A stretch of 40,340 nucleotides of DNA. Source: a virus. This document shows positions 1 through 40,340 of the stretch, one piece after another. The notes beneath the pieces were generated by a model. The model searched no databases. It was not told the DNA's origin and saw only the letters and a list, made by a program, of their open reading frames with translations. The translations under genes were made by a program, and so were the position numbers. Every line of letters starts with the position of its first letter. The stretch's first letter is position 1. The stretch lies in the IMG/VR virus record IMGVR_UViG_3300036768_000229, positions 1-40,340 of that record. One strand, given 5' to 3'.

Positions 1-127
1 TTAAGACTACAACAAAATTTTCTCCACTAGCATCCCAAAAAATGATATTATCTCCAACTCCAGATAGACTAACATCAGTGAGATTATTCCAGGAAACTAA
101 TTTTAGATGACTACCCTGACCGTTGTT
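1..127. repeat. Left copy of 127-bp terminal overlap
   Basis: Bases 1-127 are identical to 40214-40340. The tail-fibre reading frame runs without interruption from base 1 into base 40213 if the two copies are merged. This is what a circular contig looks like when opened with an assembly k-mer overlap; 127 is the usual largest k of common short-read assemblers. A true short terminal repeat is less likely because it would lie inside a coding frame. Confidence 0.95.
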
Positions 128-976
128 GAATGATTCGGGGATGTTGTTCAGATTGCAATCAATACTCCCACCAATTGTCTTGATAAAACCTTGTCCTGCT
201 GAGATGTTGACTTTTCCAAGCGACCCCAGGGTGATTTTTCCACCCCAGATTCTCCCAGCGGAGCTATAATTATCTGCATAAGAAGATAACTCCATTTCAT
301 GAGCCCATCGAAGATCAACAAAATCATCCTCACGACTGATAGAAGTCTGACCTGCTCGCAATCGAATAGCACAAAGAGCAACTCCAATACCGTTAGGAAT
401 AGTAGAAGGTGTGAGCTCTGAGATTGTATTATATTGTTGAGAAAGTGTTATGGTGAGATCACCCTCTATGACTTCTAAAAGAACCCATCGGGCTCCAACT
501 AGGGGAACATACCCTGATAAATCTACTGATTGATTAGGAATCACATGATACTTACCAGCCCTTTTAAGAATTCCTCCATAAATAGAAACAACTAGACCCT
601 CTTTTGGAAGGACTAAAAACGGCATAAATTGTGCGTCTTTTACCCAGATTGTATCAGAAGCCGGAAATTCGTGTTGTGTATGATGATTCTTAATTGTTTG
701 GAGTGGTACACTATAAGTTTGTCTTACCTCTGTAACTTCCCAGTAGGCTTGACCCTTTTTCCGAGAAACTTTGACTGGATAGTTATACTCATTCGGAGCA
801 ATCTTGTTGATTGCACGAATTACTTGCTGATTTGAGAGTCTTACATAAATTAGACCCGGAACATCTGATTCGATTGTTGTCGGATTGAGCCCAATCCATC
901 CAGAACGCTCTTCTGTTTTTCCAAGAATGTTTTCAACGCTCTTTTTATATTCTAGTTGAACAGTACGTTTTTTCAT
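1..976 (-). CDS. Tail fibre / adsorption protein, N-terminal part (cut by window edge)
   Basis: The ATG at 976 overlaps the TGA of the upstream 999-aa tail gene as ATGA. The frame stays open for 325 codons to base 2 and, on the circle, continues through 40213 into the frame ending at 38295, giving one protein of about 964 aa. The N-terminal part begins MKKRTVQLEY and is rich in beta-type sequence with no motif I can assign. Its position after the tape measure and the large tail protein, and its length, fit a distal tail or receptor-binding fibre. The truncation comes from how the contig was opened and is not a mutation. Function is inferred from position and composition only. Confidence 0.75.
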   Translation of the reverse strand, partial: MKKRTVQLEYKKSVENILGKTEERSGWIGLNPTTIESDVPGLIYVRLSNQQVIRAINKIAPNEYNYPVKVSRKKGQAYWEVTEVRQTYSVPLQTIKNHHTQHEFPASDTIWVKDAQFMPFLVLPKEGLVVSIYGGILKRAGKYHVIPNQSVDLSGYVPLVGARWVLLEVIEGDLTITLSQQYNTISELTPSTIPNGIGVALCAIRLRAGQTSISREDDFVDLRWAHEMELSSYADNYSSAGRIWGGKITLGSLGKVNISAGQGFIKTIGGSIDCNLNNIPESFNNGQGSHLKLVSWNNLTDVSLSGVGDNIIFWDASGENFVVVL

Positions 977-3972
977 TGGTTTTTCAGTCCTGGAATGAGG
1001 ATTCTCCTGAATACTCTACCCATTGGAGTTAAATAGACAAGATTACCGTCTCTCACTTCCCAATTTTCTGATCCGAAAGCATTAGGCGTGTAATATATCG
1101 AAGCATACCCCGCCAACCAACGAGATTCTACTCCAGTCCCTCCAGCGAACGCATATTGATAGTAAGTTCCTGGGATCAAATTCGTCAGAGTAGACCATGA
1201 GTACCCGAAATCACTTGATTTGCCTCTTCTAACATAAGCGGGGAATGCTCCTAAAAGATATTGACCAGTAGGATCACATGAATAAGAACCCGTGATTCCG
1301 ACATCAAGATTCGAACCTCGAGAAGTAAAGGTATCTCCAAGATCATTAGTAACAGACATAAATCCATTAGAAACACCGAGAAGATAGATACCTTGAGACC
1401 CCCCATTTAGAAGATTCGTTGGAACTGAAGATCCAAGATCGACGCTATCTGCCATTTCCAGAGTTGATCCGTCGATAGAAAATCTTGATTTAACCGTCAG
1501 ATAAGAATTCCAATCATGAGAATTTACAAAAAACCATCCGTTTCCATTGGAGATCCCATGACCTTCCCATAAATTGATTACGATACTATGTGCTGCTCTT
1601 TTGGTAAAGCCACTACGATTCCCAATCCAGATATTTGCTTGATGAGGACTTCGAGTTCCAGCAAGTATTCCGATCTCTTCTGGTTTATTCGGATTGAAAG
1701 TAGAGGCAAAAATCCCGTAAAAAGCTGCTCCTGGGTAGGCTTCAACTAACTGTTCAAATCCAAAAATTTTGACCCATGTTGCCCCTAATGCAGGAGAATA
1801 ATATATGCCTCCGTATCCAGAAGTAAGAGTGCCTGCATAATTCTGAATTGGTCTAACAGTTAACCAACAGGATCCAGATGGAGTAAAGAACATGTCAAAA
1901 TCAGTTCCAAATCCATTGAGAGTCTCGATATCAACTTGTGAAAGTCCATTATTCCAGAACTGCCAAATGATCTGAGAGGGTTGATCAGCATTGAAATTCT
2001 TCGTGTAGATAATCCCGCCAGGTTGACCATCAACGGTTCTTCGAATAACAGCAACTACGGTTGAGGGACCTCTTTCATTCTGATGTGAAGTATCACCTGG
2101 ATATAATGGCGTAAAATCAGGTAGTTTAGGGAATGAAGGAAGTGGAGGTATTGAGATATTATCACCCTCTGGTGGAATATATGCAACTGAGTTCTTTTCA
2201 AAAGATTCAGCCTCACAAATGACTTTGATCTCAAGGAGTCCCTTCTCGGCTGAATACTCAGAGAGAATTTCTCGGGGGATCATCCTGAAAGTTTGAGTCC
2301 CTCTGAGTGTTTCAGAAAATGTGAACAAGAGATAGTTTGCAGGAAAAACCCCAACCATGAAATTATTTGCAAGTAGAGTCACTTCAATTCTTGGATACGG
2401 ATTGGATCGAAATCCATAATAAAGTCCGGCAAGGGTATTGCACTCTGATTGATCCTGAATCAATAATCTGTCGATGATCTCCACAGAGCCGTACTCTCCA
2501 AAGACATGTCCCGGAGAAAGAGCAAAATAACTTGATGCGGATCCGCCATTCTGATCAATTGAAATTCCTGAGAGATCTATCATTGAAACTTCAGGAACAA
2601 GTATATTCTCAATTGTGACAGAATCTCCACGATAGTCTAATACAGTCAGATCCATGACTTCGATGATTCCTGACCTATCAGAAAGCAGCTGAGGATCACG
2701 TTCTGCAAAAAATTGACCTTGGGGGTTCACTCCTAGATGTCCTAGAATCTGTGAGTAAATAAACTCATTCATCATCTCCCAGAGACTTCCAGAATATGAG
2801 GCCATTTCAGGTGAATAATGTGAATCCCCTGTCAGAAAGATGTCCATGATTCCAATGGCCGTTGTGCGCCACTCTAAAAGATGCCATAGACCACGATCCA
2901 CAGTCAATTTTGGTAAAGAGGTCCACTCAGTCGGAGTATTCTTCGCGATCTCTATTCCAACAGGATACGTCGGAATCTTTGAAAACCAATATTGATATCC
3001 TTGAAGTTCAGCAGAGACTTTCTGAACACCTTTATTGAACTCTAAGGATTCATTGTTCAATCGACCTACAAGTCTGATATTTTCTCCACCAAGAACTTGA
3101 CCCAACGATTGATTTATATTACCGTAATAATCATCCGAGAAGAGAATCCCGAAGGCCCTTCGAGGTATATTACTCATGTCAGTATAGAACGTGAGTTGAC
3201 ATGAGCTTCCTCCATCTTTCAAACTCTCAATGAAATTTGAAATTCCAAAAACTTCTATTGGAGGATTTTCTGAGTTCCAGAGATAGACCCACCTCATGGC
3301 AGTTTTGGATTTTCCATTAGAGGCTGTTACAGTACAATAACAAGGATGCCAACCCGGTTGGTTAAATGTTACAGAGGGATTCCGGGTGTTTCCTCCAACG
3401 ATAGAGACTGCACTCGGGATATACCAAGAATATGATGAAATTGTTGAATCAAAAACCCATGAGTCTTTATCAGACCCAAGATTCAAAACAATACTAGGTC
3501 CTGATAATTTTGCTACTCGATGAGATCCTAATAGAGGAACTGGATTGAATAACTGATGTTGATCTGTGTAAGGAATATCAAAGTCCATCTTGATATTTCC
3601 CCCAGTCATAGAAAGATGACGTGGCCAGAGATCATAATCTTCTATGACTGTCAAGTAAGCATTTGGAACCCATTTGACATGAGACTGTTCTCCTATATAA
3701 AAGGTTCCAGCAATCGGTGAAAGACGAATCCTGACTCGCCCGAGATCATCATCTTCAGGAGTGGATCCAACTAACAGAGTCATCCCCGGACGCACGTTTG
3801 TTAAAGTCCCATTCCCCGATACGAAAGAGATCTGTGCTACCATGTCAGCAGATTCAGGGACAGATGCGAGTCTCGCAGTGTAAACAACTCTTTTAGGAAG
3901 AAGGGCCAAGTAGAATTTTGAACTTTGATGGCCCCTCAATAGAGCCTTTTCACTAGAAGTAACTGCCCTCAT
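973..3972 (-). CDS. Large tail protein with PKD-like and Asp-box propeller regions
   Basis: This 999-aa protein lies between the distal-tail candidate and the tail fibre. Residues about 160-232 look like a PKD/Ig-type beta sandwich (WYIP near 183, VTFNQPGW near 201, then TVTASNGKS). Residues about 235-590 are probably the baseplate hub or Tal-like core. A proline-rich linker (about 600-625) leads to residues 635-990, where Asp-box (BNR) motifs of the S/T-x-D-x-G-x-T/S-W type recur: SPALGATW near 726, TNDLGDTF near 875 and SSDFGYSW near 919. Asp boxes mark sialidase- or sortilin-type beta-propellers, suggesting binding to surface glycans or protein. It overlaps both neighbours by ATGA. The hub assignment is inference; the repeats are visible. 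Confidence 0.7.
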   Translation of the reverse strand: MRAVTSSEKALLRGHQSSKFYLALLPKRVVYTARLASVPESADMVAQISFVSGNGTLTNVRPGMTLLVGSTPEDDDLGRVRIRLSPIAGTFYIGEQSHVKWVPNAYLTVIEDYDLWPRHLSMTGGNIKMDFDIPYTDQHQLFNPVPLLGSHRVAKLSGPSIVLNLGSDKDSWVFDSTISSYSWYIPSAVSIVGGNTRNPSVTFNQPGWHPCYCTVTASNGKSKTAMRWVYLWNSENPPIEVFGISNFIESLKDGGSSCQLTFYTDMSNIPRRAFGILFSDDYYGNINQSLGQVLGGENIRLVGRLNNESLEFNKGVQKVSAELQGYQYWFSKIPTYPVGIEIAKNTPTEWTSLPKLTVDRGLWHLLEWRTTAIGIMDIFLTGDSHYSPEMASYSGSLWEMMNEFIYSQILGHLGVNPQGQFFAERDPQLLSDRSGIIEVMDLTVLDYRGDSVTIENILVPEVSMIDLSGISIDQNGGSASSYFALSPGHVFGEYGSVEIIDRLLIQDQSECNTLAGLYYGFRSNPYPRIEVTLLANNFMVGVFPANYLLFTFSETLRGTQTFRMIPREILSEYSAEKGLLEIKVICEAESFEKNSVAYIPPEGDNISIPPLPSFPKLPDFTPLYPGDTSHQNERGPSTVVAVIRRTVDGQPGGIIYTKNFNADQPSQIIWQFWNNGLSQVDIETLNGFGTDFDMFFTPSGSCWLTVRPIQNYAGTLTSGYGGIYYSPALGATWVKIFGFEQLVEAYPGAAFYGIFASTFNPNKPEEIGILAGTRSPHQANIWIGNRSGFTKRAAHSIVINLWEGHGISNGNGWFFVNSHDWNSYLTVKSRFSIDGSTLEMADSVDLGSSVPTNLLNGGSQGIYLLGVSNGFMSVTNDLGDTFTSRGSNLDVGITGSYSCDPTGQYLLGAFPAYVRRGKSSDFGYSWSTLTNLIPGTYYQYAFAGGTGVESRWLAGYASIYYTPNAFGSENWEVRDGNLVYLTPMGRVFRRILIPGLKNQ

Positions 3973-4328
3973 GGAACAACCTCTACTAACGCTCGGAAGT
4001 TCAAAGTAAAATCAAGAACCTTTGAATTCGAGTGAGTTACCACAGTTGGCCAGATCATTTTACCTGTATAATTTTTCCAGATGTTCTCTTGATTAAGAGT
4101 TCTAATAGTGATATCAGCACTTTTTCCAGGACAAAATGTTCTGAGGATATCATATTGACTTTTCTCAAGATAATCCCAATGCCAACTACTCTGAATCCAA
4201 CCAACAGTAACAACACCCCCATTTGCTAGCTGAATATCTTCACTCCCAGGAGAGAATTGATGAGCAGGCCAAACGATTCCTAAACTCGAAAGGAGTGATC
4301 CATTCAAAGAGAACTCATATCCGGCCAT
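3969..4328 (-). CDS. Minor tail / distal tail protein candidate
   Basis: A 119-aa protein starting MAGYEFSLNG, preceded by a good ribosome site (GAGGTGATCA then ATG). It overlaps the tape-measure gene by 14 nt and the 999-aa tail gene by 4 nt, so it is translationally coupled. It has no membrane segment and many aromatic residues. The position directly after the tape measure is where Dit-type or minor tail proteins sit in siphophages, but at 119 aa it is shorter than typical Dit proteins and no family motif is recognisable. The function is inferred from gene order. Confidence 0.55.
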   Translation of the reverse strand: MAGYEFSLNGSLLSSLGIVWPAHQFSPGSEDIQLANGGVVTVGWIQSSWHWDYLEKSQYDILRTFCPGKSADITIRTLNQENIWKNYTGKMIWPTVVTHSNSKVLDFTLNFRALVEVVP

Positions 4329-6531
4329 TGATCACCTCTCGTATGACTTCACGCATCTCGTCATTCATTTTCTTTCGATCCCATGGAGATGGAACAGATT
4401 CAAATTTTCTCTGATCCATTATAGTGATTGATCTACCAGCAAGAGCATTCAGCAAGGATTCTTGGGTCAAAGAACCTCCGATGACTTTTTCTGCAGCTCT
4501 TGTAGTTGAGTGACTCATCACGAACTCTATTCCTTCCTCACCTGTTCGGATCAAACCACTTGCGTATCCCCCTCGTGCGTATCCTCTAGAACGAATATCA
4601 TAAGGATTCGTATAAGTTACACCAGATGAAGAAGATGTCGTAGAATTCGGAGCCGGAGTTCCTCCAAGATCACGAATAATAGCTTCATATTGTTCTCGTT
4701 TGAGACGTCTTTCAGCATCTAGAGCACGTTGTAATTCAAGCAATTCTAACGACTTTGCCTGTCTTAATTGTGCTAGTTCAGCCAAATAAGAATTTCTCAA
4801 TTCAGACATTGATTGTGCACGTTGACGTGATATTTCCTTGCGTTGTTCAAGAAAGGCTCTCTCGCGTTCGATTCTTTCCTGTTGATGTCTTCGAGAGAGT
4901 TCTTGAAGTCGAAGTGCTGTTTCTTCTTTTTCACGAGCAATAGTCTCATTGATAGACTGTTCAGCCTGAGATTTTTCTTCAGCAAATCTTCGTTGTTCTT
5001 TGATTAGACCTAACGCATCTCTTGAAGCAACTAAATCTGCAACTCTCTGATTATGATCTTTCGTAAGCTGGACCATTGCTTTTTGATGATCGCGTTCGAT
5101 ATCCTGAATTTTCGTAGAACTCTCACGAATAATACTAGCACGTTCTTGCTCGTAAGCTTCTTCAGCACGAGCAACTTCTACAGCATAGTTCTGGAGAAGA
5201 GTTTTAAGCTGACTATCAAACTGAGAGGAGACCTGAGACTGTTGTGAACGATAATTCGCAATCAGCTGATTCTCTTTTTGTTGATAAGCTGCAACGATCA
5301 TCAAACGTTTCTGATAAGCATCCTCAACGAGCTTACGATCTTCACGCTGCCATTCAAGAGTAGATTTTTCAACATCAGATAATGCTTCTGAGGCTTTCTT
5401 TACAGCTTCAGTCACTTTTTGCCACAGGGGGTGGTTTTCATCCATAGCTCCTGTAAGTTTTCCTACAAGAGCAACAAAAACTTCCGATTTATGTCGAGCT
5501 TCTTCAGCAGGAGTTCCGAATTTGATTGCAACTTCTTCAAAGACCTTTGAGAGCTTGAGAGCTCCAACAGTCAAAAACTGTGCGGTCGTTGCTCCTTTTC
5601 CAGTAGCCTTTACGATTGCATCATTGACAGCAGCACCAACTGTAACTCCTCCTGCTATAGCAAGACCTGTACCTAAAGCAGTGGCTCCTCCTGCAGCTGT
5701 TAGAAGCCCACCCTTCTGGAGTAAACCTAAAAAACCTCCTTTCTGCATTAATCCAGCAGCAATGAGTTGATCTTTAGCTGCTTTACTCATTGTAACGGAG
5801 GCTAATAATTGTTGTGATGACGCTAGAATCAATTTGGCATCAGCCACAAGTCTGATTCCTCTGCTGATCCCACTACCTAGTATTCCGATAAGTGTTAGAG
5901 CAACCCCGGCTCCAAAAAGAGTCTTAGCAGCTTCAGGATTCGCTTGAGCGATCCTTGAAATAATTTCCATGACTTGAGCCACTTTCTGATAGATCGGAAG
6001 AACAGTCTGAGCAGCGATCCTTCCGATCTCTTGTTGTGACTTCTCAAGCTCCTTAGAAGTAGCCAACCACTTTTTAGAGATTGCATCCGACTTATCAGCT
6101 GATCCAATATATTTGAATGCTGCTGCTACGAATCCTCCCGTAATAGCTCCACCAAGAATTGTAAATGCACGAGAATACTTTTGGGCCCTCTCAGAAAGTT
6201 GATTGAGTATTTGTGCTTCAGATTTAAGTTCTTTTTGTCGGGTTCTAATCTCTTCAGTACTTCTCTCAAGAAGAGATAACTGCTCGCGCATCTGATTAAT
6301 AAACAAATCAGCCGCTTGATCTTCTGTAAGACCCTTCTGAATAGATTCACTGAAAGTTTGACCGAGTTTGATCCCCCTTTTCTTAAATTCAGCTTCAAGG
6401 AGCTTCAAATAACCAGTAAGATCTCCAGAAGGTGAAGTAACTTTCGAGATCTGTTCAGAAGCAGCACGGGCTTGAGCAGGATCAACTTTTATCCCAAGAA
6501 TCAGCTGAAGTCTTTTCTCTGCGTTTTCCAT
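4315..6531 (-). CDS. Tail tape measure protein
   Basis: This 738-aa protein is the longest helical protein in the genome. Residues about 125-330 hold several hydrophobic helices, including Gly/Ala-rich segments that are typical of tape measures. Residues about 385-620 are a long charged coiled coil rich in Gln, Glu and Arg. The C-terminus has a glycine-rich stretch (SRGYARGGYASGLIRTGEEG) followed by EFVMSHSTTR, which resembles the common tape-measure ending with a GE-G-x-EFV motif. It directly follows the frameshifted chaperone pair and overlaps it by 50 nt. If length scales at about 1.5 angstrom per residue, the tail would be near 110 nm; that is a rule of thumb. It sets tail length and may be ejected with DNA. 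Confidence 0.9.
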   Translation of the reverse strand: MENAEKRLQLILGIKVDPAQARAASEQISKVTSPSGDLTGYLKLLEAEFKKRGIKLGQTFSESIQKGLTEDQAADLFINQMREQLSLLERSTEEIRTRQKELKSEAQILNQLSERAQKYSRAFTILGGAITGGFVAAAFKYIGSADKSDAISKKWLATSKELEKSQQEIGRIAAQTVLPIYQKVAQVMEIISRIAQANPEAAKTLFGAGVALTLIGILGSGISRGIRLVADAKLILASSQQLLASVTMSKAAKDQLIAAGLMQKGGFLGLLQKGGLLTAAGGATALGTGLAIAGGVTVGAAVNDAIVKATGKGATTAQFLTVGALKLSKVFEEVAIKFGTPAEEARHKSEVFVALVGKLTGAMDENHPLWQKVTEAVKKASEALSDVEKSTLEWQREDRKLVEDAYQKRLMIVAAYQQKENQLIANYRSQQSQVSSQFDSQLKTLLQNYAVEVARAEEAYEQERASIIRESSTKIQDIERDHQKAMVQLTKDHNQRVADLVASRDALGLIKEQRRFAEEKSQAEQSINETIAREKEETALRLQELSRRHQQERIERERAFLEQRKEISRQRAQSMSELRNSYLAELAQLRQAKSLELLELQRALDAERRLKREQYEAIIRDLGGTPAPNSTTSSSSGVTYTNPYDIRSRGYARGGYASGLIRTGEEGIEFVMSHSTTRAAEKVIGGSLTQESLLNALAGRSITIMDQRKFESVPSPWDRKKMNDEMREVIREVINGRI

Positions 6532-7068
6532 TTTCTAAGATTCCGAATAAGTGTTCGATCTCCAGAACTGCCTTCCAGGGTTCTTCTGGTTCTAGAAGAA
6601 GTTCACTGAGAAGATGTCTCTTTTCAGTTGATCTCCAAAGAGCCCAGAGAGGGTACCATTTCTCGAAGCTTTCTTTTGTGAGGTCAATCGTATCAGGGAA
6701 ATCTCCTTCTTCTTCCTTATCTAGAAGAGACGCCAGCCTAGAATGAACCTCATCAGCTACTTGCTGTCTTTTTTTTGGTCCTGTTCGATAGTGAACCAAT
6801 GAGGGTTCAATGCCTCAGCTTCAGCTACCCAAGCTTCGACTTCTTGGTCAGGAAGTTGAAGAAAGTCAGTATAAGAACCCTGATAGTCAGAACATGCCTT
6901 AAGAGACGGAAATAAGAAGGTCCTTGTATAGTGAAGCATCTGATCTGAGAGCTTCTCAGGAAATGGACCAGCTTCAGCCAGACCTTCTGCCATGAGAGCT
7001 GCCCTTTGGATTCCATCCAAATAGGTAGCTCTCCTAACCGTAATTTTCTTTTTCTTAGTCTGGGTCAT
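6482..7068 (-). CDS. Tail assembly chaperone G-T fusion made by -1 frameshift
   Basis: The upstream frame (7068-6757) and the downstream frame (ending 6482) overlap, and an A8 run on the coding strand (6769-6776) lies just before the upstream stop. Reading CAA AAA AAA GAC in frame 0, a -1 slip on A-AAA-AAA continues as AGA CAG CAA and enters the downstream frame, giving a protein of about 195 aa. The downstream frame has no ATG upstream of its conserved part; its only early start is a TTG at 6799 without a ribosome site. This matches lambda G/GT-type tail chaperones, which sit just before the tape measure. The slip efficiency cannot be read from sequence. Confidence 0.8.
6757..7068 (-). CDS. 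Tail assembly chaperone, G-like short form
   Basis: A 103-aa protein starting MTQTKKKKITVRRATYLDG. I prefer the ATG at 7068 because GGAG lies six bases upstream; a start at 7089 would extend into the tail-tube gene without a ribosome site. It overlaps that gene by 14 nt. Its size, its position between tail tube and tape measure, and the slippery A8 run near its 3' end identify it as the short form of the G/GT chaperone pair. These proteins coat the tape measure during tail assembly and are absent from the finished virion. Confidence 0.8.
   Translation of the reverse strand: MTQTKKKKITVRRATYLDGIQRAALMAEGLAEAGPFPEKLSDQMLHYTRTFLFPSLKACSDYQGSYTDFLQLPDQEVEAWVAEAEALNPHWFTIEQDQKKDSK
6769..6776 (-). 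other. Slippery A8 site for -1 ribosomal frameshift
   Basis: The coding strand reads ACCAAAAAAAAGACAGC. In the zero frame this is CAA AAA AAA GAC, which contains the heptamer A-AAA-AAA. The upstream frame stops at 6757-6759, four codons downstream, and the shifted frame is open for about 95 codons. The heptamer fits the X-XXY-YYZ rule. A stimulating downstream structure was not evaluated. Confidence 0.8.
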
Positions 7069-7867
7069 TAGCAACTCCATAGAAAGCAACGATCAGAGCA
7101 CCATTAGCCGGAGGAGACGAGAATTCGATCCCAGTAGTAGAACGAGTCACTGTAGCTGAAACTCCATTCACCCAAACTCCATAGGCTTCTGTAGACTCAG
7201 CTGCAGGTCGATCGACATGGAAATTAAAATCAGTTGAAGTCCCATCACCTAACCAAGCAGCTATGTGGGGTTTATTCACCATAAAGCCATCGAAAATCGT
7301 GGCTTCTGTAACACCATGGGTTGGAACCTTCAGAGATTCTCCCCAGGGAAGTTTAGAAACTGGAGTCGGAGCTAATGAGTACCGATGATCTTCAGCATTT
7401 TCAGTAAAGCTCGAAGGAATCGGAATCGCCCGAGTCATCGGAATCAGGTGAAAGCGCCAAACCCTGGACTTCGTTGAACGTACGAGAGCTTGCTGATAAA
7501 GAAGCATAGCTACCTGACGTTCACTTCCCTGAAGATCAGTTCCCCGAGCAACTGCTAACGCTGAACCTAAACCGAAAGTTGACTGACCCATCAGAAAAGC
7601 ATCAAGATCATAATCAACAGCAGAGACTCGAATCTCACCTGCATAGGGTTCGAGGGAAGGAAGCTGATCAGTTGCAATCAAACGATCATTTCCCAGATGA
7701 GCAATTCTCCGAGACTCGGGGATATTAAGAGAATAAGCTTTAGGACCCTGAAAGGAAAGTCCTTCATAGGGTGTAGACCCAGTAGCTTTGAAATTCCCGG
7801 AAGGATCGAGTTCGAAAACACGAACTTTCCGAAGACCAACTGGAAGAACAGAATTCGTAGCAGTCAT
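7055..7867 (-). CDS. Tail tube (major tail protein) candidate
   Basis: A 270-aa protein with a very strong ribosome site (AAGGAG then TAAAAACT then ATG), as expected for a highly made structural protein. It lies between the tail-terminator candidate and the tail chaperones, the standard place for the major tail protein. The sequence is mostly beta-type; the last 80 or so residues (from about 190) include GDGTSTDFNFHVDRPAAEST and may form a separate surface domain. I see no decisive family motif, so the call rests on position, size and ribosome-site strength. Confidence 0.7.
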   Translation of the reverse strand: MTATNSVLPVGLRKVRVFELDPSGNFKATGSTPYEGLSFQGPKAYSLNIPESRRIAHLGNDRLIATDQLPSLEPYAGEIRVSAVDYDLDAFLMGQSTFGLGSALAVARGTDLQGSERQVAMLLYQQALVRSTKSRVWRFHLIPMTRAIPIPSSFTENAEDHRYSLAPTPVSKLPWGESLKVPTHGVTEATIFDGFMVNKPHIAAWLGDGTSTDFNFHVDRPAAESTEAYGVWVNGVSATVTRSTTGIEFSSPPANGALIVAFYGVANDPD

Positions 7868-7872
7868 AGTTT

Positions 7873-8337
7873 TTACTCCTTATTTACATATTGAGTGTTT
7901 GAAACAGCCATTACTTGAACAGTGAATTCTAACCCGAGGAATTTTGTTTGAGCGTCTGGATAAGGTAGAATAGTTACTCCTGAATCTGAGATGATCTTCA
8001 TCGTCTGTATACCTTCGAGGGGATCATCACTTTCTGATGAAGAAAGACCGGGTCTTTCTCCAAAAGCAACTAAAACTCTGTCTAAATAGGGCTCTACAAT
8101 TGATTCACTTTCTCCAGGAACTCCTGAAACTAGAGGAACAATGAAAACCCGAATCAAGAAAAGTCTTTTCTCTATTAGGATCCCTGAGCCGTTACTCTCA
8201 TGTGTAGCGCTTCGGACAAAATGAAGAGCAACTGGTAAATCAGTCTCGGGTATTGAATGAGGAGTATTGACGTATCCAGTGATCCCAAGAGGAGCTTCAA
8301 TTTCAACAAATCTCTGTTTAACTGCGTTTAGGTCCAT
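7873..8337 (-). CDS. Tail terminator / neck protein candidate
   Basis: A 154-aa protein (MDLNAVKQRFVEIEAPLG) whose start overlaps the connector gene by 10 nt. It lies between the head-tail connector and the tail-tube candidate. Its length, its N-terminal helix and the following alternating beta-type sequence (KRLFLIRVFIVPLVSG) resemble tail-terminator proteins such as lambda gpU or HK97 gp10-neighbour proteins, which cap the tail before it joins the head. No catalytic motif is expected or seen. The family assignment is an inference from synteny. Confidence 0.55.
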   Translation of the reverse strand: MDLNAVKQRFVEIEAPLGITGYVNTPHSIPETDLPVALHFVRSATHESNGSGILIEKRLFLIRVFIVPLVSGVPGESESIVEPYLDRVLVAFGERPGLSSSESDDPLEGIQTMKIISDSGVTILPYPDAQTKFLGLEFTVQVMAVSNTQYVNKE

Positions 8338-8915
8338 GGAACTACTCGAACATAGGGTTGAATCATTTCAAGGACTCTGACTGGCCAAGCTTTAGTATAG
8401 ACAAGAGAACCGAGTTCAGCAACACCTATGGAATCACCTAGCCCGGATTTGATCTCTCGATAGAACCTCACTGCTAAGACAGTCGCTGCTTCCTGAAAAT
8501 CAGCAGGAATTTCCGTATCAAAAAGACCCCCAGTATAACTTAACCTGACGAAGACTTTTCCACGATAGGGAATCGAAGTCCAGGCAATGACTTGTTCTTT
8601 GTTGATCTCAATGTAGTCGAGATCCTGAGGAATCCAAGCACTAGAAGGTGAAGATCTCCACTCGAAACTTGTAACCTCGGTAATTCTTGGTTTATGTGGA
8701 TAACAGAGAATCTGACCTGTTGAGGTTATGATCCCTTTGAGGAGCTCTGAAGAGATACTCTCGAGTTTAAAGTAATTATCACTTGACGCACCATGTGTAC
8801 ACCGACGATCTATGGCTCGTGATACAGCTTCGATGATCAGATTCAGTTCATCATCTGAAGCATCACTCGTAGTCCCAAGCGCCTGTTTGAATCTCTCGAG
8901 TGTAGTATATTTCAT
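8328..8915 (-). CDS. Head-tail connector protein, gp6/gp15-like
   Basis: A 195-aa protein that starts MKYTTLERFKQALG, followed by ASDDELNLIIEAVSRAIDRRC. The pattern of an N-terminal helix pair with DDELNxxIxxxSxxID, then a beta region, then IPADFQEAATVLAVRFY, is characteristic of the HK97 gp6 / SPP1 gp15 adaptor family that forms the ring under the portal. It follows the major capsid gene after a hairpin at 8924-8945 and has no strong ribosome site. At 195 aa it is longer than HK97 gp6 but normal for many phages. Confidence 0.75.
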   Translation of the reverse strand: MKYTTLERFKQALGTTSDASDDELNLIIEAVSRAIDRRCTHGASSDNYFKLESISSELLKGIITSTGQILCYPHKPRITEVTSFEWRSSPSSAWIPQDLDYIEINKEQVIAWTSIPYRGKVFVRLSYTGGLFDTEIPADFQEAATVLAVRFYREIKSGLGDSIGVAELGSLVYTKAWPVRVLEMIQPYVRVVPWT

Positions 8916-8923
8916 AGGATGAA

Positions 8924-8945
8924 AGGGACCTCTTACGAGGTCCCT
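8924..8945 (-). terminator. Hairpin after the major capsid gene
   Basis: A perfect 9-bp stem, AGGGACCTC with GAGGTCCCT, closes a 4-nt loop. On the coding (minus) strand it lies 7 nt after the capsid stop and is followed by TTTCATCC, a short T tract, then the connector ATG at 8915. It probably acts as a partial intrinsic terminator or an mRNA-stabilising 3' structure that keeps capsid mRNA above that of the following genes. The short T tract suggests leaky termination. Confidence 0.6.
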
Positions 8946-8951
8946 CCTAGT

Positions 8952-10457
8952 TTAGTGCGCAGCGATATTCGTCAAGATACCGATCGAAGGCGGGAAGTAG
9001 TGAACCAGGACTCCATCAGCATAAACTCCAGTCTCATACTGACGAGTGCGGAGAGGCCATTCCATCTGATAGTAATCTCGGCGAAGTTTTTTCTCAAAGA
9101 CGTTCGGAACGCCGTTAATCGGGTAGGGGAGAGTCTCTGTGTAAGCCATCAAAGTACCTGGAGGCATATTCGGATGAATTTCGATGGGAACTTCCACTGA
9201 GCCACCCATTGCAAAGCGATTGAGTAGAGACTTTACGCGAAGCCCAGTAGAGATATCTCCAGTCTGAACATAGTTGATCATCGCCTTACTTGTGGCTGAG
9301 AGAACGAGATTTGTGATAGTGTTGATCTCTTGAGCGTTACAGAAGATCTTTGAGGGAGACAAACGATAGTGTTCCCAGAAGTGAAGGAACATCTCGTTAA
9401 TCTCATTGATTCCACCAGCACCGTCACCCGTCAGGGTAGTTCCTACTCCAGGAGTACCAGTAGGAAGACTCTTGATGTAGGCATTGGAACCAGGAGCCCA
9501 AGCATGATAAAGCATCCCATCGTAGCCAAGCGTATTTTGACTTGAATCGCCAGTGATTGCCGTAACATTTTGAGTCCCGGTTACTAATGCAGGCAATTCA
9601 ACACTGTTGATGGTCGTAATTGCCTGAAGGACGACATCACCAGTTGCAGGACCTACGAACCAGGCATAAGCAACAGCCCCTGGAACAACTGAAGTTGATG
9701 CACGGATGATTGAGTCACCTCCATTAGAGATAGCCCCAGTTGTAGTGGCGTTAGACTTATTCGAAGACCCCGCATTGTAGGTAAAGGGAGCTCCGCCATC
9801 TGCCGGAGTTACAGAAACTGCTGTGGGAATCCCATTTGTCAGGCTCGAAGCCAAATAACCCATCAGAGTCAAAGCAACGACACGGACTGCATAGTTACCA
9901 TCAGCGATGGTTCCACCACCATTGATAACAGTGACAGTAGGAGCTGCTGGAGTCCCTAAAGGAACAGACAGGTTGGAACCAAGATCCTGAAGCTCTTCTT
10001 CAATCATCGTAGCCCAAAGCAGCCTTTGTGCAGTAGTGGCCCGAACATCCTCAAAGTTGACAGCAGCAACCTCAGCCTCGAAAGTCACAGAGTCTTCTAA
10101 ACCATAAGACTTATAAGAGGCTGAGCGGTCTACGACACTGGTACTGACGAATCCATTGCGTTTACCTTCAGGGACAAATCCACGAAGTGCTGCTGTATTA
10201 ATTCCAGTAACAGCTTTCCAATTCGTGGCAGTTCCTCCGCCGCCACTTACACGTGGAATTACGTTGCGGAGAGGCGTCAAAACAGGAAAGAGTTGTTTAG
10301 CAGGAGCCTGGAGATCATACCAGACTAACCCCGTAGCCTGAGTAATTCCAGCTTTTGCCAGGACTTCTCCACGCTGTGCAGCAGTGCCGAGAGTCGCTTT
10401 TCGGAAATCTTCCTTAAGACTCTCAGTCATCTGCGAAAGTGAAAAGAGTTGGTTCAT
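8952..10457 (-). CDS. Major capsid protein, HK97-fold, with Ig-like insertion
   Basis: This 501-aa protein follows the scaffold candidate and has an AAGGAG ribosome site nine bases before its ATG. Residues 1-165 (ATGLVWYDLQAPAKQLFPVL near 41, then a glycine-rich loop and EGKRNGFVS) and 305-501 (EINEMFLHFWEHYRLSPSKI, then a C-terminal EKKLRRDYYQMEWPLRTRQY) read as the two parts of a capsid shell protein. Between them, about 168-300, is a Pro/Thr/Gly-rich beta segment beginning PAAPTVTVINGGGT with DGNYAVRVVAL, like an Ig or FN3 domain. The insertion could be displayed on the capsid surface. It starts by ATGA overlap with the upstream gene. Confidence 0.85.
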   Translation of the reverse strand: MNQLFSLSQMTESLKEDFRKATLGTAAQRGEVLAKAGITQATGLVWYDLQAPAKQLFPVLTPLRNVIPRVSGGGGTATNWKAVTGINTAALRGFVPEGKRNGFVSTSVVDRSASYKSYGLEDSVTFEAEVAAVNFEDVRATTAQRLLWATMIEEELQDLGSNLSVPLGTPAAPTVTVINGGGTIADGNYAVRVVALTLMGYLASSLTNGIPTAVSVTPADGGAPFTYNAGSSNKSNATTTGAISNGGDSIIRASTSVVPGAVAYAWFVGPATGDVVLQAITTINSVELPALVTGTQNVTAITGDSSQNTLGYDGMLYHAWAPGSNAYIKSLPTGTPGVGTTLTGDGAGGINEINEMFLHFWEHYRLSPSKIFCNAQEINTITNLVLSATSKAMINYVQTGDISTGLRVKSLLNRFAMGGSVEVPIEIHPNMPPGTLMAYTETLPYPINGVPNVFEKKLRRDYYQMEWPLRTRQYETGVYADGVLVHYFPPSIGILTNIAAH

Positions 10458-11080
10458 GTCGTTTTACTCCTTGATTGAATGAGCTTGATATCCAGTTGAG
10501 CTAGTTGATTACGCAACTGTTGTAGAACAACCGGATCTTTTGTCTCACTGATCATTTTCTTCAGAAGATCTGCCTGCTGTTGAGCCTGTATCTCAGGAGC
10601 TCCGATGGGACCGAGTTCCCGAAGGACAGGTCCAGCTGAAATCTTCGAGATTTGTTCAGCGAGTTGTTCAACTGCGAGAGCGATCTTGGCGATGTCTGAG
10701 ATCGCCGTCTTATAGAGATTCGGCGCCACATTCTTTACCATGCCCTCGGTTTTCTCAACGAGGCCGAGTTCTTCAAGAAGATCCATAACGATTTTCTTTG
10801 TCCTTTGGTCTGCATCAGACTGCTCTGCATCAGAGTCTATAGGAACCTTATCGTCCTTCTCTTCTTCAGGAACTTCTTCCTCGGTTGATTCTTCTTTAGA
10901 ATTCTCATCCTGAGGGAAAGCCTTTTTGAGATCAGCTTCGGTTCTTAATAGGATGAGATCTTCTCCAGGCTTCTTGGCGAGTTCATAAACTTTTCGAAGA
11001 GCCTCAGCCAGTTCAGGATTAGTTGCTGAGACTTTCTTGATTGAGTCTACGAAACGTGTTCGAATTTTTACTTTAGACAT
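10454..11080 (-). CDS. Capsid scaffold protein candidate
   Basis: A 208-aa, highly charged, helical protein between the prohead protease and the major capsid gene, the usual place of a scaffold. It has a basic N-terminus (MSKVKIRTRFVDSIKKVS), an acidic central stretch (about 55-90, rich in Glu, Asp and Ser) and a helical C-terminal half rich in Gln and Leu. Many scaffolds have an acidic low-complexity part and a coiled coil. The ribosome site is GAGAGG five bases from the ATG. No homologous family can be named from the sequence alone. Confidence 0.6.
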   Translation of the reverse strand: MSKVKIRTRFVDSIKKVSATNPELAEALRKVYELAKKPGEDLILLRTEADLKKAFPQDENSKEESTEEEVPEEEKDDKVPIDSDAEQSDADQRTKKIVMDLLEELGLVEKTEGMVKNVAPNLYKTAISDIAKIALAVEQLAEQISKISAGPVLRELGPIGAPEIQAQQQADLLKKMISETKDPVVLQQLRNQLAQLDIKLIQSRSKTT

Positions 11081-11082
11081 TT

Positions 11083-12135
11083 TTACCTCTCTATGATGTC
11101 AATTACGTATCTTGATCCATCGGGATATTGAATTTCGATCCCAGGATCATTCGTTAAATAACCAGCTTCTCGAGAACTACGAATCTTAAGACCTTTAGAC
11201 CATTTACCCTCCTTGAGAAAATGAAGGAGTTCGTTTTCTACATCACGTGGACTGATGGTACCCCTTGATGAAGTAGTCTCTCTGACAGTAAATTGGAATT
11301 CTGTGTTAGTCTCTGGATTCCGATAAACTACTCCTCGGTCATTTGTTAAATAACCACCCTCTTCATAACTTATAACATCGCCTTGAAGATTGGGCCCCTC
11401 ATCAGTAGGATCATCAAAGTAAGAGAGCATCATCTCTTCGAAGTCATCTCCAGAAGTTGGCTCATCAAAATCATCTTTCAGAGTAGGTTCATCAAAATCT
11501 TCATCGGACTCATCAAAGTCATCTTCTTCACCCCCATGAACCGATTGGGGGCTTCCACTGGGATGATTTCCAGGGCCTAAGTGTTTTTGAAGACTTAAAT
11601 TTTCAGTATCTTTAGTACCAAGATCCTCTGAATTTTCCTGATTATATTTTTCCAGAGGAATACTTACTCCATCTGCTTTTACAAGAGTAATCACTGAATC
11701 AGGATTCTGGGGATAATCTGCTAAAGAAATCTCTGAAGGAATAGCCTCGTATCTTCGATAAGGACCATCAGCCCAAGTCTTTCCGTAGGTTCCTCCGATC
11801 GAATAGCCTGTATAAACTCCCTTAAGGACCTTCTTCCATTCTTGATCATCAACCACTTCAGACGTAACAATGATAAGTTTATTAAGATCGTCAAATTGAA
11901 TATCACGAATTTTCCCTGCAGCAATATTCGAATGCATTGAACGAAGATTCCCGTAAGATTTTCCGCCAGACTTCTCAAAGATAGTCTGAGACCACTTTAT
12001 GAAATGAGGCTTTGAAGCTTCATAATCCATGATCTCATAAGAAGAATCAGGTGTCTCACTCGTAGCAACTCCCGTAATCAATCGACGACTTTCATCTATT
12101 TTCTGAAGATCAACATGGAATTGAAATTTTTTCAT
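11083..12135 (-). CDS. Prohead protease, S78-like, with C-terminal extension
   Basis: A 350-aa protein. Residues 1-155 resemble the S78/XkdF-type prohead protease: ITGVATSETPD near 20, the likely catalytic His68 in NLRSMHSN, AAGKI, the likely Ser112 in VYTGYSIGG, and EISLADYPQNP near 135. The remainder is unusual. Residues 184-201 carry an HLGPGNHP-type motif shared with the MuF-like protein. Residues 205-240 are acidic DFDE repeats. Two copies of GYLTND (261 and 325) follow, in a pair of related C-terminal segments. The protease would cut scaffold and capsid during maturation, and the tail could be a cargo or an autoprocessed scaffold part. The protease call is by motif; the tail function is unknown. 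Confidence 0.75.
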   Translation of the reverse strand: MKKFQFHVDLQKIDESRRLITGVATSETPDSSYEIMDYEASKPHFIKWSQTIFEKSGGKSYGNLRSMHSNIAAGKIRDIQFDDLNKLIIVTSEVVDDQEWKKVLKGVYTGYSIGGTYGKTWADGPYRRYEAIPSEISLADYPQNPDSVITLVKADGVSIPLEKYNQENSEDLGTKDTENLSLQKHLGPGNHPSGSPQSVHGGEEDDFDESDEDFDEPTLKDDFDEPTSGDDFEEMMLSYFDDPTDEGPNLQGDVISYEEGGYLTNDRGVVYRNPETNTEFQFTVRETTSSRGTISPRDVENELLHFLKEGKWSKGLKIRSSREAGYLTNDPGIEIQYPDGSRYVIDIIER

Positions 12136-12136
12136 C

Positions 12137-12724
12137 TTAGAGTTCCTGTTCTATAAAAGTATCAAATGTTTGATCTGCTACTTGATAAATCAGTGGTTCA
12201 ACTTTGATAAGAGCATCTTGAACTGTAATCCAGCCTCTTTCACCATGAAATCCTGCTTGAGAAAATCCCTGAACATAGTCTCCATATGAAGTAGGATTCG
12301 AAATTTCTCCAAGAACTTCAGTTCCGAAAATATAGACTTGAGTATTCCAATTCTTTCCAAGTTGTTCAGAAGTGGGTCGTAAAACATAACCTGCAATTTC
12401 ATATTGAGGAGTTGGAATAACTCCTCTACCTAAAGAACGCCCAATATTTTTTACAGTAATATGTTTTTTAAGAGTTGAATCACGCTTTACAGGCCTCCAT
12501 GAACCTTTACCTCTTTCATAATACGATATAAATTCTCCATCGGCATTTTTTCTCCCAGGCATATTTGCTTCAGTTGCTGGAGGATAAGGAGCAACTTCAT
12601 CATGAAGAATCGAGAGAGACTTCTCCATAAAAATTTGCAGATAAGGAACAACTAGCACAGGTGATCTATTGAGATGATCCAAGAACTTATCTAGAGATTC
12701 ACTCTCAAGAGATCTAATGGCCAT
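12137..12724 (-). CDS. Tail-completion (gp10-like) protein candidate
   Basis: A 195-aa protein (MAIRSLESESLDKFLDHLNR). It contains YPPATEANMPGRKN near 59 followed by YYERGKGSWRPVKRD, a pattern I associate with HK97 gp10-like head-tail joining or tail-completion proteins in which YPP and a GxGSW segment precede a beta region. Its location upstream of the protease, and not after the connector, is not the standard one, so the family call is tentative. It ends two bases before the protease start and sits 38 nt downstream of the 254-aa gene. Confidence 0.45.
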   Translation of the reverse strand: MAIRSLESESLDKFLDHLNRSPVLVVPYLQIFMEKSLSILHDEVAPYPPATEANMPGRKNADGEFISYYERGKGSWRPVKRDSTLKKHITVKNIGRSLGRGVIPTPQYEIAGYVLRPTSEQLGKNWNTQVYIFGTEVLGEISNPTSYGDYVQGFSQAGFHGERGWITVQDALIKVEPLIYQVADQTFDTFIEQEL

Positions 12725-12762
12725 ATTTATCTACAAGTCCTTCTGTGAGCATTATAAGACGT

Positions 12763-13527
12763 CTATTCCACTATACAGAATCGAGCCAGATATAATGGAC
12801 CATAATTCGAAGACCAATAATCGGGGGACCAAACTGGGTGATAAATTACACCTCGAGGGCTCTTATTGATCCTATTGTTCCCAAAGGCTTCAGTGGCTTG
12901 TTGAAGGTATGCATTTTCCAGAAGCCACTCTACAGGATATTTCGAGAGATCCATCATCTCAGGTCTAAACCCATCTACTTCGAGAAATTCGACTTCTTCA
13001 GTGACCCATCTATCACCATCTAGATATTGGGTCAAGAATCTCTTAATCTTCAAAGATCCATCATCATTTGTTTTGACACGAATCTTCGAATGACCAAAAA
13101 CCATTGTTCCAAAACGAAATTGAATCCAGTTTTGATTCCACTTACCACCAATTGTCCAGTAAGGCCTCGAAGGCGGATTATTCGTAGCATCACCAATCAA
13201 CCAGTTCATTTTCTGATCTAAAGTAAATCCCCACTGTTTCTGATCATCTGGTTGAATAGACATTAGATAGTTAAGACAATCACGATTCAGAGTCTGAAAT
13301 TTCGTTACAGCACCCCAGTTTGGTGAATGAACTCCTCCAGATCTTAGACCCTCAGATGCCCAAAAATCAACATGATCAAAGTTATCTTTTGTGATAGTCG
13401 TATCAAGACCCATTCTTCGAATCATGATGGGATCACCATAACCTCGAGTCTCGACTATTCTCGAATGATGATCTACATGGATCTGAATTCTAGAGATTTG
13501 CTTTGGTGAGTAAATCTGAATCTTCAC
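12763..13527 (-). CDS. Unknown 254-aa late protein
   Basis: I do not recognise this protein. It starts with GTG at 13527, overlapping the lysin stop as GTGA, with GAGG four bases upstream. The sequence is rich in Trp, Tyr and Asn (for example WSPDYWSSNYGPLYLARFC at the end), has no membrane segment, and reads like a beta-rich secreted or virion protein. The tight coupling to the lysin suggests a joint role, such as a wall-binding accessory or a virion-associated protein, but this is context only. Confidence 0.7.
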   Translation of the reverse strand: MKIQIYSPKQISRIQIHVDHHSRIVETRGYGDPIMIRRMGLDTTITKDNFDHVDFWASEGLRSGGVHSPNWGAVTKFQTLNRDCLNYLMSIQPDDQKQWGFTLDQKMNWLIGDATNNPPSRPYWTIGGKWNQNWIQFRFGTMVFGHSKIRVKTNDDGSLKIKRFLTQYLDGDRWVTEEVEFLEVDGFRPEMMDLSKYPVEWLLENAYLQQATEAFGNNRINKSPRGVIYHPVWSPDYWSSNYGPLYLARFCIVE

Positions 13528-15167
13528 TTGACCTCTATGATTCCAGAACCAGTAAGTCCATTATCATCTATAATCGTGACTGTCACAGAATATCCCTTCG
13601 GAGTTGGAACTTCAGGTTGAGAAATAACCTGATAATAGGCTCGCCCACCAAGAATATAGTTTAGGTAGGTTCCATCAGGTAGTTTGAACCACTGATCCTG
13701 AGGAATAGATTTTCCAGGAACAATCTCAACAAATTCGATCGTCGAATATGCTGGAATGCGTTTTTGAGTATCATTTCCTGAAAGAACCTCGGGTGAAGAA
13801 CGTACTGTACCTATCTTTCCAAGAATCTCTTTAGCCTTCCCTGTCGACATCGTATTATCTCCTTTCGTGTATGCTAGAATAGTCATAACAACTGAACGTT
13901 CAATACCATCACTAGGATGATTCTGAACAACACCATTGAGTACCTCAACTGAAGATCCTCCGCTATCATGATCAAAAGCTGTAACGCATTCGAACTCTCG
14001 AAGTACTTTATAAACTTCTAAGAGTGTCATCCCCCGATTCGAAGAACTTCGACCATCACAAGTAAAACACATGACATTTCCGTGTGAATCAAGACCTTTG
14101 GCACTTCGAGGATGTAACTCCGTAACATATTCATCATCTCCATAATTAAGAGGAAAAGATCCATTTAACATAATGTATCTAAATCCACTAAAAACCTGAG
14201 TTCCAGTAGAGCCCTCATGAAAAATTTTAGCCCCTTGAAGATCGAAAGAAGGCTTAGACGTCTTTCTAGGTACAATAACCTTTCCATTGCTGATTGCTAA
14301 ATCTAGAGGCTTATGTGGAGGAGGAAGTCTAGTATCCCACCCATCACCGTTCCAGGCCATTTGAGCATTTCGTTCTTGACTAACACGAGAGGGCTTTGCT
14401 AGATTTTCGAAACAGAGAACCTCAAAACGAACTTGAGCCGGATCCAAGATAGTCAGATAAAAATTGGAACCATAACGACGACCAGTAATTCTTTTGACTC
14501 CGGGAAAGGGAAATGTAATGGAATCCTGAGTTGTTTCACCGAGATAAGTCAACAGATCAGGATGAATCCAATTAAGATCCACTCTTTCTTTGATACCCTT
14601 GAGTAAACCTTGATCAGTATACTGCCAGAGCCAGACTGGGCCATATTTCGTTTGATCTGGAATATATGATGAGTGAACTTCTGTATAAAGATCCGGATTG
14701 GCTGGATAACCTGCTGTCCAGATCGGGAATCTTTTGAAAAAAGCCTTCTGATCTGTCGTCATTGGAATCGGATCAAGGATCCTCTTTGATGAATAGATCA
14801 TGATCAAATTTCGAGGATATTGTCTTTCGACTTCAATCAACCAGGCTTGAAGCTGATCTGCAGACTCACCGCCTTCTTCAACATCAAGAACTAATATCGT
14901 CTGATCATCAACGTGAAGACGAATCGTTTCACAGAAGAACTTAGCTTGATCAAGCCCCTTATAGAGTTTTCGATGAAAGTGATAACATCCACGATGGATT
15001 TTATTCTTCTTGAGATCACCCATGTATTTCGTGAAAGTTGAATCCACGAATGTCAGACCCTCTGTAGCTTTTGTTAGAACTAGAATCGGCTGAGGCTCAA
15101 CGAGAGCAAAATCTGGGATAGTCTCCCAATGGCTTACGTCAATAACTACGGGTTGTTTAATGATCAT
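13524..15167 (-). CDS. Two-domain lysin: GH25 muramidase + phosphodiester glycosidase + SH3-like
   Basis: A 547-aa protein with no signal peptide. Residues 4-205 form a GH25 muramidase: VVIDVSHWE with Asp10, KATEGLTF near 33, CYHFHRK near 61, LDVEE with Asp95 and Glu97, then WTAGYP and WLWQYTDQG. Residues about 222-435 match the NAGPA-type phosphodiester glycosidase fold: VMCFTCDGR with DGR at 371, GMTLLEV, DHDSGGSS at 399 (usually LDGGGSS) and NHPSDGIERSV near 416. Residues about 450-515 look like a bacterial SH3 wall-binding domain. It would cut glycan strands and perhaps wall-polymer phosphodiester bonds. It overlaps the MuF-like gene and sits among head genes, so a virion-associated role is possible. 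Confidence 0.8.
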   Translation of the reverse strand: MIIKQPVVIDVSHWETIPDFALVEPQPILVLTKATEGLTFVDSTFTKYMGDLKKNKIHRGCYHFHRKLYKGLDQAKFFCETIRLHVDDQTILVLDVEEGGESADQLQAWLIEVERQYPRNLIMIYSSKRILDPIPMTTDQKAFFKRFPIWTAGYPANPDLYTEVHSSYIPDQTKYGPVWLWQYTDQGLLKGIKERVDLNWIHPDLLTYLGETTQDSITFPFPGVKRITGRRYGSNFYLTILDPAQVRFEVLCFENLAKPSRVSQERNAQMAWNGDGWDTRLPPPHKPLDLAISNGKVIVPRKTSKPSFDLQGAKIFHEGSTGTQVFSGFRYIMLNGSFPLNYGDDEYVTELHPRSAKGLDSHGNVMCFTCDGRSSSNRGMTLLEVYKVLREFECVTAFDHDSGGSSVEVLNGVVQNHPSDGIERSVVMTILAYTKGDNTMSTGKAKEILGKIGTVRSSPEVLSGNDTQKRIPAYSTIEFVEIVPGKSIPQDQWFKLPDGTYLNYILGGRAYYQVISQPEVPTPKGYSVTVTIIDDNGLTGSGIIEVK

Positions 15168-16294
15168 AATGTTGTCTCCACTTGAGATTCACTGATTGGA
15201 TCATCAATGAAGACGCGGGTCCCAGCAGGCATTCCACGCTTCTTAAGAAGATCCAGTGCACTATAGATATTACGATAGGCCCGTTCATTGGCCTTTTCAC
15301 GATCGGGATCTCCCATGACATCGACTGCAGCATAAAGTGTTGAAACTTTGATTCCATCATCAGTTACATAAAATCGGATCCAGGAATCTACAGTATCATT
15401 TGGATCCACTTTTTCAACAAGTTTTGAGTGAAGCATATATCCTGCTGAAGCAATGATTCTCTTTTTACCCCGAAGATCAACCATAAAAGTAGAATCAGTT
15501 CCTAAATCTAGAATCGCACCAGCATTATCGAAAACTTCAAAGACTTCAGTAGGCTTAAGAAAGTCTCCAAAACTAGCTGTGGTTCTTCCAAGACTTTTCC
15601 ATTTACCGTGTATAGATTGAGGAGTCCCATTGGGATGATTCCCGGGACCCAGATGTTTTCGAAAATGCGAATCATTAGTTCTGGGAAGATGTTTAGTGAG
15701 ATTTACTACTGGAGTTACCCAACAGCGATCTCCAACATGAGCATCTGGGGGTTTGATGATGGGTTCACCCTTCTTATTGTAGCCGAAGGGCTCTCCGATT
15801 CGAACGATCTTTCCATCCAGAGGAGCACAAATCTCACAGACACCTCTTCTTTTACCTTCAATAACCATCTCATCACGATTAGTATTCCATCGCCAGTATT
15901 CGACCCCATTTGAAGTAAACTGTTCTTGAGCAGCTGAAGCAAAAGCACGTGTTGTTTCGGTTACAGCAATTCTAGAGGCTCTATCACGATCAAAGAGTTT
16001 TAAGAGAGAAGAATGAAGATCGCCCATGTCCTGTGTAGGAGAAGCAATCCAATCAGCAATGATCTGACCCACACCTTCAATTGTAGTCTCCATCAACTGA
16101 GAGAGTAAAGTATCTGTGTGCTCGTTAGCCCAACGAATCGCAGACTCATTGGCTTTCTCCCAGCTAAGAGTAACTCCGATATCTGCACTCGATAGAAGAG
16201 CTCCCGCAAGATAGATAGCTTGAAGTTTAGGCTTGATAACTGCCAACAGTATTCGAGATTCATTTTGCCAAAAGTTTTCAGAAAGAGTGTTCAT
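15164..16294 (-). CDS. MuF-like minor head protein with C-terminal extension
   Basis: A 376-aa protein directly after the portal, coupled by ATGA. Residues about 100-200 fit the Mu gpF-type domain: RASRIAVTETTRAFASAAQE, WNTNRDE, CEICAPLDGKIV with Cys153 and Cys156, and PPDAHVGDRCW with His186 and Cys191, a likely zinc site. Residues 213-230 hold an HLGPGNHP-type motif also found in the protease. The C-terminal 145 residues are a separate domain that I cannot assign (FMVDLRGKKRIIA near 268, then RVFIDDPISES at the end). In other phages the region after MuF often carries effector or enzymatic domains. Inside the capsid it may be injected. Confidence 0.8.
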   Translation of the reverse strand: MNTLSENFWQNESRILLAVIKPKLQAIYLAGALLSSADIGVTLSWEKANESAIRWANEHTDTLLSQLMETTIEGVGQIIADWIASPTQDMGDLHSSLLKLFDRDRASRIAVTETTRAFASAAQEQFTSNGVEYWRWNTNRDEMVIEGKRRGVCEICAPLDGKIVRIGEPFGYNKKGEPIIKPPDAHVGDRCWVTPVVNLTKHLPRTNDSHFRKHLGPGNHPNGTPQSIHGKWKSLGRTTASFGDFLKPTEVFEVFDNAGAILDLGTDSTFMVDLRGKKRIIASAGYMLHSKLVEKVDPNDTVDSWIRFYVTDDGIKVSTLYAAVDVMGDPDREKANERAYRNIYSALDLLKKRGMPAGTRVFIDDPISESQVETTL

Positions 16295-18081
16295 TTGGTC
16301 AGTTCTGATTCAACTCGTGATTGGGCCTCAAGAAGATACTGAGCCACTTCCTCAGTGAATTGGTTCTCCATTTGTTTGATAATAGCCTCATGAGGATTAG
16401 CTCTAATCTTTTTGAATGCCTCTTCAAAAATTTTCTCGTAGGATTGAGGATCTTCATGTAGTCTTTTCTCAATCTGTGACAAAATCTCTTGAGGAATTAC
16501 ATTAGAGACAAACTTCTTAATCTTCCAACCTTTTCGTAGAGCATCACTCACAAACTTACGATAGAGCCGAAGTTCCTTATAAGCTTGTCTCCAATCATAA
16601 TTCGGATCAACATTAGAATCTGATTGTAGAGAGTCTTCAAATGAATTTTGATTCGGTATTGAAACGGGATCCGAAAGTACCGGATCAGAAGACGTCTCTT
16701 TGACTCTATATTTTTCAGGAATTCCAAGTTGATCTTGAACATACGCCGCAGTATAAATCTTTCCAACGTACTTGAGATGAACATCTGCCTTAGCAGCCTG
16801 ATCTTCTATTGGATCGAATTCTTTCCACTTAAACTTTGCCCAAGGGGCATTCAGAAAGTCTTTATTGACCTTATTGATAACTCTTGCCAGGAACTTCGCA
16901 ATTCCAAGAACTCCTCTAAATTGAGCATTCTCTCCAGCACTCATATATCCGGCTCCCCCGAGACCTGATCCGCGTGTCAATCCGAATTCAGAGGGAGAAT
17001 TTCCGTAGGCCCAACACGCGATTGTCATCAACCATTCATCAATGGCCGGATCAGCATAGCTACTCTGATTAAACTCATGGATCGGTAACGAAGATCCCGA
17101 ATGAGGAATGAACATCAGCTTATTCGATCTGGCAATATCCCCATTAAGAATAGCGTTATACCAATCAGAGAATTCTTGAATCTGTTGTACAGTCCATTCA
17201 GCCGGGAGCCCTGCAAAAGCTCCAGGAACATTACCCTCAGTAAAATAGTTCGTGCGCCCGAGGTCATGTTTGATTGACTGAACAATCATCTGGAGAACCC
17301 ATTCAATCGGAGATTCTCCATAGGGAGTATAGACTCTTGGATTCCGAGGAAAGTACATTAGACCTTCCTGAGAATAATAACTCGTAGGTACCCCATGAAG
17401 TACTTGAACATAAGCAGGCGCCGGATGTTTAGGGATCCTACCATGAAAATCAATTAGAGGCCTAATCGTAGTCCCATCAACAACTTCAAGAGCAAATTCA
17501 TGATCAGATCTATTCGGATAGAATGTGAGTGCATCCGTCACAAGGATCTCCTCAAGAACAATTGCCAACCAAGAATCGAAATCATGAACTCCATCCGGAC
17601 AATCCCAAAAATGTTTGATTCTCTCAATATCAGGAGTCGCTTGATAAGTAATTCCTTGAACTTGTACTTCAGGTCCCTCAAAAATAATGTCCCATTCATA
17701 CCCTCGAATAATCTGTTTGACCTTCTCTATGTTTAAGCGAATCTCTTTGCTCATAGCCCCCAAATTTCGCAAAACCTGATAAGGAAGAAGTCCGTATCCT
17801 GCTCGAGGAATATAAACAAGGTTGAATCCCGCACCGTATTCAAAAAGCCGAGGCTCTACTTCAGGATCTATCGGTAGAATCGGCTCACCAGGAGAAAAGA
17901 ACCCGTTACCCGTAAAAGTCGTAGAACGATAAACTGAAGAAGACCCCAGCTGTGATAATCGCAACCAGGTTCTGGCTTTTTCTGAAAGATCAATTCGATT
18001 CGCTTGATCAGACAAAGCTTTCTGCAGAGTGTCTACTTGTCTTTGAAGTTCCTGAACGTACTTACTCGGTTTTCTTGGCAT
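16291..18081 (-). CDS. Portal protein
   Basis: A 596-aa protein directly after TerL, overlapping it by 20 nt, with a GGAGAAG ribosome site. The N-terminus is a short coiled coil (YVQELQRQVDTLQKALSD). The central region has portal-type sequence: LQGLMYFPRNP-like MYFPRNPRVYTPYGESPIEW near 247, followed by a long helix, then GNVPGAFAGLP, and near 370 GNSPSEFGLTRGSGLGG. PYGxSPIE with PRN before it is widespread in portals. The C-terminal part is charged and helical, as in portals that contact scaffold or the connector. It forms the dodecameric ring through which the terminase pumps DNA. Confidence 0.85.
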   Translation of the reverse strand: MPRKPSKYVQELQRQVDTLQKALSDQANRIDLSEKARTWLRLSQLGSSSVYRSTTFTGNGFFSPGEPILPIDPEVEPRLFEYGAGFNLVYIPRAGYGLLPYQVLRNLGAMSKEIRLNIEKVKQIIRGYEWDIIFEGPEVQVQGITYQATPDIERIKHFWDCPDGVHDFDSWLAIVLEEILVTDALTFYPNRSDHEFALEVVDGTTIRPLIDFHGRIPKHPAPAYVQVLHGVPTSYYSQEGLMYFPRNPRVYTPYGESPIEWVLQMIVQSIKHDLGRTNYFTEGNVPGAFAGLPAEWTVQQIQEFSDWYNAILNGDIARSNKLMFIPHSGSSLPIHEFNQSSYADPAIDEWLMTIACWAYGNSPSEFGLTRGSGLGGAGYMSAGENAQFRGVLGIAKFLARVINKVNKDFLNAPWAKFKWKEFDPIEDQAAKADVHLKYVGKIYTAAYVQDQLGIPEKYRVKETSSDPVLSDPVSIPNQNSFEDSLQSDSNVDPNYDWRQAYKELRLYRKFVSDALRKGWKIKKFVSNVIPQEILSQIEKRLHEDPQSYEKIFEEAFKKIRANPHEAIIKQMENQFTEEVAQYLLEAQSRVESELTK

Positions 18082-19642
18082 TCGACTTCTCCTTAGCCCA
18101 TTTCAACCAACCAGGTTGATCAATTAGATCTCGATAACACCACCACCAAGAATCAGCAAGATCCAGTGGTTTTTTTGGAAATCTACGAAGTGCCCTCTCA
18201 ATAAATCGGTATTCATCACCTGGAAGCCCTGTAACATGAAAAACCTTACGTTTTTCATAATATGTATGAAGTTGAAAATTCCTTTCCATCTTTGATCCAT
18301 AACCTGCGCCAGCTTTATCGAAACGATAATCAGGAGGCTTCTGAGGATCTCCATTGGGATATCCATTCTCTGGAGTATAGATTGCCTTTCTTCTCGCCAA
18401 AACTGTATCAAGTGCCCGAAGATAAACACTCTTCCAGGTATCCCCTCCTTGATCAGTCTCAATTCCCACATAAGAACATCCATAAGTGTAGGCCAATTCA
18501 ATCGCATACTCAAGACATTCTTCTGGAGTTGTGATCTTCTCTCGAAAACGTAATCCATAGAGATTTTCTTGGCTATCAACTCCTCCAAGAGAAATCCCCA
18601 TTGAATCAGACTCATCAGTTGTCGAAACAGCTGGATCAACCCAAACAACAGTCCTAATAAGATCGGGAAGATCTTTAAAGTGAATATATTGCCACACGAT
18701 GTCATCCCAGATTCCCCCTGTTTCCTCGACTTCATGTTGAGCCTCTCTCTTAAAAGAGGAAGGCCCCCAAGTATTGAGTTGTTCAGCACAGACAGTAAGG
18801 TCCTGACCTTCCCATGTAGCAGTACCCCCAGTGATAACGTACCTCTGAAGTGACTGATCATACTGATACTGTAAATCATTGACAGCGGGAAAGGGTCCTG
18901 AGATTATTTTATCACGAAGAAAATCCGCTCTCCCATCTAAAATCTGTGAAGCAATGCTATCAGAATGTATCAAGTTCTGAATAAAAACTACAGCACAATT
19001 CGTGGATCCTGAAGGAAGAATTGACTGTGTAATTATTTCAATCTTCTTTGCAATCGTCTGAGCACTGTCATGAAGATCATCAACATCATCCAAAATGATC
19101 AGATCGGGTCGTTGATCTTCAAACTTGACTCCTCGAGAACCGGTATCCAGTCCGAGTGCATCAATTGTCAATCCAGAAGCAGTAGAAACACGAGATCGTC
19201 TCCAGCCTTTTGGATTCCCAAATTTTCCAACTGCTCTTTTTGAGAGAGTTGGATAATGAACAGCTAATGTTCGATTTTCGAGAAGTGCAGCAATATTGAG
19301 TACATGCGAATCTGCTTTATCCTGTGTTCCCGAAACATACCAGACATACCTTCGAAGATTCTGTGATCCTAACCAAACAGGAGTCGCCTCTGCGGATGTT
19401 GACTTAGCTCCTCCACGACCCCAGATCGCCACAAAAGGTCGGGGCCTCTCTTTGGTTATAGAGGCTACCCAATTCCAATACTCCAGATGGCGTTGACTGA
19501 ACTTCACAGAAAAAAATGACGGAAACATAAATCGTAACCACTTAGTGATCTCATTGGGTACCTGATCACTGATTCCAGCACGAAGCCTTCTACGCCTCTC
19601 TAGCTCAGCATAAAATCGTATGTTACTTGATGTAATCAACAA
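18062..19642 (-). CDS. terL: Terminase large subunit
   Basis: A 526-aa protein with an ATPase and a nuclease domain. Walker A is WGRGGAKST at 74-82 and Walker B with its catalytic acid is DLIILDD at 180-186. The RNase H-like nuclease has Asp336 in VVWVDPAVS, Glu395/Asp397 in YVGIETDQGG and Asp497 in PLDLADSWWW. It translocates DNA into proheads and cuts concatemers. The start is a TTG (19642 or 19639) with GAGG at the right distance; no in-frame ATG is near. It overlaps TerS by 20 nt. All key residues are present. Confidence 0.93.
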   Translation of the reverse strand: MLITSSNIRFYAELERRRRLRAGISDQVPNEITKWLRFMFPSFFSVKFSQRHLEYWNWVASITKERPRPFVAIWGRGGAKSTSAEATPVWLGSQNLRRYVWYVSGTQDKADSHVLNIAALLENRTLAVHYPTLSKRAVGKFGNPKGWRRSRVSTASGLTIDALGLDTGSRGVKFEDQRPDLIILDDVDDLHDSAQTIAKKIEIITQSILPSGSTNCAVVFIQNLIHSDSIASQILDGRADFLRDKIISGPFPAVNDLQYQYDQSLQRYVITGGTATWEGQDLTVCAEQLNTWGPSSFKREAQHEVEETGGIWDDIVWQYIHFKDLPDLIRTVVWVDPAVSTTDESDSMGISLGGVDSQENLYGLRFREKITTPEECLEYAIELAYTYGCSYVGIETDQGGDTWKSVYLRALDTVLARRKAIYTPENGYPNGDPQKPPDYRFDKAGAGYGSKMERNFQLHTYYEKRKVFHVTGLPGDEYRFIERALRRFPKKPLDLADSWWWCYRDLIDQPGWLKWAKEKSNAKKTE

Positions 19643-20057
19643 GGAGTACCTCGATGATATTTTTTCCAGATGCTAACTGATCGAGTTGTTCTTGAGTAAG
19701 CTTCTCAAGATCTATCTTTTCGAGAAGTGACTCTACATCAAAGTTAGAAGTCAACACACGGTCTTCGACCTTCCCATATGCAATTTCAATAAAACGAGCC
19801 TGATCACGTCGATCTGAAGACTCAGACATCTGCCGAAGAATCTGCTCTGCTCGAACCATCAGCTGATTCTTGTAAAGGACAGGTTCCTCTGCAATAGCCT
19901 GAGCTAATTTTCGAAGTTCGAAGAAAGCCTTCATCTTGACTGGAGGACCCTTGTATCTTCGAGGATCCCCCTTCACAAAAGGTCTTCCTGGAACAGTTGA
20001 ACGCCCCGCTGAGTCTTGAGCTTTCTCGCTTTGTTGGGTTTTACTTTTTCTCGACAT
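19623..20057 (-). CDS. terS: Terminase small subunit
   Basis: A 144-aa protein from the ATG at 20057 (MSRKSKTQ); AGGAAG lies about 11 bases upstream. A start at 20111 is possible but would overlap the previous gene by 71 nt with no ribosome site. The N-terminus has a basic GRPFVKGDPRRYKGPP segment like the PGQSGNPxGRP-type motif of small terminase and DUF5681-like proteins. The middle (FFELRKLAQAIAEEP to YGKVEDRVLT) is helical. It lies immediately before TerL and overlaps it by 20 nt. It should bind the packaging site and regulate TerL. Confidence 0.75.
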   Translation of the reverse strand: MSRKSKTQQSEKAQDSAGRSTVPGRPFVKGDPRRYKGPPVKMKAFFELRKLAQAIAEEPVLYKNQLMVRAEQILRQMSESSDRRDQARFIEIAYGKVEDRVLTSNFDVESLLEKIDLEKLTQEQLDQLASGKNIIEVLLVDYIK

Positions 20058-20484
20058 CGAAGAGATATCTTCCTTTCTCGTTCCGATAAATGAGAATGAT
20101 CTGTTGGTCATTTATAGTAATCATCCGAGTGAAACAAATCACTGTAGTAACAAGAAGTTCTAGAGGATGCTCCAGTAGACAAAAATAATTCTCTCCAAAT
20201 CTCAGAACCTTACTTTCCAATGGAATAAGTCGATAATCACTTTGAAGATCAGGATAGATTTTCTTGAAAGCCTCGAAATAGAGTTCAGAAGGGAGTTCTA
20301 ATTTTAGAGACTTTGGATAATGCCAGGTCCCGGGAGTCTTGAAGACATCATAGACTGAATCAACGATTCGACCGTCAAGAAGAAGAAGAGTCGTAGTCTC
20401 TGAAGATTCTCGAATGATAACAGCTGGAAGATCAACTGCCTGGAGATTCTCAACAGTGACATAGTAAACATTATCACCAATCAT
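20041..20484 (-). CDS. Unknown 147-aa protein
   Basis: I do not recognise this protein (MIGDNVYYVTVENLQAVD). It starts at an ATG with GGAGG six bases upstream, overlaps the previous stop as ATGA, and ends 17 nt inside TerS. The sequence is a mix of beta and amphipathic helix, with no transmembrane segment, no zinc motif and no P-loop. Tight coupling between the HNH and terminase genes suggests a packaging-related or regulatory role, which is only context. Confidence 0.7.
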   Translation of the reverse strand: MIGDNVYYVTVENLQAVDLPAVIIRESSETTTLLLLDGRIVDSVYDVFKTPGTWHYPKSLKLELPSELYFEAFKKIYPDLQSDYRLIPLESKVLRFGENYFCLLEHPLELLVTTVICFTRMITINDQQIILIYRNEKGRYLFDVEKK

Positions 20485-20855
20485 GATAAACCTCCAACAG
20501 AGATCGTCAGTAGCTGTTCTCGAAGTTTAGCTAATCCAGTCAGATCTTGAGTAACAAGATCAAAAAGGATCACCATTCCACCCCTTCCGCTGATCTTGAT
20601 TGATGATGAGCCTGGGGAGATAGATGCCACATATGACAAAGACTCAACATCACCTTTTTGATCTCCCGAATCAAGATCAGCGAGAGAGAGTGAAATCATA
20701 AAAAGTTGACCTCGTAGTTTGAAGAATAAGGGAAGAGCAACGCTTACACTTTCCTCTGGGAATACAAGTTTTAGTCGGATTGAATCTGAGGAACCAGGGA
20801 GCGTAATGGCTCCTCTAGAAGTTGGAATGAAGCAGAGAATTCGGGATTTTTCCAT
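20481..20855 (-). CDS. Unknown 124-aa protein
   Basis: A 124-aa protein (MEKSRILCFIPTSRG) that overlaps the HNH gene by 85 nt and the next gene by 4 nt. GAGG lies seven bases before its ATG. The sequence alternates in a beta pattern (LKLVFPEESVSVALPLFFKL) and ends with a short helix. No family is apparent. The long overlap with the HNH frame is unusual, but both frames have ribosome sites and coding character. Confidence 0.65.
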   Translation of the reverse strand: MEKSRILCFIPTSRGAITLPGSSDSIRLKLVFPEESVSVALPLFFKLRGQLFMISLSLADLDSGDQKGDVESLSYVASISPGSSSIKISGRGGMVILFDLVTQDLTGLAKLREQLLTISVGGLS

Positions 20856-21181
20856 TTATACCTCGAGAAGTTAGGCTTAATTTTCAGTGGAAGTTCACTG
20901 AGCCATTTTTCTATATCGCAACCACGTAGGATTTGAACGAGATAGAAAACTACTCGAGCTGAAAAATTATTGACTTCTCCGCTCTCATGACAGATTTTAC
21001 AGACAGCCATGAGATTATAAGGATGATCAAGTTGCTGAAAACCCTTCTTTCTGTGAATCAGACAATGATGAAGTTCAGTCCATGGCCTCTCATGACACCA
21101 TTCACAAAGAGATCCTCTTTCTTCTAAGATTTGATATCTATATTGAGTAACTTGAATTCTATGATTTTTCTTACTACTCAT
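20771..21181 (-). CDS. HNH endonuclease next to terminase
   Basis: A 136-aa protein with CEWC near 22, ELHHCLIHRKKG near 31, HPYNLMAVCKICHE near 53, i.e. the two CxxC pairs, the HH pair and the Asn of an HNH/McrA-type nuclease. Phages with cohesive ends, such as HK97 (gp74), need an HNH protein beside the terminase for efficient cutting of the packaging site, and its place at the head of the packaging genes supports that. The GGAG ribosome site lies eight bases upstream. A free-standing homing nuclease is the alternative, but the location argues for packaging. Confidence 0.8.
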   Translation of the reverse strand: MSSKKNHRIQVTQYRYQILEERGSLCEWCHERPWTELHHCLIHRKKGFQQLDHPYNLMAVCKICHESGEVNNFSARVVFYLVQILRGCDIEKWLSELPLKIKPNFSRYKWKNPEFSASFQLLEEPLRSLVPQIQSD

Positions 21182-21200
21182 ACATGTATCTCCACAAAGT

Positions 21201-21206
21201 ATTATA
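21201..21206 (-). promoter_or_regulatory. -10 element for late operon (candidate)
   Basis: The minus strand reads TGATATAATACTTTG, containing a perfect TATAAT 20 nt upstream of the HNH start codon. A 17-nt spacer leads to a poor -35, so this may depend on an activator or on another sigma factor. It is the only consensus -10 directly upstream of the late genes. Confidence 0.4.
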
Positions 21207-21287
21207 TCAGAGAGATTATCTATTAGATTCTTCTATCTAGTACTATAGTATTAGTATTATATATCTGTTACTGTTCGTCGATCTTAT

Positions 21288-21296
21288 CTCTTGCGA
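21288..21296 (+). promoter_or_regulatory. CTCTTGCGA element (copy 1)
   Basis: One of three exact CTCTTGCGA copies found by eye, each in the short leader of a rightward gene. Here it overlaps the extended -10-like TTGCGATAAT before the 76-aa gene and is followed by the inverted repeat ATAAT-N9-ATTAT, which spans the start codon. Confidence 0.35.
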
Positions 21297-21304
21297 TAAT
21301 TTTT

Positions 21305-21535
21305 ATGGGATTATTCGAAATTCGATTGTTGCTTCAAGAGATTAAGAGCAAATCAAAGAATCTTGAAATTAGTTCTCTAATTGATCAGGCTCTTATGATC
21401 ATTTCAAATATGACTGACTCAGTGGAACTTTCTTCGATGAATTATGACTACTTAGATCGCTACTTTCAAACTCTTAAAGAAGATATTCAAGATATTGAAT
21501 ACCAACTTTCTGTATTGACAAGAAAAGGATCCTAG
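21305..21535 (+). CDS. Unknown 76-aa early protein
   Basis: The first gene of the rightward operon (MGLFEIRLLLQEIKSKSKNL), a small acidic helical protein with heptad-like leucines. There is no ribosome site before the ATG, but an extended -10-like TTGCGATAAT ends 5 nt upstream, so the message may be leaderless. It is followed with no gap by the next gene. The function is unknown. Confidence 0.65.
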   Translation: MGLFEIRLLLQEIKSKSKNLEISSLIDQALMIISNMTDSVELSSMNYDYLDRYFQTLKEDIQDIEYQLSVLTRKGS

Positions 21536-21778
21536 ATGAACAAACACGAACAAGAAGTTTATAACATCTTGGAATTTTGGGAGAGCTATCACAGAACCCG
21601 AGGTAATGAGGCTCTCGCTGCTGATTATCTTAGACGAATGAAAGAACTTCGATCTCTCAAGAAAACTAAGAGAGTTAAAATACCCTCTGCTGAGGAACCC
21701 TCTTCAAAAGAACAAAAACGATGGAAAAGAAAACATCGAAGGCTCGAGAGAAAATCTAAGGATCGTTTCTCAAACTAA
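21536..21778 (+). CDS. Unknown 80-aa basic protein
   Basis: This gene starts at the base after the preceding TAG, with AGGA in the previous codons. The first half (MNKHEQEVYNILEFWESYHR) is helical. The second half is strongly basic, ending RWKRKHRRLERKSKDRFSN, suggesting nucleic-acid binding. No family is recognised. Confidence 0.65.
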   Translation: MNKHEQEVYNILEFWESYHRTRGNEALAADYLRRMKELRSLKKTKRVKIPSAEEPSSKEQKRWKRKHRRLERKSKDRFSN

Positions 21779-21839
21779 TTTGGAAAATCACAGAGCTTGA
21801 CCCTCTAATCGTTTTCAAAAAGAGTCGATTTAAGAAGGG

Positions 21840-21848
21840 CTCTTGCGA
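21840..21848 (+). promoter_or_regulatory. CTCTTGCGA element (copy 2)
   Basis: The element lies 32 nt before the 108-aa gene and is followed by a small inverted repeat GAGTT-AAATC-AACTC, then the ribosome site CAAGGAG. It is in the 101-nt spacer 21779-21879, where I see no other feature. Confidence 0.35.
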
Positions 21849-21879
21849 GTTAAATCAACTCAATCTCAAGGAGATTTTT

Positions 21880-22206
21880 ATGACTCAACGTAATACCCCC
21901 GAATATCGAGAAGCTCGTCGAAATCGACGTATTGCTCGAAAAGCCAAAGCACTTGGTATTTCACCTGAAGAATACCTCAATCGGAAATCAGCTCAGAAAA
22001 AATCAGACCAACCTCAAGTTGACTCAACTATTCTTGACTTTGAACCTCTTATTACTCGTCTTAAGACTCTTAAGAAGTTGACCACTGTTGCCCTTGTCAA
22101 ACGAGCTCGAGTTTTCAATCCGGAAGTCTCTGATCGAATTGAGGCTCTTGAGACACTGATTCGACATGAATTTCCGACTCTCGCTGAGAGCTATTACTCC
22201 AAATGA
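21880..22206 (+). CDS. Unknown 108-aa basic protein
   Basis: It has a strong ribosome site (AAGGAG then ATTTTT then ATG). The N-terminal 45 residues are basic (EYREARRNRRIARKAKALG) and contain a SPEEYL-type turn; the C-terminal part is helical. It follows a 101-nt spacer that carries the CTCTTGCGA element at 21840. It ends by ATGA overlap with the next gene. It may bind DNA or RNA, but I recognise no family. Confidence 0.65.
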   Translation: MTQRNTPEYREARRNRRIARKAKALGISPEEYLNRKSAQKKSDQPQVDSTILDFEPLITRLKTLKKLTTVALVKRARVFNPEVSDRIEALETLIRHEFPTLAESYYSK

Positions 22207-22505
22207 ATTCAACAATCGTTTTTCAGCACATCAAGGAAGCTCTCTATTCTCAGAGGGCTTTCTTAACTCTTGAAGAGATCAGCTTGCATTCGAATTCTGG
22301 AGTTGAGTACGCAGCTGGAATCCTTTATGCTCAATCCCTCGGATTCAAAATTTATGGGAAAATCCCTACATGGATTCTGAAACTCACGAAATCCCCTCAA
22401 AACGTACACCCTCAATTGATCTCCAGAGTTCGAGAGTTGCTCAAAGAAGTCTCTATTACTTTAACTGAAAATGGGGAGCTTATTCTGGAGAATCAGCATG
22501 ACTGA
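22203..22505 (+). CDS. Unknown 100-aa protein
   Basis: This gene is translationally coupled by an ATGA overlap. The protein (MNSTIVFQHIKEALYSQRAF) looks like a small helical domain, with LTLEEISLHSNSGVEYAAGI resembling a helix-turn-helix arrangement followed by LYAQSLGFKI. A DNA-binding role is possible but unproven. It overlaps the next gene by 8 nt. Confidence 0.6.
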   Translation: MNSTIVFQHIKEALYSQRAFLTLEEISLHSNSGVEYAAGILYAQSLGFKIYGKIPTWILKLTKSPQNVHPQLISRVRELLKEVSITLTENGELILENQHD

Positions 22506-22851
22506 TCTTCTCACTATTTTTTACACGGCTTTATCCATCCTCCAAGTACCTCGTGATCAACTAACTTTCCTCCAGGGATCACCTAGACTTCTTTCTGATT
22601 TAGAGAGAGAATTAGCTGCAGGACTCATCAGAATTTTTGAACTCATCGAACCCTACAGATTCACCAAACCCTGTGTTTTCTGTCACTCTGAAGAGCATCT
22701 TCCTGACTGTCTTTTTTCAAGAATAGACTCTCCGACCTTTGAATTTCTCCAAGAATGTGAGATCATCAGAATTGCGAAAGAGGTAGGATACGGTCAACTT
22801 TCTCCTGCAACATTGAAATTCGTCAAAGAGTTATTGAGAAGAATCAAATGA
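22498..22851 (+). CDS. Unknown 117-aa protein with CxxC zinc-like motif
   Basis: The ATG at 22498 (MTDLLTIFYT) has GGAG eight bases upstream; an earlier start at 22471 would be embedded in the previous gene. The middle contains KPCVFCHSEEHLPDC, a Cys-Cys-His-Cys set that may bind zinc. The remainder is helical. It is coupled by ATGA to the glycosylase gene. The function is unknown. Confidence 0.65.
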   Translation: MTDLLTIFYTALSILQVPRDQLTFLQGSPRLLSDLERELAAGLIRIFELIEPYRFTKPCVFCHSEEHLPDCLFSRIDSPTFEFLQECEIIRIAKEVGYGQLSPATLKFVKELLRRIK

Positions 22852-23303
22852 GACTCTGGTCAATTCATCCGAAATATCTCGATCAAAAGGGACTCATAAC
22901 ATTATGGAAAGACTCTCTTTTGGCTCAGAGTGTTTTACTGGGTCGAACTCGAGAATATAAGAATCACCCACAATTAGACCGATTCAGAAAATCGGGTGAT
23001 CCACTTCAGATGATCAGGGAGTATCTCTATCACGTTCATCTAGAGGCTTTACAACGAGGTTATGATTTTTCTATTACACATATTTATGAATCTCATGAAC
23101 TCGTAATCAAATTTGAGCCTTTTTGTCTAATTCGTATTGGTCAAGTTCAGTTTGAAAAAGAGATTTTAGATCAGGAAATCACAAAACGTCGAGGAATTCC
23201 TCGAGTGATTCTTCCTGTTTATGATATCCCAAAACTTCATCCATGTTTTGAACTCAATTCTATGGTCTATTTGAAGGAAGATTGGGAAAAATATGATAGC
23301 TAA
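22848..23303 (+). CDS. Pyrimidine-dimer DNA glycosylase (Pyr_excise family)
   Basis: A 151-aa protein whose first 75 residues match the bacterial and phage pyrimidine-dimer glycosylase family related to T4 endonuclease V: MRLWSIHPKYLDQKGLITLW, then LLAQSVLLGRT, YKNHPQLDRF and the HVHLEAL region. These small enzymes remove UV-induced cyclobutane dimers by glycosylase/AP-lyase action. The N-terminus is the catalytic amine in T4 DenV; here Arg2 follows the Met. It overlaps the previous stop by ATGA. Activity is inferred from the family; the presence suggests UV exposure. Confidence 0.75.
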   Translation: MRLWSIHPKYLDQKGLITLWKDSLLAQSVLLGRTREYKNHPQLDRFRKSGDPLQMIREYLYHVHLEALQRGYDFSITHIYESHELVIKFEPFCLIRIGQVQFEKEILDQEITKRRGIPRVILPVYDIPKLHPCFELNSMVYLKEDWEKYDS

Positions 23304-23318
23304 CAAAGGAGAAAATTC

Positions 23319-23972
23319 ATGGAATTAGGAAATCTGATCTTTGGTAACTCACGTGGAGAATATCCGATTGAACGCTACATTGGGTTCGAAGATGAGTTAT
23401 ATCGTTTGTTTGAAGCCTATGCTCCAGATCGTGATAATTCCTGGCGTGAATACGGTGTAGAGTTCGAGAATGATATTTTTTTAGTTTTCCCCTATTATTG
23501 GGGCGATTGTACTTGTGGTTATGACGAAAAAGATTATCAATGGAGCATCGAAAACAAACACGAATCAAGTTGCTATCAATCAGCCTTGGATAAGGCTCTC
23601 AATGAATGGGTTAAAGAACATCCTGAACCAATGATCACTTCAAGTAACGAGTGGCGTAAGTGGTATTCCAAAAAGCAAGAATTTGAAGATAAAACTTATG
23701 ATAAACTTTGCGCTCAATATGGTGTTGATCGAAAATTTGGTGCGGCAGTTCATTGCACATGTGATTATCGAGATCGCAGGTATAAGTTTTGTGAAGAAAA
23801 TCACCATGATAAGGAGTGCCCCATTGTAAAGCCTAATTTTCTTTTCAAGCCTACTGGATTCTCGATCAAATGGTACAAATATCCTTTACGGGATAGTTAT
23901 ATGAATCAGAATATCACGCTTGATGAATTTAAGAAGATCATTTCAGTGTGTATAGAGTCTTGTAATCAATAA
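23319..23972 (+). CDS. Unknown 217-aa protein with duplicated CxC-H-C motif
   Basis: It is preceded by AAAGGAG and starts MELGNLIFGNSRGEYPIERY, a beginning I associate with phage-encoded unknown proteins. Two motifs share exact spacing: Cys64-Thr-Cys66-x-Tyr with His81 and Cys85, and Cys146-Thr-Cys148-x-Tyr with His163 and Cys167 (CxC, then 14 residues, His, three residues, Cys). Such sets usually bind zinc. Between them lies a helical segment. It starts a looser-packed block of small genes. The function is unknown. Confidence 0.7.
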   Translation: MELGNLIFGNSRGEYPIERYIGFEDELYRLFEAYAPDRDNSWREYGVEFENDIFLVFPYYWGDCTCGYDEKDYQWSIENKHESSCYQSALDKALNEWVKEHPEPMITSSNEWRKWYSKKQEFEDKTYDKLCAQYGVDRKFGAAVHCTCDYRDRRYKFCEENHHDKECPIVKPNFLFKPTGFSIKWYKYPLRDSYMNQNITLDEFKKIISVCIESCNQ

Positions 23973-24027
23973 GATATCACATCATGATTGTAAAACTAAC
24001 TTGATCATTAAAGAAAGGTTATACCTA

Positions 24028-24411
24028 ATGGATGAAATTGAAATCAAACAGAAGTTAGAACGGCTGGCAGAATTTCAAGCTGAGCGCGATGTTGCCCTGC
24101 TTGAAAAACAACGACTACTCGATGAACTCTATACTGCAGAGATCAAAGCACGTATGGCTGAAATCGAGGAGGAATTTGCTAGTAAGATTGAGGAGGTTGA
24201 CAAGAAAATCTCCACGCTTGAAGCCGAGATCAAAAAGGGTGTTATTGAGCACGGCGCAAGCGTTAAAAGTTCTACACTTCATGCTGTTTTCTCAAGAGGC
24301 CGTGTATCATGGGACACCAAGTCCCTTGATGGCTATGCTGCTGCTCATCCTGAATTACTGGCATTTCGCAGGGAAGGTGAACCCTCTGTCAGCATCCGTG
24401 TTGCAAAATAA
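24028..24411 (+). CDS. Coiled-coil protein, Gam-like / unknown
   Basis: A 127-aa protein from the ATG at 24028 (AAGAAAGG upstream). Residues about 5-80 are a charged coiled coil (EIKQKLERLAEFQAERDVAL). The C-terminal part, HAVFSRGRVSWDTKSLDGYA, AAHPELLAFRREGEPSVSIR, looks like a conserved ending found in phage proteins annotated as Mu Gam-like host-nuclease inhibitors or as unknown. Protection of linear DNA ends is therefore possible but not shown. Its codon use is richer in GC third positions than its neighbours. Confidence 0.55.
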   Translation: MDEIEIKQKLERLAEFQAERDVALLEKQRLLDELYTAEIKARMAEIEEEFASKIEEVDKKISTLEAEIKKGVIEHGASVKSSTLHAVFSRGRVSWDTKSLDGYAAAHPELLAFRREGEPSVSIRVAK

Positions 24412-24441
24412 AATCTAACATCACATACATTGGAGAAGTTC

Positions 24442-24726
24442 ATGGAAATAGATGAAATAAGGAAAAAGTATTTTGATCGAGTAATCGTATGGCACTCTAC
24501 CGAAAATCATTTTCACGATAGAGGACTCTGGCTTTCTGAAAAGTACGGTAAAGTGATTGATTACAATCATAGGGATGTTTTGATCAATGAAGCTCTAGAA
24601 AAAAACGAGAAAGTCATTTTACTCACGATTCATAGAAGTAGTAAGATCTCAATTCGTGAAATCCTACCTGACAAAACATCTAAGAAGCGTTTTACCACGA
24701 AGCTCATCGTAGATGGAACCTCATAG
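24442..24726 (+). CDS. Unknown 94-aa protein
   Basis: I start this at the ATG at 24442 (MEIDEIRKKYFDRVIVWHST) because GGAGAAG lies just upstream; an in-frame TTG at 24430 is the alternative. The sequence has a WHSTENHFHDRG stretch and a basic C-terminus. No family is recognised. It is non-overlapping with its neighbours, unlike most genes here. Confidence 0.6.
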   Translation: MEIDEIRKKYFDRVIVWHSTENHFHDRGLWLSEKYGKVIDYNHRDVLINEALEKNEKVILLTIHRSSKISIREILPDKTSKKRFTTKLIVDGTS

Positions 24727-24766
24727 TTTGACAGCTTCGATCAACACAATCAAGAAAGGAAATAAT

Positions 24767-25096
24767 ATGCCAAAATGTCATGAGTGCAAGAACCACTACA
24801 GTGTAATGGAAGGTACCTTTGTTTTTGAAGATATCTGGATGATCTTTTTTTGTCATGATTGCTATACCACAACAATAATGCCTTACAGAGCAGTACCAGA
24901 CGCCCAACAAATGGCAAATGAATTAGAGGATTGCCCGTTTTGCCCTAATCAGGGTTGGTATCCCGGTCATGACTACAATGGCAATGTTATTCAAATCTCG
25001 TGTGAGTTTTGCTGGACGAACCCACTCTCGAAGTTTAACGCACATAATACGACCCGTGGAGAGTCTTCGGGTAAAAATTCTGAAAGCTGCAGCTAA
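24767..25096 (+). CDS. Small protein with two zinc-ribbon-like CxxC pairs
   Basis: The ATG at 24767 has AGAAAGGA upstream and gives 109 aa. CHEC near residue 4 and CHDC near 30 form one possible zinc ribbon; DCPFCPNQGW and CEFC further on form a second. Zinc ribbons of this type appear in many small phage proteins that modulate transcription or bind nucleic acid. The partner and role are not visible in the sequence. Confidence 0.6.
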   Translation: MPKCHECKNHYSVMEGTFVFEDIWMIFFCHDCYTTTIMPYRAVPDAQQMANELEDCPFCPNQGWYPGHDYNGNVIQISCEFCWTNPLSKFNAHNTTRGESSGKNSESCS

Positions 25097-25114
25097 TGCA
25101 AAGGAAGGTAAACA

Positions 25115-25285
25115 ATGGATGAAAATAACTTGAAAATCTGGCGGATTTACTTTAGCAAAACTCTAGGTAAGCTCGTGAAATATATCGGTCTGCAAACTTG
25201 CGAGGGAAAGGTTTACCATAATTTTTACGAGCCAGTCATGAAGTTATTCCACTGGCTCGACCCTGAAGACGTCGAACTGGCCTAA
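25115..25285 (+). CDS. Small unknown protein, 56 aa
   Basis: The frame starts at an ATG at 25115 preceded by AAGGAAGG and ends at TAA at 25283-25285. The protein (MDENNLKIWRIYFSKTLGKL, ending DPEDVELA) has no recognisable motif, is acidic at both ends and aromatic in the middle. The good ribosome site and its fit between two short genes support it as real. Confidence 0.5.
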   Translation: MDENNLKIWRIYFSKTLGKLVKYIGLQTCEGKVYHNFYEPVMKLFHWLDPEDVELA

Positions 25286-25350
25286 CATCATTATTAGAGA
25301 CACAGTTGAGAATTCGAACAGCGGCGATAGGAGATGCAAAGGAGTCTTCT

Positions 25351-25566
25351 ATGAAAATGAAAATAATCAAGCCAATGAGTACATATTTTAGAGTTGGAGA
25401 AATCGTTGAAATGAGAATAACAAATGAACGCGGAGATTTTATCATCTCAGCAGACGATCGCAAACAGAGTTTTGGATTTGCGTATCGTAGCCACTTAACA
25501 CCTCTTATACCCGAGGGTGTCAAAGTAAATAGGAAACATGTTAGCAAGAGACGTCAAATAAGTTGA
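25351..25566 (+). CDS. Unknown 71-aa protein
   Basis: The ATG at 25351 has AAAGGAG six bases upstream; an upstream TTG at 25306 lacks support. The sequence (MKMKIIKPMSTYFRVGEIVE) is beta-rich and ends in a basic tail, HVSKRRQIS. It could be a small SH3/OB-like domain. No family is recognised. Confidence 0.55.
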   Translation: MKMKIIKPMSTYFRVGEIVEMRITNERGDFIISADDRKQSFGFAYRSHLTPLIPEGVKVNRKHVSKRRQIS

Positions 25567-25587
25567 TGATCTAGAAAGGAATCACAA

Positions 25588-26061
25588 ATGAAGAAAAGAT
25601 CAAAGTTCTTCCTTTTTCTGCTGGTCATGTCAATGATCTCTTTTGAGATATACAGCGGATCAAGTGTCTACCAAGCTCTTTTGGGGATCTTTGGGATAAA
25701 ATGGTGGGCTTGGTTATTGGCCTTTGCTTTTGTTGCTGTCGATTTTGGAAGTGTTGGTCTTTATTTTTCGGGGATTAAAATCAAGGAACCTATTTACATA
25801 ACTTTTGCATGGCTTCTTAGTGCTATCGGGGATAATTGGTTTTCTTACCTGATTATTTCCGCTGAAGCTCAAAAGCATTTAGATAATCCGATGATTACTT
25901 CAGGGACAATTTCGGTTGAGACATTTACTAGAGTGATCCCTCTTCTTTTGACTTTTTTGTCTTGGCTGACTGAAGTTGGATTAGTTGCTTCATTGAATAC
26001 AATGATCTCCTCAGCCCAACCAATTACTCAAAAGAAGATCGAAGTTGACACAGATTGGTGA
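25588..26061 (+). CDS. Unknown membrane protein, about four TM segments
   Basis: A 157-aa protein with a basic start (MKKRSKFFLFLLVMSMI). Hydrophobic stretches lie at about 8-34, 38-62, 68-90 and 112-135, so it is probably integral in the host membrane. It is in the early/accessory block and not beside the lysis genes, so superinfection exclusion or host-membrane modulation is conceivable. No signature motif is present. It follows AGAAAGGA and is non-overlapping. Confidence 0.65.
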   Translation: MKKRSKFFLFLLVMSMISFEIYSGSSVYQALLGIFGIKWWAWLLAFAFVAVDFGSVGLYFSGIKIKEPIYITFAWLLSAIGDNWFSYLIISAEAQKHLDNPMITSGTISVETFTRVIPLLLTFLSWLTEVGLVASLNTMISSAQPITQKKIEVDTDW

Positions 26062-26064
26062 GTC

Positions 26065-26073
26065 CTCTTGCGA
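26065..26073 (+). promoter_or_regulatory. CTCTTGCGA element (copy 3)
   Basis: It lies 34 nt before the DUF932-like gene and is followed by the inverted repeat TGAGA-N8-TCTCA and the ribosome site AAAAGGAG. Spacing to the start codon is close to that of copy 2. A similar TTCTTGCAATAA occurs near 27003, before the small zinc-binding gene. Confidence 0.35.
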
Positions 26074-26106
26074 TGAGAATTAACCATCTCACAAAAGGAG
26101 TTTGCC

Positions 26107-26988
26107 ATGAAAATCAATGCATCAGATCGACAGTTTATTTTGAATCACCCCACTGAACCTCGTATTCTTGGGCAGATCATTACTCGAGAATATGAAGAGC
26201 AAGGGGTCCTTCGTCACCAGTTTTCGAATGGGAAGAAGACCCTCAATCTTGGGCCCTCTTCAATGAATTTCCATTTCATTGATTGGCCCGAGATCTTCAA
26301 TCCAATCCTCAATCAAGGTTATGAAGTTCAGAAGCTGGTTCTGGCTCGAGGAGGCCTCAAAATTCACGCTGTCTTGGTCAACATGAAGGGTCCTCGATAC
26401 CGTGATCCTCTTGACTGGGATTCTCAAACATGGGGAGAATCTGAGGGACTTCTCGAATCAGTTGTCATCAATGCTGGAATGAAGCCCGGATACGGTTACC
26501 ATTTCCGAAGAGGATTCTATCGAGTAGTCTGTACTAACGGATTGATTGTCCCTTCTCTTCAGCTCGGATCAGCTGATTTTAATCATCAGACTTTTACTCC
26601 TGATAAGATGCTTTCGGCTCTTTTCGGTAGAGAGGTCATTGTTGGTGAAGACATCGTTGGAAATGCCGTCGGGAAAAAGAAAGCTTTGAAGAAAGTCTCC
26701 GAGGTTGTTCAGAAGATTCAGAGCACAGAAGATCTCGAGGAGACTCCTCCCTTTATGAGAAAAGTTGTAGCTCCTTTGACAGATCTCTCTCCAGAAGTTC
26801 GATCAAATGTTGTCGAACAGTTCGAGAATCTTGTGAATTCAAAACGCAATGATGTCTATGAGCTCGATATCGCGAATGTAGTTACGACAGCAGTTAATCG
26901 TCCAGAAAAAGTCGCCCAGAGAAGCTACTTCCAGATGGAGAAACTCCAACGCTCGTTATCTGATCTGACTGGTATTTTCAGTCTATGA
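26107..26988 (+). CDS. DUF932-like protein
   Basis: A 293-aa protein with AAAAGGAG nine bases before its ATG. The central segment GYHFRRGFYRVVCTNGLIV (about 130-150) matches the FxRxVCxNG signature I associate with the DUF932 family of phage and plasmid proteins, whose role is unknown; family members often lie near recombination or replication genes. The N-terminal region (ASDRQFILNHPTEPR) and C-terminal helices are not assigned. It sits just upstream of the SSB candidate. Moderately sure of the family, unsure of function. Confidence 0.5.
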   Translation: MKINASDRQFILNHPTEPRILGQIITREYEEQGVLRHQFSNGKKTLNLGPSSMNFHFIDWPEIFNPILNQGYEVQKLVLARGGLKIHAVLVNMKGPRYRDPLDWDSQTWGESEGLLESVVINAGMKPGYGYHFRRGFYRVVCTNGLIVPSLQLGSADFNHQTFTPDKMLSALFGREVIVGEDIVGNAVGKKKALKKVSEVVQKIQSTEDLEETPPFMRKVVAPLTDLSPEVRSNVVEQFENLVNSKRNDVYELDIANVVTTAVNRPEKVAQRSYFQMEKLQRSLSDLTGIFSL

Positions 26989-27029
26989 TGACCCGGTTGA
27001 AATTCTTGCAATAAAGAATGAGGCAGAAG

Positions 27030-27311
27030 ATGCCAAGAAGAAGGATCATACAGACTTGCACTCTCGAATATTGCTACGAAAAGTATTATGCTCGGGGCTT
27101 CTGCCGAAAACATTACAGGAGGTGGCTCAGAAAAGGAACTACATCAATTGGCGAGATGGATGATCTTATCCAGAAGTTGGGAGCTCAGGAGGCCGAAATC
27201 GCCCGGAAAATCCACCTAGCTCATCATTTAGGTCCATATGAGACCTGCAAAATTTGTCAAGGAGATAAAAATGACACCCACCAAGAAAACCGATCCATCC
27301 GAGCCCATTAA
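27030..27311 (+). CDS. Small zinc-binding protein, HNH-associated finger type
   Basis: I use the ATG at 27030 (MPRRRIIQTC), which has GAGG six bases upstream; the in-frame ATG at 27018 has no ribosome site. The N-terminal 40 residues contain a Cys-x4-Cys, then YYARGFCRKHYRRW, like the finger often found at the start of phage HNH proteins; no HNH part follows. A CKIC lies near the end. It overlaps the SSB gene by 41 nt. Confidence 0.55.
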   Translation: MPRRRIIQTCTLEYCYEKYYARGFCRKHYRRWLRKGTTSIGEMDDLIQKLGAQEAEIARKIHLAHHLGPYETCKICQGDKNDTHQENRSIRAH

Positions 27312-27813
27312 CTGGGCTTCTGTTTTGGAATCACTGAAGTCTGAGAGCTCAGGAGATCTCTTCTTTGTGAAAGCTCAAAAGACCAGGATCCGTATTGTGA
27401 ACCTGGAGGACGATCCTCGGAACTTTTTCTGTCCTGCGATGACTACCTATCGTGGAAAACCCAAACAGAAGATGATCTTCTTCGGGATCATTCTTGGCAC
27501 TGACAAAGGTGAACTCTCAGAAAAATGGGTCAACAAGATCGTCCCCATAGTAGTTCCCAAAACAGCTCTCCAAGGTATTCTCGGGATCCTGGCTGACGGT
27601 TATGATCTCTTCAGTGAAACAGAAGGACATGGTATCACAATCGTTCGGTCAAGAACTGAAACAGATACTACCTACAATGTTCTGCCTTCGCCGAAGCCTG
27701 TCCCAATTGATCTGAGTCAGTTCGAACCCCCGGAGCTTACGCTCATGGAGTATGCTGAGCAACTTACCCAGCGTGGGAAGAATCACGGAAACAATGACGG
27801 GGAGGACTGGTAA
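27271..27813 (+). CDS. Single-stranded DNA-binding protein candidate
   Basis: A 180-aa protein with a strong ribosome site (AAGGAG then ATAAAA then ATG at 27271). The core has FFVKAQKTRIRIV near 30, then KQKMIFFGIIL and VVPKTALQGILGILADGYD, followed by GHGITIVRSRTETDTTYNVL, which resembles the OB-fold region of phage ssDNA-binding proteins. The acidic C-terminus with a terminal aromatic (NNDGEDW) is the hallmark tail of SSBs that recruits partner proteins. It begins the replication block. The assignment is by features, not close homology. Confidence 0.55.
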   Translation: MTPTKKTDPSEPINWASVLESLKSESSGDLFFVKAQKTRIRIVNLEDDPRNFFCPAMTTYRGKPKQKMIFFGIILGTDKGELSEKWVNKIVPIVVPKTALQGILGILADGYDLFSETEGHGITIVRSRTETDTTYNVLPSPKPVPIDLSQFEPPELTLMEYAEQLTQRGKNHGNNDGEDW

Positions 27814-28440
27814 ATGAATATCAGAGACTACTGGCCAGATGTGATTCCCACTTCTGAAAAGAGCACATGGATGGAATTTTGCCAAATGAGGCGAAATACC
27901 TTCCTGGGATTTGCTCGACTTGAAGCCTCGCGTGGATTCATCAATCCAGCAGTCTCTGTGAGAACTTCTCAGGGTCAGGAAATCGTGAGAATCCTGGCCC
28001 TGAGAGTACTCGAAGAGATTGGAGAGGCCTATCAATCCTCAGAAGAAGCTCATTTCCTTGAAGAGTTGATTGACGCTTTCAATTATCTGCTGAGTCTCCA
28101 TCAGTATTTCGGGATTCAGGATGAGCAGATCGTCTCTTATTTGATGACTGTATCCAAAGAGTCTCTGGGAACTCGATATCGTGATGAACATCGTTTACCT
28201 TTTCTGCTCAATCGAATCGGTGAAATCACTCTAGCATTAGGAGCCACTCTCGGTGATAGCCTCCGAAATAGAGCCTGGATGGTTCACACTCAGAATTCTT
28301 ATTTTGATGGCGATCTCGAAAAGATCTTCTATCCTGTATATCACACGATTTTCTCCTACTTCGAGGACTTTGAGCACTTTGCTTCATACTTCATCGCGAA
28401 GGATCGTGTTCTTCAATTTCGATTGAGGAGTAAATACTAA
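27814..28440 (+). CDS. Dimeric dUTPase/dCTPase-like NTP pyrophosphatase (all-alpha)
   Basis: A 208-aa helical protein starting at the base after the SSB stop. It carries the metal-binding pattern of the all-alpha MazG/dimeric dUTPase superfamily: LEEIGEAY with Glu67, Glu68 and Glu71, then ELIDAFNYLLS with Glu84 and Asp87. A C-terminal KDRVLQFRLRSKY resembles the end of dimeric dUTPases. It would hydrolyse dUTP and perhaps dCTP to the monophosphate. In T4, gp56 of this family acts on both to supply the hydroxymethylase. The neighbouring TS-like gene suggests coupling. Confidence 0.7.
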   Translation: MNIRDYWPDVIPTSEKSTWMEFCQMRRNTFLGFARLEASRGFINPAVSVRTSQGQEIVRILALRVLEEIGEAYQSSEEAHFLEELIDAFNYLLSLHQYFGIQDEQIVSYLMTVSKESLGTRYRDEHRLPFLLNRIGEITLALGATLGDSLRNRAWMVHTQNSYFDGDLEKIFYPVYHTIFSYFEDFEHFASYFIAKDRVLQFRLRSKY

Positions 28441-28652
28441 TGAGTGTAATTCACTATCGAATGTCTCGAAAACTGCTTGAAGAAGAGCCTCCGAAACAGA
28501 TGCTGCTTTTTGCTCTTTTTTCACTATGCAGTCAAGAAGAACTTGATCAGCTTGAATACCTTTTTCCGAATGATCTCGAAGAATGGAGAAAGCTAGATCG
28601 AGCTAAACTCCCTGAGAACCCAAGCCAATCATTCAAACAACTAGGATTTTGA
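28440..28652 (+). CDS. Unknown 70-aa protein
   Basis: A small helical protein (MSVIHYRMSRKLLEEEPPKQ) sharing one base with the previous stop (TAATG). It has an acidic centre (SQEELDQLEYLFPNDLEEW) and no motif. It sits between the NTP pyrophosphatase and the TS-like gene and is translationally coupled; a structural or regulatory partner is conceivable. Confidence 0.6.
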   Translation: MSVIHYRMSRKLLEEEPPKQMLLFALFSLCSQEELDQLEYLFPNDLEEWRKLDRAKLPENPSQSFKQLGF

Positions 28653-28654
28653 AA

Positions 28655-29374
28655 ATGAGACTTTACAGCACACTATCTGAAGCTCTATCGGAAATCAAAC
28701 GCGATCTTTATAAGGGCCCTCGTATCCAATCAACACGGGTTCAACAACGAGTCGGAGAAAATCTTTCGGGTCGAGAACTCTTGGGATACACCTACGCTAT
28801 CGAAGAAGGTGGAATTCCCGAGACTTCTCAAGAGCTCGTAGCTCTCGGAAAAACCCTAGGTTTTCGTTTATTCCGTAAGTACCCAAAAGAGATGATCAAT
28901 TGGCTTGATGACGAAATCAAGATCAGAATCGAAGGAAAGTTGGGTGTCCTCAACGAACTGAATCACCCAGCGCTTCAAAAAACTATCGAGGGAAACTGGA
29001 CCTCGTATTCCTACGGGGAGAGATTGCACGGAGCTGTAGATGCACTTTGTGAAGCTTTATCATCTACTGATACAAGAAGGGCTTATTGGCCCATCTTTCG
29101 TCCAGAGGACTCACTCAGAGCCTCAGCTCCGACAAGGATCCCATGCTCTTTGGGTTATCAAGTGTTGATTAGGAATACTATCAAAGGTCCAGAACTGATT
29201 CTTTTCTATCTGCAACGATCAGCAGATTTTGATACTTTTTTCCTTTCTGACATTTGGTTGGCCAATCAGTTCAAAAACCATATTGCTGAACTCATCGGAG
29301 TATCTCCGGGTCAGTTCATGCATTCTATAATCTCTCTTCATTCATTCGAAGTTGAAGGTACGGAGATTTACTAA
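28655..29374 (+). CDS. Thymidylate-synthase-superfamily enzyme, possible dCMP (hydroxy)methylase
   Basis: A 239-aa protein from the ATG at 28655 (AGGA upstream). It has the TS-superfamily pattern SYGERL near 119, RIPCSLGYQV with the likely catalytic Cys164, then FYLQRSADFD with Arg188, Ser189 and Asp191, and ISLHSFE near 227. Aligned on RSxD, the Asn that selects uracil in thymidylate synthase (N177 in E. coli ThyA) is Asp199 here. Asp at this place is typical of dCMP-specific members such as T4 dCMP hydroxymethylase. The usual PCH is PCS. Substrate is an inference; the family is fairly clear. Confidence 0.65.
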   Translation: MRLYSTLSEALSEIKRDLYKGPRIQSTRVQQRVGENLSGRELLGYTYAIEEGGIPETSQELVALGKTLGFRLFRKYPKEMINWLDDEIKIRIEGKLGVLNELNHPALQKTIEGNWTSYSYGERLHGAVDALCEALSSTDTRRAYWPIFRPEDSLRASAPTRIPCSLGYQVLIRNTIKGPELILFYLQRSADFDTFFLSDIWLANQFKNHIAELIGVSPGQFMHSIISLHSFEVEGTEIY

Positions 29375-29934
29375 TGTCATCACTCCATCTAGGATTTGAT
29401 CCGGGTCTTCGACGAGGAGCTTTTGTTAGTGCTCAATCCTCTATAAAAAATGACGTCTTGGAGATCGAGAGTTGGGAAGTCATATATAGCTGGAACGATC
29501 ACGTACTTTCTAAGAGATCATCTCCATTTGAAATCTCAACTTTTCTTCACAACAGAATTCTCTCGAAGATTGAGGGTCCTGTTATTTCAGCTGCTATCGA
29601 ATGGGATCCTTCCTCTGTTTATTGGAGAGCTCAGCGTCTTCAAGTAGTCACTACGGCATTTATGCTCGGGTATTTAACTCGTGGACTTCAGACGATGGGC
29701 ATTCCCTCAATTTGGGTGACTCCACATCATCTCAAAAGAATCTTTAACATCTCCCCTTCAGAGAAAAAAGACTATATAAAAAGAGAGTTGACTTCGCCAC
29801 TTGTAAAGTCCATTAAATCGACTGGGAGGTTACCATCAAATCCAGATGAGTATGATGCGCTTCTTCTTGCTATATTGCCTACACTGAGGAACTATGACCC
29901 ACAGACTTTCACGACTCTTATATCTGTCAAATGA
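29374..29934 (+). CDS. RuvC-like Holliday junction resolvase
   Basis: A 186-aa protein whose ATG overlaps the TS-like stop by one base (TAATG). It has the RNase H-fold acidic set: Asp9 in HLGFDPG, Glu76 in AAIEWDP, and Asp158/Asp161 in NPDEYDALLLAIL. The opening GFDPG and the final DEYDALLLA are the RuvC hallmarks. It would cut branched DNA from recombination or replication before packaging. It overlaps the helicase gene by 41 nt. Confidence 0.75.
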   Translation: MSSLHLGFDPGLRRGAFVSAQSSIKNDVLEIESWEVIYSWNDHVLSKRSSPFEISTFLHNRILSKIEGPVISAAIEWDPSSVYWRAQRLQVVTTAFMLGYLTRGLQTMGIPSIWVTPHHLKRIFNISPSEKKDYIKRELTSPLVKSIKSTGRLPSNPDEYDALLLAILPTLRNYDPQTFTTLISVK

Positions 29935-31024
29935 ACTTCGGTCACCTTTACCGAAGCATCTTCTCCAATATGTCCCTCAAGGTCAACTGATTCAAAAAAT
30001 CAGCCAGATCGGGATCGTTGGAGTCAATGCAACTGATGGAATTGAAATCGAACAACTTCAAAGTCTAGTAGAACGAGGGAGCAGACTCGGACCTCCATCA
30101 ATGGAAGAATGGAGAACGCTGATTACTCAAGTCTGTCTTGAAGAACTCGAGGAACAACGGGATCTTATGGATGAAGATTCATTCATGAGAGTCATCTCTC
30201 AACTAGTAGATTTTAAGAAGGGCGGTCAATCACTGGTTTATCTAGAGGAGAGTGATTTTGATGATCCAGGTCATGATATTCCGAAATGGGATAGTGGAGT
30301 AGAACCCCTCGATAGGATCCAGCAAGGATTTTACCAGGGGGTCTTTGTGATCATGGGCTCTCCGGGTACCGGAAAGACTTCTACCATGCTCTCTCTTGCT
30401 GCAATGATGCGTTTGAAGAATGTTGCTGATGAGATCCACTTCTATCAACTTGAGATTCCGAAGTCGATGTTCCAATACCGTGCTGCTCCACTTATGGATT
30501 ATCTCAAAGAGAAAAATCGCCCATTTAAGAAGGGTAAGGATAAGATCTTCTATGGTCTACGTCCTTTCTCTGAGGTTCTTTTACGAGTACAACAGGACCC
30601 TAATCCCAACCGTGTAATCTTTTACGATTCTCCGGATGTTTTGGCAGCTTCAATCGGAGAAGATCGTCGAATTGAACTCGGTAATATCTACAGGGATCTT
30701 GTCATACTCAAACAGTACTGTAAAGCAGTATTTGTGGCTTCTCAGCCTCGAAGAAGAGACTCCAATAAAAGGCTCCAAATGGAAAGTGTTTCAGAAGCCT
30801 GGGAAAAGGCTTGGTATTCTGATGGAATTATCGGAATACAGAAAATTGGCCTTACCAATTCACATACTGCAATTCATAGAGCAGCGATTCTTAAAAATCG
30901 TTTTGGTCCTTGTGATCAAGAGATTCGGTATGATTATGACATGATCAGTCTTCTACCGAAACTTCGAAATGACTCTACTGTAACATCTGCTTCAGGATGG
31001 TCTGAATCCGAGGAGGGTTGGTGA
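29894..31024 (+). CDS. Replicative helicase, DnaB/RecA-fold
   Basis: A 376-aa protein with Walker A GSPGTGKT at 155-162, Walker B VIFYD at 241-245 and a later ASQPRRR with a basic arginine finger-like region, then SDGIIGIQK. The order matches DnaB/T7 gp4-type helicases; the N-terminal 110 residues are a separate helical domain, with no primase motifs. Its primase lies in the next gene. The ATG has GAGG four to five bases upstream. It unwinds DNA at the fork. Confidence 0.78.
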   Translation: MTHRLSRLLYLSNELRSPLPKHLLQYVPQGQLIQKISQIGIVGVNATDGIEIEQLQSLVERGSRLGPPSMEEWRTLITQVCLEELEEQRDLMDEDSFMRVISQLVDFKKGGQSLVYLEESDFDDPGHDIPKWDSGVEPLDRIQQGFYQGVFVIMGSPGTGKTSTMLSLAAMMRLKNVADEIHFYQLEIPKSMFQYRAAPLMDYLKEKNRPFKKGKDKIFYGLRPFSEVLLRVQQDPNPNRVIFYDSPDVLAASIGEDRRIELGNIYRDLVILKQYCKAVFVASQPRRRDSNKRLQMESVSEAWEKAWYSDGIIGIQKIGLTNSHTAIHRAAILKNRFGPCDQEIRYDYDMISLLPKLRNDSTVTSASGWSESEEGW

Positions 31025-31812
31025 AGCCTGGGACACTTCGAGGTGATGAACTTATTCTGAGATGTCCTTATTGTGGAGACTCTAAAAACCCTGATAGAGG
31101 GCATCTCAGAGTAAATCTCAAGAAAGGGGTTTTTCACTGCTATAGATGTCAATATAGCGGAAAAATCCCTTTACAATTTTTACTGGATCTCGTTACACAG
31201 GATTTTCCGAATTTTGAAATTACTGAGAAGAAAATTCCATTTATTATTGAAGGAGCTGCAACACAGAGGAGCTCATTACTCAAACGTTATAAGACTCTTG
31301 ATAACCTTCATGACGCTTTTTACATGTACTATCCTTCATCACAGGGGTATTTTGAGTGTGGAATCTACTTGAGAGGCCCCAACAAAGAGAGTCAGGTTTA
31401 TGGAACTTCAGGGATCTCGTGGTCAGGAGCTCCAGGCCCATTAGTCTCTGATGAGAAAAATCCCCTTTGGTTAGTAGAAGGACCCTATGACGTGATCAGA
31501 ACCGATGCTGTTTGTCTTTTTGGATTCTTTCCGCTCTTAAAACTAAAATGGTTTTCTGGACATTTTTTCTATTTAGTACCTGATGGAGATGTCTGGATCA
31601 AACCTGATCTTTTGAAGATCTTGCTAAGTAGAATCGAATACTGCTTTAGAAAAGGACTCGGATTTTCTGGTGTAGTTTATCTTCCGGGTAATGCTGATCC
31701 TGATGATAATACTGAATTTGAGATCATTCCACCTATCTATTTTCGGAGAAAATTATGGAGAAAAAAGTCCTCATTATCGAAGGCCCAGCTGGCTCTGGCA
31801 AATCTAGATTGA
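31021..31812 (+). CDS. DNA primase, zinc ribbon plus TOPRIM
   Basis: Starts with GTG at 31021, overlapping the helicase stop as GTGA, with AGGAGG just upstream. In 263 aa, the zinc ribbon is RCPYCGDS (Cys15, Cys18) and FHCYRCQYSG (Cys40, Cys43). The TOPRIM part has LVEGPYDV with Glu153 and YLVPDGDVW with Asp188 and Asp190. It makes RNA primers, probably with the preceding helicase as a two-protein primase-helicase. The RNAP core linking the two parts is short and divergent. It overlaps the kinase gene by 58 nt. Confidence 0.78.
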   Translation: MKPGTLRGDELILRCPYCGDSKNPDRGHLRVNLKKGVFHCYRCQYSGKIPLQFLLDLVTQDFPNFEITEKKIPFIIEGAATQRSSLLKRYKTLDNLHDAFYMYYPSSQGYFECGIYLRGPNKESQVYGTSGISWSGAPGPLVSDEKNPLWLVEGPYDVIRTDAVCLFGFFPLLKLKWFSGHFFYLVPDGDVWIKPDLLKILLSRIEYCFRKGLGFSGVVYLPGNADPDDNTEFEIIPPIYFRRKLWRKKSSLSKAQLALANLD

Positions 31813-32303
31813 TTGGAACATTGCCAGACACTATTTTTCGAGTCTCGCGTATTCACAGAGATGTTCCTCGAGATTATGGGAATTCAGCGGCCATGTTATC
31901 TATGTATAAAGATCATGCGGCACTTTTGCAAGTGCTTTCAACCCAATATCAATACTATGTGATTGATAGATGTCTTTATTCTCAGTATGTATATGAATCT
32001 ATTAGACAGGACAGAGTTCCTGATGCTCAGAATTATGCAAGGAGGGCTGAACTCTGGGTTGAAAATCTCTGTGCAGAATATAGTACGAGAAGTTTTTCTC
32101 ATGTTCAAAAACTCAGAGTTATTCCTGTCTTTTTGATGCCTACGCTTTCTCAGCTTCTTTACTTTCGATCATTGTCTTCAAAGTACTATCCATTTGATCC
32201 TGAGAAAGAGATTGAACTTTATGAGAGACTTGTTCATGCAACTAATGGCTTGAGATTCATTCCTAATGGAGACATCAATGCAATACTACGACTTCTGTCC
32301 TAA
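31755..32303 (+). CDS. Deoxynucleoside monophosphate kinase-like P-loop protein
   Basis: A 182-aa protein with P-loop EGPAGSGKSRL (residues 9-19) and VIDRCLYSQYVYES (DR at 71-72), the DRxxxS pattern of thymidylate and deoxynucleoside kinases. It is placed between primase and polymerase and overlaps both by short stretches. It would phosphorylate a dNMP to the diphosphate; with the TS-like enzyme and NTP pyrophosphatase this may serve a modified pyrimidine. The exact substrate cannot be read from sequence. Confidence 0.65.
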   Translation: MEKKVLIIEGPAGSGKSRLIGTLPDTIFRVSRIHRDVPRDYGNSAAMLSMYKDHAALLQVLSTQYQYYVIDRCLYSQYVYESIRQDRVPDAQNYARRAELWVENLCAEYSTRSFSHVQKLRVIPVFLMPTLSQLLYFRSLSSKYYPFDPEKEIELYERLVHATNGLRFIPNGDINAILRLLS

Positions 32304-34632
32304 AGATCCAAAAGCTGTCCCTTCATGGGGGGACATCCCCGCGAAATTTATTATCGTCGGAAAGTCTCCCGGAAATTCGTCTCGAAATCCTTTAAGGCCT
32401 ATTGGCGAAAGAAGTTTTCAGATTCTTAAACCCTTTCTTAATGGAACCTTTTATTTCACGAATCTTGTCAAAACTCCAATGGCCTTGACGGATCGTGTTA
32501 GGATGAATTCTCTCAAAGAATGGACTCCTATTCTTCTCGATGAACTTCGACAAATTGTCATTCCAGGTTATACTCGTATTTTGACTCTTGGTACTGAATC
32601 TTCACAAGTTCTTTGTCCTGGATTTTCATCTCTTCGTGAAGATCATGGGACCATCTTTACGAATCCAGACCTGGGATGTGTAGTAGTCCCAACTTTTCCT
32701 TTTTATATTGGAGCCAATGATCCTGAAAAAAGAAGGATGATTGATACTGATCTACAGAGATTCTTTCAAGAGGATTCTGTGCTTTCAACAGGTTCATATG
32801 AGATTGTAGACCTTGAACAACTCAACCTCAAAGAAGAAGTCTTCCTTGATCTTGAAACTACTGGACTTGATCCTCATACAGGATCCATCATCATGATTGG
32901 ATTCGGAACTCGTGATTCTGATCATGTTCAAATTGTGAAAGGACCTTTCACTTCAGAAGATCACCGATTCTTATATGAGATCCTGAAGAAGAGAACCCTT
33001 ATAGGTCACAACATCGCTTTTGACTTGTCTTTTCTTCTTGAAGAATCGAAGATTCAAGATTATGATTCAGTTCGGGTTAAAGATACGATGATCATGGCCT
33101 CGATTCTCGGTGAAAGTATCCTGTCACTCAAACACCTTGTTTCTAGTTATACTAATAGACCCGGAAGTCGTGGTCAAGGGGGGTTTGAGGACCCCGGTTA
33201 CTTACAAGAAGATGTCCTCGGTACTCGAGATCTCTTTTTGAAGTTCGAAAAGCGAACAAAAGACCTTTATATTACCGAACTGTTGTTTGATCTGATTCCG
33301 AAATTCGTAGGTATGAGATCACGAGGAGTCTCTATTGACTGGGATCGACTTGAGAAACTGGCTATCGAATATACAGAGAAAATCAATGAAGCTAAAAAAC
33401 AAATAGATCAATTAGTGATTCAAGAAGCTTTAGAATCCTACTTCAAGAAGTATCCAGATCAGCGAAATCATCCTGTCCCAGATTCACTGATACAAAAAAT
33501 CCGAGAATCCAGTCATCAAATCAACTGGAACAGCCCGATTCAGGTCTCTACTGTTCTTCAAAAATTTAGAGTACCTTTAAATATAAAAACACCCTCTGGA
33601 AATTACAGTGTAAGTGAACCTGTTCTTCGAGAATTTGCTGGAAAATATCCCATAGTTGACGCTCTTTTATTGAGAAGGGATCTTATTAAGGAATCTGAAT
33701 TCTTAATTTCGTATCGAGAATTTGGAGCTATTGATGGTCGTCTTCATCCGAGACTCTCACTTGTGGGAACTTCTACTGGACGTCTTTCATGCTCAGATCC
33801 GAATCTCCAACAAGTTCCGCGTCTCGGACCTATTAAGACTCTATTCATTTCAAGATGGCCTGATGGAAGAATTGGTCTTATAGATCTTGCTCAAGCCGAA
33901 CTCAGAGTTGCTGCACTTCTATCTAATGATGAGGTATTAGCAGAGGCTCTGCTAAAAGAAGATGTTCATAGATTCATCGCTTCAAAACTGTATAAATTGC
34001 CCGAGGATCAAATCACACCTTTTCAACGAAAAAAATCAAAAGGAGTTACCTTCGGCCTTCTCTATGGGGGATCACCAAAAGGATTAGCTCAGAGAATTGG
34101 AGTTGAAGAATCAGAAGTCCGATCTATTGTGCAATCCTTTTTTGGGATTTTCCCGAAGTTGAATGAATATATCGAAGACCAAAAATCTAGGGCTCTTGCT
34201 ACTGGCTATTCCTACACAATCTTCGGAAGAACTCGTAATCTAAGAACAATTATTGAAACTGAGGGTGAACATTCTGCGGAAAGAAAAGCTATCAATTCAC
34301 CTATTCAAGGGACCGCATCAGACATCATGTTAGTAATTCTGAGGACGGTCTTTTCTGAAATTGAATCTCGAGGTCTTTCTTCAACACCAATCTTCGGAGT
34401 ACATGACAGCAGCATCCATGATATTGCACCAGGTGAAATCACTCAGATGGCTGAAATCGTCAACCTTGGGTTCAAGTCCTTGAATCAGACTCCATTGAGT
34501 AATTTGTCTCTTTGGAATTATCTTCCAATCACTGGAGAATTCATCGTCGGTAAAACTTGGGCTTCTGTAGAAAGCACAAATGAGGAAAACTATGATCCCG
34601 AATATAAATACCCCTGTTCAAACGTTGATTGA
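32278..34632 (+). CDS. DNA polymerase I-type with 3'-5' exonuclease and N-terminal UDG-like domain
   Basis: 784 aa from the ATG at 32278 (GGAG six bases upstream); an ATG at 32266 is possible. Residues about 18-165 resemble family-4/5 uracil-DNA glycosylases: FIIVGKSPG at 24-32, RPIGERSFQIL, FYFTNLVKTP and ILTLGTESS near 101. The usual GExPG acid is Lys29 and the HP motif is TFPFY, so catalysis is doubtful. The exonuclease has FLDLETTGLDP (Asp191, Glu193) and GHNIAFD. The polymerase has motif A LIDLAQAELR (Asp536), motif B KKSKGVTFGLLYGG (584-598) and motif C VHD (708-710). It would copy the phage DNA; the UDG-like part may sense uracil or a modified base. Confidence 0.85.
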   Translation: MQYYDFCPKDPKAVPSWGDIPAKFIIVGKSPGNSSRNPLRPIGERSFQILKPFLNGTFYFTNLVKTPMALTDRVRMNSLKEWTPILLDELRQIVIPGYTRILTLGTESSQVLCPGFSSLREDHGTIFTNPDLGCVVVPTFPFYIGANDPEKRRMIDTDLQRFFQEDSVLSTGSYEIVDLEQLNLKEEVFLDLETTGLDPHTGSIIMIGFGTRDSDHVQIVKGPFTSEDHRFLYEILKKRTLIGHNIAFDLSFLLEESKIQDYDSVRVKDTMIMASILGESILSLKHLVSSYTNRPGSRGQGGFEDPGYLQEDVLGTRDLFLKFEKRTKDLYITELLFDLIPKFVGMRSRGVSIDWDRLEKLAIEYTEKINEAKKQIDQLVIQEALESYFKKYPDQRNHPVPDSLIQKIRESSHQINWNSPIQVSTVLQKFRVPLNIKTPSGNYSVSEPVLREFAGKYPIVDALLLRRDLIKESEFLISYREFGAIDGRLHPRLSLVGTSTGRLSCSDPNLQQVPRLGPIKTLFISRWPDGRIGLIDLAQAELRVAALLSNDEVLAEALLKEDVHRFIASKLYKLPEDQITPFQRKKSKGVTFGLLYGGSPKGLAQRIGVEESEVRSIVQSFFGIFPKLNEYIEDQKSRALATGYSYTIFGRTRNLRTIIETEGEHSAERKAINSPIQGTASDIMLVILRTVFSEIESRGLSSTPIFGVHDSSIHDIAPGEITQMAEIVNLGFKSLNQTPLSNLSLWNYLPITGEFIVGKTWASVESTNEENYDPEYKYPCSNVD

Positions 34633-35392
34633 CGCTGGATATTTTACTTGGATCTATGGGACAGCTGGACGTCAAAGTTGGATCAGTATCAGGAATTCCT
34701 ATACGATGAGATCTGGGGCGCTTTTTCTGATGGATTCTAGAGAATCTGAAAGGAAAAAATTCTACCCAGGATATAAAGCTCATCGACAGGATCGAAACTT
34801 AGAGAAAAGGGAACTTGTTCTTGATCTTCAAGAAGTCATTCGAGAAGACCCCTCTTTTCGAAAGATTGAAGTCTCGGGTTTTGAAGCTGATGATCTTATT
34901 GCTTCTCTTTTAACGATGGGTTATTGGTATCCTATCATTGGTCGAGATAAAGATCTTCTTCAAATACCCGGAATCTCCTTGATCACAAATTCTGATCAAC
35001 CAGTTACTTTTTCAGACTATTCAAGAAAACTTCCAAAGAGAATTGCTCCACTAATTTGTAATCACAAAGATGTTCTTTTTTCTTTAGTTCTTTTGGGAGA
35101 TAAATCGGATGATATTCCGCGTTTACTTCCTCCTCGAAAAATAGATCTTGGAGCTAAACTTATTTCGATGTCGAATCCGTGGATTATCTCTCGGAAAATT
35201 TTTGGAGATGATCTTCTTCGGAATCTCTGGTTGACAATACTTCCGGGTCCATTTTGTTATGAAGAGCCTCTTGATCCGGAAGAAGTCTTTGATCTTGTCT
35301 CTACAGGAAATTGGCCGCCTAAACGAGTCTTGCGATACGAATTATCTCAGCAGCTGGAGGAACTTTCTAATGTCCTTTCTAGAAGAAGTTGA
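34592..35392 (+). CDS. 5'-3' exonuclease (FEN/Pol I N-domain type)
   Basis: 266 aa from the ATG at 34592 (GAGGAAAACT upstream); the ATG at 34580 is an alternative. Motifs in order: LFLMDSR with Asp48, YPGYKAHR at 58-65, VSGFEADDLIASL with Glu98, Asp100 and Asp101, IIGRDKDLLQI with Asp119 and Asp121, and LLGDKSDDIP with GDKSDDIP at 169-176. This is the flap-endonuclease/T7 gp6 set and supplies the 5' nuclease lacking in the polymerase. It overlaps the polymerase gene by about 41 nt. Used in Okazaki processing and possibly DNA degradation. Confidence 0.82.
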   Translation: MIPNINTPVQTLIDAGYFTWIYGTAGRQSWISIRNSYTMRSGALFLMDSRESERKKFYPGYKAHRQDRNLEKRELVLDLQEVIREDPSFRKIEVSGFEADDLIASLLTMGYWYPIIGRDKDLLQIPGISLITNSDQPVTFSDYSRKLPKRIAPLICNHKDVLFSLVLLGDKSDDIPRLLPPRKIDLGAKLISMSNPWIISRKIFGDDLLRNLWLTILPGPFCYEEPLDPEEVFDLVSTGNWPPKRVLRYELSQQLEELSNVLSRRS

Positions 35393-35741
35393 AGCCATTA
35401 AGAGAAGTGATCTTGATTCAGAAGCTAAGAAAAAAGCTCTGCGAAAACTTCGTCGTCAGTATCGAAAATCAAAGATCCAGACTCCCGAGCAGAAAACACC
35501 AAAATTCTTGATCTCTGAAGAAGAGTTGATTCAGAAGTATTCTGAAAATCTAAGCCCCGGAGATCCAAAGGCTGATTCCTTCTACTATTACTCAGTCAAA
35601 CATTGTCTACAAGAAGGTATTGAGCTTCAGACTTTGATTGATAAGTTCCAGAAGAAGTTCAATCGAGTTCCACATCAATACTCGATCCATAAGCAAGGTG
35701 TTCACTCATATTTTGGATTAGGACCAATTCCCAAAGAATAA
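35370..35741 (+). CDS. Unknown 123-aa charged protein
   Basis: I start at the ATG at 35370 (MSFLEEVEAIKRSDLD), with GGAGG nine bases upstream; the open frame begins earlier but inside the nuclease gene. It has a charged helical N-terminus (KKKALRKLRRQYRKSK) and a later segment with IELQTLIDKFQKKF. A similar IELQT segment recurs in the following 184-aa protein. No family is recognised; nucleic-acid binding is possible. Confidence 0.6.
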   Translation: MSFLEEVEAIKRSDLDSEAKKKALRKLRRQYRKSKIQTPEQKTPKFLISEEELIQKYSENLSPGDPKADSFYYYSVKHCLQEGIELQTLIDKFQKKFNRVPHQYSIHKQGVHSYFGLGPIPKE

Positions 35742-35775
35742 ACAAAAGTACTATCCCTTATTAGTAGATTTGTCT

Positions 35776-35781
35776 TATAAT
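35776..35781 (+). promoter_or_regulatory. -10 promoter element (candidate) before 184-aa gene
   Basis: The 57-nt spacer contains a perfect TATAAT, followed seven bases later by the ribosome site AAGGAG at 35788-35793 and the ATG at 35799. There is no clear -35 at a 17-nt spacing. It may be a second promoter that keeps the terminal early genes expressed separately. Confidence 0.4.
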
Positions 35782-35798
35782 GTCTCTAAGGAGATCAG

Positions 35799-36353
35799 AT
35801 GGACACCACTTTCATTTATCCAACTGTATTACGAGAAGATCTAGATCAGGAGATAGAGCTTCTGAAACTTGAAGGAGTTAAAAATCCAAAGAGATCACTA
35901 ATCTACAAGAGAATGCTCCATAAAGAACAAATCTTTGATGAGATTCCTGAGGGGGTGATCGTACAGACTCTAATAGATCCGACTCCAGAATCGGATCCAG
36001 AGGTCATTGAAAGACTCGTTGAATTTGCTCTTGATCAAGAGATTGAACTTCAGACTGTTATCCTTGATTTTCTCGATAATCCATCAGAGCAATCTCTTCA
36101 AGAAACACTTCAGAAAATGAGTCTACTGGGTTTTGAACTTTTTGAACTTCCTGAAATACCTAAGCCAAAAACACTGACTCAGATTATCTCTGAGACTCTT
36201 TCAAAGGGGGCTCTTACTCTTGATGAACTTTATGGACTTGCTCGATCTCTTCATCCATCGAAACGTCCAGAAGCTGCAGTAAGAACAGTTCTCAGAAAAC
36301 TTCTCGCTCAAGGAGTAATCTACTATGATGGATCTCACTACAAAATCCCCTAA
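35799..36353 (+). CDS. Unknown 184-aa protein with C-terminal winged-helix-like domain
   Basis: Strong ribosome site (AAGGAG, six bases). The N-terminal 130 residues are helical and acidic (SDPEVIERLVEFALDQEIEL). The C-terminal part (TLTQIISETLSKGALTLDEL, then AAVRTVLRKLLAQGVIYYDG) has the pattern of a winged helix. It may be a transcription regulator of the late or early genes. It overlaps the next gene by 29 nt, in another frame. Confidence 0.6.
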   Translation: MDTTFIYPTVLREDLDQEIELLKLEGVKNPKRSLIYKRMLHKEQIFDEIPEGVIVQTLIDPTPESDPEVIERLVEFALDQEIELQTVILDFLDNPSEQSLQETLQKMSLLGFELFELPEIPKPKTLTQIISETLSKGALTLDELYGLARSLHPSKRPEAAVRTVLRKLLAQGVIYYDGSHYKIP

Positions 36354-36669
36354 AGAACCGACTGAAGAACAACTCAAGAAAAAATTAGAAGAAGCTGAAA
36401 AACAACGTCTTAGAAGAATCTCTGCTATGGAGCGTTTTGCTAGGACACTCTCAGCTGATGACTTTGCTGGGATCTCATCTCAATCTGAGAAGATCCAATA
36501 CACCCACATACATAAAGCTCGGAAGAGAAAGGGGGGGTCACCACCGAGAGATTATTACGGAGTCGAAATTCTCATTGATTTTAGACAAGCTCTCGAACAA
36601 CAGAACTATGTAGAAGCTCTGACTCTCTATTATCAGATCAGACGGATGTTAGGGTACTACAACTGGTGA
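36325..36669 (+). CDS. Unknown 114-aa charged protein
   Basis: It starts MMDLTTKSPKEPTEEQLKKK, with AAGGAG nine bases upstream inside the previous gene. The first half is a charged helix (EEQLKKKLEEAEKQRLRRIS); the second half has HIHKARKRKGGSPPRDYYG. No known motif. It shares 29 nt with the preceding gene. Confidence 0.6.
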   Translation: MMDLTTKSPKEPTEEQLKKKLEEAEKQRLRRISAMERFARTLSADDFAGISSQSEKIQYTHIHKARKRKGGSPPRDYYGVEILIDFRQALEQQNYVEALTLYYQIRRMLGYYNW

Positions 36670-36695
36670 AACACAAGAGATGAGAAAGGGTCAAA

Positions 36696-37121
36696 TTGAG
36701 TAAAGGGCGAGATCATGCAGCAGCTAGTCTAGGTTTAGGTCTAGTCTCAATCTTTTATTCAGAAAGTTGGTGGGATCTTCCTTTCTATATTTTTGGGTCT
36801 TTGATCAGTCTTTTCATTACTCCTGATTTAGATCAGGGTAATAGTTATTATGGGGGAAGAATCATCAGGAATTTCAGCCCCATTCTTTATTGGATCTGGA
36901 TGAAGTATTGGTGGTTGTATTCTAGACTGATCCCGCACCGTTCTTGGATAAGTCATGCTCCATTACTGGGGACAGTTCTCAGAGTCTTATATATAACTTG
37001 GCCCCTTCTAATTATTTCACCTGAACTTTTTCTAAGGATCTTCTGGTCGAAGAGTTTTTGGCAACTTGTTTACTGTGATATAGTTCACTGGGCAATGGAC
37101 TTTTATGATCCAGATATTTAA
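36696..37121 (+). CDS. DUF2227-like membrane-associated metal-binding protein
   Basis: A 141-aa protein, starting at TTG (36696) with AAAGGG upstream; no in-frame ATG is near. It contains the DUF2227 signature: GRDHAAA near 4, SLFITPDLDQG (Asp44, Asp46) and PHRSWISHAPLLGT (His81, His87), with hydrophobic segments on both sides. DUF2227 is a putative metal-dependent membrane hydrolase group of unknown substrate, related in pattern to YdjM-type proteins. The 3' end overlaps the convergent LexA-like gene by 110 nt. Function is unknown; host-membrane activity is conceivable. Confidence 0.7.
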   Translation: MSKGRDHAAASLGLGLVSIFYSESWWDLPFYIFGSLISLFITPDLDQGNSYYGGRIIRNFSPILYWIWMKYWWLYSRLIPHRSWISHAPLLGTVLRVLYITWPLLIISPELFLRIFWSKSFWQLVYCDIVHWAMDFYDPDI

Positions 37122-37335
37122 TTCCCCTTGAAAGACCCTTGATTCTTTTAATGTATCCGAGTCTTTCTAGTTTTCTAAGATGATAAGTAACTACAGAAGT
37201 CGAACTGATCTTGAAGTGTTTTTGGATCTCTCTAATCGTTGGTGGTAAGTATTCTTTTAAGAGTTTATTCTTAATAAAAATTAGTATTTTGAGCTCTAAC
37301 TGACTTGCAATTAGTTTGCTGGATACTTGCTTCAT
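37012..37335 (-). CDS. LexA-type DNA-binding domain protein without peptidase
   Basis: 107 aa. Residues about 8-73 match the LexA winged helix: LELKILIFIKNKL, then YLPPTIREIQKHFKIS, SSTSVVTYHLRKLERLGYIK and SRGIKYL. The S24 peptidase half is absent, so it would bind DNA without RecA-controlled self-cleavage. The tail (about 74-107) is antisense to the end of the DUF2227 gene. It lies downstream of the hairpin that ends the lysis cassette and has only a weak ribosome site. It may repress phage operons or host SOS genes. Without the full LexA protein its SOS link is uncertain. Confidence 0.7.
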   Translation of the reverse strand: MKQVSSKLIASQLELKILIFIKNKLLKEYLPPTIREIQKHFKISSTSVVTYHLRKLERLGYIKRIKGLSRGIKYLDHKSPLPSELYHSKQVAKNSSTRRSLEKVQVK

Positions 37336-37344
37336 TTGTGAAAA

Positions 37345-37376
37345 TTTGGGGGGTAGATTGCACGCTACCCCCCAGA
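37345..37376 (-). terminator. Hairpin after the lysis cassette (late-operon end)
   Basis: A perfect 9-bp stem, GGGGGGTAG with CTACCCCCC (37348-37356 and 37365-37373), closes an 8-nt loop; flanking T-A and G-T pairs extend it. On the minus strand it lies just after the 123-aa stop at 37386 and is followed by AAATTTT, a modest T tract, so it probably terminates the late transcript. On the plus strand there is no T tract. Because it sits just upstream of the LexA-like gene it could also be an operator; the GC-rich stem and loop argue for a terminator. Confidence 0.65.
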
Positions 37377-37385
37377 TCCATAGGT

Positions 37386-37757
37386 TTACTTGGGTGGGTA
37401 AAGTTCAGGCATTAGACGCTGACTAAAGTATTGACGAACTTTGATGATCAATGCTCTATAAATTACAATGGCCATTCCTAAGATCGAACTAATCCAAGTG
37501 GCCACTGATAAGAGGAAATTCGAATAGAGCTGAAGATCTACTGATGGATCCCCAATCGGAATAGGGAGCTGAGGGAATGCTTGGGGGAACCACAGAAGTG
37601 AGAGTACGATCGAGATACCTGCCACGATGATGAGCGAAATCCATGAAGGAATCATGATCTTTCTCTTCTGAGCGAATTCATAGATCATTCTGAATAGCGC
37701 AGTCAAGAAAGATCCGAGGACTGAAATTACAATGAGTTGTTCAGGATGAAGTTCCAT
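37386..37757 (-). CDS. Holin-like membrane protein, three TM segments
   Basis: 123 aa with a strong ribosome site (AAGGAG then AAAAATG). Hydrophobic stretches at about 7-27, 35-57 and 82-106 suggest three membrane spans, with a basic C-terminus (RALIIKVRQYFSQRLMPEL). This layout and the position after the tail genes fit a class-I-like holin that would let the lysin reach the wall. It ends next to the hairpin at 37345. The call is by topology; no specific family is recognised. Confidence 0.6.
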   Translation of the reverse strand: MELHPEQLIVISVLGSFLTALFRMIYEFAQKRKIMIPSWISLIIVAGISIVLSLLWFPQAFPQLPIPIGDPSVDLQLYSNFLLSVATWISSILGMAIVIYRALIIKVRQYFSQRLMPELYPPK

Positions 37758-37765
37758 TTTTCTCC

Positions 37766-37918
37766 TTATGGTAATTTCTCATTGATGAGGCTGAATGTGT
37801 TGCCGATCTTTTCTCCGAGAAGACTAAATACGGCAATCACAACGATGGCGACGAGTGCGAGAATGATTGCATACTCGACAAGGCCTTGACCTTTTTCTTG
37901 TGGTGTAAATAACATCAT
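37766..37918 (-). CDS. Flp-pilin-like 50-aa membrane protein
   Basis: A short gene: ATG at 37918 (overlapping the previous stop as ATGA) or at 37915, AAGGAG just upstream, TAA at 37766-37768. The protein starts MMLFTPQEKGQGLVEYAIIL and continues as a hydrophobic segment to about residue 35, then EKIGNTFSLINEKLP. GQGLVEY fits the type IVb (Flp/Tad) prepilin site: cleavage after Gly10, Glu at +5 and Tyr at +6. It lies between a coiled-coil membrane protein and the holin-like gene. It might be a pilin mimic, a host-derived pilin or a small holin. Confidence 0.7.
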   Translation of the reverse strand: MMLFTPQEKGQGLVEYAIILALVAIVVIAVFSLLGEKIGNTFSLINEKLP

Positions 37919-38292
37919 GTCTCCTTATCTGTTTTACGTAATCGGATACTTCTATCAACGAGAATCGAGATATTCTTTCCCATCGAAGAAAGATCCGTCT
38001 CTATTCTATCCAATCTTTGATCTAAGTCTAATCCTACTTTCTTGAAATAATCGTGATCAGTCTCTAAAATAATTAATGCTTTTGCAATTTGTTCTTGTGC
38101 AACTACAGCACGTTCTTCAATATCTAACCTCTTCTCTAAAAGTTCAAGTTCTTTTTCCTGATTAAGTCTCTTCTGCTTGGCTTTTTCAGGAATGACAATT
38201 TCGAGAATTTTAGCTACGGTAGGCGCAAACTCTTTGATCAGGATATATGCAAGAAAAAAATACGGAGAAGCTTCAATCAATGTATTTTCCAT
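37915..38292 (-). CDS. Membrane-anchored coiled-coil protein (lysis cassette)
   Basis: 125 aa with one N-terminal hydrophobic segment (about 10-34; PYFFLAYILIKEFAPTVAKI) followed by a charged coiled coil (about 40-110; EKELELLEKRLDIEERAVVA). The topology resembles an i-spanin or an antiholin-type anchor, but there is no lipobox partner nearby, and it would fit other membrane roles. It starts 3 nt after the tail-fibre stop and overlaps the pilin-like gene by 4 nt. Confidence 0.55.
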   Translation of the reverse strand: MENTLIEASPYFFLAYILIKEFAPTVAKILEIVIPEKAKQKRLNQEKELELLEKRLDIEERAVVAQEQIAKALIILETDHDYFKKVGLDLDQRLDRIETDLSSMGKNISILVDRSIRLRKTDKET

Positions 38293-38294
38293 AG

Positions 38295-40340
38295 TTATAA
38301 ATAAGCTGAAACTGCTCTGAGAATTGTTGCACCAGTGGCTCCCTGAACTTGGAGACTCGATGCTGAACTTGTTAGAGTGCTAATCAACAAGTAATACTTT
38401 GTTTTACTTGAAATACTAATAATTTTAGGAAGAACTGAAATTCGTTGTGTTAAAACGATGCTATTCGATGAAACATCCCCTCTAGCATTCATGCTTGCAG
38501 CTCCAGTCAGTTCTGTATCAGATTCTGAGGAAGATGATGTTGAAAGAGTCAGATTGACTCTTGCAAATACTGAAGTCTCAGGAGCTGCGATTCTTCCGAT
38601 AGCAGAATACACCAAAGACCAAGCCCCAATAGGAACATCTATTGTAGGAAGAGAACCGGTATCCATGACTGAATACCACGTCGAAGCTGCCGGTGATGTT
38701 TTTGTATAAGTAGTCGTATTGGTTACCTGAACAGACCACTTGGTAGGTAATAACGGGAATCCAACCGGAGCTTTCATAGATGAATAACTAAAAGATAGAA
38801 TCGGAAATAGATTGGTATCTTCTACTATATAGTCAGTACCACAGTATAGAGTAAGGTTTGTATTAGATCCACTTACTGAAATCCCAGTAATGATCCCATA
38901 ACGAATAGTCGAGTTTTGTGTCCATCTTACTTTCATTCCGGGACTGAGTCTATCTGAGAGATCAACTCCAGAGAATCTAATTGTATAAGTCGGAGCATCA
39001 ACGCTTAGACGTGTTGGTAAGACAGTTGAATAATTCACCCAACCCGACAGTATCTCTTGTAATGCCGATTCTACATTTGTTGCTGTGAGATATCCCTGAG
39101 AATCATCTACCTGAATTGAGCTTGCCTTCTCAATATCATTTCCATTGACAAGGAGTTTATTGAGACCAGCATCAACTTTGAGAACAACTCCAGTGGTGCC
39201 CTCAACAGAAAAATCCATGTCTTGATTAGCTTCATTGAAAATCACATTCGGATTTGAAGCACTGCGAATCGGAATGTAATGATCTCCACCAATCTCCAGT
39301 CTTTTATCGAGATTATCGACATTCAAAACAGTCGTAATACTCGGTAAGCCAAAAAATGAAATCTGATTCCCTGCAGTTCGATAGAGATCTGTTCCCATGA
39401 TGATAGAAAGGGCCTCAGCAGGAGTCAATGCGCGAACTTCTCCAGAAGTATATCTTCCAAGAATTGAAGAAAGAGGAACATTGGTATTAATCCACTGAGT
39501 AGAATTTCGAATCAGGATATCACCTTGAGTTACTGAGATGAGATCAACATCATTCAAATCTCCGAGTGAAGAAGCTCCTCCTTCTTGTAGACTCACAGGA
39601 AAGGTCACTGTAAAAGGACTCTGGATTGAGAAAAGAGAAGCCGCATTCTTTTGAACAATGATCTTTCCTACAAGAATAGCATAAGCTGAAAGAAGCACTG
39701 GAAGTTCAGTTGGAGGAGTCGCTTTTTCAGCTTCAGAAAGTAGATAATCCCCTTGACCATAAACTACATGAACACTCCCATCATGAACAACATAAACCCA
39801 ATGAACTCCGTAATGACCAACTGTAAGATTATTCAGAGTACCAGTCCCGTCATCCCAGTTCGTATTATTGATCTGAGTTTGTGAAGGAACTGGTGTCCAT
39901 CCTCCAGTGGATCTATACCAATAAGTAAAAGTTCCAGCAGATGAAGAATCAAAAGCTGGAATACTGAAACGATGAACGAGCTCAACCCAAATGACTCCAG
40001 CTGTAATTGAAATATGACGATTCCCAGATTCAGAGATCATCAAACCCTGGGCTCTTTCTATTGAAAATCTCTCCATTCCGAACATCTGGATTCTTCGATC
40101 GAAGTTCCAACGATCAGTTCCACTCTGACGAATCAGAATTTGAGAACCGTCATAGTAAACTCGTCCGATTATGAAATCAGAAGTGAAGTCAAAGACCGAT
40201 GGAAAGTTCTCTATTAAGACTACAACAAAATTTTCTCCACTAGCATCCCAAAAAATGATATTATCTCCAACTCCAGATAGACTAACATCAGTGAGATTAT
40301 TCCAGGAAACTAATTTTAGATGACTACCCTGACCGTTGTT
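38295..40340 (-). CDS. Tail fibre / adsorption protein, C-terminal part (cut by window edge)
   Basis: The frame is open from the right edge (40340) to the TAA ending at 38295. On the circle it continues the frame that starts at 976; the whole protein is about 964 aa. Apparent internal starts such as 40085 (MFGME) are not needed. The sequence is beta-rich with Ser, Thr and Gly, and near the C-terminal third has TNVESALQEI, a phrase common in tail fibres that precedes host-recognition domains. The last 300 residues may be the receptor-binding end. The start of the physical gene is in the feature at 1-976. Confidence 0.75.
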   Translation of the reverse strand, partial: NNGQGSHLKLVSWNNLTDVSLSGVGDNIIFWDASGENFVVVLIENFPSVFDFTSDFIIGRVYYDGSQILIRQSGTDRWNFDRRIQMFGMERFSIERAQGLMISESGNRHISITAGVIWVELVHRFSIPAFDSSSAGTFTYWYRSTGGWTPVPSQTQINNTNWDDGTGTLNNLTVGHYGVHWVYVVHDGSVHVVYGQGDYLLSEAEKATPPTELPVLLSAYAILVGKIIVQKNAASLFSIQSPFTVTFPVSLQEGGASSLGDLNDVDLISVTQGDILIRNSTQWINTNVPLSSILGRYTSGEVRALTPAEALSIIMGTDLYRTAGNQISFFGLPSITTVLNVDNLDKRLEIGGDHYIPIRSASNPNVIFNEANQDMDFSVEGTTGVVLKVDAGLNKLLVNGNDIEKASSIQVDDSQGYLTATNVESALQEILSGWVNYSTVLPTRLSVDAPTYTIRFSGVDLSDRLSPGMKVRWTQNSTIRYGIITGISVSGSNTNLTLYCGTDYIVEDTNLFPILSFSYSSMKAPVGFPLLPTKWSVQVTNTTTYTKTSPAASTWYSVMDTGSLPTIDVPIGAWSLVYSAIGRIAAPETSVFARVNLTLSTSSSSESDTELTGAASMNARGDVSSNSIVLTQRISVLPKIISISSKTKYYLLISTLTSSASSLQVQGATGATILRAVSAYL
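40214..40340. repeat. Right copy of 127-bp terminal overlap
   Basis: This is the second copy of the sequence at 1-127. Removing one copy gives a circle of about 40,213 bp and restores one continuous tail-fibre gene across the joint. It marks circularity or circular permutation of the assembly and does not locate the packaged ends of the virion DNA. Confidence 0.95.

Follow-up and report, generated by a model that had tools for sequence, protein, structure and literature searches.

The window analysed here, the whole 40,340-nucleotide stretch of IMG/VR record IMGVR_UViG_3300036768_000229, carries a 127-bp direct repeat that is identical at its two ends (1-127 and 40214-40340), so that it represents a complete phage genome. 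The same terminal repeat, together with phage genes on both sides, rules out host contamination of the viral bin for this window. Read on the minus strand across the end junction, the gene order is tail genes, tail fibre, a 125-aa protein, a pilin, a three-helix protein and a winged-helix regulator. The tail fibre gene (38295..40085, minus strand; PHROG 5668, tail fiber, E 2.8e-15) lies directly upstream, in the same late gene run as the 125-aa gene and the pilin, and the regulator, of the LexA DNA-binding type (37012..37335, minus strand; Pfam LexA_DNA_bind, E 1.6e-13), follows the three-helix gene as the last of this minus-strand run. The 125-aa protein (37915..38292, minus strand, from ORF reading), whose stop overlaps the pilin start, begins with a mildly hydrophobic stretch and ends in a charged tail of coiled-coil-like character, and none of its hydropathy segments rises above the transmembrane threshold applied. 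Genes of similar build, not demonstrably homologous to it, are found near the pilin in L104, L108, L019 and L013, and the 125-aa protein shows no BLASTP similarity to its L104 counterpart. An endolysin-like protein, in which a phosphodiester glycosidase (NAGPA) domain comes after a GH25 domain, is encoded far from the three-helix gene, at 13524-15167. Elsewhere in the window, 11083-12135 and 15164-16294 encode different proteins that have in common the peptide KHLGPGNHP(S/N)G(S/T)PQS(V/I)HG.

The pilin gene occupies 37766..37918 on the minus strand, and the full ORF encodes 50 aa (MMLFTPQEKGQGLVEYAIILALVAIVVIAVFSLLGEKIGNTFSLINEKLP). A Shine-Dalgarno sequence, AAGGAG (37921..37926, minus strand), stands 2 nt from the first ATG and 5 nt from the second (37913-37915), and on this spacing the second ATG is the better start. 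The product would then be 49 aa long and begin with MLFTPQEKG, nearly the same as the host-pilin leader MLFAPKEKG. This short, charged leader is predicted to be removed at G(-1)/Q(+1) (MLFTPQEKG/QGLVEY, with E+5 and Y+6), which would leave a mature pilin of 40 aa (QGLVEYAIILALVAIVVIAVFSLLGEKIGNTFSLINEKLP) in which a strongly hydrophobic helix (mean hydropathy 3.09) follows the cleavage site. The prepilin-type site in GQGLVEY and the hydrophobic stretch, which the first-pass annotation had pointed out in the 50-aa ORF, are thus real, as is the tight coupling that it described on both sides: the TGA of the upstream gene overlaps the pilin start, while the downstream gene begins 8 nt past the pilin stop with its own AAGGAG (37762..37767, minus strand), which overlaps that stop. 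The pilin gene is therefore translationally coupled within the late genes, and its base composition is that of the genome (41.8% vs 41.2%).

The Pfam family Flp_Fap (PF04964) matches the window pilin at E 5.1e-7 and 29.8 bits, where the curated cut-off is 32.2. In five Anaerolineales genomes (G001-G005), the matches to this family score 27-34 bits, 10 of the 15 (27-32 bits) fall short of the cut-off and in three of these genomes nothing exceeds it, implying that the cut-off is too strict in this group. The PDB matches of the window pilin are Tad pilins only (8u2b/8u1k), and in the alignment Q(+1) falls at the mature N-terminus, with E+5 and Y+6 in register with the Caulobacter Tad pilin. Taken with more than 80% identity to pilins of Tad loci, these matches bear out the proposed Flp/Tad-type prepilin and identify the ORF, as far as homology can tell, as a genuine Flp (Tad, type IVb) prepilin and no look-alike. 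In common with other Flp/Fap pilins (PF04964; PDB 8u2b, 8ucr, 8u1k), it has the length, the short Gly-ended leader, E+5 and Y+6, a single hydrophobic helix and a short C-terminal tail; unlike them, it sits among phage late genes with no other recognised Tad gene nearby, and some phage copies are fused to a three-helix membrane domain. The window gene thus belongs to the Flp family but occupies a setting new to it. The HMM and PDB matches and the homology to host pilins rule out a chance resemblance. A pinholin or small membrane peptide that merely looks like a pilin, which had been offered as one explanation, would account for a single hydrophobic helix within a late gene cluster; yet the homology is direct, with the HMM and PDB matches and a full-length identity above 80% to Tad-locus pilins, and the viral homologues keep Gly(-1) (22 of 24 full-length domains) and Glu+5 (all 24), so that we consider it very unlikely indeed. 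The outcome proposed in advance as fatal to the pilin reading, with no Flp match and homologues only among phage holins, was not what the HMM search returned.

In the genome-contig scan, the top matches of the window pilin were from Anaerolineales (Chloroflexota), at 80-84% identity. Three of these relatives (L022, L024 and L025, 81-83% identical) precede cpaB-like, cpaE/tadZ-like and tadA-like genes, as read from the ORFs rather than from HMMs. The closest host pilin (L027) is 85% identical over the aligned core and the closest viral pilin 73%, and on this difference the window pilin looks like a fairly recent capture from the Anaerolineales group. The Chloroflexota resemblance suggested in the first-pass annotation therefore holds, the closest relatives being Anaerolineales pilins at 80-85% identity, and we conclude from the sequence relationships that the gene was captured from an Anaerolineales-like host. 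Of 60 Anaerolineae genomes, 52 encode a prepilin peptidase of family A24. Searches of 396 Anaerolineae genomes for prophages with three-helix domains gave weak or broken matches only, and one Anaerolineae genome has a related terminase on a contig that carries no pilin. In the contig L026, a host membrane protein ORF (6695-7036) has a C-terminus that copies the C-terminal part of the pilin (SVMRLLGPKIGNTFSSISS); this chimera candidate lies about 0.5 kb from an intact pilin and looks like a recombination product.

Scans of IMG/VR with pilin queries yielded 25 distinct viral Flp domains, the window included. Tyr+6 is kept in 23 of the 24 full-length domains, and wherever dS could be estimated (dN ~0.15-0.32; dS ~1 to 2.7, near saturation) dN/dS is roughly 0.1-0.25, which indicates purifying selection on the pilin. 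In a tree of 129 pilins, built on 41 sites and with many open forks, at least five label changes are needed to satisfy the well-supported branches, a sign of capture or exchange on repeated occasions; L016, L019, L015 and L104 group in a viral clade (support 99/92) that is nested within the Anaerolineales pilins. A PHROGs search with the pilin gave no match, nor did tblastn in 50,697 cultured phages, which for this pilin excludes only close relatives, since in a local control low-complexity filtering lowered the sensitivity of tblastn for it. Among 43 IMG/VR loci that share the window's tail protein, several of them too short to tell, three carry the pilin: L150 (= L003), L173 (= L013) and L109. 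This makes the pilin an accessory gene and rules it out as a fixed gene of the phage lineage. Stand-alone pilins also occur inside the tail module (L004 and L109) and near the terminase (L002, L126 and L005).

The residue before the cleavage site varies in a few copies. In L013 (~6001-6147) and L014 (~745-891), whose pilins are identical, a stand-alone phage pilin has TGA at the Gly(-1) codon (MLFTPKEK*QGLVEYAL...), which has the look of a nonsense mutation at precisely the residue before the cut; a genome-wide code in which TGA means Gly is ruled out for L013, where the long ORFs alongside run uninterrupted in the standard bacterial code. Gly(-1) is replaced by Ala in L012 and L015, and, with the TGA, this suggests that some lineages manage without standard processing. 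The L012 product (5998-6129) is an Flp-like peptide of 43 aa that all but lacks a leader (MAQSLVEYAL), and its gene overlaps the beginning of one for a coiled-coil-like protein that has a C-terminal helix.

The three-helix partner of the window pilin (37386..37757, minus strand; 123 aa) has hydropathy segments at residues 8-26, 39-57 and 81-99 and a basic C-terminal tail, and thus the size and topology of a holin: small, with three segments and a charged C-terminus. No holin family claims it, however, with Phage_holin_3_1 at E 0.015, below the cut-off, and PHROG 126 (holin) at E 0.18, and across the three-helix domains as a whole Pfam and PHROG gave no assignment to a holin family. The partner resembles the lambda S-type holins of Phage_holin_3_1 in size, predicted helices and position near the late genes, but this sub-threshold match is no sequence evidence of membership. 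Because the partner matches no holin family, the lysis cassette named in the first-pass annotation stays putative; no family model backs that term or 'holin-like', and the GH25 endolysin is encoded elsewhere. We know of no holin of which a pilin domain is part. A 424-aa protein beside the three-helix gene of L226 was considered as an endolysin and dropped, as it has no family match.

What ties the pilin to its partner is that the two occur as one protein in other phages. In L104, a single 180-aa ORF encodes three predicted helices and, after them, an Flp domain in full; none of the 27 codons that lead up to the cleavage site is a start codon, and the N-terminal domain is 34% identical to the window partner over 114 aa (BLASTP E 2e-13 / 6e-14). 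Altogether there are four different phage fusions with Flp C-terminal to a three-helix domain (L104, L016, L019 and L108), the L016 fusion being identical in L017 and L018; in the L019 fusion an internal ATG leaves room for a separate pilin start, and the long frame of L015 may be a chance extension. The architecture is found in 4 of the 25 viral pilins and in none of 105 distinct host pilins, as judged by helices upstream in frame. By BLASTP, the three-helix domains form at least three mutually dissimilar groups, and that of L016 has stand-alone homologues: L219, 56% identical over ~100 residues, ends just past the third helix and has no pilin. In the window the pilin precedes the three-helix gene, whereas in the fusions the three-helix domain precedes the pilin, which suggests more than one origin for the association and, in turn, supports a functional pairing. 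The AlphaFold model of the L104 fusion has four helices, and with a pLDDT of 53 and a pTM of 0.26 is too poor for a fold search; hydropathy and charge predict that the segment between helix three and Flp is cytoplasmic in the fusions. Since L104 fuses the pilin to a homologue of the very protein that is its neighbour in the window, and no host pilin is so fused, pilin and partner are the unit to be explained, and the two probably act together late in infection. Flp domains are also joined to soluble segments in L008, L009 and L123; related ORFs in L008 (5569-6132) and L009 (3379-3939) place the Flp domain after a common ~140-aa soluble segment and are possibly another kind of pilin fusion.

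The placement of the pilin beside a three-helix protein suggests that these phages use the host pilus machinery late in infection, and we favour, at a probability of roughly 40%, interference with the Tad pilus by the captured pilin and its partner as the putative outcome, ahead of lysis control. It can be envisioned that the Flp prepilin, kept at the end of the late operon to work with its three-helix membrane partner, inserts with its leader in the cytoplasm and is cut after the Gly by the host prepilin peptidase; in type IV pilins, these peptidases cut on the cytoplasmic side. The phage pilin would then enter the host Tad pilus machine in competition with the host pilin, and a flood of it, with the partner beside or fused to it, would jam or remodel the pilus late in infection, such that pilus-dependent phages, or the phage's own progeny, would no longer adsorb to the dying cell. 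Here the host Tad pilus is presumed to be a phage receptor. That the cleavage site and the entire pilin are kept, rather than a hydrophobic stretch alone, argues that the host peptidase and the host pilin machinery are the targets. The conservation extends to the C-terminal part, which an inert membrane anchor would not need, and this points to contacts with host pilins or the machine that handles them.

A late position next to tail fibre and holin-like genes suits a role in lysis no less than one in superinfection control. It is possible, though on balance somewhat unlikely, that the locus is a lysis module, with the three-helix protein acting as the holin and the Flp peptide as its partner or regulator: in the fusions, cleavage by the host prepilin peptidase would release the holin from the pilin and so couple lysis to a host enzyme, while in the window pilin and holin would be made separately and meet in the membrane. 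The three helices, the size within the holin range and the place at the end of the late genes speak for this, as do the similarly placed coiled-coil-like membrane genes, the L013 pilin directly upstream of a GH25 endolysin and a cleavage site that predicted topology puts in the cytoplasm of the fusions, and fusion to at least three dissimilar three-helix domains points to selection for the pairing itself. The three-helix domains nevertheless match no holin family, the pilin genes of L004 and L109 lie inside the tail module without a three-helix partner, and conservation of the full-length pilin exceeds what a lysis helix would need. We regard as rather doubtful the broader proposal of a new pilin and three-helix module that would enlist the host's prepilin peptidase and Tad machinery for lysis or release, cleavage in the fusions switching a holin-like protein.

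Two further explanations would leave the pilin outside the phage cycle. As a conversion gene, it would supply a working extra pilin that alters host adhesion or surface and be mere cargo; sporadic presence, repeated capture and near identity to host pilins are in keeping with this, and in two Vibrio harveyi prophages Flp pilins have been recorded among the putative virulence genes (PMC12482185). The pilin is, however, translationally coupled within late genes, an unsystematic look at the window's ORF list revealed no integrase, and cargo would hardly be expected to be fused to phage membrane proteins, all of which makes a conversion gene improbable. That the gene is a recent passenger, captured from the host and functionless, seems less probable still: the window copy is nearer to the host (0.85) than to any viral copy (0.73) and L013 and L014 bear a nonsense codon, but capture recurs, dN/dS is low across the viral copies, the ribosome-binding site is good and the base composition is the genome's.

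Phages are known to block pili by way of motors or regulators. The reviewed phage proteins that obstruct type IV pili act on the PilB motor or on expression (PMC11436027), and for Gp05 of Pseudomonas phage D3112 and Aqs1 of DMS3 the outcome, loss of the pilus receptor, is also the one proposed here; these proteins inactivate PilB, though, and none is described as a pilin mimic (PMC11436027). The Vibrio harveyi phi345 and phiGANI1709 are likewise tailed prophages with a Flp-family gene, named a putative virulence factor, and the accessible part of that source describes no partner, fusion or link to lysis (PMC12482185). The open-access literature on phage-encoded pilins or a pilin-holin link held nothing further of relevance, which is no proof of absence, and no searchable paper appears to describe phages that use a captured pilin or fuse it to membrane proteins of their own. 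If the phage pilin is processed by the host, a host secretion enzyme would be linked to the end of the phage cycle. The phage pilin sequence may, moreover, serve as a tag that links uncultured phages with hosts in the Chloroflexota.
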